A stretch of DNA of 59,279 bases, from contig JAHITZ010000023.1 of assembly GCA_018817405.1 (NCBI GenBank), positions 1 to 59,279 on the forward strand. Reading direction: 5' to 3'. The position numbers and the translations under genes are program-made. The notes under the pieces are model-generated. The model did no database searches. It saw only the letters and a list, made by a program, of their open reading frames with translations, and was not told the DNA's origin. The stretch is from Nanobdellota archaeon (GTDB lineage Archaea > Nanobdellota > Nanobdellia > Pacearchaeales > GW2011-AR1). Shown here piece after piece: positions 1-59,279 of the stretch; position 1 is the first letter of the stretch, and each line of letters starts with the position of its first letter.

Positions 1-1
1 A

Positions 2-111
2 TATCCGCGAGGGCATTTTTGGAACGAAGGGTATTTTTGCGATGGCGTCGGGAATAGTGATTTTAGCGGGCTTATGATTACGTCGAAAATCAACAGATGC
101 ACCACGCGTAA
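2..111 (+). pseudogene. tnpA: IS200/IS605-family TnpA (Y1 transposase), 3' end only, one frameshift
   Basis: Frame from bp 2 reads YPRGHFWNEGYFCDGVGNSDF, then a +1 shift gives AYDYVENQQMHHA* (70-111). GHFWxEGYFxxGVG and the MHH-type tail are typical of IS200 TnpA. Confidence 0.8.
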
Positions 112-139
112 AACGAAAGGACGCCCAGTTCCGAACGAA

Positions 140-192
140 GAGTGAGGAATTGACGCTTCGCGTCAACCCTTTAGGGCTGGGAGGATGTCACA
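140..192 (+). mobile_element. Probable right end of the IS200/IS605 element
   Basis: Hairpin TTGACGC-TTC-GCGTCAA (150-166), then CCCTTTAGGGCTGGGAGGATGTCA, resembling IS605-type right ends with a CTTTAG core; follows the tnpA remnant directly. Confidence 0.6.
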
Positions 193-369
193 TAACTCTT
201 AATAAATCTTTTCTTTTGTTTGTCTTTCATAGTGGTTACAAACCGGCAAGATAAGGTGATAAATATACCAAATCAAATGATATAGTTAAAACAATTTTTC
301 ATTTTAACTACTAATATAAGATTCTATCTTTTTTTCATCCCAGCCCATCGCAAGATAGAATCTAACCGC

Positions 370-2274
370 TTATTTATAAAGATAATACTCTATAATCAAA
401 AAGGGAATCACTAAGAAGCTAACTAATATTTCTAAATAAAACATAAACCACGCAAACTTATTTATCAATATTTCAAAACTCCCTTCTGGAACATATATAA
501 AATTCTTAAACACAGGCAATTCTTTATTCTCATAACCTGTAGGATAAAGAAAATAAGAATATTGCATTTTCATCTGTTTTGCCAAGTTTAAATCTATATC
601 CATCGTGGTTTTATACACCACAAACTGATCCGAAGATTCTTTTTTAGAAAATAAAGGGTTATAATACTTCAAACTATGTTGTCTTGCATTTAATTTCCCT
701 TTAGAAGTATGAACTAATGGAATTGATTGATTTTTAACAGAATCAAAAAAAGTTTCCATAGAATCAGTTAGAGTGGGAGTAGTGGCCCAACCACATTGGT
801 CTGGAACACATTCTACAATATAAACCGGAACTGGCTGCCTAAAGTTAGACTGAGCATTAAACTCCCTAAATTTGTTTAAATTTACTGCAGAAATATAAAA
901 TCTATCATTAAATATCCATCCTGCGAGAGAGTTATAAATCCTTTCATCATAAATTATCAAGGAATCATCAGGAATAGAAGACGCCTTATATTTCAAAAAC
1001 TGGCCTTCGGGATTTGGAGAGAAGAAAAATTCATTTCCGTTAAATGGCAAAGAGAGAACGACAAAAAATTCAAAGAGCATTAAAAGGCCAAACAGAAAGT
1101 AAATACACTCCTTTTTTTTAACTACTTCTCTAAGAAAACTAAACTTTTCCCTAAAATATAAATAAATATGATTAATCAAATATGCCATAAAAGGAATAGC
1201 AAATGCAAAAAAATGAACATAGTGTTTGTATAAAAGATTAGAATCTATTAAAACCAAAAAAGGCAAGAAAAAGTAAAGAAGATAAAAAACCAAGTAATCT
1301 TTTGCAAACTTATCTTTTTTTCGTTTAATAAACATAAAGGAGATTCCAACTAAAGACAGAACAATCAAGATAGGGCCATTTGAATAAAGAGATTGAGTTA
1401 GTGCATAATAAAGCACAGAAGGAGTAGAGTCTTGCTCAGGTGTTCCATATTGAAGGCTAATGAATAATCTCTGAAAAAACTGGCTGGTTCTTCTGTTTAA
1501 ATCTCCCCCCCCTGCCCACCCATACAAGTCATTAATTTTTTGATTCGGAGTCACCAAAAATTTCGCAGTCATAAAAGTAGTTAATTCATTATGTTTGTAA
1601 TTAGAGTAATCATAAATAAAAGTAGGACTAACCATCAGACCGATAATGACAGCAACCCATATCAAAATTTTAGAATTTTTACGAAGAGCAAACCTCTTTG
1701 TGTAAGCATAATAAATCATAAACCCGATATAAGGAACGAGCAATATCGCGACGTAGGCTTTCCACATCGCAGCAAGACCAAAGAGAACACCTGATAAAAT
1801 GAGATAAGAATTCTTCCCCCTCTTCAAACCCTTTACTAAACAATAAAATGTAAATATAATAAAAAATAGCACACAAATGTCGTGTTCATCAGAAGCATTA
1901 AATATAAACGTGGGAGCAAAAGCATATATCAGCGAAGAGATTAAAGCTATTCTTTTGTTTCCAGAAAATTCTTTTACAAACAAATAAATCACTAAAATAG
2001 TCAATGTTCCAAATAACACAGAAGAAAACCTTGAAGCAAATTGGGTTATTCCAAAAATTTTATAAAAAATATTTGTAAAAGCATACCACAAAAATGTAGA
2101 TTGGTCCCATATAGTTAACAATCCAGAGTCAAGAAAATTCTTAGCCTGCAAAACTAGATGCGGCGGATCTCCGAAAACAGACGCTGTTTGGGCGTTTATA
2201 ACCCTGAGTATAAACCCAAAAATGACCGTCAAAAAAAGTGCAATGTTTAGCTGTTTCTCTTTTAAATCCTCCAT
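370..2274 (-). CDS. PMT/ArnT-like GT-C membrane glycosyltransferase
   Basis: Multi-TM ORF (370..2349) with the N-terminal GDPPHLVLQAKNFLDSG / FASRFSSVLFGTLTILVIYLFVKE pattern of PMT_2/GT39. Start at MEDLKEKQ preferred. Confidence 0.75.
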   Translation of the reverse strand: MEDLKEKQLNIALFLTVIFGFILRVINAQTASVFGDPPHLVLQAKNFLDSGLLTIWDQSTFLWYAFTNIFYKIFGITQFASRFSSVLFGTLTILVIYLFVKEFSGNKRIALISSLIYAFAPTFIFNASDEHDICVLFFIIFTFYCLVKGLKRGKNSYLILSGVLFGLAAMWKAYVAILLVPYIGFMIYYAYTKRFALRKNSKILIWVAVIIGLMVSPTFIYDYSNYKHNELTTFMTAKFLVTPNQKINDLYGWAGGGDLNRRTSQFFQRLFISLQYGTPEQDSTPSVLYYALTQSLYSNGPILIVLSLVGISFMFIKRKKDKFAKDYLVFYLLYFFLPFLVLIDSNLLYKHYVHFFAFAIPFMAYLINHIYLYFREKFSFLREVVKKKECIYFLFGLLMLFEFFVVLSLPFNGNEFFFSPNPEGQFLKYKASSIPDDSLIIYDERIYNSLAGWIFNDRFYISAVNLNKFREFNAQSNFRQPVPVYIVECVPDQCGWATTPTLTDSMETFFDSVKNQSIPLVHTSKGKLNARQHSLKYYNPLFSKKESSDQFVVYKTTMDIDLNLAKQMKMQYSYFLYPTGYENKELPVFKNFIYVPEGSFEILINKFAWFMFYLEILVSFLVIPFLIIEYYLYK

Positions 2275-2366
2275 AATTATTTTTAATCCAGATATTATAT
2301 AAACATTTGCAGGAGTCACAAACTCATATAAATCTTTATTAACCTTCAAATTTAGGATTTAGCACA

Positions 2367-3194
2367 ATGAAAGAAGAAACAATGAAAGAAGAAACAATGA
2401 AAGAAGAAATAAACCTCTCAGCATCAGAACAGAGAAGATATGGAACAGATTCTCTAGCATTAGCTTGTAGAAGAGGGGTTAATGAACAATTTGCTCAGGC
2501 AGATTTTGATGGATGGGTGTTTGATAGTCTACAATTAAGACAGGGATTAAATGTTTTAGATGTAGGATGTGGAGACGGAAAGCACTTATTCAAAAGCGCT
2601 GAATTAGTTTCCCCAGGTGGTAGAGTAGTAGGTGTAGATATAAGCGAAGAATCATTGAGAAGATGTGCTGAAAAAATTAAAAGAAGACAAATTAAAAATA
2701 TACAACTGCATAATTGCGACTTAACTCAGGTTAAAGAAACTTTTCCTCCACCAACAAAATTTGATAGAATACTTTCTTCTTTTGCAGTTTACTATACATC
2801 TGACGCAGAGAAAACATTTGGAGAATGTTATGAGTTATTGACAAGAGAAGGAGTTTTATTCTTCTGCGGACCAACAAAAAGAAGCAACCAAGAATTCCTA
2901 AGACTTGCACAAAGCGCTGGATGTCGCAAAAGATATTCGCAATGGGCTGGCTTCTTGCAAGACAAAGGAAGGAATTTATTGGAGAGGATAGCAGGCAATG
3001 TGGAGGTGATATCTTTTGAAAACCCAGTAGCTTATCCAGACGCAGAAACCCTATATAATTACTGGAAATCTACACAATTGTATGATCAGTCTTTAGAAAC
3101 GCCGATGAAAGAAGCAATTGAAAAAGAGTTCAAAAAAAGTAGTAAATTTATAAACACAAAAGTAACAATGGGTCTGAGATGCACAAAATCATAA
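2367..3194 (+). CDS. Class I SAM-dependent methyltransferase
   Basis: VLDVGCGDGKHLFKSAELVSPGGRVVGVDIS motif I; N-terminus is a threefold repeat MKEET. Confidence 0.8.
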   Translation: MKEETMKEETMKEEINLSASEQRRYGTDSLALACRRGVNEQFAQADFDGWVFDSLQLRQGLNVLDVGCGDGKHLFKSAELVSPGGRVVGVDISEESLRRCAEKIKRRQIKNIQLHNCDLTQVKETFPPPTKFDRILSSFAVYYTSDAEKTFGECYELLTREGVLFFCGPTKRSNQEFLRLAQSAGCRKRYSQWAGFLQDKGRNLLERIAGNVEVISFENPVAYPDAETLYNYWKSTQLYDQSLETPMKEAIEKEFKKSSKFINTKVTMGLRCTKS

Positions 3195-3201
3195 AGGGAT
3201 G

Positions 3202-4353
3202 CTAATCTGGATAATTATAGAATTCCTTTATCTTTTTACAGATATATCTTATTTCCTCTTCTGTTTTATACGCACCCATCGGTAAAGAAACAATTTTCTT
3301 AGCAATTTCTTCAGAAATTGGGCAAGCTCCTTCTTTATAACCCAAATTAGAAAAAGCCTCCTGCAAATACAAAGGTTTTGGATAGTGTATTGCCGTCGGT
3401 ATGCCGCAGTTCTCTAAAAACTCCCTCAATTCATCCCTCTTATTTGTGAGAATAGAATACAGCCCATAAGCAGATTTATTATGTTCTTCAACATATGGCA
3501 AAACAATCTTTTCACAATCTTGTAGATTCCAATCATACAATTTTGCTATCCTGTTTCTCTCATCAATCTCTCTCTCAAACACGCCAAACTTCGCAAGCAA
3601 GATGGCTGCTTGCAAACTATTAAGTCTAAAATTCAATCCCAACCTTTTATGGTTATACTTTTTATCTTGTCCATGGTTTCTTATCAGTCTAACATCTTCT
3701 GCAAATTTATCATTGTCGGTAAAAACCATTCCACCATCGCCAAAACCACCTAAAGGTTTAGAAGGAAAAAAAGAAGTTATTGATACATCCCCTAAAGAGC
3801 AAGCTTTCCCTCCATTGTATTCCGCGCCAAAAGCCTGAGCAGCATCTTCTAAAACAAACAAATTAAATTCATCAGCGCATTCTCTTATTCTATCATAATC
3901 CGCGACTTGCCCACACAAATCAACGTAAACAATTCCTTTTATTTTACCCAAAGGAATCTTTTCATTTGTCAAGGAATCAACAGGGTTTTTTAAAAATTCT
4001 TCCAGCCTTGCAGAATCAAGATTATATGTTCTTGCGTTTATGTCTACAAAAATTGGTTTTGCGCCTGTGGCAACTATTGCTCCAGTAGTTGCAGCAAAAG
4101 TAAATGGAGTTGTGATGACATAATCTCCCTTACCGATACCAAAAGCAATCAACGAAACCAACAATGCAGAAGTGCCAGAAGAAACCCCAATCGCATTTTT
4201 TACTCCAACAAAACCAGCAAGTTTTTTTTCTAACTCCTCAACTTCAGGTCCGTTTACAAACTTGCCATGTTCAAGAACTCTTTTTATGTTTAAGTCAATC
4301 CTTTCTTTCAGCACAGAATACTGCCTTTTCAAATCACAAAATTCTATTTTCAT
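3202..4353 (-). CDS. DegT/DnrJ/EryC1/StrS PLP-dependent sugar aminotransferase
   Basis: GTSALLVSLIAFGIGKGDYVITTPFTFAAT, EDAAQAFGAEYNG, SITSFFPSKPLGGFGDGG (Schiff-base Lys). Confidence 0.9.
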   Translation of the reverse strand: MKIEFCDLKRQYSVLKERIDLNIKRVLEHGKFVNGPEVEELEKKLAGFVGVKNAIGVSSGTSALLVSLIAFGIGKGDYVITTPFTFAATTGAIVATGAKPIFVDINARTYNLDSARLEEFLKNPVDSLTNEKIPLGKIKGIVYVDLCGQVADYDRIRECADEFNLFVLEDAAQAFGAEYNGGKACSLGDVSITSFFPSKPLGGFGDGGMVFTDNDKFAEDVRLIRNHGQDKKYNHKRLGLNFRLNSLQAAILLAKFGVFEREIDERNRIAKLYDWNLQDCEKIVLPYVEEHNKSAYGLYSILTNKRDELREFLENCGIPTAIHYPKPLYLQEAFSNLGYKEGACPISEEIAKKIVSLPMGAYKTEEEIRYICKKIKEFYNYPD

Positions 4354-6028
4354 TTTTTGGAAAATTCTCTAATGGAGAAAAGTCATTCAAATAATGCCTA
4401 TATTTTTTCAAACAGCGTTTGCATTCACAAACTTTTACTATTTCACTGGTTAGCTGCTTACTAACGACTTCTCCACACTCACAAACCCATCCTTCTTGTC
4501 TTCCAGGAACTCCCAAAACCAAAGCGTAATCTAGGACATTTTTAGTGACAACAGACCCTGCTCCAATAAAAGCACATCGCCCAATTGTTATGTTACCGAC
4601 GATTGTAGCACTAGCACCAATAGTTGCGCCCCTTTTAACAAGGATTTCGGTGAATTCATCTTTTCTTTCTACAAATGCGCGGGGATTTAAAATATTAGTA
4701 AAAACCATCGATGGTCCACAAAAAACATCATCTTCTAAAGTCACTCCACGAAATATAGAAACATTATTCTGAATCTTGCACCTACTTCCGATGCTTACAT
4801 TTGGCCCTATTTCTACATAACTTCCGATAACGCAGTCTTCCCCTATTTTGCTTTCTTTAAGAACTTTAGAATAATGCCATATTTTCGTGCCCTTGCCTAT
4901 TTTCACTGGTTCATTTACTTCAACACTAGGATGAAGAGAATACTCTTTATTTTCAGAAGAAGGATTTGACAAATTTTTTAAGAAACCTTTGATATGAGCT
5001 AAATCAAGAACCGCCGGAGTATAACTCCCAGGACCAAGATGATAATTTTTAGAATCAGAAATTGGTAAATTCTTTAAGAGACCGTGTACACGAGCCACAT
5101 CAGGGATAAAAGGAGTAGAATTTCTTAAATTATAAATTAATTCTATTGCAGGCAGAGTATCCTTTATTCGCAAACCGTTCCCATTTAAAATTTGCTTATA
5201 AGCTTCTGTATGTAAATTTGTGAACCCTTCTGAAAATTCTAATTCCTTGCCATCAATCAAAATTAATCTGTATGGAGAATATTTATCTTTAGCAGAATTT
5301 CTATTTGGAATGTCTTCTTTTCTTGTAGAAAGGAACCATTTAACACGTGCTTTCTCTAATTCGAGATATCCAGCAATTCTTTTATTTTCTACATGATGGA
5401 CCTCTGAATGAACAACTTTTCCAAAAAGCCAAATCAACATATCAAAAAAATGAATCCCTAAATTCATTGCTATGCCTCCTGACTTAAAAAAGTCCCCTTT
5501 CCAAGACACGTCATACCATTTTCCTCTGGGGGTAATGTATGTGAGTTCTACTTCGTGTTTGCCATCTTTTTTTAAACTGTCAATCTCTTCTTTCAGTTTA
5601 ATAATTGTCGGGTGGTGTCTTGTTTGTAAAAGGTTAAAAACTTTTTTTCCACTTTCTTTTTCTAGTTCTTCAAGAGCATTCAAATTCCAAGGATTAATAA
5701 CTAATGGTTTTTCGCATATGGCATCTGCCCCAATTCTAAATGCAAATCTAACATGCGCGTCATGCAGATCGTTAGGAGAGCATATGCTAACAAAATGTAT
5801 TCTTTTATCTTCTCCCTGCCTGCGCAGTTTCTCAGCATGCCTGTCAAATGTTTCAAATTCTGTGAAAAAATGAACATCTTGGAAATACTTATCCAGAATT
5901 CCAACAGAATCTGATTTATCTAAAGCAGCGACTAAAACATTACCAGTTTCTTTTATTGCTTGCAAATGTCTTGGTGCAATAAATCCCGCACAACCTATTA
6001 ATGCAAAGTTTTTTACCATCTTTTCCAC
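4334..6028 (-). CDS. Gfo/Idh/MocA oxidoreductase fused to hexapeptide-repeat N-acetyltransferase (WlbA-WlbB / WbpB-WbpD-like)
   Basis: N-term FALIGCAGFIAPRHLQAI...SICSPNDLHDAHVRFAFRIGADAICEKPL; C-term left-handed beta-helix repeats (KIGEDCVIGSYVEIGPNVSIGSRCKIQNNVSI) plus a Cys-rich tail (CECGEVV...CECKRC). Start may be 6019. Confidence 0.85.
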   Translation of the reverse strand: MEKMVKNFALIGCAGFIAPRHLQAIKETGNVLVAALDKSDSVGILDKYFQDVHFFTEFETFDRHAEKLRRQGEDKRIHFVSICSPNDLHDAHVRFAFRIGADAICEKPLVINPWNLNALEELEKESGKKVFNLLQTRHHPTIIKLKEEIDSLKKDGKHEVELTYITPRGKWYDVSWKGDFFKSGGIAMNLGIHFFDMLIWLFGKVVHSEVHHVENKRIAGYLELEKARVKWFLSTRKEDIPNRNSAKDKYSPYRLILIDGKELEFSEGFTNLHTEAYKQILNGNGLRIKDTLPAIELIYNLRNSTPFIPDVARVHGLLKNLPISDSKNYHLGPGSYTPAVLDLAHIKGFLKNLSNPSSENKEYSLHPSVEVNEPVKIGKGTKIWHYSKVLKESKIGEDCVIGSYVEIGPNVSIGSRCKIQNNVSIFRGVTLEDDVFCGPSMVFTNILNPRAFVERKDEFTEILVKRGATIGASATIVGNITIGRCAFIGAGSVVTKNVLDYALVLGVPGRQEGWVCECGEVVSKQLTSEIVKVCECKRCLKKYRHYLNDFSPLENFPKNENRIL

Positions 6029-6134
6029 CGAAATTTCTAAACAATCTCTCTTTTAAAAAATATGTGTGTTGGCATTTAACAGATAGAATGTATATAACCA
6101 TAATCTTTATAAAATAAATCCAACACAAGCTTTT

Positions 6135-6998
6135 ATGGCACATAGTGATCTACGTATAGATACACATTCGTTTTTAGGAGAACATAGTGTGCTAAGTGAC
6201 GGAAAAGACACTTCTGGGTATTTTGAATTGCCCCAGTTTGCCAATACGCGATTTTTTCCCATTCTAATCGGAGAAAACCAAACCGATGAAGTGATAGACC
6301 ACATAAGAGACAACCCAAGATTTTTAGGATGCAGTTTAATCTTTAGCCCAAATCCCAATATCCCTTACAGCCCAAATGACGATATTGCAGTTATGAAAAG
6401 AACAATCCAGAACCCGAATGTTTTGGGATTAAAATTTCATCCCCCACTTGTAGACACTCCACTAAACGATCCAAGCGTCTTTCCTTTTTATGAAGTCGCT
6501 AGTGAAACAGGTCTTCCATTGCTTGTTCACTGTTCTGCTTCTGGGACTAAATATAATTCTGCAGAAATGACCGAAGAAGTATGTTCCAGGTTTCCTGAAC
6601 TAAGATTAGTGCTCGCGCATTTTGGAGGAAATAATCTAGAATACATGGCCCGGGCTGTTGATATCACAGAACATTTTCCAAATCTTCATATAAACACAAC
6701 AGCTATCGATCCACATAGAAAGAAATTCAGAGTAGATGCTCAAGGCGACAGGCAAAGAGTGGAGGTTAAGGAAACAAGAGAACAGGTTTTGGATATTTTC
6801 TCAGATGCTTTTAGAAGAATCCCTTTGAAAATTCTATTTGGCTCTGATTTAGGTTTTTACAAACCAGAAGGAATCGATGAGGATCCTACTGCTCAATATC
6901 TCACTTGGCCAGTAGATGCACTGCCTTCAGAAGACCAGCAAAGAGTTTTCGTAGAAAATTCTCTAAACTTATACAGCAGAATAAAAGCCTTAGAGTGA
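6135..6998 (+). CDS. Amidohydrolase-2-type TIM-barrel metal-dependent hydrolase
   Basis: DTHSFLGEH, GLKFHPP, LLVHCSASG, LVLAHFGG, LFGSDLG pattern. Confidence 0.75.
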   Translation: MAHSDLRIDTHSFLGEHSVLSDGKDTSGYFELPQFANTRFFPILIGENQTDEVIDHIRDNPRFLGCSLIFSPNPNIPYSPNDDIAVMKRTIQNPNVLGLKFHPPLVDTPLNDPSVFPFYEVASETGLPLLVHCSASGTKYNSAEMTEEVCSRFPELRLVLAHFGGNNLEYMARAVDITEHFPNLHINTTAIDPHRKKFRVDAQGDRQRVEVKETREQVLDIFSDAFRRIPLKILFGSDLGFYKPEGIDEDPTAQYLTWPVDALPSEDQQRVFVENSLNLYSRIKALE

Positions 6999-7032
6999 TA
7001 AACTATTTAAAATCCCCCCATTTAGAAAAAAC

Positions 7033-7719
7033 ATGGAACCTGATTTTACATACAAACAATACGAGGAATTATTGAAAGAAACAAAAGAGCATTATAAATT
7101 TATTTTGTTCAAAGAAGAAAAGAAACAAGGAACAATCTTACTAAGACACGATGTGGATTTTGACATTAAAGGAACTCTCAAGTTTGGAGAAATAGAAAAT
7201 TCTCTAGGAATAAAATCAACACACTTCATTTTTTTAAGGTCTCCATTTTACAATGTCCTAACAGGGAGAAACAGCAAAATCATCTTTAAACTAATTGAAC
7301 AAGGACATGAAATAGGCCTGCATTTTGATAATGCTATTAATGACAAAGCAATAATAGATGCTGTCCAAATTGAAGCAGAAGTCTTGGAAAAAGCATTTGG
7401 AATAATAGTTCATTCGGTTTCCTTTCATCGTCCAGGAATTCTTGCAGATGCACACGTAGATCTTGGCAGGTTTACAAACGCATACGCTCTCAAAGATTAC
7501 AAATACATCTCAGACTCAAGAATGAACTTTAGAGAAGGCCCCCCATTAGATATGATAAAATCTAAACAATTTGATAAATTACATGTTCTTCTCCATCCAG
7601 TCTGGTGGAAGGAAAATCCAGGGACAAGAGATGGAAGAATAGAAGACTTTTTGAACCAAGCATTAGAAACCCTTAAAATAGAAACCGGAGAAAATACAGA
7701 TTTTTATAAAAAAGTTTAA
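7033..7719 (+). CDS. Polysaccharide-deacetylase-like (NodB-type) protein
   Basis: ILLRHDVDFD, KLIEQGHEIGLHFDN, SFHRPG. Confidence 0.65.
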   Translation: MEPDFTYKQYEELLKETKEHYKFILFKEEKKQGTILLRHDVDFDIKGTLKFGEIENSLGIKSTHFIFLRSPFYNVLTGRNSKIIFKLIEQGHEIGLHFDNAINDKAIIDAVQIEAEVLEKAFGIIVHSVSFHRPGILADAHVDLGRFTNAYALKDYKYISDSRMNFREGPPLDMIKSKQFDKLHVLLHPVWWKENPGTRDGRIEDFLNQALETLKIETGENTDFYKKV

Positions 7720-8641
7720 TGGGGCAGAAAGGCGATAACAAAATTATTGAATTGCTTGCCCATAACCCACACTTTTCATACCTTTCCTCTGCAGCTGCAT
7801 TTAAAATTCCTTTAACTGCTTCCAAACCCTGGTCATATCTTCTTATTGCCCACGGATGCATGCACAGACCAACAAAAACTGGGCAGCCTGTTTTTTCACT
7901 TAAATTATTTGCCTCTTCAAATAACTCTAGGTAATGTCTAACAATTCCTTCAGTAGTTGTGGGATATCCTTCTGTTCCTTTTGTTTTCGAAGTTCCAGTA
8001 AATGCAGTGTCTTGCCATCCATGTGGAGGGATTTCAATAAGACCATTCTGATATGTAAACGGCTGCCTCAGTTGGCCATTTTCTTCAAGAGGGGCATTAA
8101 TCCCCCAATTAGAATCTCTCAAACTAGAACTCACATACTTAAGTCCAACTCCCTTTAACAATTCTAAAACTCTAGGAGATTTTTCTAATGATCTATGAGG
8201 ATATCCAAGTGGAGTTCTCAGGCCAGCTATTTTATTCACGCCCAATAAACGTTTTATTGTTTCATCTGCCTTTACTAAATCTTCCTTAAGTTCTTCAATT
8301 GAAACAGGCTCTTTGTCTGGGCGGGTATCTATGGGCGCAACAGTAACATGAGAATAACTATACTGGCATATTTCAATCAAAGGATTAGACGGTTGAAAAA
8401 CCACCCTCAAATACTCTTGCCCTAACTGAGCTGCGCTTTTTTCCAAATAATCTCCAAGTATAAAAAAAGTTCTTCCAGCCTCATGAGTATCCATCAGGCC
8501 ATTAAGTTTCATTATAAACTCGAGATTTGCCCTGCGCTCGATTGCTCCATCTTCTGTATTTACAATTTCTCCATAAGGCCTTTCTGTATCAAATCCCCAC
8601 AAAAGATTTACAACCATAAGAATTGCTGGGAGATTTGCCAA
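7673..8641 (-). CDS. Polysaccharide deacetylase (NodB homology)
   Basis: LWGFDTERPYGE, ICQYSYSHVTV, IAGLRTPLGYPHRSLEKSPRVLELLKGVGLKYVSSS; overlaps the 3' end of the convergent gene. Confidence 0.75.
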   Translation of the reverse strand: MANLPAILMVVNLLWGFDTERPYGEIVNTEDGAIERRANLEFIMKLNGLMDTHEAGRTFFILGDYLEKSAAQLGQEYLRVVFQPSNPLIEICQYSYSHVTVAPIDTRPDKEPVSIEELKEDLVKADETIKRLLGVNKIAGLRTPLGYPHRSLEKSPRVLELLKGVGLKYVSSSLRDSNWGINAPLEENGQLRQPFTYQNGLIEIPPHGWQDTAFTGTSKTKGTEGYPTTTEGIVRHYLELFEEANNLSEKTGCPVFVGLCMHPWAIRRYDQGLEAVKGILNAAAEERYEKCGLWASNSIILLSPFCPIKLFYKNLYFLRFLF

Positions 8642-8677
8642 TAAATATTTTGTCCCTCAAGCTAATCTCTCAAAACA

Positions 8678-9964
8678 CTACTTTTTCCAAGTCCTCTTCC
8701 CAGAAATCAACAATTTTATTCCCTTGGAAACCACTGCAGGATATTGTGTAATTTTCCTGGTCTTCAGTATATTTTTAATAACACTCTTATTAAACACTCC
8801 CTTAATCATTATTTTTTTCATTAGAATTTCTACTTCTTCTTTTTTCAAGTGTAAAGTAGGACCCAATGGCAAATTTGCCCAGCTGAAATTTTCAAAATCC
8901 AATTCATTTTCATCCACCAATTTTAACTTTTTCATTTCCTCAAATAACGGTGTTCCAGGATAAGCATTTACAAAATTACAATGGTAATTTAAAGCACCAA
9001 CTCTTCTCTTTAAATCAATCATTTCTTTGCACGAGTCGTAAGAGTCCCAAGGAAACCCAAACATAAAAGTATACCTAAATGGAACATTCAATTTATTCAA
9101 GTTATCTGCTACTTCTATGACTTTTTCAACTGTGACCCCTTTCTGCATTTTGTCTAATACGTTCTGGTTTGCACTTTCAACTCCAAAGAGAAGAGTCCCA
9201 TTGGATTCGTTTAGTGCATTATACATCTCTTCTTTCATGTGGTCAACTCTTCCATCTCCCTCCCATTTCATCCCTGTTTTTTTCATCATTTTACACATTT
9301 CAATAAACCTTTTTTTATTTATCGTTAAATTATTTCCGCAAAGAACAATCTTTTTTGCACCTTTACTTTTAAGATATTCTACTTCATTTCTTACATCTTC
9401 TAAATTCCTATCCATCAAACCAGTTCTCCTTGCATTACAATAAGTGCACCCATAAGGACAATATTTTGAAACAAGAACAGGAAAAGCATCATTGCATTTT
9501 GTGTATAAATCCAAATACTCATCTAAATCAAATTCATTATAATTTATTTTGGCATTCGTAGAATTAATATTCAAAGCTTTTTCTCCATCATAGTAAACAC
9601 CCTTAACAAAAGGAAATTCTTTCAATATTTTATCTTTCCAAAAAAATGGCACAATTACAAGATATAATCTCGAGATTTTGCTTAATTTTTTCATAAAATC
9701 AGATTTATGTCTTATATACGGCGTATAAATATAATACAATATTTTTTTAGGAACCTTGTTTCTCAACCTCTCCAATATATCTTCTTCTTCTACAAGATTT
9801 CCGTCAAAAAAACATGCTTTAACTCCTTTTTTTTTCAACGCTGAGTAAAAAAGAGCTACCTCTATGGGAAATTTCTTCTCATTAGTAAGTGCATTACAGC
9901 AATGCTCTAACCTTGCATATTTCCCACAAGTTTCTCCCATTGAAACAATTGCAATGTCCATCAC
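8678..9964 (-). CDS. Radical SAM protein, B12-binding-type architecture with degenerate N-terminal domain
   Basis: YCPYGCTYCNARRTG (CxxxCxxC), EGDGRVDHM, LFGVESANQNVLDKMQKGVT, GFPWDSYD. Confidence 0.85.
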   Translation of the reverse strand: MMDIAIVSMGETCGKYARLEHCCNALTNEKKFPIEVALFYSALKKKGVKACFFDGNLVEEEDILERLRNKVPKKILYYIYTPYIRHKSDFMKKLSKISRLYLVIVPFFWKDKILKEFPFVKGVYYDGEKALNINSTNAKINYNEFDLDEYLDLYTKCNDAFPVLVSKYCPYGCTYCNARRTGLMDRNLEDVRNEVEYLKSKGAKKIVLCGNNLTINKKRFIEMCKMMKKTGMKWEGDGRVDHMKEEMYNALNESNGTLLFGVESANQNVLDKMQKGVTVEKVIEVADNLNKLNVPFRYTFMFGFPWDSYDSCKEMIDLKRRVGALNYHCNFVNAYPGTPLFEEMKKLKLVDENELDFENFSWANLPLGPTLHLKKEEVEILMKKIMIKGVFNKSVIKNILKTRKITQYPAVVSKGIKLLISGKRTWKK

Positions 9965-10147
9965 GCTGTAAATTTTTTTACATATATAAACTTATACTAA
10001 ACCAACTATTTTTTTAGGTTTTGTGGTTGCTGGTTTACTATTAGCGGACCAATAAAGCAGCCAAAGAATTTAATTGGTCTGATATACTGAAAAAACAAGT
10101 ACAAAAAGCGTAGAAAAAGATTTAAACTAAATAAACAAACTCTTAAG

Positions 10148-11248
10148 ATGAAAAAAAGAATCTGCTTCTTTAGCATAGGATTTGCGTTTAATAGACTTGT
10201 AAGAATGAAATATTATGAAAAAATCTTTCCAAAGGAGGTTGAAATATTTCTATTTACTACAGACAAATACAAAGGAAAAGAAAAAGACCATTACCAATTT
10301 CAATGGGACTTAAAACGGACAAAAATCCATGTCGAAGAATACGGACCAGCCACATTGCCATTCAGATTAAGAAACTTTTGCAATGAAAATAAAATTGAAA
10401 GATTAGTTAATCTGGGATACTTTACAAGCTGCCTACTGCTTTTTTATGCCACTATCTTTTCAAGTAGAGATTTCATCATGAACCATTGCGCAAACATTGG
10501 GTATAAAATAAAATCATTTAAAGATGTTTTTGTGGTCCTGTTCAGATACTTGGCATTTGTATTCTTTCTTTTTTCTGCAAACAAAACAATTTTTGTAGAT
10601 TATGGGGAATATAGAATATACGAAAAACTGGTCCGCTTCCATTTGCTCTCTTTAAGTAGAATAAGCTACCTCCCAGCACCAGTTAACACAGAGCTTTTTA
10701 TACCAAAAAACAGAAAAGCGACTAGGAAAAAACTGAAATTGCCATTAAATAAGAAAATAGTTATATTTGTAGATAGAGTAACACACGAGAAAGGATCAGA
10801 CCTATTTAAAGAAGTTGTAGAATCAAACCAAGATATTCTTTTTGTTATCATTGGGAGAATAATTGATAAAGAATATATGAATCTAAAAACGAAGAATTAT
10901 ATCCACATAGAAAAAAAATCTTCAAAAGAACTTGTTGATTATTACAATGCAGCAGACATGTTTTACCATCTTCACAGAGTTAAAAGAGCAGGAATAGACT
11001 TGACAACTGTCGAATCTTTATCAGTGGGCACACCAGCCATTATTCCTTTCCGCGAGGGTATTCCTGGAGTAGATGGTTTATTTCAAGTGCCATTTTCACT
11101 TGAGAGCGCAAATAAAACATTAAGAAATTTCTTTAAATTATCTGAAAAGCAAAAAAAAGCCTTTTCGAAGAAAACAAGAGAATACGCAAAAAAATATTAT
11201 TCTGATGATGCAAATAAAGAAGGGTATATAAAATCTTATCTGGCTTGA
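10148..11248 (+). CDS. Glycosyltransferase, GT4-like (GT-B)
   Basis: KKIVIFVDRVTHEKGSDLFKEVV; TTVESLSVGTPAIIPFREGIPGV. Confidence 0.7.
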   Translation: MKKRICFFSIGFAFNRLVRMKYYEKIFPKEVEIFLFTTDKYKGKEKDHYQFQWDLKRTKIHVEEYGPATLPFRLRNFCNENKIERLVNLGYFTSCLLLFYATIFSSRDFIMNHCANIGYKIKSFKDVFVVLFRYLAFVFFLFSANKTIFVDYGEYRIYEKLVRFHLLSLSRISYLPAPVNTELFIPKNRKATRKKLKLPLNKKIVIFVDRVTHEKGSDLFKEVVESNQDILFVIIGRIIDKEYMNLKTKNYIHIEKKSSKELVDYYNAADMFYHLHRVKRAGIDLTTVESLSVGTPAIIPFREGIPGVDGLFQVPFSLESANKTLRNFFKLSEKQKKAFSKKTREYAKKYYSDDANKEGYIKSYLA

Positions 11249-11251
11249 TAA

Positions 11252-11893
11252 TCACTTATAACATCTAGCAATCGCCGTTATTTCGTATGGAAAAAATTTT
11301 CCCAGTATTTTTTCAATTTTCCATCTTAAGCTTGGAAAAAATAAAAACAACGCACTTATTATCTGACTCGAATGATGCCCTTGCACAATTTCTATCTCTT
11401 TAAAACCATTAGCAACAAGAATGTTATGGAGAGCAATCTTAGGATAAGGCCTAACATGCGTATAATCCTCAAAAAATTTCTTAAAAGAATAATTTGGCAC
11501 GGTCAAAACAACTCTTCCGCCATTTTTAAGAACACGCAAAAATTCCAGAATAGCAATTTCCGGTTCTTTTAAATGTTCAAGAACGTGAAAACAAACAACA
11601 GTATCAAAATAATTATCACTGTATGGCACTTTTTTGTTAAGATCCCCAAATTTTATTTTTGGATGTTTGATTTTTTTAACATCCACGCCGTAAAGGTCTA
11701 CCGCGTCCGGTTTCAGATTAAAAAATTCACAATAACCACATCCAGCATCAAGCACCCTCTTCCCTTGAACATGAGACCATCGTTCTTTCAATAAATTCTT
11801 AAAATGCTCATCACTTTTTTGTTTCAATAACTTCTCAGAAAAAAAACCTTTCAAGTAGGACAACCCCTTCCTTTTCTTGTATTTGTCTTTCAT
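11252..11893 (-). CDS. Class I SAM-dependent methyltransferase
   Basis: KRVLDAGCGYCEFFNLKP...DTVVCFHVLEHLKEPEIAI. Confidence 0.8.
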   Translation of the reverse strand: MKDKYKKRKGLSYLKGFFSEKLLKQKSDEHFKNLLKERWSHVQGKRVLDAGCGYCEFFNLKPDAVDLYGVDVKKIKHPKIKFGDLNKKVPYSDNYFDTVVCFHVLEHLKEPEIAILEFLRVLKNGGRVVLTVPNYSFKKFFEDYTHVRPYPKIALHNILVANGFKEIEIVQGHHSSQIISALFLFFPSLRWKIEKILGKFFPYEITAIARCYK

Positions 11894-11967
11894 TAAGTAG
11901 TGATACTCGCAGTCATTTTAAACTTAACGATAAAAATGTTTTTAAAAGAGATATCTCTTCCAAAAAG

Positions 11968-13101
11968 ATGAACTTCAGAGAAACTTTTTGGTTTGAGAAG
12001 CCAAGAGAACTTTTCCTCCTATTTGAGTATTTGTTATGGTTACTCGTAGATCCTTCAAAATTTAAAAGAATAGATAACTCGCAAATAAAAAAAGTTCTCA
12101 TAATTCATTTAGGAGCGTTAGGGGAATTATTGATTACAACACCATTAATTTCTTCTCTTCAAAAAAAATTAGATTGCAAAATAACTGCCATGGTAAAAAA
12201 AGAGATGGAAAAAGGACTAAAAAATAATCCCCATGTTTCTGAGATTATAATCTACAAAGATTCATTTAACGAGAATTTGAACAATTTAAAAAACAAGAAT
12301 TTTGATTTAGCAGTTATAGTGAATCCAGCATCATTCAAAATGGGTATCTTATGTTGGAAAGCAGGAATAAAATACAGAATAGGGGGCTTTACCGGACTAA
12401 AAAGATTTCCAGCAATTTTGTTTACAAGAAGGGCATTACACATTTCTAAAAAACATTCTCTAGAACACTGTCTGGACATTATCCGGAAAATAGGCATTGA
12501 AACTACAAATCCAAAAATAGAATTTTACTTTTCAAAAAATGCCTTGACAACAGCCAATCAAAAACTAAAAAAACTAAAAATAAAAGATTATATAATTGTC
12601 CACCCAGGATTTGGAAAAGACGAATACCCTTCAAGATTGTGGCCATCTGAGAGATACGCCAGAGTCATAGACTCTTTAACAGGCAAATATAATTTTTTTG
12701 TTTTATTAACCGGAACACTAGAAGAAAAAACAATTATTGAAAGTGTATACAACAAACTCAAAAATAAAAAAAAGGTTAAAATAACCCCTGGAATGTTTTC
12801 TCTTGAAGAAATTGGTGTTGTTCTTTCAAAAGCACGATTACTTATCGCGCCCTCAACCTCAGTAGTCCACATAGCATCTTCATTTAATGTTCCAATAGTA
12901 AATCTAATTCCAAAAAAAAGAGATTTGTATGAGTGGCGCCCTTGGATGAAAAAGGAAGATTACAGGGTTTTGTTCAGTTCTAAAACAAAATTCAATCCAA
13001 ACGTTCCAGCAGAATTTGCGAATGAAGGATTGTTGGAAATAACCCCAGAAGAAGTTATAAAGACAGCCGAAACTTTATTAAAAAAGAAAATGCAAAGATA
13101 A
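11968..13101 (+). CDS. GT9-family (heptosyltransferase-like) glycosyltransferase
   Basis: KKVLIIHLGALGELLITTPLISSLQKKL; IIVHPGFGKDEYPSRLWPSERYARVI; IAPSTSVVHIASSFNVPIVNLI. Confidence 0.8.
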   Translation: MNFRETFWFEKPRELFLLFEYLLWLLVDPSKFKRIDNSQIKKVLIIHLGALGELLITTPLISSLQKKLDCKITAMVKKEMEKGLKNNPHVSEIIIYKDSFNENLNNLKNKNFDLAVIVNPASFKMGILCWKAGIKYRIGGFTGLKRFPAILFTRRALHISKKHSLEHCLDIIRKIGIETTNPKIEFYFSKNALTTANQKLKKLKIKDYIIVHPGFGKDEYPSRLWPSERYARVIDSLTGKYNFFVLLTGTLEEKTIIESVYNKLKNKKKVKITPGMFSLEEIGVVLSKARLLIAPSTSVVHIASSFNVPIVNLIPKKRDLYEWRPWMKKEDYRVLFSSKTKFNPNVPAEFANEGLLEITPEEVIKTAETLLKKKMQR

Positions 13102-13158
13102 AACAGGATATAAATATTTAAATAACTTAAATTTAAATCTAAAAGAGAGGTAAACAAA

Positions 13159-14226
13159 ATGAAGGTGGCAATTGTCGGCGGAGGCATTTTTGGAGTAACA
13201 ATAGCAACAGTCCTAGCAAAAAACGACTGCAAGGTAGATTTATACGAGAAAGAACCGGATATTTTTACTCACGCATCTGGAATAAATCAGTATAGGTTAC
13301 ATAGAGGATATCATTATCCAAGAAGTACAGAAACCATACTTACTTGCCTTAGAGGAGAACCAGAATTTGCAGAAATGTATGGAGACGCAGTTCTAGATGA
13401 TGAAATAGAGCATTATTACTGTATTGCAAAAGAAGGTAGCAAAATTAGTGGAGAAGATTGTAAGAAAATATTTGACCGGTTCTCTTTAGAGCATGAAGAG
13501 ATGGATTCCGGAGTAGTAAATAAAGACAAGATTTCCTTTAGTACAAAGGTAAAAGAATTTCTTTTTGATCCTGTTGCTTTAAAGAAGATATGTTGGAATA
13601 ATCTCAACCAGTCTGGAGTAAATGTTTTACTTAACACAAAAGCTCTTCCAGAAAATTTGAAAGATTATGATTTGGTAGTTGTTGCAACATACTGTGATAA
13701 CAACTCCTGGCTTCATGACTCTCCAAGTTCCAAAAAACCATACCAATATGAGGTTTGTGAAAAGCTTGTTCTTAAATTGCCTGAGAAATTCAGTAAAAAA
13801 AGTGTAGTGATCCTAGATGGCGCTTTTATGTGTATAGACCCTTTTGGAAGAACAGGTTATCATGCAATGGGAAATGTAGTTCATGCAATTCATGATAGGC
13901 AGATTGCAAACAGTGTAGAAATAGAAGCGAAATACAAGCAAGTTCTGAACAAAGGAGTAATAAAAAATCCCTCCCTAACAAATTACAATAATTTTATCGA
14001 ATCTGCAGTAGAATACTTTCCAGGAATAGAAAAAGCAGAACATGAAGGTTCAATGTTCACAATTAGAACAGTTCTTCCATTTAGGGACCACGACGACGCA
14101 AGACCAACAGTTGTCGAGCAGATAAGAAATAATTTAGTCACTGTCTTTTCTGGAAAAATTCCAACATGTGTAGATGCAGCATATCAAGTTTTAAATATTG
14201 TGAAATTTAGGAAAGAAGGACGATGA
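13159..14226 (+). CDS. FAD-dependent oxidoreductase (DAO family)
   Basis: MKVAIVGGGIFGVTIATVLAKNDCKVDLYEKEP Rossmann GxGxxG; SD-like gagaggt upstream. Confidence 0.8.
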   Translation: MKVAIVGGGIFGVTIATVLAKNDCKVDLYEKEPDIFTHASGINQYRLHRGYHYPRSTETILTCLRGEPEFAEMYGDAVLDDEIEHYYCIAKEGSKISGEDCKKIFDRFSLEHEEMDSGVVNKDKISFSTKVKEFLFDPVALKKICWNNLNQSGVNVLLNTKALPENLKDYDLVVVATYCDNNSWLHDSPSSKKPYQYEVCEKLVLKLPEKFSKKSVVILDGAFMCIDPFGRTGYHAMGNVVHAIHDRQIANSVEIEAKYKQVLNKGVIKNPSLTNYNNFIESAVEYFPGIEKAEHEGSMFTIRTVLPFRDHDDARPTVVEQIRNNLVTVFSGKIPTCVDAAYQVLNIVKFRKEGR

Positions 14227-15101
14227 AAATAGGGATTATCGGCGCTGGAAATTGGGGAAAAAATTTATTGAGGGTTTTTAATGATTTCGCAAGCGTCAAA
14301 TGGTGTGCAAAAAAGACAGACACTATCTGGGTAAACTCAAACTATCCTCAGATCAAAACAACGTTGGATTATAGAGAAATTTTAAAAGACGAAGAAGTAA
14401 AAGCAGTTGTTATTTCTACACCAATTAAAGAACTTTCCACCATAGCCTACGAATCACTGAAAGCGGGAAAACATGTTTTTCTAGAAAAGCCAATGGCTCA
14501 AAATGCAGAAGAAGCAAAAAAACTTATCGAGATCGCAAATGAAAAAATTTTATTTATTGGTTATGTTTATTTGTATCATCCTATTTTCCAGAGAATTAAA
14601 AAAATAATCTCTAGTGACCCCCCTGTACAGATAGACACCAATTGGAGAAAGTTTGGAACGTTTGATAATGATATCATTCTTAATCTTGTTTCACACGATT
14701 TATCCATATTGGTTGGTTTATTTGGGTCTGTCCCAGAGAGAACGAAAATAGTGCGAAAAGAAAAAATTATATCAGAAATAGACGTTATCGCGCTAGATTT
14801 AGAATTTAACAGCGGAAAAAAGGCAACAATAAATATCAATAGGGCACACCCTTTGAAAAGTAAAGAAGTAAGGATAAAAACAGAAAGTGGAAAAATTCTT
14901 TATTGGATAGATGAAAAGCTTGATGAATTAGATAAACAAAAAAACTGTTTCGAACTTAGGTTTGAAAATGAAGAAGAAAGTTTGAAAATGGAATGTCTGG
15001 AATTTTTGAGGTCTGTTGAAGAAAACACCGAGCCAATTTCAAACGGCAAATTAGGTCTTCAAATTCTAGAAATTCTAGAAACCTTGAAAAGTGGAGACTA
15101 A
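14223..15101 (+). CDS. Gfo/Idh/MocA-family oxidoreductase
   Basis: MKIGIIGAGNWGKNLLRVF, AVVISTPIKELSTIAYESLKAGKHVFLEKPMAQNAEEAKKL; ATGA-type overlap with previous gene. Confidence 0.85.
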   Translation: MKIGIIGAGNWGKNLLRVFNDFASVKWCAKKTDTIWVNSNYPQIKTTLDYREILKDEEVKAVVISTPIKELSTIAYESLKAGKHVFLEKPMAQNAEEAKKLIEIANEKILFIGYVYLYHPIFQRIKKIISSDPPVQIDTNWRKFGTFDNDIILNLVSHDLSILVGLFGSVPERTKIVRKEKIISEIDVIALDLEFNSGKKATININRAHPLKSKEVRIKTESGKILYWIDEKLDELDKQKNCFELRFENEEESLKMECLEFLRSVEENTEPISNGKLGLQILEILETLKSGD

Positions 15102-15102
15102 C

Positions 15103-16296
15103 ATGAAAAAAAAACTTAAGGCTTTATATGTGAGTCATGCTCAGATAGAAGCAGGAGGAGCCGAGATAAGTTTAAAGACTCTTGCAAACCAGTTTAAAAA
15201 AGATGGCCATGAAATTGTTTACGCTTCAATTGAGAAAGACCCAGATTTCAAAACACATGTTTTCAAAAAATTCCGTCCGATATACTCTTTTGAATTATAT
15301 GAAATGTATCTTTCGAGATTTCTCGTAGAGGTTATAAAAAAAGAAAAACCAGATATAATTCATGCAAATGATAGATTTGCGATTATTCCATCAGTAATCG
15401 CAGCTAAAAAGGCAAATCTTCCAGTAGCAACACATTTTAGGGATTTTTCTTTAATGACAACAACCGGTCTCCCATACATTCCAAACCATGGATATCTTAA
15501 GTCTTTTGGATACAGGGAGATATTAAGAACAGTGCCTCTAAAAAGGCTTTTATGGGACCTGTACAAATATACTTACATAAAAAGAAGATACAAAATAATA
15601 AATCAGGCAGATGCAAAAATAGCAATAAGCAAGGCCATACAAGAATGGTTGGAAAAATGTGGGATTTTTAATTCAGTTGTACTGCCCAATCCAATCTCTC
15701 CTGAAAAACCAAAGAAAACACTATCTCGAAATAAAATAAGAAAAGAATGGGGGATACCTGATGATGCTACAGTTGTATTATTCTTGGGCGGCCTTTCTAT
15801 TGGGAAGGGAGTTGATATGGTTTTAAAGATAATAAAAGAATCAAATCGTCTTAAGGAAAGAGTTTATTTTCTTTTGTTCGGAGGAGGTATCGAGGAAGAA
15901 ACAATAAAAGAGCTAGCTAAAAAAAATAGTCGAGTAATTTACAAGGGGAGAATTTCCCACGATGAAATCTATAAGTCCTATGAAGCCTCAGATATTGTAC
16001 TTCTCCCTTCTAAGATGGAACCTTTTAGCAGAATTGTAATAGAATCAATGTCTATGGGAAAACCTGTAATCAGTTCAAATACGGGCGGAGGGAAAGAAGC
16101 AATAACAAATGGAAAATCAGGATTTTTGGCTGACCCTGAAAATGTTGAAGAATGGATAAATGCAATAAATCAATTAATCCAAGACAAAAAGCTAACAAAA
16201 AAATTTAAATTCAAATACCCTGGAATAATCAAAAGATACTCTCCAGATGAATCGTATAAACAATTTTTAGATTTATATAGGGGATTAATTAAATAA
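15103..16296 (+). CDS. GT4-family glycosyltransferase
   Basis: AGGAEISLKTLANQFKKDGHE; VVLFLGGLSIGKGVDMVL; LLPSKMEPFSRIVIESMSMGKPVISSNTGGGKEAI. Confidence 0.85.
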   Translation: MKKKLKALYVSHAQIEAGGAEISLKTLANQFKKDGHEIVYASIEKDPDFKTHVFKKFRPIYSFELYEMYLSRFLVEVIKKEKPDIIHANDRFAIIPSVIAAKKANLPVATHFRDFSLMTTTGLPYIPNHGYLKSFGYREILRTVPLKRLLWDLYKYTYIKRRYKIINQADAKIAISKAIQEWLEKCGIFNSVVLPNPISPEKPKKTLSRNKIRKEWGIPDDATVVLFLGGLSIGKGVDMVLKIIKESNRLKERVYFLLFGGGIEEETIKELAKKNSRVIYKGRISHDEIYKSYEASDIVLLPSKMEPFSRIVIESMSMGKPVISSNTGGGKEAITNGKSGFLADPENVEEWINAINQLIQDKKLTKKFKFKYPGIIKRYSPDESYKQFLDLYRGLIK

Positions 16297-16359
16297 TTCT
16301 TCTGAAATCAGCAAGCATATAAATAATAAGGATGTATGTAGATATAGTTGAAAAATCAG

Positions 16360-18147
16360 TCAGTAAAAACCCACAAACTTACCCAATAAAATCTCTTTTA
16401 ATTCTAAAACTTTTTCTGTTTCAGATTGAGATAAATCATTTTCTTCATCCTTATCATTTTCCAAATTAAATAATTCATATTTTGAATCATCTTTGTAATA
16501 TATTAACTTCCAGTTATCTTTTATTACAGCAAAGACATTATGTTCGCTTTTGCTTAACTCTTCCTTATTTATCCTTCCAGTTTCAGAGAATATGACTCTA
16601 TCTTCTGTTTCCTCGCCATCAATCATTGGAATTATCGATACCCCATCAAGTTTTTCATAACTTTCATCAATGTTAATCCCTGCCAAATCTAAAAATGTAG
16701 GCAGCACGTCAACACTGCTAATCCTTGTGCCCACTATTATTTGTTTTCCATTAGGAAGACACAATATACAAAACGAATTGAGAGAGTAATTGTATAAATA
16801 ACAGCCATACATCGCCTCACCCCTTCTTTCCCCATTGCTTGTTCCATGGTCAGAATTAATAATAACAATTGTATTTTTTCTTAATCCAAGTTTATTTAAC
16901 TCTTCAAAAATAAGTTTAACATACTCATCTATTTCTGGAAGGAATGAATTATACATCCTTACATTCTCTTCTTTTCTATTAAAGTAATTATCATCAAAAT
17001 CATGATAAACTTTAGCAATATTTTTTACAGTATTCCTATGGATATGTGCTGGTTGTAGATGGAGAAAGAACTTTTCTTTCGATGCGGCTTCTCGCAGCAT
17101 TCGCAAACCACTAGCGTTAATATCAATGACCTTTTCATCATAAATATTAATATTCTCATAACCTTGATGAGGGATTATTGATTTGTTATAAATGTTCGCA
17201 GAAGTATAATAGCCAGCATCTTTCATATATTGTGCAAGGGTTTTACATTTGTCTTTTTTGAACCTAAACATATTGAAATATGAATTCACTCCGTTTCTCG
17301 AAGGAAGAAGGCCAGAAAGCATTGCATGCATTGATGCAATAGTATAAGGCGCAGCAGTCATCATGTTGGGAAAGAAAATATTCTCTTTTGAAATTTTGTT
17401 AACTGTCGGACACAAATCTATTCTATCTCTTCGCATTCCATCGAGCGTAATCAGAATAAAGTTTGGCTTACTCTCCCGAATCCTTTTTTTTAAGATTAAA
17501 AAGACTCTTTCTCTTGCATTTGTAGGATAATCTGAAAAAACTTTTTTTTCTTCAATAATCTCAAATTTATTTTTTAGAATTTCATACTTCTTATCCCAGG
17601 TGTTGTTCATAACATCTGAAGCTTGACTTTCAAAAAATAGATACCCTCCTTCATTGAGCATCAAAATAATCTTATCTATGTACTGTTCGAATGAGAGTTT
17701 TGATAGGCCATCTGCAACATCATCAGCTGCAAATGAGAAAATAGAATCATACTTTTTTTCTGTTGAAAATTTTTCAAATCCTTCTGGATAAAAAGTTACA
17801 TTGTCTATTTCTAAAAACTTTTTAACCTCATTCCCTATATCAATCAGATAAGGGTTAATTTCTACACCCTCAATATTCCTGACTGACTGAGAAATTTGTA
17901 AATCGACAAATCCAACATTACACCCTATATCAAGGACAGTATACTCAGATTTCAAATATTTTTTAAGACCATATTCTTCAATTCTTTGTTTTGTATTTCT
18001 TTGTCCTTTAATCCCAATTTCTTCAAAAGACTGGTATAAATCTCCCAATCCATAAATTAAGTGTTTCCACTCTTGCCTTTGTCTTTCTAGATGTTTCTTT
18101 ATCTTATTTAACAATTGTTCTTTATCCATCTTTTCTTTAAGCTGCAT
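16360..18147 (-). CDS. Fusion: N-terminal SAM methyltransferase + C-terminal alkaline-phosphatase/sulfatase-superfamily domain
   Basis: YTVLDIGCNVGFVDLQIS...IEGVEINPYLIDIG, then KPNFILITLDGMRRDRIDLCPTVNKISKENIFFPNMMTAAPYTIASMHAMLSGLLPSRNGV...INSDHGTSNGERRG. Confidence 0.85.
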   Translation of the reverse strand: MQLKEKMDKEQLLNKIKKHLERQRQEWKHLIYGLGDLYQSFEEIGIKGQRNTKQRIEEYGLKKYLKSEYTVLDIGCNVGFVDLQISQSVRNIEGVEINPYLIDIGNEVKKFLEIDNVTFYPEGFEKFSTEKKYDSIFSFAADDVADGLSKLSFEQYIDKIILMLNEGGYLFFESQASDVMNNTWDKKYEILKNKFEIIEEKKVFSDYPTNARERVFLILKKRIRESKPNFILITLDGMRRDRIDLCPTVNKISKENIFFPNMMTAAPYTIASMHAMLSGLLPSRNGVNSYFNMFRFKKDKCKTLAQYMKDAGYYTSANIYNKSIIPHQGYENINIYDEKVIDINASGLRMLREAASKEKFFLHLQPAHIHRNTVKNIAKVYHDFDDNYFNRKEENVRMYNSFLPEIDEYVKLIFEELNKLGLRKNTIVIINSDHGTSNGERRGEAMYGCYLYNYSLNSFCILCLPNGKQIIVGTRISSVDVLPTFLDLAGINIDESYEKLDGVSIIPMIDGEETEDRVIFSETGRINKEELSKSEHNVFAVIKDNWKLIYYKDDSKYELFNLENDKDEENDLSQSETEKVLELKEILLGKFVGFY

Positions 18148-18278
18148 AAATTCTATAACCCAGTTAGTTATTTTTACAAAAAAGAAAGGGGATTATAAAT
18201 TTATTGGTTAATTAATAAAACATACAAATAGGAGTAATCTGCCTAAAAATTTATAAACAAATCAAAGTTACAACTTAA

Positions 18279-19697
18279 ATGAAACAAAAAAAGCCGGATA
18301 TACTCTTTATTATGATGGATGGATTAAGACCTAAAAATCTAAGTTTTTGTGGTTATGGACGAAAAACCTCGCCGAACATAGACTCACTGGCAAAACAGGG
18401 TATTTTCTTTGAAAATACTTTTTCATCATACAATAGCACATATAAATCTGTTTTATCAATCATCACAGGCAGGCATGTTTTATCACAAGAGTTTAGCCCA
18501 TATCATACTAAAGAAGAAATGAAACTCTTCTTCAATTCAGGAGGAATCCTCTTACAAAAAATTCTAAAAAAGAAAGGGTATAAAACATACTGCTTTAAAA
18601 AATTATACGGATGGCAAAATGATGGATTTGATTATACTTTCAAACAAACTGCCCAAGAAAAGTCAAAAAAAGGAACTTCCATCTTAGGTCTAAAAAAGTT
18701 CCCCCCCTTATACAAATCGTTAGAATACTTATTTCAAAATTTCGTTCCCAAAGAAGTTGCCAATCTCGCGAGGATGACCAGGAGGAAATCAGACAGCAAG
18801 ACAATCACAAATAATGCAATCAAAATTATAAATGAAATGAGAGAAGGAGATAATTTTTTTATGTGGCTAGATTATATGGATACCCATGCACCATATCGTA
18901 GCCCAATAAAATTTAAGAAATTCAAAGCAGAAAAAGAAAGTGAAAAAATTTTAGATATCCTTGCTAAAAAAGATTACGACGAAAAACTGATGAATTCTTT
19001 CAGGAATTGGTTTTCTGGATTTACTGTAGAAGATATAATCGCGGAATATGATAATACCATCGCCTATAACGATTATCTGATAGGAAAAGTTATTGATTCT
19101 CTAAAACAAAAAGGAATTTTTGAAAATACAATTATCTTTTTTTTCTCAGATCATGGGGAGAGTCATACAGAGCATGAATCCTATTTTGAACACTACGGGA
19201 TATATGGCGTGACTTTTCATGTCCCTCTGATAATTGTCGGCAAAGGCGTCCCAAGGGGTATTAAGGTAAAAGGTCTTACACAACTTACAGATATTGCGCC
19301 AACCCTCCTCAGTTTATTAAAAATAAATCACACCCCTCTTCTATTTGATGGGAAAAATTTGTTGCCACTCATGTTTGGAAAAAAAGATAAGATTAGAGAA
19401 TCAGTTTTTATGGAAGAATACACACTTGGAATGAAAAGAAGAGCTATCAGAAATGACAAATATATGTATGCAGAATGTCCAGAAGAAAAATATTCCATTT
19501 GTTCCCATTGTAATACTTCTCATGGGGATATCATTTCCCTATATGATTTAGAAAAAGACCCAGAAGAGAATGTAAACATAGCAAATAAAAATAAAAAAAT
19601 TCTAATTGAAATGAAGTCAAAATTAGATGAAAAAATAAAGGAGCTGAAAACGATAAATGAAAAAAGAAAAATCCAAATAGCTTTATCTAAACTCTAA
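18279..19697 (+). CDS. Alkaline-phosphatase/sulfatase-superfamily protein
   Basis: KPDILFIMMDGLRPKNLSFCGYGRKTSPNIDSLAKQGIFFENTFSSYNSTYKSVLSIITGRHV; FFFSDHGESHTEHESYFEHYGIYG. Confidence 0.85.
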   Translation: MKQKKPDILFIMMDGLRPKNLSFCGYGRKTSPNIDSLAKQGIFFENTFSSYNSTYKSVLSIITGRHVLSQEFSPYHTKEEMKLFFNSGGILLQKILKKKGYKTYCFKKLYGWQNDGFDYTFKQTAQEKSKKGTSILGLKKFPPLYKSLEYLFQNFVPKEVANLARMTRRKSDSKTITNNAIKIINEMREGDNFFMWLDYMDTHAPYRSPIKFKKFKAEKESEKILDILAKKDYDEKLMNSFRNWFSGFTVEDIIAEYDNTIAYNDYLIGKVIDSLKQKGIFENTIIFFFSDHGESHTEHESYFEHYGIYGVTFHVPLIIVGKGVPRGIKVKGLTQLTDIAPTLLSLLKINHTPLLFDGKNLLPLMFGKKDKIRESVFMEEYTLGMKRRAIRNDKYMYAECPEEKYSICSHCNTSHGDIISLYDLEKDPEENVNIANKNKKILIEMKSKLDEKIKELKTINEKRKIQIALSKL

Positions 19698-19746
19698 AAG
19701 ATGCATTACACAAAATTTAAAAAGAAAAAAATATAAAAAGTAAAGA

Positions 19747-19965
19747 ATGGCAAAAGAGGTAAACCTATCAATCCCAGATGAACTGGCAGAAAGAATAGAC
19801 GAAAAAATAAAAGGGACTGATTTTAATTCTATCTCTGATTATATCCTTTATATTCTAAAGCAGGTTATTTCTACAAAAGAAAAAGCGATAAAAAATGAAC
19901 AGATTTATAAAGAAGAAGAAGAAGAAGAGATAAAAAGAAATTTAAAAGAGTTGGGATATATCTAA
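19747..19965 (+). CDS. Ribbon-helix-helix-like small protein with acidic/LGY tail
   Basis: AKEVNLSIPDELAERIDEKIKGTDFNSISDYILYILKQV; tail EEEEEEIKRNLKELGYI. Confidence 0.6.
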   Translation: MAKEVNLSIPDELAERIDEKIKGTDFNSISDYILYILKQVISTKEKAIKNEQIYKEEEEEEIKRNLKELGYI

Positions 19966-19975
19966 GAATATCCCT

Positions 19976-20635
19976 TTACTCTCTTTTTTCCAGAATAAAA
20001 AAATAATGTTCTGGCTGAATTAATTCAGGATAACAATCCACCAGTTTAAAATATTTGTTAAACAAGGTAAGAATTTTCTTTTTAGAATATCCCTTTCTCC
20101 CCATTTCCCAATAATGTTCGCTATTAAACTTAAATTTTCTTGGGTTAAGCCAGTCATAAGGGAAATAAACTGAGAGATTAAACAATCTTCCCAGAAAAGG
20201 AATTTTCAATTTGAATAATCCACTCAACGATACACAAGAATATGGGGCTGAAATCACAACATTCTTTTTGGCAACTCTTCTCAGCTCACTAAGGGCTTTT
20301 GGAACATCTTTAAACGGAATGTGCTCTATAATTTCACAAGCAAGGATTGTATTAAAACTATTGTCTTTAAAAGGTAATTTTCTAATGTCTGCTACAACAT
20401 CTGGTTTTAAAGCTGCATCAAAATCACATGTAGTCACATCATAACCAAAATTTTTAAGTAAAAGGGAAACGCTTCCATTTCCCATTCCAATTTCAAGAAT
20501 CTTTTTTGGGTTAAGATCTGCAATAGCATTAATTTGCTGGTACATAGAAAGAAAAGCCTCTTTCCTCATAGATTTTTTGGAAAAATATTCGTCTCTAGGA
20601 ACCTGAACTTTGAATCTCTTTTTTCGATTGGTCAT
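19976..20635 (-). CDS. Class I SAM-dependent methyltransferase
   Basis: KILEIGMGNGSVSLLLKNFGYDVTTCDFD...FNTILACEIIEHIPF. Confidence 0.8.
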   Translation of the reverse strand: MTNRKKRFKVQVPRDEYFSKKSMRKEAFLSMYQQINAIADLNPKKILEIGMGNGSVSLLLKNFGYDVTTCDFDAALKPDVVADIRKLPFKDNSFNTILACEIIEHIPFKDVPKALSELRRVAKKNVVISAPYSCVSLSGLFKLKIPFLGRLFNLSVYFPYDWLNPRKFKFNSEHYWEMGRKGYSKKKILTLFNKYFKLVDCYPELIQPEHYFFILEKRE

Positions 20636-20740
20636 ATCTTCAATGATCTGAATAATTATTTAAATCTTATCCCCCAAGTTGTTTCTACCGAAATGTATAT
20701 AAGTTCTTCCATTCCTACTCCTTTTTCTAGGGATAATGCC

Positions 20741-21904
20741 ATGAAAAAAAAACAACTAGTTTTTATAGGACCCAAGGCACAGAAAACTGTTACAAGGATG
20801 GCGAGAGTTTTAAAGTATCGGGGGGGATATGAAACTGTGTTGGTTTGTTTTTCAAAGGTTAATGAGGAATTTGTAAAAAACACTTATGATAAAATAATCT
20901 ATCTAGAGTTAGACTTCTCCCCTTCTCCAAGAAATATCTCCAGACTTCTGAAAAAACTTACAGGAAAAGAGGCTAGAACTTTTTTTAAAAAAATAGATGC
21001 ATTGAATCCTTATATAACTCAGATACATGGACCCTCAATAATATCTCTTTTATTCTTTTTGCTTATGAAAAAAAAACCCAAAATTTTTTGGCTGGGGGAT
21101 ATCTGGCACCATTCTGAGAAAAAAATTTCATTTAGAAAAGGAACTGGAAGAATGCAATATGTAAACTACTTAATAGAGAAATTCATCTTTAAAAGAGCGG
21201 ACGGAATAATAAACAAAAGTGGAGAAGGTTCTCTTGATGTCTTAAAATCAAAGATAAAGGGACCTGTTCTTGATTTTCTTCCTTATTGTTTAGATGAATG
21301 GATTGTTCCTCCAAAAAAGAAGAAGATAGACAAGAAAAAAGAGATTCATATAGCATATGCAGGCATGTCTTGGGACAAATGGGATGGACACGCCCCTTTT
21401 GAAGAGATGGTAAGAAAGATAATTGAGCAGGGAATCCATTTGCATTTCTATCCATCAACTATAAAAAAAGAAACAAAAAGTATGTTAGAAAATTTATCAA
21501 AGAAGAATAAATTTCTTCACTTTTATTCTAGACAAGACAGGGATAAAATAAAAAAGATAATATCAAGATATGATTACGGGATACATCTTGATTTTTGTGA
21601 CAGTTCTGTAAATTCAAAATGGTTGGAGGTCGCTATTTCAAGCAAGGTGTTTGTTTATATCGAAGCAGGATTACCAATTTTTTTAAATAAACAATTCAAG
21701 AACCTAACAAACATAGTTGAAAGAAATAAGATGGGTTTAGGAATAACCTATAAAGATTTAGGAAAATTGCGAGAGATTATATCAAAATATAAACCTCCTT
21801 CTGTAGAAGATATAAAAAATGCACAAAAAAATCTTAAGATGAGCAAGCAGATTCACAGAGTGGAAGAATTTTACGATAAAATCCATGCTCTAAGCAAAGG
21901 ATAA
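20741..21904 (+). CDS. GT4-like (GT-B) glycosyltransferase
   Basis: ORF 20534..21904 trimmed to MKKKQLVFIGPKAQKTVTRMARVLKYRGGYETVLV; TATA-like tgtatataag lies ~45 nt upstream, within the extended ORF. Confidence 0.7.
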   Translation: MKKKQLVFIGPKAQKTVTRMARVLKYRGGYETVLVCFSKVNEEFVKNTYDKIIYLELDFSPSPRNISRLLKKLTGKEARTFFKKIDALNPYITQIHGPSIISLLFFLLMKKKPKIFWLGDIWHHSEKKISFRKGTGRMQYVNYLIEKFIFKRADGIINKSGEGSLDVLKSKIKGPVLDFLPYCLDEWIVPPKKKKIDKKKEIHIAYAGMSWDKWDGHAPFEEMVRKIIEQGIHLHFYPSTIKKETKSMLENLSKKNKFLHFYSRQDRDKIKKIISRYDYGIHLDFCDSSVNSKWLEVAISSKVFVYIEAGLPIFLNKQFKNLTNIVERNKMGLGITYKDLGKLREIISKYKPPSVEDIKNAQKNLKMSKQIHRVEEFYDKIHALSKG

Positions 21905-21940
21905 TATCTAAATAAGACTTAAGCATCTTATTATCTTATG

Positions 21941-22348
21941 GGTTTAAGACAGCACCATACAGTTATTAATTCTTTTTTGCTACAACATCAAAATTGCTTA
22001 ATTTCTTGCCAACATCCTCCAACCCCAAGGATTGTTTGATACACCGAGAACCTTTTCTGCGCAAACCCCTTAATTCAGTTCGGGGTTAGCAACAGGTTCT
22101 CAGGTGTGATTAAGACACCAAGAATTCCTTACAATAGAATTCTTGGCTGCGCTCAAGAATCTTCGATTCTTGACGACCCGAGGCACGCCCAGGATTTTAG
22201 TCCGCGGGTTCTTGACAAGATTATCTAAAACAATATTGTTTGAAGCTATTGTTTGTCACATCAAGATTTGCAAAATACAAATCTTAACGCAATCCTTCTA
22301 ATAAACTAGGCGATTAATTTTTGTACAACTCACTAGAGGTTTAAGACA
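21941..22348. ncRNA. Candidate structured RNA / hairpin-array element, no coding potential
   Basis: Six stem-loops in 22041-22285: ACACC.GAGAACC/GGTTCTC.a.GGTGT (22041-22107) with inner AACCCC/GGGGTT; CCAAGAATTC/GAATTCTTGG (22118-22146); TCAAGAATC/GATTCTTGA (22153-22173); ACCCG/CGGGT (22176-22209); AAACAATA/TATTGTTT (22228-22254); AAGATTTG/CAAATCTT (22263-22285). Flanked by direct repeat GGTTTAAGACA (21941-21951, 22338-22348). Confidence 0.55.
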
Positions 22349-22383
22349 ATAATCTTTATAAGATGCATACTCCAATTTCCCAT

Positions 22384-23343
22384 ATGAATAACAAAAAGGT
22401 GCTCATAATAAAAACAGGATATTCTGAAGTTTTGGACGAAGAAGATAACTCAAGAAGAGTTAGTTTTGGAGATGTTTTAAGAACGACTGTTCTATTACAT
22501 CTATTCAAGAATGATAAGGTTACTTGGGTAACTGACAAATTTGCTTTCCCACTTCTAGAAAATAATCCTTTTATTGAAAGACTTCTCCCTTATGACTTCA
22601 CAACAGCACTCCAACTTAAATCTGAAGAGTTTGACGTAGTTATCAATCTTGAAAAAGTTCCAGGAATTTGTGCTTTAGCAGACAATGTTCGTGCAAGAAG
22701 AGCAAGATTCGGTTTTACCTTAAATACACACACAGGAAGAGCCGAGCCATATGATAAAGCTTATGATGTTTTGACAGTGAGCGCAAATGTCAATTTAAAG
22801 AAAGAGAATCAGAGAACATTCCAAGAGCTTTTATTTGAAATGGTCGGTTCAAAATGGAACGGAGAAGAATATGTGTTGGGTTATCAACCGTCAGTACAAA
22901 AAGCATATAACCTCGGTTTAAACGACGAAGTAGGATCCAAATGGCCAGTTAAGAGATGGTCTGAAGGAAAATGGAGTGAGTTAGAGAGAAAATTATCAGA
23001 AAAAGGGTTTAGCCTATCAAGACAAACTAAACAAGATCGGAGAATTTTAATAGATTTAAGAGCCTATATGGACTGGCTAAATTCTTGCGAGTTAATCATA
23101 AGCGGAGATAGTCTTGGGTTACATTTAGCAATTGCTCTAAAGAAAAAAGTTTTAGGTCTGTTTGGACCAACTTCTCACAAAGAGATTCACTTTTATGGGT
23201 TAGGGAAGCCAATTCTCCCTGAAGAAATTAGTTCTTGTATGCCTTGCTTTGAAAAAGATTGCCAGTATGGAGAGCCCTGTCTTGAAAAAATATCTCCTCA
23301 GAAAATTGCCGAAGAAGCAGAGGTTTTACTTCGGGGAGATTAA
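22384..23343 (+). CDS. GT9-family (heptosyltransferase-like) glycosyltransferase
   Basis: KKVLIIKTGYSEVLDEEDNSRRVSFGDVLRTTVLLHLF; ELIISGDSLGLHLAIALKKKVLGLFGPTSHKEI; Cys-rich CMPCFEKDCQYGEPCLEKI. Start trimmed from 22363 because the TATA box (ctttataag) is only a few nt upstream of that ATG. Confidence 0.8.
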   Translation: MNNKKVLIIKTGYSEVLDEEDNSRRVSFGDVLRTTVLLHLFKNDKVTWVTDKFAFPLLENNPFIERLLPYDFTTALQLKSEEFDVVINLEKVPGICALADNVRARRARFGFTLNTHTGRAEPYDKAYDVLTVSANVNLKKENQRTFQELLFEMVGSKWNGEEYVLGYQPSVQKAYNLGLNDEVGSKWPVKRWSEGKWSELERKLSEKGFSLSRQTKQDRRILIDLRAYMDWLNSCELIISGDSLGLHLAIALKKKVLGLFGPTSHKEIHFYGLGKPILPEEISSCMPCFEKDCQYGEPCLEKISPQKIAEEAEVLLRGD

Positions 23344-23346
23344 TTC

Positions 23347-24360
23347 TTAAGATGTAAGCTCCCCAAGTCTTTCTTCTGCTTTCGTCAATCTCTCTTCTAC
23401 AAATCTTTCCATATACTCTGGGTCATCTCCGTGAGAAAATGCCACATGTTTTCTGTACGTAGGAGAAAGAAAATTTAAATAACGAAGAACCCAACCCATT
23501 TCAACGGTAGGCATTACAATTCTCAATCTTTCTTCAAAAAAATCAGAAGGTCTTCTTCTTTTCCTGTATTCTTCTAGAAAAAGAGATAACATGCCTTCTC
23601 TTAACAGCCTTGAGTTATCTTGTTGCATAAAATGAGCAATTGTATGGACCGGGTCATTTCTTCCAGAATATTCAAAGTCAAGAAAAACTTTCCTCCCTTC
23701 TGGACTTATCAAGAGATTATGAAACCCCACATCTGCAGGAGTAATAACCTGTTCTTCTAATGGAATTTCTTTATTGGTGTTATACATTCTTGTTCTTTTA
23801 ATAAATTCATCTCTTAATTTTAAAGCTGCTGGACGAACCATACTATCTACAAATGATTTTACCCTTTGTCCAAAAGGACCTTCAGATCCATATTGAAGAG
23901 CTACATCAACCCTTACATCCACCACTTCAAGATATCTTGAAAGCGTGACACAAGCCTCTCTAGCCAAAGGAAACCCCTTTATATCATCAATGCTAATATC
24001 ATACACCCTTGCCAAGAAATCAACAAGGTCCTTGATGTCTTCCTTTCCAACTTCTGAAGGGTCTAAAACTTCTCCTTCTTCAAAAGAAAAAACTCCAACA
24101 TTATCAATTCCATAAAATCTAATTGGTTGAGGAATATCCCTAAACCCTTTACCCCACAAAAAAGAAACAAACATAGACTCTCTTTCTCCTCTTGGCCAAT
24201 TGTCTGTTTGAAAACCTGAATACTGTTTTAAAAGATATCTACCCTCTTCTGTTCTAACTTCAAACAAACGATTATTTCCCCTATGCTGCATATCTCTAAC
24301 AGCTAAAACCTGTTCATCAAAATAATTTTGAATTTTTTCTGCATCTTCTGCATTTGACAT
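23347..24360 (-). CDS. Aminoglycoside-phosphotransferase/choline-kinase-like (APH) kinase
   Basis: NRLFEVRTEEGRYLLKQY; VITPADVGFHNLLISPEGRKVFLDFEYSGRNDPVHTIAHF. Confidence 0.75.
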   Translation of the reverse strand: MSNAEDAEKIQNYFDEQVLAVRDMQHRGNNRLFEVRTEEGRYLLKQYSGFQTDNWPRGERESMFVSFLWGKGFRDIPQPIRFYGIDNVGVFSFEEGEVLDPSEVGKEDIKDLVDFLARVYDISIDDIKGFPLAREACVTLSRYLEVVDVRVDVALQYGSEGPFGQRVKSFVDSMVRPAALKLRDEFIKRTRMYNTNKEIPLEEQVITPADVGFHNLLISPEGRKVFLDFEYSGRNDPVHTIAHFMQQDNSRLLREGMLSLFLEEYRKRRRPSDFFEERLRIVMPTVEMGWVLRYLNFLSPTYRKHVAFSHGDDPEYMERFVEERLTKAEERLGELTS

Positions 24361-24497
24361 GTCCTCTTCTCTAGAACTAATCTTATAAATATTACTGCGT
24401 TATATTATAATAACTAAATCCTACTTAAAAATTGTTTTAAATCTAACAATCAATAAAGACCACAAATATTTTTAAATAGGAGTTTTAATAATACAAG

Positions 24498-25985
24498 ATG
24501 GACGTTTTATTTGTTGTAGAGGATGTAAGACACCACTCTCCTATCGGAATGATGCAGGTTTCAGCAATAGCTAAACAAAGGGGTGATCAGACACACCTCG
24601 GAGTCTTATCTCGTGAAGATGTCTTAAATAAAATTGACAAATTAAAACCAAATGTTGTAGCATATGGTGGTTCTACAGGTGAACATAAATTCTACGAAAG
24701 GTTTAACTCAAAATTAAAACAAAGGCATCCAGAGATATTTACAGTGATGGGAGGAACCCATGCTACTTTTTTTCCAGAGATTATGAAAGATGCAAAATTA
24801 GATGCCGTGGTTGTTGGAGAAGGAGAGCAGGCATTTAAAGAGCTTCTAGATAGGGTTGAGAGAGGAGAAGATGTTTCAGGTTTGCAAAACGTAAGAACAC
24901 ATTCTCAACCAGAAACAACACTAAGACCTTTAATTCAAGATTTAGATTCTTTGCCGTTCCCAGACAGAAGTTTATTTTTTGAAAATACTGAAAATGGGCA
25001 GGCACCAATAAAACATTTCATGGCATCAAGGGGGTGTCCCTACAAATGTTCATATTGTTTTAACTCTCCATTCAAAGGAATGTATCCTGGAGAAAAATAT
25101 GTAAGAAGACATTCTGTTGGCTATGTGTTAGAAGAAATTTTAGACACCCTATCAGATTACCCTGCGGAGTTTATCAAATTTTATGATGATGTGCTCACTT
25201 TTAGAGTAGATGATTGGCTGAGAGAATTTGCGCAAAGATATAAACAAGAAGTTGGTCTTTCATTTTACTGTCTCACAAGAGCAGATTTAATGACTGAAGA
25301 GATGGCTAAACTGCTAAAAGAAGCAGGTTGTCAAACAGTACAAATGGCTGCAGAATCCACCAACGATAGGATTAGAAATGAACTCTTACACAGAAACATG
25401 ACAAAAGAACAAATGAAAAAAGCATTTAAAATTTGCGCTGACAAAGGAATGACTGTAGTCACAAATTATATTCTTGGATTGCCTGGTTCAACAGTTCAGG
25501 ATGATATTGATGCAGTGTACTTTAATATAGAAGCCGGTGTTCCAGTTCCAGAGTTCCCAATATTTCAGCCATACCCTGGAACAGAGCTAGGAGATTTGTG
25601 TGTTAGAGAAGGATGGTTTGATGGGGATTTTGACAGCATCCACACATCTTACAATAATAGATCCCCTTTGAATTGTTTTAATGAAGAAGAAAAAGATATA
25701 CACGCAAATATTAATCGTTTAGGACAAATCGCTACCACCTGTGCGAGAGACCATCCATCTATAACAAATTTAATAATGAACCATTTAATACATCAAAGAG
25801 GAGAAAATGAAGCTTTTGCAAGAGCATATACAGAACACAAGTGGGAACTATACAATAGACTAGTTTATCCATTTAAACATTCTGAAGAGACAAAACAAGA
25901 AATGTTGGGAAAATCTCTCAGGTTAGGAGTATCAGACAGGACAGATGAAGTAAAACCAATTCCACAAGCAGATTCTACCACCTAA
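24498..25985 (+). CDS. B12-binding-domain radical SAM protein
   Basis: VMGGTHATFFPEIMKDAKLDAVVVGEGEQAFKELL; ASRGCPYKCSYCFNSPF; VQMAAESTNDRIRNELLHRNMT. Confidence 0.9.
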   Translation: MDVLFVVEDVRHHSPIGMMQVSAIAKQRGDQTHLGVLSREDVLNKIDKLKPNVVAYGGSTGEHKFYERFNSKLKQRHPEIFTVMGGTHATFFPEIMKDAKLDAVVVGEGEQAFKELLDRVERGEDVSGLQNVRTHSQPETTLRPLIQDLDSLPFPDRSLFFENTENGQAPIKHFMASRGCPYKCSYCFNSPFKGMYPGEKYVRRHSVGYVLEEILDTLSDYPAEFIKFYDDVLTFRVDDWLREFAQRYKQEVGLSFYCLTRADLMTEEMAKLLKEAGCQTVQMAAESTNDRIRNELLHRNMTKEQMKKAFKICADKGMTVVTNYILGLPGSTVQDDIDAVYFNIEAGVPVPEFPIFQPYPGTELGDLCVREGWFDGDFDSIHTSYNNRSPLNCFNEEEKDIHANINRLGQIATTCARDHPSITNLIMNHLIHQRGENEAFARAYTEHKWELYNRLVYPFKHSEETKQEMLGKSLRLGVSDRTDEVKPIPQADSTT

Positions 25986-26040
25986 AATTTTATAAACAAA
26001 CTTTTCCCAGAATGTAAACTGTTCACAAAATAATAATAAA

Positions 26041-26928
26041 ATGGCAGATAGAGAAGATATTCAGGAGTTAAGAGAACATGCAAGACAAATTAGAAGCAAA
26101 GTTTTAGAAATGGGAATAAGGTCAGGCGGAGGGCATCTTGCTCCAGGTTTTTCAAATACAGATATCTTAGTAGCCCTCTATGATAAAATTTTAAGATTTG
26201 ACCCAAAGAATCAAGACTGGGAAGACAGAGATAGATTTGTTTTAAGCAAAGGACATGGCTGTATGCCATTATATGCAATCTTAGCAGATAAATGTTTTTT
26301 TAATGAAAGCCATTTAGACACTTTTTGTCAGCCAGGGAGTATTCTTGGATGCCATGCAGACAGAAATTTAATTCCAGGAGTTGAGGTCACAACAGGAAGT
26401 CTTGGCTTAGGACTTCCAGTGGCAGTTGGGATGGCTTTTGCAGCAAGGCATTATAAAAAGAATCACCGCATTTATGTTTTATGTGGTGATGGAGAATGTC
26501 AAGAAGGCACTATTTGGGAATCTGCGATGTATGCAGGAAGCAATGGTTTTGACAATCTTACAGTCATCGTAGATAACAATGGATATGGTGCAACAGCAAG
26601 ATTAAGTGATACTGCAGATGTTTACCCTCTTGCAGAAAAACTCAGAGCATTTAACTTTTCTGTTAGAGAAGTAAATGGTCATGATTTTAGGGAACTTTTA
26701 CCAGCATTAAGAGCTGTTCCTTATGAAAAAGGAAGACCAAGTGCAATTGTTGCCCACACTACAAAAGGAAAAGGGGTAAGTATTATGGAAGAAGATTACG
26801 CAAGAGGAGATCCAAGATGGCACTATCGGCAACCTAAGACACAAGAAGAGGCAAGGATTGCACGAAGAGATTTAACATTTCCTTTAGAAGAAAATGGTGA
26901 TTTAAATGAACAAATAAGGAGTAACTAA
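26041..26928 (+). CDS. Transketolase, N-terminal (TPP-binding) subunit
   Basis: DRFVLSKGHGCMPLYAILADKCFF; GSLGLGLPVAVGMAFAAR; CGDGECQEGTIWESAMYAGSNGFDNLTVIVDNNG. Confidence 0.9.
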   Translation: MADREDIQELREHARQIRSKVLEMGIRSGGGHLAPGFSNTDILVALYDKILRFDPKNQDWEDRDRFVLSKGHGCMPLYAILADKCFFNESHLDTFCQPGSILGCHADRNLIPGVEVTTGSLGLGLPVAVGMAFAARHYKKNHRIYVLCGDGECQEGTIWESAMYAGSNGFDNLTVIVDNNGYGATARLSDTADVYPLAEKLRAFNFSVREVNGHDFRELLPALRAVPYEKGRPSAIVAHTTKGKGVSIMEEDYARGDPRWHYRQPKTQEEARIARRDLTFPLEENGDLNEQIRSN

Positions 26929-26930
26929 AA

Positions 26931-27911
26931 ATGAGAGAAGCATATGTCAGAGCATTAGCAGAAGAAGGAAGAAACAATCCAAGAATTTTTGGCCTTGTAG
27001 GAGACATAGGAACATTCACATATGATGAATTTAAAGCAGCTTGCCCAGATAGATTTGTTAATGTTGGAATAGCAGAGTGCAATATGGTTGGAATGGCTGC
27101 AGGTTTAGCTCTTGAAGGACAAATTCCATTTGTTTACAGCATTACACCCTTTACAACTGCAAGAGCTCTTGAGCCAATTAGAGTCGATGTCTGCTATCAA
27201 AATTTAAATGTAAAGATAGTGGGTTGTGGAAGTGGTTTCTCATATAGCACATTAGGTTGCACACATCACGCTACAGATGATATTGGTCTTATGCGTGCCT
27301 TACCAAATATGGTTGTCATCTCTCCTGCAGACCCACCAGAGGCAATGAGGGTTGTAAGGGCAGCAGTACAGCATGTTGGCCCAGTATATATTAGGATTGG
27401 GAGAAGCAAAGAGCCCATTATAACTTCAGAAGAACAAGGATTTGAAATTGGAAAAGCTACGCAATTAAGAGAAGGGAGAGATTTAACAATTATCGGAACA
27501 GGCTCAATTTTGTTTAACGCCTTGCAAGCAGCAGAAAGACTACACAGGGAAGAAGAAACAGACATTGAAGTCATTAACATGGCAACAATAAAACCCATTG
27601 ACAGAGAAGCAATTGTGCGCTCTGCTCAAAAAACAGGAAAAATCCTAACATTAGAAGAGCACAGCACTCTCGGAGGTCTGGGAAGTGCAGTTGCAGAAGT
27701 CTTAGCTGAAGAAGGGATAGCAATTCCATTTAAAAGAATGGGCTTGGATGATAAATTTTGTTATGAATATGGTCAGCATGTTGACCTGGCAAGATATTCT
27801 CAAATTGCTGAACCTTGTGTAGCGAATGCTGTTAATTCTTTTTATGGCAAACCTCCAATTTATCGCGGGACTGAGGCCTGCGGAGGATGCAGTATTTGTC
27901 TTAGAAGATAG
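26931..27911 (+). CDS. Transketolase, C-terminal (Pyr/C) subunit
   Basis: RFVNVGIAECNMVGMAAGLALEGQIPFVYSITPFTTARALEPIR; THHATDDIGLMRALPNMVVISPADPPEA; Cys-rich C-terminus ACGGCSICLRR. Confidence 0.9.
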   Translation: MREAYVRALAEEGRNNPRIFGLVGDIGTFTYDEFKAACPDRFVNVGIAECNMVGMAAGLALEGQIPFVYSITPFTTARALEPIRVDVCYQNLNVKIVGCGSGFSYSTLGCTHHATDDIGLMRALPNMVVISPADPPEAMRVVRAAVQHVGPVYIRIGRSKEPIITSEEQGFEIGKATQLREGRDLTIIGTGSILFNALQAAERLHREEETDIEVINMATIKPIDREAIVRSAQKTGKILTLEEHSTLGGLGSAVAEVLAEEGIAIPFKRMGLDDKFCYEYGQHVDLARYSQIAEPCVANAVNSFYGKPPIYRGTEACGGCSICLRR

Positions 27912-27966
27912 ATTGTTTTGTTTCAAGCACACATATTTTTATAAACATTTCTTAAAAGAAATTTAA

Positions 27967-28953
27967 ATGGAAATTGAACAAAAACAAGCATTTGAAGACC
28001 TGATGAAGAATTGGATACCTGCATTATCTTCCTATGGAACTTCTGCCAGCTTTACTAATGATTCTGAGGTTAGACTCATACCAAACCCAAACAATTCACA
28101 AGATATACCTTTCCGCGCTTTTTTTTCTTCTGGATTTTCAAGAAGACGCGAGCTAATGGAACGACAAAGAAGAACTTTGGAGGAAAGAAAAAATAAAGGT
28201 TTACCACCGAGATGGAAAAATGATGGGGCTTCATGTTTTTTATGCGATAATGTAGGACAAGCACAAGATGTGGGAGACAACCTTTTATTGCCCTTCAATG
28301 CACACCCAAACCATGTTCTAGTACCAAATCGTTACCCTTTTACAAAAAGTCATATCTTATTTTGTGCAAAGGAACATGATAAAATTTCTAGAAAAGTTCC
28401 AGAGATTATATCTGGAGAATATTTGGCTGCTGTTATTGAATTAGCTGAAAAATATGGTCTTGGCGCCCTTAGAAATCACCCACGCGCAGGAATGAGCCTG
28501 CCAGATCACGAGCATGTTCAATTTTATCCGCACATTATCTCTGATTCTTCAGGGAGAAGAATATCCCCAAACGGTTTAGAAGGATGCGATTTACAGCCAA
28601 CAGAATACGGCAGAGATGTTTGTTCTGTCGCAAGGACACGATTAGATACGTTAGCATTTAAAGGAGGAGACAGCTCAATTGAAAAAATTTTAGGGGTGTT
28701 AAGTAGATTAGAAGAGAGCAATAAAATTTTCACATGGTATTATGAACCATCTGGAAAAAATCAACAACATCAAGGATTATTTTTTCTAACGCCCCATAAA
28801 AAAGAAGATGCAGATAGAACAATTGGTGGAGGAAGTCCAGTTTACATCGTTTCTGCAAGGCTCGGAGAGACAATAAACTTTGTAGACCACATGAAAAATT
28901 TAGAAAGACACATCTTTCCAAGAGGAATGTTTCCTTGGGAAATATATATCTAA
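27967..28953 (+). CDS. HIT/GalT-superfamily nucleotidyltransferase- or phosphorylase-like protein
   Basis: NHVLVPNRYPFTKSHILFCAKEHD; NHPRAGMSLPDHEHVQFYPHI (HxHxQ). Confidence 0.65.
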   Translation: MEIEQKQAFEDLMKNWIPALSSYGTSASFTNDSEVRLIPNPNNSQDIPFRAFFSSGFSRRRELMERQRRTLEERKNKGLPPRWKNDGASCFLCDNVGQAQDVGDNLLLPFNAHPNHVLVPNRYPFTKSHILFCAKEHDKISRKVPEIISGEYLAAVIELAEKYGLGALRNHPRAGMSLPDHEHVQFYPHIISDSSGRRISPNGLEGCDLQPTEYGRDVCSVARTRLDTLAFKGGDSSIEKILGVLSRLEESNKIFTWYYEPSGKNQQHQGLFFLTPHKKEDADRTIGGGSPVYIVSARLGETINFVDHMKNLERHIFPRGMFPWEIYI

Positions 28954-29023
28954 AAGAACGCATAAAACATTATAAACTCTTTCTTTTTTGTTTTTGGAGA
29001 AAGATTAAAAAGGAAATTTCAAA

Positions 29024-30079
29024 ATGGTAGAATTCAATGTAGACAATCACAAATTAATGTTGCATCCAGAAAGAGTTGCAGAATGGGGGGAGAGAGGAGA
29101 CTGTTTTCCCGTTTATGTAGAAATAGGTCCAACAAGCGCTTGCAATCACAGATGCGTTTTTTGTGCTCTTGACTTTACAGGATATGAAGGAAAATTCATA
29201 GACAGAAAAGTTATGATTCAAACTCTTGAAGACATGGCTCAGGCAGGAGTTAAATCTACAATGTTTGCAGGAGAAGGAGAACCCTTGCTACATAAAGATA
29301 TTGGGTTGTTTACACAAACAGCTAAACAAAGTGGTTTAGATGTTTCAATGACAACCAACGGCGTTCCGCTTGTTAAAAAAAAAATGGAAGAATGCCTCCC
29401 ACACCTCTCATGGATAAGATTTAGCATAGACTCTGGAAGTCCTGAAAATTATGCAGAAGTTCATAAAACAAACCCAAGGGATTTTGAAAAGGTAATGGCA
29501 AACATTCAAGGAGTTGTAAGGTATAAGGAAACCCAAGGTCTAAGAACAACAATCGGGACTCAATTCTTAGTGATTCCACAAAATATGGGAGAAGTAACAA
29601 AATTAGCAAGAAGACTAAAAGACATTGGGGCAGACAATATCCAAATCAAACCATACTCACAACATCCAACCAGTATAAACAGTCTTTGTGTAAATCCTGG
29701 AGAATATAATCAACTAGAAGAACAGCTTCTTGATTTTGATTCTCCAGAATTCAGAGTACTTTTCAGAAGAGCAACAGCTGAAAGAATCCAATCAGGAATT
29801 CCATATGGCCAATGTCACGGGCTTCCTTTCTCCGCGCTAATTGATACAAAAGGAAATGTCATGCCATGCAACCTTTTCTATGATAAACCAGAATTTATCT
29901 ATGGGAATCTAAATAAACAAAGGTTTCCTGAAATTTGGCAAGGAAATCAGAGAAAAGAAGTTATACAAAAGTTAAATGAGATAGGTTGTGAAGATTGCCG
30001 GGCTGGTTGCAGACTTGACCCAATAAATAGATATTTAGATAGATTAAAAAACCCTCAAGACCATGATAATTTTGTTTAA
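29024..30079 (+). CDS. Radical SAM / SPASM-like protein
   Basis: EIGPTSACNHRCVFCALDF (CxxxCxxC), STMFAGEGEPLLHKDI, C-terminal Cys cluster CHG...MPCNLF...CEDCRAGC. Confidence 0.9.
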   Translation: MVEFNVDNHKLMLHPERVAEWGERGDCFPVYVEIGPTSACNHRCVFCALDFTGYEGKFIDRKVMIQTLEDMAQAGVKSTMFAGEGEPLLHKDIGLFTQTAKQSGLDVSMTTNGVPLVKKKMEECLPHLSWIRFSIDSGSPENYAEVHKTNPRDFEKVMANIQGVVRYKETQGLRTTIGTQFLVIPQNMGEVTKLARRLKDIGADNIQIKPYSQHPTSINSLCVNPGEYNQLEEQLLDFDSPEFRVLFRRATAERIQSGIPYGQCHGLPFSALIDTKGNVMPCNLFYDKPEFIYGNLNKQRFPEIWQGNQRKEVIQKLNEIGCEDCRAGCRLDPINRYLDRLKNPQDHDNFV

Positions 30080-30087
30080 CTGATAAA

Positions 30088-30834
30088 ATGAAGTTCAAAT
30101 TAGAAGATTATGGGCCTATTGATTACAGAACTTGGATTCTCGGAGATAAAGCTAGAGAAGGGGCAAATATAAAGAAAAGTAATATATTAACTTCAGAAGA
30201 ATTAAAAATATGGGATGAATCAATTAAATATCAAGACCAAAGAAATGACCCGGGCCAAGGAGAGATAGTAACTTATTTTGTGATAAAACTTCTTAATTAT
30301 CTTAAAGGCAAAAGAGAAGTTGCAGTACCTGCAGCAATCCTTCATGATACTGGTTTTTATGGAGAAGACCCAACAGCATGGAAAAAATTAGTAAATTCTG
30401 GAGCAAACACCGATACTGAAGAGCATCGCAGACCTCATCAGAACAGGGGATGTTTAATCGCTGGTAGAGTTTTAGAAAATGCCAATTATCCAGAAGAATA
30501 TCACAATGAAATTGCAGATATCATAGGTGACCATGATACGAGGAAACTGCCTACGACAGATAGCGGAAAGATTGTTAGGGCAGCTGATTTACTATGGAGA
30601 GTTACATATCCTTGTGTTCAAATCTATTTACCAGAACTGTCTGTTAAACACGCGTTAACAAAATTAGAAAAAACAAGTTTAAATTTAAAATCCCCCCATA
30701 CTCTTGGAGAAACCGAAAAACAAATAGCACGAATTGAATTAGCAAACACATTGCTCTTTAAATTCGGAAAAGCAGCACATCAAGTCCTCCAAGAAAACTA
30801 TTTAAAAGAATTAAACAAAGTACTATTGTTTTAG
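30088..30834 (+). CDS. HD-domain phosphohydrolase
   Basis: AAILHDTGFYGEDP...HRRPHQNRGCLIAGRVL...IIGDHDTRKLP. Confidence 0.75.
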   Translation: MKFKLEDYGPIDYRTWILGDKAREGANIKKSNILTSEELKIWDESIKYQDQRNDPGQGEIVTYFVIKLLNYLKGKREVAVPAAILHDTGFYGEDPTAWKKLVNSGANTDTEEHRRPHQNRGCLIAGRVLENANYPEEYHNEIADIIGDHDTRKLPTTDSGKIVRAADLLWRVTYPCVQIYLPELSVKHALTKLEKTSLNLKSPHTLGETEKQIARIELANTLLFKFGKAAHQVLQENYLKELNKVLLF

Positions 30835-30855
30835 GGATTATGAGAATTAAAGAAG

Positions 30856-31275
30856 ATGGTAATCAAAGCTACAAAGATTATATTAGTGAATCAAAGAAAT
30901 AAAGAAGTATTACTCTATCTGAGAGATAATAAACCGTCTATACCCCATCCAGGATATTGGGATTTGTTTGGAGGGTCTATAGAAGAAGGAGAATCACCTC
31001 TAGAATCAATTAAAAGAGAAGTAAAAGAAGAAATAGGCATAAAGATAAAAGACCCGATTTTTTTAGGAGATTTATTTTACAAAAAAGATTCTTTATGCAA
31101 CTATAACACCAAGATTTCAGTATTTACCGATAAGGTTGTTATTCCCTTAGACAAAATCAAATTAACAGAAGGTCAAAAACTGGAATACTTTAAACTGGAA
31201 GAATTATCTAAAATTAAATTTCCTCCTTTCTATAAGGATTTTATAATTAAAAATAGAGAGATTCTTGGAGTTTAA
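30856..31275 (+). CDS. NUDIX hydrolase
   Basis: GYWDLFGGSIEEGESPLESIKREVKEEIGIKI (NUDIX box). Confidence 0.9.
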   Translation: MVIKATKIILVNQRNKEVLLYLRDNKPSIPHPGYWDLFGGSIEEGESPLESIKREVKEEIGIKIKDPIFLGDLFYKKDSLCNYNTKISVFTDKVVIPLDKIKLTEGQKLEYFKLEELSKIKFPPFYKDFIIKNREILGV

Positions 31276-31340
31276 TCCCATCACAACAATTATTTTAAAC
31301 TAATCTTAACAGCGTTTATACGAAAAAGAAGGCAATAAAA

Positions 31341-32234
31341 ATGAGGTCAATAAAAATTCCTGAGGAATACAATTATATCTGCGCATTCTTAAGTATGAGA
31401 TGTAATCTAAAATGTAGTTTTTGTTTAAATGATATTGACGGAGAATTTAGTAGAAACAAATTTATAGAACTTCCCGGAGAAAAATGGATTGAAGGATTAA
31501 ACAGAATAGAGTCTCGCCCAGACGTACCAGTAACATTTAGTGGAGGAGAACCTTTTTTGCATCCAGATTTTATTGAAATAATAAATAAATTAAAGCCGGA
31601 ATTAAATATAGACATCTTAACAAATCTTCAATGGGGTAAAGGAGGTATTGAAAGATTTGTCGGTGAAGTTGATCCAGCAAGAATAAAAAGAGATGCCCCA
31701 TATGCTCCAATCAGGGTTTCTTATCATCCAGAGCAAATGGGAACAGGAGAACAACTTGTTGCAGACGTAAGGAAATTACAAGATGCAGGGTTTTCAATTG
31801 GGGTATGGTCTGTTCTATACCCAAGTCCAGAGCAACTATCCGCGATTAATCAAATGCAATTTAGATGTAAGGATGCTGGGGTGGATTTTAGATTAAAAGA
31901 GTTTACAGGAGAATATCACGGAGATTTTTATGGAGATTATTCAAAATACTCTAGAGCAGCATTTAGTCAAGATGCAGAAACCCGTATGTGCCGAACATCT
32001 GAACTACTTATGGGGTCAGACGGAAGAGTATACAAGTGCCATAGAGACCTTTTTAGCGAGGAATATCCCACCGGACAGATAACTAGTCCAGATTTTCAGG
32101 CCAGTTATGAATTTAGAAGATGTGATTTGTTTGGACAATGTCATCCTTGTGACGTTAAAGTTAAAACAAGCCACAAACAAGAACTAGGATATACAAGCGT
32201 TGAGATAAAAAACCCTGAGTTTCTTATAACTTAA
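31341..32234 (+). CDS. Radical SAM protein
   Basis: FLSMRCNLKCSFCLNDIDGE (CxxxCxxC), VTFSGGEPFLHPDFIEI; C-terminal Cys residues CRTSELLMGSDGRVYKCHRD, CDLFGQCHPC. Confidence 0.85.
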   Translation: MRSIKIPEEYNYICAFLSMRCNLKCSFCLNDIDGEFSRNKFIELPGEKWIEGLNRIESRPDVPVTFSGGEPFLHPDFIEIINKLKPELNIDILTNLQWGKGGIERFVGEVDPARIKRDAPYAPIRVSYHPEQMGTGEQLVADVRKLQDAGFSIGVWSVLYPSPEQLSAINQMQFRCKDAGVDFRLKEFTGEYHGDFYGDYSKYSRAAFSQDAETRMCRTSELLMGSDGRVYKCHRDLFSEEYPTGQITSPDFQASYEFRRCDLFGQCHPCDVKVKTSHKQELGYTSVEIKNPEFLIT

Positions 32235-32985
32235 TGGAGACTCTTCCAGTGCCATCTATCCTATTCAATAACAAACGCACATTGTTTTCTTTTATATATC
32301 TTTCAACAGCTTTTTTTGCACCAACAGAACAACCATAGTCATCTATTAGAATCACACCACCCCCCATGACAAGTGGATACAAATGTTTTAATTCATGATA
32401 GGTAGATTCGTAAAAGTCTGTGTCTAATCTTAACAAGGCAATTTTAGAGGGAGTTGTTTTTGGAATGGTATCAATTACATTCCCTTTAACAAAAATAAGA
32501 TTCTCTGCAGGGTATTTTATAGAATACATATTACGCTTGACGTCTTCCAAATTATAGACATAAGGGTTTTCTTTTTCCTCTTTGGTATATCTCTCCCAAA
32601 CATTTACTGCTTTTTCACCATCTTCACCACAAGGTTTGGGTTGACCTTCGTAAGTATCATATAGGTAAATCTTTCTATTAGTTTCTTTTAGTTTTATCAA
32701 GGTTAAAGCGATTAGTTTACAAGACTCTCCCCCAGCAACACCACATTCAACAAAATCCCCTTTAATCTTGTTTTTAATAATATATTTTAAAGAGTTGTAA
32801 AGAGAATACATCCTCTCAACTGTTGTTGTATTAACGCAATTGTCATATATCTTCATAAAATCTTTATCAGACTCCAAATCTTTTGGAAAAAACCTGCTCA
32901 CTCTATAACCTCTTTTATTTAGCCATAATTGCAGATACATCTTCCACACACCCTTCCTTTTCAGTTTATGTCCTCTTATTCTCAT
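32224..32985 (-). CDS. TylF/MycF-like macrocin O-methyltransferase family protein
   Basis: GDFVECGVAGGESCKLIALTL; YLYDTYEGQPKP; LLRLDTDFYESTYHELKHLYPLVMGGGVILIDDYG. Confidence 0.85.
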   Translation of the reverse strand: MRIRGHKLKRKGVWKMYLQLWLNKRGYRVSRFFPKDLESDKDFMKIYDNCVNTTTVERMYSLYNSLKYIIKNKIKGDFVECGVAGGESCKLIALTLIKLKETNRKIYLYDTYEGQPKPCGEDGEKAVNVWERYTKEEKENPYVYNLEDVKRNMYSIKYPAENLIFVKGNVIDTIPKTTPSKIALLRLDTDFYESTYHELKHLYPLVMGGGVILIDDYGCSVGAKKAVERYIKENNVRLLLNRIDGTGRVSIKL

Positions 32986-33019
32986 TTTATGTTTTTCCCT
33001 TTCTACTGTTTACAATAAT

Positions 33020-33334
33020 TTAATCTTGAAAATTTGTTGTGAAACTAGATTTAAATATAGCGGAATTTAATGAAACTAGCCCATGTTTCAGATTTTTTGC
33101 CACAACCAATTCCGCAAATGCACCCATTGTTTCTGGTTTGTCTGTATCATGACAGGAAAGAACTTCGCGCCTTAGTTTCGGATAATAACCCCTCATGTCT
33201 TGTTTAACAAATTTGTACCTCTGGTTGCCGCAGATATAAACAAAATCCAAATTATTTGGAAGAGTACATGAGGCGTCTGCTGATTTCTTTTTAATCCACA
33301 TAATTTTTTTAAGTATTTCTTTTATTTTTTTCAT
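33020..33334 (-). pseudogene. Truncated methyltransferase (Methyltransf_24-like) remnant
   Basis: SADASCTLPNNLDFVYICGNQRYKFVKQDMRGYYPKLRREVLSCHDTDKPETMG resembles ...LDFVYIDGNHxYExVKxDIxxYYPKLKxGGxLxGHDY; SAM-binding N-terminus missing, key residues changed. Confidence 0.5.
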
Positions 33335-33533
33335 GTGTTAAATAATCTCCAAATTTTAAAAGAGAAAAAGAGAGTAAAAAACTAACCACCATCAAACCAA
33401 TAGAGAAAAGAGGGTTTTCTATAGATGTCCGAATGCCCTTTCGATAAAGAAACCCCATTATCAAAGACGAAATGAAAATAGACATTATTGTTACAACCCC
33501 CAAAGTTAAAAAAATATTATTCCTTTTCCACAT
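33309..33533 (-). CDS. Small membrane protein, two predicted TM helices
   Basis: 74-aa ORF with two hydrophobic segments; no recognised family. Confidence 0.4.
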   Translation of the reverse strand: MWKRNNIFLTLGVVTIMSIFISSLIMGFLYRKGIRTSIENPLFSIGLMVVSFLLSFSLLKFGDYLTHEKNKRNT

Positions 33534-33621
33534 TTTTAGACTTCACAATCGTTTATTTTCCTCTCTATCTGTCTGATGGCCACATGCTATAAAAAGATTA
33601 CGGTTCCAATTTAATTTATGT

Positions 33622-35280
33622 TTATTTTATATTCCTAACACTCATTGTACTTCTTATTTTTCTAATGGCTTTTTCACTACGAGATTTCAAATAGGGAAAA
33701 CTTCCAGATAATTTCATTAAAGAGCTTACAACAACAAAACGCATACCACATTCCCTGCAATAAATCACTCTCCTATAAAGCAATCTCTTTTGAAGATTGT
33801 AATTTCCATACTCAATATTTTTTTTACAAAAAGGACAGTTCACTTTAACTTTATACCTCTTTCCTCCTTTATCCTTTTTCACAGATAGGGGGGTTATATG
33901 TCTAAAATAATTATCTACTAAACGTGGAACCTCTTTAACAAGTTCGCCAAATTCTTTTTCTTTCATTTTATCCGTCATGTTCAAAGCCTTTTTTCCTTCC
34001 AACGCACCCAATATAAATTTTAATTTATCTTTGATAAGCCCCTTTTTTAAACAATGGAGATATACCGCACTTCCAGGATAAGGTTGAATAAATCCCAATC
34101 CTACTTGACCATGACAATTTTTCCTCCAATAATCTAATGTTTTTTTTGCAGTTTCTTTTGTTTCAGCAACATCGCCGAAAATAAAGTTGCCTTGAATACC
34201 TATTTTTTCATTTAATGTGGATCTGATGGCAAAGTCAATCTGCTCTGGTTTTATTGGTTTCCTCATGCTCTTCAAAACCTTCGGGTCCATACTTTCAAAT
34301 CCATAGCTAATAACACTACATCCAGAATCCTTCATGGTTTTTAACAAATCCTTATCAATACCAACTACAGATAATTGACAGTACCATTTTATCTTTTGAG
34401 GAAGTTCTTTATTTATCTCTTTTATTTTCTCACAAAATTCATATATTCTCTCTTTTTTAAAAGAAAACATATCATCATATAGTGCCACTATATTTATTTT
34501 GTACTTCTTTATTGCCATTTTAATTTCATTTATTACATCCTCTATGGATCTCTCTCTATACTTGTATCCTATGCTGTGATAACAAAAAGTACATTGGAAC
34601 GGGCAAGACCTACTGGACATTATGGGATAAGGTACAGGGTAATCATACGACTGATTATAGTGCTGTTGATTACAATATAAATGCTTTAAGTATTCTTTAA
34701 ACTCAAATCCTTCAAAATCTGGATAAGGGATAGATTCTATGTCCTTAATCGGTTCTCTTTTTTCAGTAACCTTTGTTTTCCCTTTTTCATCCTTGTAGAT
34801 TATTCCTTTTACTTTGCTGAAATCACCTTTTTTCTTGATGCAATCTAATAATTCAACAATCGTTATTTCTCCTTCTCCTAAAACTCCAAAATCCAGACCT
34901 AACGAATTAAAAATCAATTCAGGCTCGCTTGTAATTAACGCCCCTCCAACAATAAATTTGGGATGGGACGAATGTTCTTTTACACATTTTCTAATTTCTT
35001 CAGTTACAACATAATTTGGCCCCCCCACGAGTTGTGTACAGACGACGTCATATTTTTCCTTGTCCAATTCTTTTCCTAATATTTCAGAAATAGTTCCTTC
35101 CCGATGATTTAAATTTAAACAATCAGAATTATACCCGGCCTTTTTTATTGCAGAAGAAATATATGTCAATCCTAAAGGGATCATATAATTATAATTAACT
35201 TTCGTCGTGAGTATTAATTTTGGCATCACGATTAATACTTTAAAATCTTTTCTTGATGGGACTTGTTTATTTTTAACCAT
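33622..35280 (-). CDS. B12-binding-domain radical SAM protein with C-terminal zinc ribbon
   Basis: PLGLTYISSAIKKAGYNSDCLNLN, GGALITSEPELIFNSLGLDFGVLGEGE, SSRSCPFQCTFCYHSIGYKYRERS; C-term CPFCKKN...YCRECGMRF. Confidence 0.9.
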   Translation of the reverse strand: MVKNKQVPSRKDFKVLIVMPKLILTTKVNYNYMIPLGLTYISSAIKKAGYNSDCLNLNHREGTISEILGKELDKEKYDVVCTQLVGGPNYVVTEEIRKCVKEHSSHPKFIVGGALITSEPELIFNSLGLDFGVLGEGEITIVELLDCIKKKGDFSKVKGIIYKDEKGKTKVTEKREPIKDIESIPYPDFEGFEFKEYLKHLYCNQQHYNQSYDYPVPYPIMSSRSCPFQCTFCYHSIGYKYRERSIEDVINEIKMAIKKYKINIVALYDDMFSFKKERIYEFCEKIKEINKELPQKIKWYCQLSVVGIDKDLLKTMKDSGCSVISYGFESMDPKVLKSMRKPIKPEQIDFAIRSTLNEKIGIQGNFIFGDVAETKETAKKTLDYWRKNCHGQVGLGFIQPYPGSAVYLHCLKKGLIKDKLKFILGALEGKKALNMTDKMKEKEFGELVKEVPRLVDNYFRHITPLSVKKDKGGKRYKVKVNCPFCKKNIEYGNYNLQKRLLYRRVIYCRECGMRFVVVSSLMKLSGSFPYLKSRSEKAIRKIRSTMSVRNIK

Positions 35281-35325
35281 GTGGTTAGTTCATAAAAAGT
35301 ATATAAAAATATATCTGTCATCGAG

Positions 35326-36879
35326 TTAACAATGTGAACTCTTAATTTTCATCCTCTTTAAGATGTTTTTCTGTATGGTTCTCAAAATCATTTTATCTTT
35401 TTTATCTAAACATCCGGTAAACAGAATCAATAACACATATGCTCCAACAAAAACAAGCCCTGAAATAATAACAGAAACAAAACTCAAAGTAAAAAATGAC
35501 CGAGCAATCTCCAAGCCCGCAACTAGTAGCATTGACGCTAAAATTACTCTAAACATTCTCCTCTTCAATGGTACAGCTTCAGTTAAATGACCAGCCTTGA
35601 ATATAAATATCCCTGCAAGTAGAAGATTCATAGTCATCGTAGATAAAGCAGCTCCGATTATGCCAATTCTTGGTATCAAGATTATATTCAATAAAATATC
35701 TATGATGGCTGTAATAATCACAGTTTTCAAAATTATTTTTGACTTCCCAGATGCTAAAATAAGCAACCTAGATGGTTGTGCCTGTGCAAAAACAAATGAG
35801 CCAACAGCAAGTATCCTCAAGGCGTTTTTAGCCACCACAAAATCATTACCAAACATGGCTGAAATGATTTGTTCAGGAAAGAACAAGACCAATATCAATA
35901 AAGGAAAATTAATCATAAAAATCCATTTCGCAATCTGCTGACTTATTTGCTTCGCTTCCCCAAAATTCTTTTCGCCTCTCATCCGATTTATCAAGGGAAA
36001 GAATAATTTAGAAAATATCTCTGGGGCTAAACTAAAGAATAAAACAAGGGGCACTGCCACATTATAAACTCCAACATTCTCGACACCCAAAAAGTAACCT
36101 ATTGTTAAAGAATCCGCCCAATAAAAGACCTGCCAGATTATCCCTACAAGAACCAAGGGCCAAGAGTAGGAATAGAAATTTCTGAATACTTCTTTGTACT
36201 CTTTTTTCCTAATCTTCTTTTTGAAATAAACTGAAACATATCTTCTAAAAATAAAGAATGAACTAGCAAATAAAAACACATATCCTATATAGTAAGAGTA
36301 TACAACCGCTTCTTGGCCAATGCCCCATAAGATGAGAACAACCAAGATTGTAGTTTTTATAGCGTTCAGCACAACATTATTTAAAAAAGAAGATACGCCG
36401 ATTTTTTCCAAAGCAGTTAATGTTGTCATAAAAAAATTTGAAAGCACCCACAACGGAACCAGCATACTAAAAATCCTCAAAAACATTCCAAGTTCTTCAC
36501 TTTCAAATATTTTTACAGCGAGGTAATCAGAAAAAATGAATAAAATAACCGAAGCAGAGAGGCTTGTAATAATAAGTATCTTAGAAGACACCTGCAGAAT
36601 ATATTTTATCTTTTTTTGTTCCCCTTCTCCACGATACCCTGGCACAAACCTCATTACTCCTTGAGGGATTCCGAGAGATGCAAGAGTCACAACAATTCCG
36701 ACAACGACCAAGGTCAGAGTGATTATCCCGTATGTCTCCGCCCCGTAATACCTTGCGATAAGTATTCTATAAACAAATGTCAATATCTTGGACAGGATTA
36801 TAAATGCAAAAACCACAAACGAACTTTTCACAATAAGTTTAAGCGAATTATCCACCCGTTCACTCTTTATTTTTTTCAT
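35326..36879 (-). CDS. Wzx-like polysaccharide flippase (MATE/MVF superfamily)
   Basis: ~14 TM segments; LIARYYGAETYGIITLTLVVVGIVVTLASLGIPQGVMRFVPGYRGEGE. Confidence 0.85.
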   Translation of the reverse strand: MKKIKSERVDNSLKLIVKSSFVVFAFIILSKILTFVYRILIARYYGAETYGIITLTLVVVGIVVTLASLGIPQGVMRFVPGYRGEGEQKKIKYILQVSSKILIITSLSASVILFIFSDYLAVKIFESEELGMFLRIFSMLVPLWVLSNFFMTTLTALEKIGVSSFLNNVVLNAIKTTILVVLILWGIGQEAVVYSYYIGYVFLFASSFFIFRRYVSVYFKKKIRKKEYKEVFRNFYSYSWPLVLVGIIWQVFYWADSLTIGYFLGVENVGVYNVAVPLVLFFSLAPEIFSKLFFPLINRMRGEKNFGEAKQISQQIAKWIFMINFPLLILVLFFPEQIISAMFGNDFVVAKNALRILAVGSFVFAQAQPSRLLILASGKSKIILKTVIITAIIDILLNIILIPRIGIIGAALSTMTMNLLLAGIFIFKAGHLTEAVPLKRRMFRVILASMLLVAGLEIARSFFTLSFVSVIISGLVFVGAYVLLILFTGCLDKKDKMILRTIQKNILKRMKIKSSHC

Positions 36880-36966
36880 TTATCAACAAGATTTTACTCC
36901 TTTTTATTATTTCGCAATTCCCCAAATATCCAAATTCTTATAAACCAAACTCTTTTCCTCTTTTCC

Positions 36967-38121
36967 ATGAAAATAGCACATGTAAACATGTTTTACCATC
37001 CCACTTTTGGAGGGGTTGAACAGGTGATGTATGAGTTAGCACAAAGGCAAGTAAGAGATGGTCACGAGGTCCATGTTTTTTGCTGCGACTCTGATAAAAA
37101 AAAAAGAATAAAGATAAAGGATGAAGTAGTAGACAGAGTTCACATCCACAGATTGCCATATTGGATTAGACTGTCTTTGAACACATTCGTCTGGCCCTCG
37201 TTACTTTGGAAATTCAAGGGAAAATTTGACATTGTTCACACACATGTTTCTGGACACGATTACGTCTTGTTTATCGGATTGCTTGGAAAATTAAAAGGTT
37301 TTAAACACATCCACACAACTCACTGCCCATGGACAGACAATTCCTTTAGGCCTTCAACTGTAAAACCCTTTCTGTTTCTAAACCATTTAATTTTTAACAA
37401 AATTTCTTTTAAATGGGTTGATAAAGTGATTCCAATAACCCCTTGGGAGTTAGACATACTAAAAAAGTATATCAAAAATGTAGAAAAAATAAGAGTCATT
37501 CCAAACGGGACTGATAAAATTTTATACAAAAAAGTTAAAAACAATCAGTTTAGAAAAAAAAACAATATAACTGAAAAATATCTTGTTCTTTTTTTTGGAA
37601 GACTAAACCCTACAAAAGGTCCTGATAAATTGGCTCGGGCAGCAATTAATCTCACAAAAAAAAGAAAAGACATTGCCTTTATCTGGGTCGGCCCTGATGA
37701 AGGAAAGGCAAAAGAAGTAGAAAGATTAATCAAGCCTTATAAAAATATGAAATACCTCGGCCCAATTCGAGGAAAAGAAAAAATCGCAGAAATGTATCAA
37801 GCAGCAGACCTATACGTTTTGCCAAGCTACAGGGAAGGCTTGCCATTGACGTTATTTGAAGCAATGGCCTCGGGTTTGCCAATTATTGCAAGTCCTGTCA
37901 ACGGAATTCCTTATGAAATGACCTCGCCAGAAAATGGATTTTTTACAAAGTACGGAGACATTAAAGCAATAGAAGAAAAAATTCTTAAAATTTTAGATGA
38001 TAAAAAATTAGCAAAACAAATATCAAAAAATAATTTCAAGAAAGCAGAAGGATATGACTGGGATTCTATACACAAAAGATACATGAAGGAATACAAAGCA
38101 CTATTAAGTAATCGTTCTTAA
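36967..38121 (+). CDS. GT4-family glycosyltransferase
   Basis: MKIAHVNMFYHPTFGGVEQVMYELAQRQVRDGHEVHVF; LFFGRLNPTKGPDKLARAA; LPSYREGLPLTLFEAMASGLPIIASPVNG. ORF start 36616 trimmed. Confidence 0.9.
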   Translation: MKIAHVNMFYHPTFGGVEQVMYELAQRQVRDGHEVHVFCCDSDKKKRIKIKDEVVDRVHIHRLPYWIRLSLNTFVWPSLLWKFKGKFDIVHTHVSGHDYVLFIGLLGKLKGFKHIHTTHCPWTDNSFRPSTVKPFLFLNHLIFNKISFKWVDKVIPITPWELDILKKYIKNVEKIRVIPNGTDKILYKKVKNNQFRKKNNITEKYLVLFFGRLNPTKGPDKLARAAINLTKKRKDIAFIWVGPDEGKAKEVERLIKPYKNMKYLGPIRGKEKIAEMYQAADLYVLPSYREGLPLTLFEAMASGLPIIASPVNGIPYEMTSPENGFFTKYGDIKAIEEKILKILDDKKLAKQISKNNFKKAEGYDWDSIHKRYMKEYKALLSNRS

Positions 38122-38125
38122 TGTC

Positions 38126-38163
38126 AAGAACCTAGCACACCCGCCGCCTTACTAGGGGTTCTT
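38126..38163. other. Intergenic stem-loop downstream of GT4 gene
   Basis: AAGAACC-TAG ... CTA-gg-GGTTCTT directly after the 38121 stop. Confidence 0.5.
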
Positions 38164-38232
38164 AACAACTCCTCCTTTTTAATTAAACCCGATTATATAA
38201 AGATTTAAAAAATAATCCCTCCCAGAAGACCT

Positions 38233-39765
38233 ATGAAAATAACTCTAATATCCACAGCAACATATCCCTCAGACCAGGGTATAAGGACAATCTCAAGTGT
38301 CTTAAAAGAAGCAGGGCACGACGTCAAAATGGTTTTCATGGCACTAAGCGAAGATTACTCTAAAAATTACAAAAAATCAGAACTATTGCAATTGATAAAT
38401 CTCTGCAAATCAAGTCAGCTAATCGGAATCAGTTCATACGCATCAACAGCACATCGCGCAGCAAGAATAATTTCTTTCTTGAAAAAATTAAATCTCCCTT
38501 TAGTTTATGGAGGAGTCCATGCCACAATCTGCCCTGATAAATGTATAAAACACTCAGACATTGTCTGCGTCGGAGAAGGAGAAAGAGCAATTTTAGATTT
38601 AGTTAATGCGCTGGAAAAAAACAAAGATTACTCAAAAATAAAAAACCTCTGGGTAAAAACCAGCAGAGGAGTAATAAAAAACCCAGTCAGAAACATAATT
38701 GAGGAGATAGACACACTGCCTTTGCCAGACTATGGAATAGAGACCCATTATCTCCTAGAAAAAGGCAAAATAAGAAAATTTCAAGAATATGACTTAGCCG
38801 GACAAATTTTTTTCCTAACAGGAAGAGGTTGCCCATACGGATGTGATTACTGTAGTAATTCTCTGTTCAACGAAATTTACAAGGGAAAATGCAAAAAAAT
38901 ATTAAGATGGCACTCTCCAGATTACATAATCAACGGAATTCTTTTCCTCAAGAAAAAATTTCCAAGTTTAAGTTATTTTGATGTAAGAGATGACACTTTC
39001 TCTCTCCGTCCGTTGTCTCAAATAAAAGAGTTTTGTGCTCTTTACAAAGAAAAAGTAAAACTGCGTTTCAAATGTCTCGGAGACCCAAAGACAATTTCCG
39101 ATGAGAAAATAAAACTTTTAGTAGATGCAGGTTGCACAGATATTATCATTGGAATCCAGGGAGGCGAAAGAACAAATAAAGAAATTTATCATAGGAATCA
39201 AACAGATGAACAAGTTCTAAACGCAGCAAGGATTCTTAACAAATATAAAAACAAACTAGCAGTTATGTATGATGTCATAACCTGCAATCCTTACGAACAA
39301 CCCGAAGACATAATCAACTTAATTCGCCTTCTTCAAAAAATTCCAAAACCTTACTTTCTGTCTGTAAACAACCTTGTTTTTTTCCCTGGAACAAAACTAG
39401 ACCAACGCGCACGCCAGGACAGAATAATAAAAAAAGAAAAAGATGCAGCCTACCAATTGAATTATTGGGACAGAAGTGCACACATTCTTTTGAAAAGAAA
39501 AAACCAATATCTCGTCTTAATTTTAAATTTAATGCGCGGAGTTGTAACAGAAAGCAGATTTGGTATTCTTCCAAATTCCCTACTAAACCATCTCCTGCAA
39601 AAAGACAGAGTAAAACAAAACCTAAGAAAAACCTTCACAACCCTCCTCGTTTTAAGAGTCGTAAGTCTCTATGACATAATCAGAGAAAGAATCCTCAAAA
39701 CAACTTACAGAAGCCTGCCATTGAGTTTTAGGGTTTGGTATGACAAGGTTAGGTACAGGGTTTGA
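38233..39765 (+). CDS. B12-binding-domain radical SAM protein
   Basis: VYGGVHATICPDKCIKHSDIVCVGEGERAILDLV; TGRGCPYGCDYCSNSLF; IIIGIQGGERTNKEIYHRNQT. Confidence 0.9.
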   Translation: MKITLISTATYPSDQGIRTISSVLKEAGHDVKMVFMALSEDYSKNYKKSELLQLINLCKSSQLIGISSYASTAHRAARIISFLKKLNLPLVYGGVHATICPDKCIKHSDIVCVGEGERAILDLVNALEKNKDYSKIKNLWVKTSRGVIKNPVRNIIEEIDTLPLPDYGIETHYLLEKGKIRKFQEYDLAGQIFFLTGRGCPYGCDYCSNSLFNEIYKGKCKKILRWHSPDYIINGILFLKKKFPSLSYFDVRDDTFSLRPLSQIKEFCALYKEKVKLRFKCLGDPKTISDEKIKLLVDAGCTDIIIGIQGGERTNKEIYHRNQTDEQVLNAARILNKYKNKLAVMYDVITCNPYEQPEDIINLIRLLQKIPKPYFLSVNNLVFFPGTKLDQRARQDRIIKKEKDAAYQLNYWDRSAHILLKRKNQYLVLILNLMRGVVTESRFGILPNSLLNHLLQKDRVKQNLRKTFTTLLVLRVVSLYDIIRERILKTTYRSLPLSFRVWYDKVRYRV

Positions 39766-39827
39766 TTCATGCATACCCCACCAGCAAATAGAAAAACTTA
39801 AATACTATACCAATCTATACAATCGCT

Positions 39828-40046
39828 ATGGATACAACAATACAAGTCAGTGATGGGCTAAGACAATTCCTACAGATGAGAAAATTGTCTGATAAAGAGA
39901 GTTATGAAAATGTAATCTGGGATCTTATAGAGGATAATATGGAAATTTCTGAAGAAACGAAAAAAGATATAGAAGAAGCTAGAAAAGACGTATCTGCTGG
40001 AAGAGTTAAAACATTCGCCCAGATAAAAAAAGAATTAGAGTTATAA
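39828..40046 (+). CDS. RelB/VapB-like antitoxin
   Basis: 72-aa ORF MDTTIQVSDGLRQFLQMRKLSDKESYENVIWDLIED...KKDIEEARKDVSAGRVKTFAQIKKELEL, 1-nt overlap with RelE-like ORF. Confidence 0.75.
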   Translation: MDTTIQVSDGLRQFLQMRKLSDKESYENVIWDLIEDNMEISEETKKDIEEARKDVSAGRVKTFAQIKKELEL

Positions 40047-40297
40047 TGTACGAAATTATTTTTACAGAAAAGGCATGTAAGCAATTAAATAAACTAGAGA
40101 AAGATGTTCAAAGAAGAATAATCGCAACATTGGACCGTTGCCGAATCAATCCTTATCGGCATTTTATTAAACTTGTCGGAGAAACAGCAATGAAATTAAG
40201 GGTTGGTGAATGGAGAGTTATAGCAGATATTAACGAAGGGAAGTTAATTGTTTTGGTCTTGAAGATTGGACATCGAAGAAATATTTACAAAAACTGA
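40046..40297 (+). CDS. RelE/ParE-superfamily toxin
   Basis: MYEIIFTEKACKQLNKLEKDVQRRIIATLDRCRINPYRHFIKLVGETAMKLRVGEWRVIADINEGKLIVLVLKIGHRRNIYKN. Confidence 0.9.
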   Translation: MYEIIFTEKACKQLNKLEKDVQRRIIATLDRCRINPYRHFIKLVGETAMKLRVGEWRVIADINEGKLIVLVLKIGHRRNIYKN

Positions 40298-40307
40298 CTA
40301 GTTATTT

Positions 40308-40991
40308 TCAAGGTTTGGTATGACAAGGTTCAGTATAGGGTTTAAGTATACAATAAGCACAAGGAATAATCAAACAAATCACCATTTGATACTCTCTCTT
40401 AAAAACAAACAACCCATCAATTGATTTATACACTTCGTTTGTAATTATCTCATTACCTAAAAATCTTCTTTGATGTATTGCTACAGCCTCTTGATTCGCA
40501 GTTAAAATTCTTGTTGGGTCTTTTTTCCGAGCATTAGCAAAAATCTCTAGAATTGATGTTTTTTCTGATGGGACAAGATTATATCCTCCACTAACCAAAC
40601 CAGGTAAAAACTTCTCTAGGGCAAACGCCCACTTTTTATCCCTTGTATCGCAATGAGTATTGATTGTTACATTGACTTTTTGCGGTCGTTTTCCTAATGT
40701 TAAAAGACTCGCAGGTACGCAAGAAGACATTTCTGGTTCTCGGTATCTTACTGAAACTGCAAAATCTGAGGAGCCATCCTCATGGGCTATAGCTCCTGAA
40801 GTCCATGGTTGAGCATCTACAACATACCGCGAATCAAATCTACCATCTGCTGGGTCTGCTTGGAAGTGAAATTTGGCTTCCAGATACCAATATCCCTCTG
40901 GTGAATAACCGCTTAGTTAAGGGATTTTTCGAGCAATAGCAATTGCTTTATCATAAGACATCTTTCCTTTTGCCTCAATTGTTTCTATCAT
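40308..40991 (-). pseudogene. Unknown protein gene with one in-frame TAA near its 5' end
   Basis: Reverse reading from 40991: MIETIEAKGKMSYDKAIAIARKIP*LSGYSPEGYWYLEAKFHFQADPADGRFDSRYVVDAQPWTSG...FAVSVRYREPEMSSCVPASLL..., continuous with ORF 40308..40730. Confidence 0.6.
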
Positions 40992-41162
40992 TTTATTATC
41001 TTAGCCTCACATATGTTATAAAACATTCAGTATTTAAATCTTTAGGTGATGTAGTCATTATCAAATTACACAAACTTTTCATTCTTTCATACTTCGTCAA
41101 ATCATCAATCCAATCTCAATAAAAACCTTCTCGCCTTAATTTACAATAACACCTACAGATAA

Positions 41163-41552
41163 CTACCCCGAAGCATGATTAATCTTTATATCCTCATATC
41201 CAATTCCTACTTTTCTCACAATTGCACTTTTTATCCTCACCCTAGCACCATTTGATTCCCTTATCGCGATTGCAGTCTTCCCCACTTCTTCTAGCGACAT
41301 ATCCCCCAATTGACCCTTTCGGATATTTGTTTCTAAATCCCATGTTTTTCCATTAGCTCCAAACAACTGTTTATGCCATTCATCCACTTGCTCAGCCGTG
41401 CAGATTCCCTTAGAAATAAATTCATTAATAGCATTAACATAGTCCTCATACTCTTTTTTTAATCTTTCTTTATCCCCTTCATCGTCAATCCTCTCAATTT
41501 TCAATTGTATAATCGACCTTTTATCCAGCAACTCATCCAAGGGGTATTCCAT
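41163..41552 (-). CDS. Conserved-looking small helical protein, possibly DUF4254/DUF6165-like
   Basis: MEYPLDELLDKRSIIQLKIERIDDEGDKERLKKEYEDYVNAINEF...VDEWHKQLFGANGKTWDLETNIRKGQ...AIAIRESNGARVRIKSAI; resembles small proteins of sugar loci from memory only. Confidence 0.4.
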   Translation of the reverse strand: MEYPLDELLDKRSIIQLKIERIDDEGDKERLKKEYEDYVNAINEFISKGICTAEQVDEWHKQLFGANGKTWDLETNIRKGQLGDMSLEEVGKTAIAIRESNGARVRIKSAIVRKVGIGYEDIKINHASG

Positions 41553-41602
41553 ATCAAAAGTATCCTAATTAACTTTAAAAGGATTACGTTTCTGCAGTCT
41601 TC

Positions 41603-42493
41603 ATGGTAGACGTGATAATAACCTCTTTCAAAGAACCCCTAACAATCGGCAAAGCAATAGATTCCTTCATCCAGCAAGACATAAAAGAAAAATATAAAAT
41701 CTGGGTTATCGCTCCAGATGAACCAACATTAAACGTAGCAAGGAGATATTCAAAGAAACATAAGAATATCAAAGTGTTTAAAGATTCAGGAAAAGGAAAA
41801 AGTTTTGCATTGCACGAAATCTTGCCCAAACTAAAAAGCGAAATTATCGTTCTGTCTGATGGAGATGTTCATGTAAAAACAAACTGTTTGAAATACTTGA
41901 TAGAACCATTCAATGATAAAAAAGTAGGGTGTGTCACCGGCCGCCCGGTTTCCGAAGAGTCTAAAAAAAATATTTATGGTTACTGGTCTCACTTATTATG
42001 CGATGCCGGCGCACATAAAGCCAGATTAAAAAGATTCAGAAAAAAACAATTCTTAGAATGTTCTGGTTATTTCTGGGCTTTTAGAAATCATGTTATAAAG
42101 AGATTCCCTTTAGACATACCAGAAGACACAGTTATATCTTATCTATTCAGAGAGAAAAAGTATAAAATCGCGTATGCACCAAAAGCAATCGTGTATGTAA
42201 CTTTCCCCAAAAATCTTCACGAATTTATCGAACAAAAGAAGAGAACAGCCAAAGGACACGAAGCCCCTAGAAAATATGTCAACATGAAAAAAATACCCCG
42301 GACAAAATCTTTTAAAAACGAATTACTCGAAGGTTACAGGGCATTGTTTTACCCAAAAAATCTAATAGAAATTTTTTACACATTATTGCTGTTTCCTGTA
42401 AGATTGTACATCTGGATGTTAGTTTTTCATCATACAAGAATAAAGAAAAAAGAATACCAAGATGCATGGGAAAGAATCGAAAGCACGAAATAA
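41603..42493 (+). CDS. GT2-family glycosyltransferase
   Basis: MVDVIITSFKEPLTIGKAIDSFIQQD...IIVLSDGDVHVKTNCLKYLIEPFNDKKVGCVTGRPV. Confidence 0.85.
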   Translation: MVDVIITSFKEPLTIGKAIDSFIQQDIKEKYKIWVIAPDEPTLNVARRYSKKHKNIKVFKDSGKGKSFALHEILPKLKSEIIVLSDGDVHVKTNCLKYLIEPFNDKKVGCVTGRPVSEESKKNIYGYWSHLLCDAGAHKARLKRFRKKQFLECSGYFWAFRNHVIKRFPLDIPEDTVISYLFREKKYKIAYAPKAIVYVTFPKNLHEFIEQKKRTAKGHEAPRKYVNMKKIPRTKSFKNELLEGYRALFYPKNLIEIFYTLLLFPVRLYIWMLVFHHTRIKKKEYQDAWERIESTK

Positions 42494-42494
42494 G

Positions 42495-42677
42495 TCAGGA
42501 AATGATTATTGCATCAACAGGACAAGAATCTGCTGCTTCTTTCTCACAGGTTGTTTTGTCTACGTTTGGTTTTTTCACTACAGCTTTATCACCGCGCAAT
42601 TCAAAACTTTTCGGACAAAGCTCTGAACAAAGACTGCAACCAATACATTTTTTTTCATCAATTTTTATTTTAGCCAT
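42495..42677 (-). CDS. Small 4Fe-4S-type ferredoxin
   Basis: KCIGCSLCSELCPKSFELRGDKAVV...CEKEAADSCPVDAIII. Confidence 0.9.
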   Translation of the reverse strand: MAKIKIDEKKCIGCSLCSELCPKSFELRGDKAVVKKPNVDKTTCEKEAADSCPVDAIIIS

Positions 42678-42902
42678 AACATTACCATAACAAAAAACAC
42701 TTTAAAAAGTTTTACATCGCTTTGTACTCATCAAATAAAATTGAATAATAAGTGTTCACTCAACCACAAGAACGAATTAATGATAATTAATCTTACAGAC
42801 GAAGCGATTGAATCTGGGCCAATGTTGTATTTATCAGATTTTTCCAATTAAGACCGGAATCCAAATAGAAACGAATAAAAACTCAGCTTGGTTGCACAAA
42901 CA

Positions 42903-44438
42903 ATGGACTCAGATGAACAAGATAAAATAGATACAAGGAAAGAAAAAATAAAAAATTGGTTGAAAAACCCGTACAAGTTAGCTCTTGTAGGTATTCTTAT
43001 ATTTGCATTCGCAATAAGGTTCTATTACTTCCTCTTAACAACAACCCAGCCCCTTTGGTGGGATGAAGCGGTTTATGGAACGCTCGCTAAAAATATAATT
43101 CTGGGAAAATGGGACGGAACTCTTTTGATTCTCCATGAAACAATAATCAGGCCACCCCTTCTTCCGTTCCTGTGGTCGATATTACTTAGATTGAATATAG
43201 GAGAAGTTGGCGTTAGGTTTTTATTAGAGCTCTTGCCTTCTGTAATTTCTGTATTTTTTGTTTATCTAATTGGAAAGGAACTTTACAATAAAAAAGTTGG
43301 TTTGATATCATCGTTCTTTTTTTCAGTTTTGTGGATTCACCTCTTCTACACGGCAAGACTTTTAACAAGCGTTCCAGCAATGGCGTTTTTGTTTCCAAGC
43401 ATTTATTATTTCATAAAATCTCAAAAAACAGAATTTAACGCCAAGTATTTCGGAATTTCTATCTTTCTTTTATCACTCAGCACTTTAACAAGATACCCTA
43501 ACGGCGTTTTCTTTTTAGCGTATTTATTATTTCTTTTAATAACTTGGAAAATAGATTTATCAAAAAATAAAAAATTTTGGTTTGCTGGTATAATCGGCTT
43601 GTTGCCCCTCTTGATTTTCTTCTTTTTTAATTATTCAATCTATGGCAACATTTTTCCAGCGTTTTTAGGAAACGATTACGTTCAAAGTGGAGCAGGCTCT
43701 CCCAAAGCACCTTTTGCTTTTCATCTTTTAAATTTTATTCCAATGTACCTGAAAAAATCATTTCTTGTCTTATTTTTTATAGGGGCAGCTATATCCTTAT
43801 TTGAATTAGTCGTCGGTTATGATATCATCAGAAAAAAACAAAACTTAAAATCACATCTACTAACCCTCCTTCTGCTCATCACCATTTATTCTTTCTTTAT
43901 ATTCTATCTAAGGGTTGCAGAGGATCGTTGGCTCTTCCCATCTGCACTCCCCTTAGCAATTTTTGTAGGGTTTGGAATAGAACGTTTGTATAATTTTATA
44001 AAGAAGTATGGAAAAAATATAGCTCTGATATTGGTCTTGGCAATTCTGGCCTTTGGAGCATATCAACAAGTAACGCACGCTGACAGTTTAATAAAAAATA
44101 AAAAAGAAAGTTTTCTTCAAGTTCGCCAAGGATTCGAATGGATAAAATTTAACACCCCAGAAGACAGCATTATTTCTGGGAACTCAATACCGCCATATGC
44201 TACTTACTACGCAGAGAGATACTATGCAGAAAAAGACCTTGTAGAACCAAGAAATATAACAGAGTTAGAAAATGCAGATGTCGATTATTTTGTTCTTCAG
44301 GCATTTACACCGATAAAAAATGAAGAAGTGGCAGGATACATTCAGAATAATCCTGACAAATGGCAGCCAATAAATGCTTTTTTCTTTGACAATGAACAGA
44401 CCCAACCTGCTTTGATTATTTACAAAAATGTCCAATGA
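42903..44438 (+). CDS. PMT/ArnT-like GT-C membrane glycosyltransferase
   Basis: PLWWDEAVYGTLAKNIILGKW...RPPLLPFLWSILLRLNIGEVGVRFLLELLPSVISVFFVYLIGKEL; start trimmed from 42888. Confidence 0.8.
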   Translation: MDSDEQDKIDTRKEKIKNWLKNPYKLALVGILIFAFAIRFYYFLLTTTQPLWWDEAVYGTLAKNIILGKWDGTLLILHETIIRPPLLPFLWSILLRLNIGEVGVRFLLELLPSVISVFFVYLIGKELYNKKVGLISSFFFSVLWIHLFYTARLLTSVPAMAFLFPSIYYFIKSQKTEFNAKYFGISIFLLSLSTLTRYPNGVFFLAYLLFLLITWKIDLSKNKKFWFAGIIGLLPLLIFFFFNYSIYGNIFPAFLGNDYVQSGAGSPKAPFAFHLLNFIPMYLKKSFLVLFFIGAAISLFELVVGYDIIRKKQNLKSHLLTLLLLITIYSFFIFYLRVAEDRWLFPSALPLAIFVGFGIERLYNFIKKYGKNIALILVLAILAFGAYQQVTHADSLIKNKKESFLQVRQGFEWIKFNTPEDSIISGNSIPPYATYYAERYYAEKDLVEPRNITELENADVDYFVLQAFTPIKNEEVAGYIQNNPDKWQPINAFFFDNEQTQPALIIYKNVQ

Positions 44439-44501
44439 GTATTTTAAAGCCCTCATCAAAAAGTTTAAAACACATCCAATATAAAACTGGTTGATATAAA
44501 A

Positions 44502-45182
44502 ATGAAAAAACCAAATAGGACATGGGTAGTTATCCCGGCGTATAACGAAGAAAAAACACTCGGAGAAGTAATAACAAATCTGAAGAAAAATTCTCTAAAA
44601 AACATAATTGTAATAAACGATGGCTCGGAAGATAGGACCGAAGAAGTTGCTGTAAAAATGGGGGCAAAAGTCTATTCCCATCTGATTAACCGAGGACTGG
44701 GGGGTGCGCTAAATACCGGAATCTCTGCAGCATTGCTCAACGGAGCAGAAATTATCGCAACTTGCGATGCAGACGGCCAGCACAATCCAGAAGACGTCAA
44801 GAGAGCAATAGATTTTTTAGATAAAGATAATCTAGATGTAGTAATTGGCTCAAGGTTGCTAAATCCGGAGGGAATGCCTTTTCTTAGAAGGATAGGAAAC
44901 AAAGGATTTAATTTCATTACATTCTTGCTATTTGGAATATATTCCACAGACACGCAATCAGGATTAAGAGTGTTTTCAAAAAAAGCAGCAGAAAAATTAA
45001 AAATCAAGACAAGTAAAATGGAAGTTTCGTCTGAAATAATAAAAGAAATCGGCAGAAACAAATTAAACTTCAAAGAAATATCTATAAAAGCGATTTATAC
45101 AGATTATTCAATGGAAAAAGGCCAAAAGAACACAAATGCTTTTAATATATTATATAAATTATTTTTAAGGAGGGCGATGTAA
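44502..45182 (+). CDS. GT2-family, dolichyl-phosphate sugar synthase-like
   Basis: TWVVIPAYNEEKTLGEVITNL...IIVINDGSEDRTEEVA...IATCDADGQHNPEDVKRAI. Confidence 0.85.
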   Translation: MKKPNRTWVVIPAYNEEKTLGEVITNLKKNSLKNIIVINDGSEDRTEEVAVKMGAKVYSHLINRGLGGALNTGISAALLNGAEIIATCDADGQHNPEDVKRAIDFLDKDNLDVVIGSRLLNPEGMPFLRRIGNKGFNFITFLLFGIYSTDTQSGLRVFSKKAAEKLKIKTSKMEVSSEIIKEIGRNKLNFKEISIKAIYTDYSMEKGQKNTNAFNILYKLFLRRAM

Positions 45183-45508
45183 TGACAGTCCAATGGGTAG
45201 TTCTCGCATTTGTAGCAATAATGATAGTCAAACTTACTTTAGACCTAAGAAGAAGTAAAATATCTGAAAGCAAGTTTATCATGTGGGCAGTCATCTGGCT
45301 TGCCTTGGCTATAATTGCATTTTTTCCAGAGATAGTCTTCTTTTTAGCTGGTTTAATAGGAATTGAAAGAGCAAAAGACCTGCCTATTTATCTCTCTATA
45401 ATTCTTTTGTTCTACCTTGTTTTTAAGATAGGAATAAAAATAGAAAATATAAATCATGAGATAACAAGATTAGTAAAAAAATTGGCTTTGGAGAAACACA
45501 AAAAATGA
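45182..45508 (+). CDS. DUF2304-like small membrane protein
   Basis: Three TM segments, SESKFIMWAVIWLALAIIAFFPEIVFFLAGLIGIERAKDLPIYLSIILLFYLVFKI; directly follows the GT2 gene. Confidence 0.75.
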   Translation: MTVQWVVLAFVAIMIVKLTLDLRRSKISESKFIMWAVIWLALAIIAFFPEIVFFLAGLIGIERAKDLPIYLSIILLFYLVFKIGIKIENINHEITRLVKKLALEKHKK

Positions 45509-46929
45509 AAAAAGTAATCTTGATTAATCCACCGTCGAAAACAAAAGTTATTCGGGAAGGGCGTTGCGAACAAAGAGCAGACTCTTATCAATACCTAATG
45601 GTCCCAATTTCTTTGCCCTCTGTTGCAGCAGTTCTTAGAAAAGGAGGATTCGAAGTTGAAATAATAGATTGCATAGCAGAAGAGATATCCTTAGAAGAAC
45701 TGGAATCAACACTCAAAAAAAGAAAACCTCTTTTAGCAGTGGTAAATGTAGCAACAATGTCCTTTGATACAGACAAGGAAACAGCAGAAGTTTGCAGAAA
45801 GTTAAAAATTCCCTGTGCTGCAATGGGAATGCACGTCACAACCATCCCCCAAGAAGCACTTAAAAATTCCGAGTTTGGAATGGCAATAATGGCAGAACCA
45901 GAACTGATAACATTAAATCTCTCCAAAGCAATCAGAGATAAAAAAAATCTCAAAACTGTAAAAGGCATAGCCTTCAAAAAAGGAAGCAAGATAATTAAGA
46001 ATTCTCCTGAAAAATTAATTCAAAATCTTGATGAACTACCTTTCCCAGCAAGAGATTTGTTAAACAATGAAAAATATACCGCTCCCATAACGCAAAGACC
46101 ATACACATTGATTATTACAGCAAGGGGCTGTCCTTATGGTTGTATTTTCTGCACAGCTTCAAATTACTACGGAAAAAAACCCAGAATAAGAAGCCCAGAA
46201 AATATCGTAGATGAAATAGAAGAAGTTATAACAAAATATAAAATCAGAGATATTGGGATGTGGGCAGATACATTCACATTTAGTAAGGATCAAGTAATAG
46301 GAATTTCTAAGGAAATAATAAAAAGAAGATTAAAAATTGACTGGTTTTGCAACAGCAGAGTTGATACACTAAACGAAGAAATGGTTTCCCAAATGGCAAA
46401 ATCTGGCTGTAAGGCTGTGACATTTGGTGTTGAAAGTTTAGATGAAAATATTCTCAAACAGGCAAGGAAAAATATCTCATTTAAACAGGTAAAAAATGCT
46501 ATAGGATTATGTAAAAAGTATGGAATCAAAAGCCAATTGCATTTAATATTCGGCCTTCCAGGAGAGACAAGAGAGTCAATAGAAACCACAATAAAGAGAG
46601 CAATAGCCCTAAATCCAGATTACGCACAATTCTACTGCGCTGTGCCTTTCCCAGGTACAGAATTTAGAAGATATGTTGTAGAAAAAGGATACTTACTGCA
46701 GACAAACTGGTCAGAATACGAAATAAATAACGCCCTTGTGTCATATCCGCAATTGTCAAAAGAAGAAATTCAAACTGCCAGAAAAAAAGCATACAGAAAA
46801 TTTTATTTTAGACCGACTTACATTTTAAAGAAAATGCAAGAATTTCCGTTGAGAGAATGGAAAAAAATAATCCCCCAAGCGTATCATTTTTTTAAAGGGT
46901 GGGTTTTCAGCGGAGAAATTCAAACTTAA
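45505..46929 (+). CDS. B12-binding-domain radical SAM protein
   Basis: PISLPSVAAVLRKGGFEVEIIDCIAEE; TARGCPYGCIFCTASNYYGKKPRIRSPENIVDEIEEV; FGVESLDENILKQARKNISF. Confidence 0.9.
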   Translation: MKKVILINPPSKTKVIREGRCEQRADSYQYLMVPISLPSVAAVLRKGGFEVEIIDCIAEEISLEELESTLKKRKPLLAVVNVATMSFDTDKETAEVCRKLKIPCAAMGMHVTTIPQEALKNSEFGMAIMAEPELITLNLSKAIRDKKNLKTVKGIAFKKGSKIIKNSPEKLIQNLDELPFPARDLLNNEKYTAPITQRPYTLIITARGCPYGCIFCTASNYYGKKPRIRSPENIVDEIEEVITKYKIRDIGMWADTFTFSKDQVIGISKEIIKRRLKIDWFCNSRVDTLNEEMVSQMAKSGCKAVTFGVESLDENILKQARKNISFKQVKNAIGLCKKYGIKSQLHLIFGLPGETRESIETTIKRAIALNPDYAQFYCAVPFPGTEFRRYVVEKGYLLQTNWSEYEINNALVSYPQLSKEEIQTARKKAYRKFYFRPTYILKKMQEFPLREWKKIIPQAYHFFKGWVFSGEIQT

Positions 46930-47423
46930 CATCTAGGCCATTTATACAGCAGCGAATAAATCAAGGAAAATCTATATAACGCTCTTTTTGAATGAACAAC
47001 CTCATAAACAAAATCACTAATTAAATGAAACGCAAAACCAACAAAAACAAAAAAGAAAAGTACCTGCCAATAACCCAATAGCAAAATCAAAAACAGCATC
47101 TCAAAACCATGTAAAGGAAATACTCCCAAGGTATAATTCCTTTTTTGTGTTTTAGTTAAACCATCATATTTCTTTCCATCACTCACAAACCATTTATTTG
47201 CATTTTTCAGACTGAAATCCCTCTTCCACAAAACATAACACAGATAATGGTCTACATCAATGAGGAACGAAGACAAAAAAACAATCAACACTTCAAAAAA
47301 ACTTATTGGAAATATAAGATACAAAATACCAGAAAAAATACCTCCTGCGATTATGTGGGCTAATGGGAACATCCTAAAATCAAGGATGTTTAGTTTAAAA
47401 AACTTCATAGAAATGTGAAACAA
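46926..47423 (-). CDS. YdjM/DUF457-like membrane metal-dependent hydrolase
   Basis: FPLAHIIAGGIFSGILYLIFP...FLIDVDHYLCYVLW...LHGFEMLFLILLLGYW. Confidence 0.55.
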   Translation of the reverse strand: MFHISMKFFKLNILDFRMFPLAHIIAGGIFSGILYLIFPISFFEVLIVFLSSFLIDVDHYLCYVLWKRDFSLKNANKWFVSDGKKYDGLTKTQKRNYTLGVFPLHGFEMLFLILLLGYWQVLFFFVFVGFAFHLISDFVYEVVHSKRALYRFSLIYSLLYKWPRC

Positions 47424-47457
47424 TCATCTTTATATAACTATAAATATCCCATAAAAT

Positions 47458-48879
47458 ATGGGCTTAAATAAGAAAACAGCTATCCTCTTGATATTAATAA
47501 TTCTCACAGGATTAGTTTTAAGATTCTCTGCCATAGACAAAGAAGGTTATTGGTTAGATGAAGGATTTACTCTAATAACTGCAACAAAACCCAATCTCAT
47601 GGAAGTTACAAACTCTGTTTTGTTTTATGAAACTAGCCCGCCGCTTTACTTTTATATTTTAAACATCTGGGTTGAACTATTTGGAAATTCTCCTTACTCT
47701 ACAAGAGCTCTTTCTGCACTTTTCGGAACAATCGCAATAGTTTTCGTATTCCTAATTTCCAAAAAAATATCAGATGAAAAAATAGCCCTTTTCACAACTT
47801 TTCTTTTTTCTGTCTCAATGCTCAATCTCTGGGTTTCTCAGGAAGCAAGACCATACGCACTCTTTGTTTTGCTCTCACTTGTATCAACATTTTTTCTAGT
47901 AAATATTCTAACAGACAAAAATAACAAAACACAACATCTTTTTTATTTCTTTTCACTAATAATCTTGATTTACACGTCTTACTTCACAGTTTTTATCATA
48001 TTTTTTCATTTTATGTCTTTTCTGTTTGTCAAAAAGTATCATCTACTAAAAAAAATTTTTCTTATACAGGTTTTAGCAATCCTTACAATAACTCCTTGGC
48101 TGCTTAAGGCCTTTACAGGATATGACCTGCGACAAGGGGTTGTTTACGAAATACTTCATTATCATGCAAATCTCCCTAAGTTCATAGCACAATTTGGTCA
48201 GTTTGCCTTGGTCTCTCCACTAATCCTTCTTTCCTTTCTCACATTCTTGATTTATTTTATTAATTTAAAGAAGCCTATTAAAAAACCAAAAAACTTCTAC
48301 AACATCCTGCAAATTTTCATTCTCTTAATTTTCGTCGCTTATTTTGCCATGCTCCTTAATTTCCAGATTCCTTTCATTAGCATGTTTTTCACGTGGTCGA
48401 GATACTTTATTTTCCTCTTTCCCGCAGGGTATTTTATAATCGCACAGACTTTCTTCAAGATGAATAAAAAACCAAAAATCTATCTAGTGATTTTAATCAT
48501 TTTATTAAACTTTTTCGCGTTATACACGTATTATTCTTCCACATTAAAAGAAGAATGGATTCCAGCAATGGAGTTTCTAGAATTTACGAAAGACTCTACC
48601 AATGGAATGATATTTGTTGATGAAGGTGGAGCAAATATGTATCTTATTGATTATTATTACAACGGAAATATGGACGCCGTGGAGCTCGCATGGAGAAACA
48701 AAATGCTATCTACTGAACAAGTCCGTGACGCGCTTCAAAATAAAGAATTCGCTTGGTTGATTTTATCAAGGAATTGGAGAAGAGGAGAATATTACAAAAA
48801 GATGTTTGATACTAATTTTAATTTAGTTTCCCAAAAAGAATTTTTTGGTATAAAATTATACATCTATTCAACAAAATAA
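47458..48879 (+). CDS. PMT/ArnT-like GT-C membrane glycosyltransferase
   Basis: KEGYWLDEGFTLITATKPNL...ETSPPLYFYILNIWVELFGNSPYSTRALSALFGTIAIVFVFLISKKI. Confidence 0.85.
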   Translation: MGLNKKTAILLILIILTGLVLRFSAIDKEGYWLDEGFTLITATKPNLMEVTNSVLFYETSPPLYFYILNIWVELFGNSPYSTRALSALFGTIAIVFVFLISKKISDEKIALFTTFLFSVSMLNLWVSQEARPYALFVLLSLVSTFFLVNILTDKNNKTQHLFYFFSLIILIYTSYFTVFIIFFHFMSFLFVKKYHLLKKIFLIQVLAILTITPWLLKAFTGYDLRQGVVYEILHYHANLPKFIAQFGQFALVSPLILLSFLTFLIYFINLKKPIKKPKNFYNILQIFILLIFVAYFAMLLNFQIPFISMFFTWSRYFIFLFPAGYFIIAQTFFKMNKKPKIYLVILIILLNFFALYTYYSSTLKEEWIPAMEFLEFTKDSTNGMIFVDEGGANMYLIDYYYNGNMDAVELAWRNKMLSTEQVRDALQNKEFAWLILSRNWRRGEYYKKMFDTNFNLVSQKEFFGIKLYIYSTK

Positions 48880-49395
48880 CTATTTTATCACTTCTAAAAC
48901 AAAAAGCACCTCTGAACAAGGCAGAATCCAACAAAAGAATCTTTCATACATCTTTGGATTTATGTTGATTATCGGATTAAATACATAGTTCAACGAAGTA
49001 AAAGCAAGTCTTGTAAAATTAAGTTTTCTTTTTGCAATTATAAACCTCGGTAAATCGTAAAAGCAAGCATCTGTAAAGCAATCAAATGTGAAATAACCAA
49101 AAAAAGTTTTATGAGTCGGGTCGTTATATGTCAACCCACAAGAAAAATGAGGAACTCTAACAACAATTCGGGCACCAGGTTTGCATATTCTTTTCAATTC
49201 ACCCATTACTTTAACTAAATCATCTATATGCTCTAAAACATGAGACGTATAAACCTCGTCAAACTCATTATCCTTAAAAGGATAAGGGAATTTATTTAAA
49301 TCGTGCACGACATCCACGCCCCGAATACTTAGAAAATCCAGATTAACATATCCTTTTTTTATATCCAATCCGCACCCGAGATTTAGTTTTCTCAT
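48880..49395 (-). CDS. SAM-dependent methyltransferase
   Basis: RKLNLGCGLDIKKGYVNLDFLSIRGVDVVHDLNKFPYPFKDNEFDEVYTSHVLEHIDDLVKVMGELKRI. Confidence 0.85.
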   Translation of the reverse strand: MRKLNLGCGLDIKKGYVNLDFLSIRGVDVVHDLNKFPYPFKDNEFDEVYTSHVLEHIDDLVKVMGELKRICKPGARIVVRVPHFSCGLTYNDPTHKTFFGYFTFDCFTDACFYDLPRFIIAKRKLNFTRLAFTSLNYVFNPIININPKMYERFFCWILPCSEVLFVLEVIK

Positions 49396-49426
49396 GCCCT
49401 TTCCTAAAAAGAGGGCTTTTTATGTT

Positions 49427-50350
49427 TTATTGTACCACATCAGTGAGCTGAGGCAGTCGTTTTTTCTGAACTAACCCATATAAAAATCCAAGCCCATAGG
49501 CAACATGAGTATGAAAAAAGATAATTGGTAAAACAAAAAAAGCAAGAAAACTTTTGTTGTTAACTGCTTCATAAAAGGAGAAAAATAATGACAGTAAAAT
49601 GTATAAAATTAACGGAGCAATAAACATCATATGTAACGCAGACAGAAAACCAAAGAGAACGATGTATAGCACGAAAAGAGAAGGAATAAAAAAGAGGGGT
49701 TTTTTTAAAGTTGTAGCAAAATCATGCTGTTGTGGTCGAGTGTTTCCATAGTTAAAAGTTTGTTTTAGAAAACCTTTCAAGTTTTGTCTTCTTTTATTAT
49801 ACACAGCAATAGAAGGAGTTGATGCAACTCTAAACCCTTGCGATATAGCATCAGAAATAAATTTTGGATCCTCTCCAGGGTAAATTGATTCGTTAAACAA
49901 GACTTTAGAAAAAACTTTTTTTCGACAGATGAGATTCGAAGAAGTTAGTTGTGATTCATCAGCATTTAAGTCCAATTTTGAGATTTTATATCTATTTGCT
50001 ATGGTTGCCCCACCAAATAATGAGCTCATTACATATCCGCTTGTTTTTGCAAAAAAGGAATCTTTTTCATGGTTTAACTGTGGACCTCCAACAATATCTA
50101 TCTCTTGGTGTTCTTTAAAAAATTTGAGAACATTTTTTGACCAATCATCAGATAGAATTGTGTGACCGTTTATGAATGCAACAAATTCTGTCTTCGCTTT
50201 TTTAACACCCTTGTTTCTATTTTGGGGGGGGTTTCTTCCTATTTCAAGGAACAAATTCACTGAAGGTTTCTGTTTTTTTACAGATTCAAGAGCAGTATAT
50301 TCACGATGTTCCCCAAGCGGAACCACAACAGTTATCTTTTTAGTTTTCAT
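49427..50350 (-). CDS. GT2-family glycosyltransferase with C-terminal TM helices
   Basis: NPPQNRNKGVKKAKTEFVAFINGHTILSDDWSKNVLKFFKEH; YPGEDPKFISDAISQGF. Confidence 0.8.
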   Translation of the reverse strand: MKTKKITVVVPLGEHREYTALESVKKQKPSVNLFLEIGRNPPQNRNKGVKKAKTEFVAFINGHTILSDDWSKNVLKFFKEHQEIDIVGGPQLNHEKDSFFAKTSGYVMSSLFGGATIANRYKISKLDLNADESQLTSSNLICRKKVFSKVLFNESIYPGEDPKFISDAISQGFRVASTPSIAVYNKRRQNLKGFLKQTFNYGNTRPQQHDFATTLKKPLFFIPSLFVLYIVLFGFLSALHMMFIAPLILYILLSLFFSFYEAVNNKSFLAFFVLPIIFFHTHVAYGLGFLYGLVQKKRLPQLTDVVQ

Positions 50351-51129
50351 TTTCTGTTTTTTATTGAGATTAGTAGTTTATCGTAAATCCTTATAAATAT
50401 TTTTGCAGGGGAGTTTAACATTCTTAATCTAATTATACCAAGAGCCATCCAAGGTCCAGCAGATGCAAAGTTTATTGTGGAATATTCTTTATCAGACCAT
50501 CTCGTAGGTATTTCTCGAACATTAAAACCCGCCTTTTTAGCACTGTAAATAAGGTCAACGTCAAAAGCCCATCGCGACATTGTTACTTTAGGGAGGAATC
50601 TCTCTATTGCCTGTCTTCTAAATAACTTTGCGCCGCACTGTGTATCCCTGTAAGGCAAAAACAATGCACTCCTAATTAAGATATTAAATATTCTAGATAC
50701 AATTATTCTTTGCCAGGTTTGTTTTGGATGAACCTGTGCGCCAGGAACATATCTGCTGGCAATTACTCCACCAGCATTGCCAATTTTCCTAACAAGATCA
50801 TGGAAGTCTTCAGGCAACGTAGCCAAATCAGCGTCAACAAAACCAATTAAATCATTTTCTCTTTTTAACGCGTCCTTAAACCCTTCTATCGTAGCAAACC
50901 CCTTTCCATCAGGGACAAGGTTCAAATAGAGGATACATTTATTGTTCTCCATGTGTTGTTTAACTATTTCTTCAGTTCTATCAGTGGTGTTATTAATAAC
51001 AACCAAAATCTCATAATCTAATTCTCCATTCTCCCTCAAGCTCTCAAAATACGACGAATATGCTTCCAAGGTTCTGCCAATTCGCCTCTCTTCATTATAC
51101 GCCGGCATCACAATAGATAGTTTGACCAT
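50347..51129 (-). CDS. GT2-family, dolichyl-phosphate sugar synthase-like
   Basis: LSIVMPAYNEERRIGRTLEAYSSYF...LIGFVDADLATLPEDF...RDTQCGAKLFRRQAIERFL. Confidence 0.85.
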   Translation of the reverse strand: MVKLSIVMPAYNEERRIGRTLEAYSSYFESLRENGELDYEILVVINNTTDRTEEIVKQHMENNKCILYLNLVPDGKGFATIEGFKDALKRENDLIGFVDADLATLPEDFHDLVRKIGNAGGVIASRYVPGAQVHPKQTWQRIIVSRIFNILIRSALFLPYRDTQCGAKLFRRQAIERFLPKVTMSRWAFDVDLIYSAKKAGFNVREIPTRWSDKEYSTINFASAGPWMALGIIRLRMLNSPAKIFIRIYDKLLISIKNRK

Positions 51130-51227
51130 AACAATTTATCATAACGCAGGCATTTTAAATATAATTGTAGTCAACGACATAAAACCAGCTAAATAATTAA
51201 ATCTCTTTTTTGTTACATTCTCTCTTA

Positions 51228-52135
51228 CATCTTTTCTATCTTTAAGAAGATAAAAACAGCATTATGTAAACCTTTCATTCAGAAAATTTTTGTCAAAGAG
51301 CAAACCAAAGCCCGGTTTAAGTAATTTTAATAATCCACCCAGGATCCTTTTTCATTTCTGTTTCTTTCAATATTTTTTCCTTTTCTCTCTCGCTTTTCTT
51401 ACACCATGTCTGATTAATTCATACGTCCCAAAAAGAGCATTTGACCCAGCTATCATGCAAACAGCTCCAGCACCATATATTGACCAATGGTTCATTAATA
51501 GCGCTGTTGATACTACGCTTACTATACAACCAGATATACAAAAAGATGTAGCAGAGTATGTATCATCTGCAAGCTCACCTTCAGCATGATCATAACCTGT
51601 TCCAGACTCATAGCCTTTTCTTATTATAGTGGGTATTGCAAGCAAAGTCCCGGGATAAACACAAGGGGCATAATAAAAAACCTTTGTCATTCCTTTTCCA
51701 ATCCTCTTTAAGGTTGTCCCAACCTCTCTAGCAACATCCCCTATTCTAACTTCCACCTTATCAGCCTTCTGCTCAAGCCCAGCCACCTTTCCTTTATCCT
51801 CGAAAAACCCATCCAACACTACTTCAGACACTCCAACTTTTCTCAAATCTTTATAACTATTCCCCGCTTTTACGGCTTCTTCCAAAAATCTATTCATTCT
51901 CTCTTTGCGTTCTCCTCTTCTCCTCTGCAGAATTCTTTCCCAAGCCTCATCAGAAATATGTTCATACGCCAGTGATTGCCCTTGCAAATCTCCAGAACCA
52001 TCTTCAACATAAGCTTGGTCTCCTAAATGTTCTGTTTTATCTACATCATCAGATGCCGCTGTTTCTAGAGGTCTTTCTCTAACCAACAATCCTAAATCCA
52101 TAAAAAATAGCCACTTCAAGGGTATAAAAATCTTT
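51228..52135 (-). repeat. Left copy of direct duplication (aglB promoter relic + gene)
   Basis: 51245-51277 agaagataaaaacagcattatgtaaacctttca matches 57140-57172; 51835-52135 closely matches 57600-57885. Confidence 0.85.
51367..52100 (-). CDS. Unknown protein: soluble helical N-terminal domain plus C-terminal TM segments
   Basis: Start MDLGLLVRERP (52100), with TATA-like atttttatacc ~25 nt upstream; N-terminal half near-identical to 57600-57860. Confidence 0.6.
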
Positions 52136-52148
52136 CCATAAAACTACA

Positions 52149-53354
52149 TTACTCCCCCACCAAAAATATCACTCCCCACAAAAAGATTGCTGCCGCAGTA
52201 ACAAAGGCAATTGAAAACTGAAGCAAATCCTTTGAAAAGAAAGCCAATAAAAACACCTCAACAGCTATCAGTAAAAACAAATACATATATCCCCTTACTT
52301 TTCCCAAAGACAATTTATAAAGAAGAACAAGATTAGCTAAAGAAAGCAGGCTAATCGCTATCCCTAAATAAAACAAAAGACCAATGGATTCTGTGATACT
52401 TTTACCAGAGAATATTTTTACGATAATCCCTGGAAAGAAATAAAACAAAACAAGCGCCGCCACAACAGCAAGCATAGTAATAACAAATGAGTTTAGAAAA
52501 ACATTTTCAGATTTCTTTTTAGTTTTATTCTCCGCAGATAATGGAAACATTGCACGGCTTATAGGTTGGGTAGCTATGAAAATAGTTTTAGCAAGGATAG
52601 AAGCAATTGCATAAGAACCAGCAACAACTTCTGAAAAAAAGATTCTTGCAAGTATAACATCCAGACTATAAAACAGCAAGATGGCAAGGTTGATACCAAA
52701 AGCTGGCCTTGAATATTCATAAATATTTTTAACATTTGCTTTTTTCTCTTTGGATTTTGTGATATCTCTAAATCCTGAAAAAGACAAGAAGAATGCAATC
52801 ATTAAACCAAGAATAGTTCCGGCAATCGCACCATAAACCCTCCACCCAATGTAAACAAGGACAAGAGCCATGCCTAATTTAATCACACCCTCAATTAACA
52901 TATTTACTCCCAGAGATCTGAAACGCTTCTTGCCTTGCAACAATCCCCTAGTTACAGGAAGCGCAAATAATAATAAAATCATAAAACCAGTCAACGCTAC
53001 AAGAGGGTATTCTATCTTTAACAAATACGAAAGAGGCACAGCCACTACCAGATATGTGACAAACAAGAATAAAGATACAAAAAAAGATTTTTTAAGAGCC
53101 CTCCTTAACAGGTTTTTCAATTTTCCTTTATCGTCTTCTCTAGAAGCATACTTTACAATAACAAGTTGAATAGATTCAGAAAAAACAGCAAGCAGATACA
53201 TTATAGAAAACAAAGTCAATAAAATGCCATAATCTGAAATAGTCAAAAGCCGAGCCATTCCAAAATGAAAAATAAAATTTATCAAATTAAACAGATTAAA
53301 TGCTACAAGCAAAACAAGACTCCCCCTTATCAAACTCTTGTCTATCTTTACCAT
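52149..53354 (-). CDS. Wzx-like polysaccharide flippase
   Basis: Multi-TM ORF; FGMARLLTISDYGILLTLFSIMYLLAVFSESIQLVIVKYAS. Confidence 0.85.
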   Translation of the reverse strand: MVKIDKSLIRGSLVLLVAFNLFNLINFIFHFGMARLLTISDYGILLTLFSIMYLLAVFSESIQLVIVKYASREDDKGKLKNLLRRALKKSFFVSLFLFVTYLVVAVPLSYLLKIEYPLVALTGFMILLLFALPVTRGLLQGKKRFRSLGVNMLIEGVIKLGMALVLVYIGWRVYGAIAGTILGLMIAFFLSFSGFRDITKSKEKKANVKNIYEYSRPAFGINLAILLFYSLDVILARIFFSEVVAGSYAIASILAKTIFIATQPISRAMFPLSAENKTKKKSENVFLNSFVITMLAVVAALVLFYFFPGIIVKIFSGKSITESIGLLFYLGIAISLLSLANLVLLYKLSLGKVRGYMYLFLLIAVEVFLLAFFSKDLLQFSIAFVTAAAIFLWGVIFLVGE

Positions 53355-54365
53355 TTAAGAAAAGATACCCTCTTTGAATATTAAAAATCCTAGAATGATA
53401 ATAATTATCTGAAAAGCCCAGATAAGAAAAACAGCCTTTTTTTCAGTTGGCTTTGTTCCGTATTTTTTCATCAGGAGTATAGCCAGGTGGTTTAAACTAT
53501 AAATCTTGTCATACTTCAAATCCAAACTTCCATCTTTTTTCGGTTTGCCAAAACTTTGCTTCAGCAGTTTCCCTCTAGATTTCAAGACAACTTCTATAAT
53601 TACTGGGATAAAGAAAAAAACAGCAACTTTTTCAAAATTTCCCAAAATAGCCATAGTTGCTACAAGTCCCCCGACGAGATATGTTAAAGAATCGCCACCA
53701 AGCACCTGCGCTGGATTAAGATTATAAATCAAAAAAGCAAACAATGAAGCAATCATGCACAGGGCAATAATTGAAAGCCAAGTATTTCCTGTAAAATAAG
53801 AGACCATTGCAAATGCTGAAATAAGAATAATCCCTTCTCCTGCTTCTAACCCATTAAAACCTGCCAAAAAATTTAATGTTGTCGTGGCTCCAACAACGCC
53901 GAGAGGAATTAAAACCAAAGGATAAACAATTCCTAAATCAACTGCACCAAAAAACGGCACCGAAACCACACTTTTCCCCGCATTTATCGCAATTAAAGGG
54001 ATTGAAGCAAAAGCCACAAGAACCAAACGCGTTCTCCTTCGCAGTCCAATTCTCCATCCAAGGATATCATCTGTAAACGCAATAAAAGATATAAACAAAA
54101 TAGAACTCATCAATGCAAATATTTCAACAAAATTGTCAGTTCTTTTGAGTATAAATGTGCTTATTGCAACATAAGTCAAAACCCCCAATACAAAACCAGA
54201 GATAACTGTAACCCCCCCAGCTTCAGCAATTTTCTCCCCTTTGAATTTATTCACATCTTTCCCAACCAAACCGGCATTTTTTGCCCGTCTAATCCATGGC
54301 GGAACAAAAAACAATGTTACAAGAAAACTTGCTAAGATTGGGAAAATTAAAATGTAACTCTTCAT
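53355..54365 (-). CDS. PNPT/GPT-family UDP-HexNAc:dolichyl-phosphate HexNAc-1-P transferase (AglH-like)
   Basis: KIAEAGGVTVISGF, FIAFTDDILGWRIGLRRRTRLVL, LAGFNGLEAGEGI, NPAQVLGGDSLTYLVGG. Confidence 0.9.
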   Translation of the reverse strand: MKSYILIFPILASFLVTLFFVPPWIRRAKNAGLVGKDVNKFKGEKIAEAGGVTVISGFVLGVLTYVAISTFILKRTDNFVEIFALMSSILFISFIAFTDDILGWRIGLRRRTRLVLVAFASIPLIAINAGKSVVSVPFFGAVDLGIVYPLVLIPLGVVGATTTLNFLAGFNGLEAGEGIILISAFAMVSYFTGNTWLSIIALCMIASLFAFLIYNLNPAQVLGGDSLTYLVGGLVATMAILGNFEKVAVFFFIPVIIEVVLKSRGKLLKQSFGKPKKDGSLDLKYDKIYSLNHLAILLMKKYGTKPTEKKAVFLIWAFQIIIIILGFLIFKEGIFS

Positions 54366-57124
54366 CTTGCTATGCTTATTTCATCTGGATAATGATTGTT
54401 CAGATACTCTTCCTTAAGTTTTATACTATCTGGATAATTAATCTCCCAAATTCTTATCGGTCCCCTAACCCCCTGGTAGTACATTATATCAGAATTAAAT
54501 CCAGGATTTTGTGATTTTATCTGGCTAACAAAAAAATCATCTTCTGAATGAACTAATTTGAAAGCACCCTCTTCTTTATACAAGTAAAGTCTAGCTAATT
54601 GAGAATTTACAGTTCTTTTACTTAGATAAAGCAGTGCACCATCTTGTTCAATTTGTATGCCGCTTCCAGAAGGAATGACTGTAGGCATTAAATAGATTCC
54701 TGCTTCAACCCCTGTTCCAAAATCTTTAAACTCGCCGCTAAAGGTATACCTAAAAGGCAGATTATATTGTTGTCCTTGGTATACAAATATTCCTCTTGGC
54801 TGTTCTAAAACTTCTCCAGTGGGAGAATCTTTTTCAACCAGTATCGCACCAAGCCCTGCCTTGCCAGCAGGTAGAAAAACTCTTGTCCCATTTTCTTCAT
54901 AAATTATATCCTCGTCTAATCCAACCCCTCCAGCATAGACAAAGACCGTAGAATTCTTTTTTTCCTGTGTTTGTCCAAGGTCTCTAACAAATGTAGGGAT
55001 ATAACTTGCTCTGTCATAATTTACATCACTCCCTATACTAGAAAATGCAGAATACTTTCCAATGTCTGTAGAATCTATTAAGAAGTGCGTTGTCTTGTGA
55101 GCATATAAAAATTCTAAGGCCTCTGTTTCATTTGGTCCAGTCAAAGCATATCTTCCCATCATATGGTTCCAGTAAGGAATCGCATTTCCTCCGTCTAAAA
55201 CAGTAGCCCTTTCCCCGATAGATTGCAACCAATAACCATAATCCCACCAATGGCCAAATATAGCATTCTCTGGAGTGTTTTCCCTTACCCAAAACATTGC
55301 CTTTTGCCATTGTTGTGTGTAAATTGAAGGAATATGGTCAGGTGCCTGAGCTTTGACAGATGTATAAAACCCATAACCAGAAAATAAAGTGAGTATAATT
55401 ATCAAACCAACAAGAGCCCAAGCAATTATCTTAAGGGTGCCATTTTTAACTTTTTTTGCATCATTAAAAGAAGCAACTGCGAAATATGCTACAATTATTG
55501 AAACAGGGGGAACAAGCATCATGATTGTCCTTACCGCAGCCCTAGCTGAAATAATGCTCAAAAAGAAAAAAGTGAATATGAGAATCAAACCCAGGTCTAT
55601 CTGCTTCAGTTTTTCTTCTTCGCCGTTTTTATAATATTTGTAGTAATAAAAACCAACAACTCCAATGAAAATAATAAACCCAATGGCATAAACAAACAAA
55701 CTAAGATAATTTTCCCCATTCAGACTGCTGTTCGGAGAATATCTACTGAAGATTACAGACACTAAGAGAACAACATAAGCAAAGTTCAGAATCTTCCTTT
55801 CTTTTTCTTTAAAAACAAATATCATTTTGTTAAACAAATAAATTGAGCCAAAGAAAAAAAGCCAAAATGTTACTGGAACGCCACGAAGATGAGGACCAAA
55901 ACTATTTGCCCACTCATTGAAGTAGGGCTGCCTGTTTTCTGCAACTGTTTGTATTAATCTGCTTGTGGCTGGCTTAACGAGGTTGTCTTTTATTGCAGAA
56001 ATTTTAGAAGGAATAAATAAGGGTCCAAAAATCACACTTGCCAAAACAACCAAAAGAATTACCGTTATGATTATTGATAGAACTCTTGGTGGAACCTTGG
56101 ATATTTTTCCAGACTTAAAATGGTTTTTTAGGCTTGTGCCAAATATCAGGAAATGAATGAATATGACAAAGAAAACAACAAATGACGGACCAGTTGAGAT
56201 AGAACTGACAAGACTTTTAACACTGTATCTTGTTAGAGCCATCACGATAAAAGAAGAAAATAACCACAAAGAGTAAGTATAAAATCTAACCTTATCAACC
56301 TTTCCAAAGATGAATGCAAAAAGGATACAAGGGGCAATGGTAAGAAAGATAAAAATATACCCGCCCCATATATTTGCCATAGCGGCAGTTGACAGTCCAG
56401 CTAAGACAGCAAGCAAATATCTCCCCTGTTTATGCTCTGTTTTCCAGGCAGATATGAAAAAGTAAAAAGCCAGGAACAAAAACAAGAAAGCAGCAGATTC
56501 CTTCTCAGGAATTCCAGCGATTGTTCTAGGCAAAAGCGAAGGTATTACAGACAAAAAGAAAGAGCCAACCAATGCAATGATGTTTGCATTTTTCTCTCCC
56601 ATGCTTTCTAAGAAAATCTTTCTTGTCATAAAGAAAAACGCAATTACAGTCAGTCCGAACATAAAGGCAGGGTATAAAACAGCAGAGTGAGTAACAGATT
56701 CTGTGAAACCAAAAACCGCTGCGAATTTATGAAACCAAGCAATTAAATAAGGGTGGAGAAGATATTCTCCAGCCATATCAAACCCTACAGGCACATAACG
56801 CATTGTATCTGTCACCATTAGTTTTCCATGTTCAACAATATATTCAGCTAATCTCAAAAAAAAGAAAGGGTCTAAGTCAGGACCAAGCGTCCACGTCCCA
56901 GTTGTTATATCTTTCAAACCTCCTAAATTGCTTGTTCTGATTTTAACTGCTAAATAAGTTATAATGGCAAGAACAGCATAGGAAATCCAGTTATAATTGG
57001 TTTTAAAAAACTTGATGATTTTATCTTTCCTTATCTTAATGACTTCTTCGTCTGAAGTTATTTCAGCAGATTTATCTTCAACAATCTCATTTTCCCTCCT
57101 CTGAAGTGTTTGCCCCTCTTCCAT
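54362..57124 (-). CDS. aglB: Dolichyl-phosphooligosaccharide-protein glycotransferase (STT3/AglB)
   Basis: Many TM helices, DLDPFFFLRLAEYIVEHG, catalytic WWDYGYW (codons at 55229-55249) in GHWWDYGYWLQSIGERATVLDGG. Start MEEGQTLQRR (57124) preferred; the upstream ATG lies in the TATA region. Confidence 0.95.
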   Translation of the reverse strand: MEEGQTLQRRENEIVEDKSAEITSDEEVIKIRKDKIIKFFKTNYNWISYAVLAIITYLAVKIRTSNLGGLKDITTGTWTLGPDLDPFFFLRLAEYIVEHGKLMVTDTMRYVPVGFDMAGEYLLHPYLIAWFHKFAAVFGFTESVTHSAVLYPAFMFGLTVIAFFFMTRKIFLESMGEKNANIIALVGSFFLSVIPSLLPRTIAGIPEKESAAFLFLFLAFYFFISAWKTEHKQGRYLLAVLAGLSTAAMANIWGGYIFIFLTIAPCILFAFIFGKVDKVRFYTYSLWLFSSFIVMALTRYSVKSLVSSISTGPSFVVFFVIFIHFLIFGTSLKNHFKSGKISKVPPRVLSIIITVILLVVLASVIFGPLFIPSKISAIKDNLVKPATSRLIQTVAENRQPYFNEWANSFGPHLRGVPVTFWLFFFGSIYLFNKMIFVFKEKERKILNFAYVVLLVSVIFSRYSPNSSLNGENYLSLFVYAIGFIIFIGVVGFYYYKYYKNGEEEKLKQIDLGLILIFTFFFLSIISARAAVRTIMMLVPPVSIIVAYFAVASFNDAKKVKNGTLKIIAWALVGLIIILTLFSGYGFYTSVKAQAPDHIPSIYTQQWQKAMFWVRENTPENAIFGHWWDYGYWLQSIGERATVLDGGNAIPYWNHMMGRYALTGPNETEALEFLYAHKTTHFLIDSTDIGKYSAFSSIGSDVNYDRASYIPTFVRDLGQTQEKKNSTVFVYAGGVGLDEDIIYEENGTRVFLPAGKAGLGAILVEKDSPTGEVLEQPRGIFVYQGQQYNLPFRYTFSGEFKDFGTGVEAGIYLMPTVIPSGSGIQIEQDGALLYLSKRTVNSQLARLYLYKEEGAFKLVHSEDDFFVSQIKSQNPGFNSDIMYYQGVRGPIRIWEINYPDSIKLKEEYLNNHYPDEISIAR

Positions 57125-57885
57125 TTTCTTTCTGTTTAAAGAAGATAAAAACAGCATTATATAAATCTTTCACAATTCGCTTATTTGTTTTTTACATATC
57201 TAAAATATTCACAAACTCCGCTAACTCCCTGAATTCCAAGATATGTTAATACAACTTCTGGATAACAAGGGACAGAGAGAAAAAGTGATGCATCAAAACC
57301 ACCTGCAGCGCCGACGACAGCGAGTTGGCAAGTTGCTTCTCCAGCAGCATGGCTTTTGTATTCCCCCATTCTTCTAAAAGCAGTTGGTGAAGCAAGAAAA
57401 GAAAGAACTATCTGTTGTCCAACCTCAAAAATATCTCTTGTTACTTTTCTCATAACTTCATAATTAGAAATCTTCCTTCTGATAAATTCTTAGTCTCCAA
57501 CGCTCTCTCCTACTTTCTCTTCTAATTCAGAGACTTTTTCCCTCCCATCAAAAAACTCAGTTAATACTTTTTCAGACACTCCTTTCTTTCTAAGACTTTG
57601 ATAACTATTTCCTACCCTTACAGCTACTTCCAAAAGTCTATTCATTTTCTCTTTGCGTTCTCCTCTTCTCCTCTGCAGAATTCTTTCCTAAGCCTCATCA
57701 GAAATATGTTCATACGCCAGTGATTGCCCTTGCAAATATCTAGAACTTTCTTCTACACAAGGTTAATCTCCCAGTTGTTCTGTTTTATCTACATCATCAG
57801 ATGCCGCTGTCTCTAGAGGTCTTTCTCTAACCAACAATCCTCCATCCATAAAAAATAGCCACTTCAAGGGTATAAAAATATTTCT
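57122..57885 (-). repeat. Right copy of direct duplication (functional aglB promoter + decayed gene)
   Basis: Same order and orientation as the left copy; shared stretch catccataaaaaatagccacttcaagggtataaaaat. Confidence 0.85.
57181..57850 (-). pseudogene. Decayed paralog of the 51367-52100 gene; C-terminal ORF 57181..57453 remains open
   Basis: Reverse reading: MDGGLLVRERPLETAASDDVDKTEQLGD*PCVEESSRYLQGQSLAYEHISDEA*ERILQRRRGERKEKMNRLLEVAVRVGNSYQSLRKKGVSEKVLTEFFDGREKVSELEEKVGESVGD*, followed by ORF MRKVTRDIFEVGQQ... Confidence 0.8.
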
Positions 57886-58027
57886 CCCAACCTAAAAATT
57901 TATGAGAAATACAATATTAATAATCAAATCCATAACAACCTGGGAGTTAAAGGTCTTTTCTTCACGGTTTAATTATTATTGATTATTGTAGCTAGTTCTT
58001 TTGTGTAACCTTGATTAATCAATCTTC

Positions 58028-58885
58028 TCAAAATAACAACGGCGTAACAAAAACCTCTAAAAGAGCTGCGGCAAAAAGAATCACAACAGAGACAATAATC
58101 AAATTCAGGGAATCCTGCAAAACTTCCCAAAACTTTTCTGTCCCTGTTTCATGCCGTATGATTGCCACAGAAACCATCCCTCCTGCAAGTGCAATTATAA
58201 AGTATGAACCAATTTCAAATATCCCATGCAAAAAGAACCTCAAAATGCCAATTGGCAGAGCAGCCAGTTTATAATCTGTGAAAATTCCTATTGCTGCCCC
58301 AATAACACTTGCGTTCCACGCGAGGATGAAAATAACACCTGCTCCAAAAATTAAAGAAAAAACAAGAGTAAAAAGAAGCACATACATGTTGTTGGTGAAA
58401 ATTAAAAAAAGTCTTTCCTTGTTTGTTAAAAAAGGTGTAACTTGTGTAGCGTCTTTAATTCCATACTGTCTGACACATTCATCAAAATTTCCCGGGCGGT
58501 TTATCATGCAGTAAGTTTCTATCTGCGCCCTAAAACTCTGTGTTGAGGGAAGAATACTATACCAAAAAGCAAAAGCCACTGTAAATCCAACAAAGAGCCA
58601 CAAAAACGCATATATTGCCCTTCTATGATCTTTCAGCAACTGCCAACTCCCTCTCCCTTTAACTATCTTGGTTTCCTCTAACCTTATCGTGTAGTAAATA
58701 AAAGGAATTGAAAATAAAACAGTAAAGAGAACAACTAAAACACCAGCTCTTTGGTTAAGAACAGCGTCTTGTGCAAAAACCCAGTTCACCAATAAAACAG
58801 ATAAACTTGCGTAGAAAGCCCCAATAAAAAACATCTCCCATGGCCTTCGCTCAGCCTTTTTTGGATTTATAAGCATCTCTAGCAT
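58028..58885 (-). CDS. SpoIIM (stage II sporulation protein M)-like membrane protein
   Basis: MLEMLINPKKAERRPWEMFFIGAFYASLSVLLVNW...IFTNNMYVLLFTLVFSLIFGAGVIFILAWNASVIGAAIGIF...LHGIFEIGSYFIIALAGGMV. Confidence 0.8.
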   Translation of the reverse strand: MLEMLINPKKAERRPWEMFFIGAFYASLSVLLVNWVFAQDAVLNQRAGVLVVLFTVLFSIPFIYYTIRLEETKIVKGRGSWQLLKDHRRAIYAFLWLFVGFTVAFAFWYSILPSTQSFRAQIETYCMINRPGNFDECVRQYGIKDATQVTPFLTNKERLFLIFTNNMYVLLFTLVFSLIFGAGVIFILAWNASVIGAAIGIFTDYKLAALPIGILRFFLHGIFEIGSYFIIALAGGMVSVAIIRHETGTEKFWEVLQDSLNLIIVSVVILFAAALLEVFVTPLLF

Positions 58886-59029
58886 TTTAATTGATTCCTC
58901 TCTTGATTGAGTTTAATTAGGAATAAGAGGTTAAATAGTTTATTGTAAGCACAGTATCTCCGCATACATCTCTAGAAGAGAGGTATGATTAACTCAACAA
59001 TCAACTCATCCTTATCAATTTTTAAAATC

Positions 59030-59071
59030 CCGCAAGAAATCCCGTTGCTTTAGCTGTGGGATGAATTGCGG
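59030..59071 (+). other. Nested hairpin resembling an IS605-type right-end / reRNA terminus
   Basis: CCGCAA-GAA-ATCCC-gttgctttagctgt-GGGAT-GAA-TTGCGG, symmetric GAA/GAA internal loop; CTTTAG core shared with the window's left end. Confidence 0.6.
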
Positions 59072-59102
59072 CAATCTTTTTCTATTTTGATTAATATAAA
59101 AA

Positions 59103-59144
59103 AGTGAGCGAGTCGTCGCTCACTGTATCTACAAACACAGTGAG
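59103..59144 (+). promoter_or_regulatory. Two overlapping, mutually exclusive hairpins upstream of tnpA
   Basis: AGTGAGCGA-gtcg-TCGCTCACT (59103-59124) and CTCACTGT-10 nt-ACAGTGAG (59119-59144) share CTCACT. Confidence 0.7.
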
Positions 59145-59181
59145 AACTGACTTGTTCTAAATAAACTTAACGGAGGTAAAA

Positions 59182-59279
59182 ATGTATCAAACTTACGGGA
59201 ATTCGGTCGGGAACAACTTCAAGCACGTTAAGATAACGCCGAAGTATCGTTACAAAATGATGCGGCAGGAGAAGCTGAA
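59182..59279 (+). CDS. tnpA: IS200/IS605-family TnpA (Y1 transposase), 5' end, truncated by window end
   Basis: SD ggaggt at 59173; MYQTYGNSVGNNFKHVKITPKYRYKMMRQEKLK, typical IS200-type TnpA N-terminus. Confidence 0.8.
   Translation, partial: MYQTYGNSVGNNFKHVKITPKYRYKMMRQEKL

Follow-up and report, generated by a model that had tools for sequence, protein, structure and literature searches.

The PATEs of Haloquadratum walsbyi are gene-less elements that lack inverted terminal repeats and target duplication, carry near-terminal palindromes and occur in nests (PMC3119063). ISDra2 inserts 3′ of TTGAT (PMC2806898), and guide/target pairing is described together with a preference of IS608 and ISDra2 for the base that directly follows the target (PMC5934647). 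Hairpin recognition is described for IS200/IS605 elements, and in archaea only the IS200-type TnpA, not the REP-type, is reported (PMC6006769).

The locus compared here with these systems is an intergenic gap in the window, which is the whole analysed stretch of 59,279 nucleotides. The gap is a nest of dispersed mobile repeats, in which an older repeat, A, has been invaded by element B and separately by element b. DPANN archaeal genomes of about 1 Mb are usually described as streamlined; one such genome here holds two nested gene-less mobile repeat families, and its relatives contain up to 63 array matches.

The gap lies between an upstream + strand ORF, which ends at 21904, and a GT9-family gene, which starts at 22363. 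No convincing ORF was found in it, as the preliminary description had stated. That description had also taken both flanking genes for glycosyltransferase genes; this holds for the downstream gene, whereas the upstream ORF has no Pfam match. Archaeal STT3- and Agl23-type proteins are encoded in the window, in agreement with the Candidatus Pacearchaeota origin to which close relatives with these repeats point; a tRNA/tmRNA scan of the window returned no match. The window also contains a 300-bp direct repeat with 82% identity (51767-52066 and 57515-57814). All the stem-loops reported earlier for the gap were found in place, and they are real and far beyond chance. The RNA fold of 22036-22220 has an energy of -68.1 kcal/mol (z -5.7) and the DNA fold of 22042-22217 has a z of -7.0, with 0 of 200 shuffles being as good in either case; the single hairpin at 22255-22295 (z -4.1) also lies beyond all 200 shuffles. 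The nest comprises the following features.

21979 to 22040, + strand: repeat A, 5′ part, CTACAACATCAAAATTGCTTAATT...GGATTGTTTGAT, from aligning 11 uninterrupted A copies to the window sequence from which B had been deleted
Possibly about 20 bp left of 21979, + strand: left edge of repeat A
22036 to 22040, + strand: target pentanucleotide TTGAT, directly 5′ of element B, from the empty A copies and the TTRAY rule
22041 to 22216, + strand: element B, a four-hairpin non-autonomous mobile element of 176 nt, ACACCGAGAACC...GGGTTCTTGAC, from sharp-ended copies elsewhere, the empty site and the DNA fold
22041 to 22108, + strand: hairpin H1, left end of B; its inner stem-loop corresponds to CCTACTTTAGTTCG of other copies
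22117 to 22147, + strand: hairpin H2, perfect 10-bp stem CCAAGAATTC/GAATTCTTGG, arms 22118-22127/22137-22146
22152 to 22174, + strand: hairpin H3, perfect 9-bp stem TCAAGAATC/GATTCTTGA, arms 22153-22161/22165-22173
22176 to 22216 (approximate span), + strand: hairpin H4 and right end of B, ...CACGCC-stem-TTTTAG-stem-GGGTTCTTGAC, conserved in copies of the own genome and in G005/G009
22217 to 22257, + strand: repeat A, middle part, AAGATTATCTAAAACAATATTGTTTGAAGCTATTGTTTGTC, from the alignment of A copies
22258 to 22288, + strand: element b, a one-hairpin insertion, ACATCAAGATTTGCAAAATACAAATCTTAAC, 3′ of TTGTC, missing from 11 of 11 other aligned A copies
22289 to 22330, + strand: repeat A, 3′ part, GCAATCCTTCTAATAAACTAGGCGATTAATTTTTGTACAAC, from the A alignment, right edge approximate

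The arms of H1 (22046-22056/22091-22101) belong to a longer stem that encloses AACCCC/GGGGTT. The stem of element b is formed by 22263-22270/22278-22285; its ends are the same as those of H1-type modules, and it is the last hairpin of the preliminary description.

The own genome, i.e. the genome that carries the window, consists of 1.07 Mb in 66 contigs, is 82% complete and was read only in the stretches around matches. A lack of other genomic copies had been named earlier as a point that would speak against the array; the query 21880-22420 gave 38 matches on many contigs, with unrelated flanks and some of them at contig ends. The matches form two interleaved sets, one covering 22035-22218 and the other 21957-22041 plus 22212-22256, and the two segments of the latter set adjoin each other in several contigs. 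Since the outer segments are adjacent elsewhere and the inner segment is separate, an insertion inside an older repeat is indicated. Repeat A is approximately 170 bp long and has about 22 matches in the own genome and a single weak match among 34 relatives. Its copies in the own genome (L031-L048) are mostly 73-80% identical to one another, and some of their indels are multiples of three. Repeat A is conceivably a coding relic, as the same short peptide (..NFDVVT..) can be read repeatedly on the reverse strand, but stops and shifts interrupt most copies. Counted by blastn or with a model, the occurrences of element B in the own genome amount to 15 to 31. Other B copies are located within A-like repeats at different places (L022, L025 and L028), and beyond the B ends the sequences are unrelated between copies.

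The insertion point of element B lies immediately 3′ of a pentanucleotide of the TTRAY type; nothing is duplicated, the element has a single orientation relative to the pentanucleotide, and it ends with TTCTTGAC. The uninterrupted A copies (n = 11) mostly read TTTGATAAKATTATC at the B insertion point, the empty repeat being ..ATTGTTTGATAATATTATCTAGAACC... With slashes marking the junctions, the window reads ..TTGTTTGAT/ACACCGAGAACC...GGGTTCTTGAC/AAGATTATCTAAAAC.., which relative to empty A is the form TTTGAT/B/AAGATTATC. The junctions of element b are TTTGTC/ACATCAAGATTTGCAAAATACAAATCTTAAC/GCAATCC, and the other aligned A copies carry no insert there. Comparison of the empty A sites with the filled window revealed no target-site duplication for B or b. 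TTRAY was found directly 5′ of B in 14 of the 15 own-genome copies with a readable left end; its window-wide frequency is 0.66% (p about 4e-30 for 14/15). A broader TTNAY count of 21/39 includes reverse-strand right-end matches and two-hairpin starts, the clean set being 14/15. The right end of B in the own genome is usually TTCTTGAC, with TTCTTGAT in two copies and TTTTTGAC in one, and the base that follows it is A in all 17 copies counted. TTGAC itself serves as the insertion target at two unrelated sites, L042 and L043.

The genome of the relative G029 contains a two-hairpin unit inside a different host repeat with TATA-like ends. The empty form of this repeat was predicted by joining its two flanks and was then searched for. 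Copies of the predicted form do exist: eight span the full 92 bp at 81-97% identity and a further one nearly does so, and the interrupted copies carry the hairpin unit at exactly the predicted junction. Empty copies mostly read TTGCT/RTATTCG; in filled ones, TTGCT or TTGAT precedes the unit, and TTGAC and RTATTCG follow. This comparison shows that TTGAC belongs to the element and the left pentanucleotide to the target, and that no duplication took place. The 92-bp repeat (L221-L232) contains two hairpins of its own, has the TATA-like ends TATAGCAACAGAC...TCTCGTTATA and occurs in at least eight full-length empty copies; it is probably a separate MITE family that served as a landing site for hairpin units. 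A two-hairpin unit also recurs in the context GATTACTTAA/CATCAAGAA..TTCTTGAC/GTCCTAAGGATTAACT in several Pacearchaeota (L253, L259, L282 and L284; also L056 and L206).

On the evidence of the aligned sequences, base pairing of the hairpins is kept while their sequence changes. Covariation had been proposed earlier as a check on the hairpins, and it is supported across relatives by a 12-sequence alignment. In this alignment 95.4% of the stem cells are paired and 13 cells show double changes, compared with a shuffled mean of 4.0, and 0 of 500 shuffles reach the covariation score; these counts lean towards structure, since a manually written structure was applied to a MAFFT alignment of 12 sequences chosen by eye. 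Sliding the stem partners destroys the signal, and compensations (T-A to C-G, C-G to T-A) can be read off the raw sequences.

The number of hairpins per element ranges from one to about six. CAAGAA/TTCTTG-type bases occur in nearly all modules, which are connected by linkers such as GAGTGCGCTC or GAGCATGCTC. Because these bases are common to the modules, neighbouring arms are able to pair mutually, and the alternative folds through CAAGAAT/ATTCTTG re-pairing that were noted at the outset are real. The own-genome copies are mosaics of a few modules, and in L029, for example, the two halves of H1 come from different H1 types. Directly after the TTCTTGAC of the first element, L044 has the start of a second one, some G006 copies have a fourth hairpin appended after TTCTTGAC, and G029 copies differ by hairpins appended at the same point, L181 consisting of several units that each end with TTCTTGAC. 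Growth of the element behind its own end is a simple explanation, as TTGAC is also the insertion target at the two unrelated sites mentioned above. The apparently modular make-up of the arrays is perhaps due to a right end (TTGAC) that recreates the target.

A two-hairpin model of the H2-H3 pair (R1), for which 12 diverse copies were used, scores 80.4 bits at 22116-22174 (H2-H3) and detects arrays in 16 of the 56 genomes searched. It has 31 matches in the own genome, 63 in G005, 53 in G006, 48 in G029 and 27 in G009; these numbers exceed those of the arrays, because in some places both strands of the palindromic unit give a match. Of the nine further genomes in the genus, six gave no R1 match. 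The distribution across relatives is patchy and the copy number is high. With a looser linker pattern, 48 stretches were found, about three quarters of them in Pacearchaeota/Nanoarchaeota records; the assemblies are chiefly groundwater MAGs of Candidatus Pacearchaeota or Nanoarchaeota. Single bacterial matches are scattered, and those inspected appear in unrelated, probably coding, sequence. A viral origin was rejected, the three linker-motif matches in viral contigs looking like chance occurrences in unrelated sequence. In G005 a hairpin array lies inside the Y1 transposase gene of an IS200-type element (L092, G005:C61). In G029 one array is located shortly downstream of an apparent tRNA gene (L196, G029:C27).

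That B is a mobile element is close to certain, and an IS200/IS605 mobiliser for it is likely, if well short of certain. Within the nest, B is probably a non-autonomous IS200/IS605-type element mobilised in trans by a Y1/HUH transposase. A Y1 (HUH) TnpA encoded elsewhere would fold the top strand and recognise its hairpins, cutting after TTRAY at the left end and after TTGAC at the right end. The resulting single-stranded circle would be pasted 3′ of a new TTRAY (‘peel and paste’), and TTTGATAAGATT would be the sealed donor site expected at the window locus after excision. If the TTGAC right end is usable as a target, new units would land directly behind old ones, and hairpin trains would be built and shuffled. 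The IS200/IS605 reading is based on the T-rich target, the lack of duplication, the fixed strand, the end hairpins and the +1 base preference. Y1 transposases are present in 26 of the 56 genomes searched, including the own genome. H4 is similar to the right end of a Y1 insertion sequence of the genus. At their right ends, B in G005 and the Y1 insertion sequence in G006 have ACGCCACC-YR-CTTTAG-YR-GGTGGT in common, and two pairs within it show compensating changes. Palindromes are present at both B ends, and the likeness of the right ends of L049 and L088 has a p of 0.0013 before correction for 30 comparisons, the others being weak. No autonomous insertion sequence with B’s own ends and no cognate tnpA were found. 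The Y1 insertion sequences that were inspected end with GATGTCAC, TAGTTCAC or TAGTTTAC, and L100 apparently with TAGTTGAC; none of them contains B’s hairpins. The right-end pattern of B was found in only three genomes of the genus, with no such copy seen flanking a tnpA, and no guide/target covariation was visible. The Y1 copies of the own genome comprise one broken by a stop, one fragment at a contig end and one RAYT-like copy on a short contig. The RAYT-like gene (L087, G000:C5, a 3.4-kb contig) has GGGGACGGTCCC-type repeats on its flanks, which sets it apart from the rest of the genome, and this contig may be a contaminant.

It is also conceivable, although rather unlikely, that B is non-autonomous and is moved by a different enzyme, such as a site-specific recombinase, another HUH nuclease or an unknown transposase. 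Over the 56 genomes, the presence of arrays shows no association with that of Y1 genes (Fisher p 0.77; p 0.07 for those with eight or more array matches), and some array-bearing genomes, e.g. G017 and G030, have no Y1 match. Many arrays lack the IS-type end hairpins, those of G006 and G029 often being without the CTTTAG hairpin. The TTRAY target, the lack of duplication and the strand-specific placement nevertheless match IS200/IS605, as does the similarity of the right end to that of a Y1 insertion sequence. A further explanation regards the array as a functional structured RNA or DNA site (an ncRNA, leader, terminator or protein-binding array) that is under selection and whose spread is secondary. 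It would account for the strong folding and the covariation, and the array is 146 bp upstream of the GT9 start codon; palindrome conservation is, however, also predicted by single-strand DNA transposition. An Rfam scan of the whole window gave 0 matches at the gathering score, and copies are scattered at unrelated loci, within other repeats and within a tnpA gene, so that the structured ncRNA suggested earlier found no support. The suggested leader of the GT9 gene is likewise unsupported, as the same element adjoins many unrelated sequences. The array is moreover absent from six of the nine further members of the genus, and a selected functional site is improbable.

The preliminary description had also offered a MITE-like element with a target-site duplication. 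The kind of element was correctly recognised, as the gap holds multi-copy mobile repeats with palindromes, but a single element gives way to two nested insertions, and the duplication was not borne out. The 11-bp direct repeat GGTTTAAGACA does exist at 21941-21951 and 22338-22348. Markov-1 simulations of the region yield a direct repeat of at least 11 bp in about 8% of cases, and random 541-bp stretches drawn from the window contain one in about 14%, so that GGTTTAAGACA is at chance level; its positions are at or beyond the edges of repeat A, off those of B, and it does not recur beside other copies of either repeat. A classical MITE with terminal inverted repeats, bracketed by GGTTTAAGACA as its target duplication, is further contradicted by the empty sites and can hardly be entertained. 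REP/REPIN elements with a RAYT were rejected as well: the modules begin with TCAA/CACC by inspection, without a GTAG-type foot, and the sole RAYT-like gene is on the separate 3.4-kb contig and is not linked.

IS200/IS605-type mobilisation of B in trans thus remains the preferred reading. More tentatively, the elements may form a Pacearchaeota-wide superfamily of modular hairpin trains, in which the right end is its own target and units add, shuffle and invade dispersed palindromic repeats. If true, this would be a self-targeting, array-building single-strand DNA transposition of a kind described neither for PATEs nor for REPs. Thanks to the precise empty sites, the insertion rule can be tested directly, and the arrays provide a natural series in which to ask how clustered palindromes, BIMEs among them, arise through single-strand DNA transposition. 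As the repeats end contigs here, they limit the assembly of Pacearchaeota genomes.

Among the known systems, ISDra2 and IS608 share with B the insertion 3′ of a short T-rich target without duplication, the hairpin ends and the base preference after the cut. Unlike them, B is without tnpA or tnpB, has two extra internal hairpins and has its TTGAC end within a stem. REP/REPIN/BIME sequences (PMC3116915, PMC6006769) are also high-copy short palindromes in clusters or tandems, with a Y1 enzyme presumed to act in trans; they are bacterial and have a GTAG-type foot, whereas B units insert precisely 3′ of TTRAY and show no such foot. The TnpB omega-RNA resembles B in being multi-hairpin and in ending at the right end of the element, but a TnpB/omega-RNA element was rejected, as no PF07282 match was found in the own genome (82% complete), G005, G006 or G009. 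PATEs are the closest known counterparts of B and share the core features that were tested. B is short and multi-copy (176 nt, no ORF), has no target-site duplication at the empty sites of A and G029, and uses a fixed short target oligonucleotide (TTRAY, 14/15). Both are archaeal and gene-less, with near-terminal palindromes and without inverted terminal repeats; PATEs are moreover related to IS605-type ends and, as B, are often nested with other mobile repeats (PMC3119063). B differs from PATEs in its hairpin sequences, its TTRAY target and its Pacearchaeota host, and its kind carries one to six palindromes in modular trains. Its novelty relative to PATEs is the modular palindrome train and the host group.
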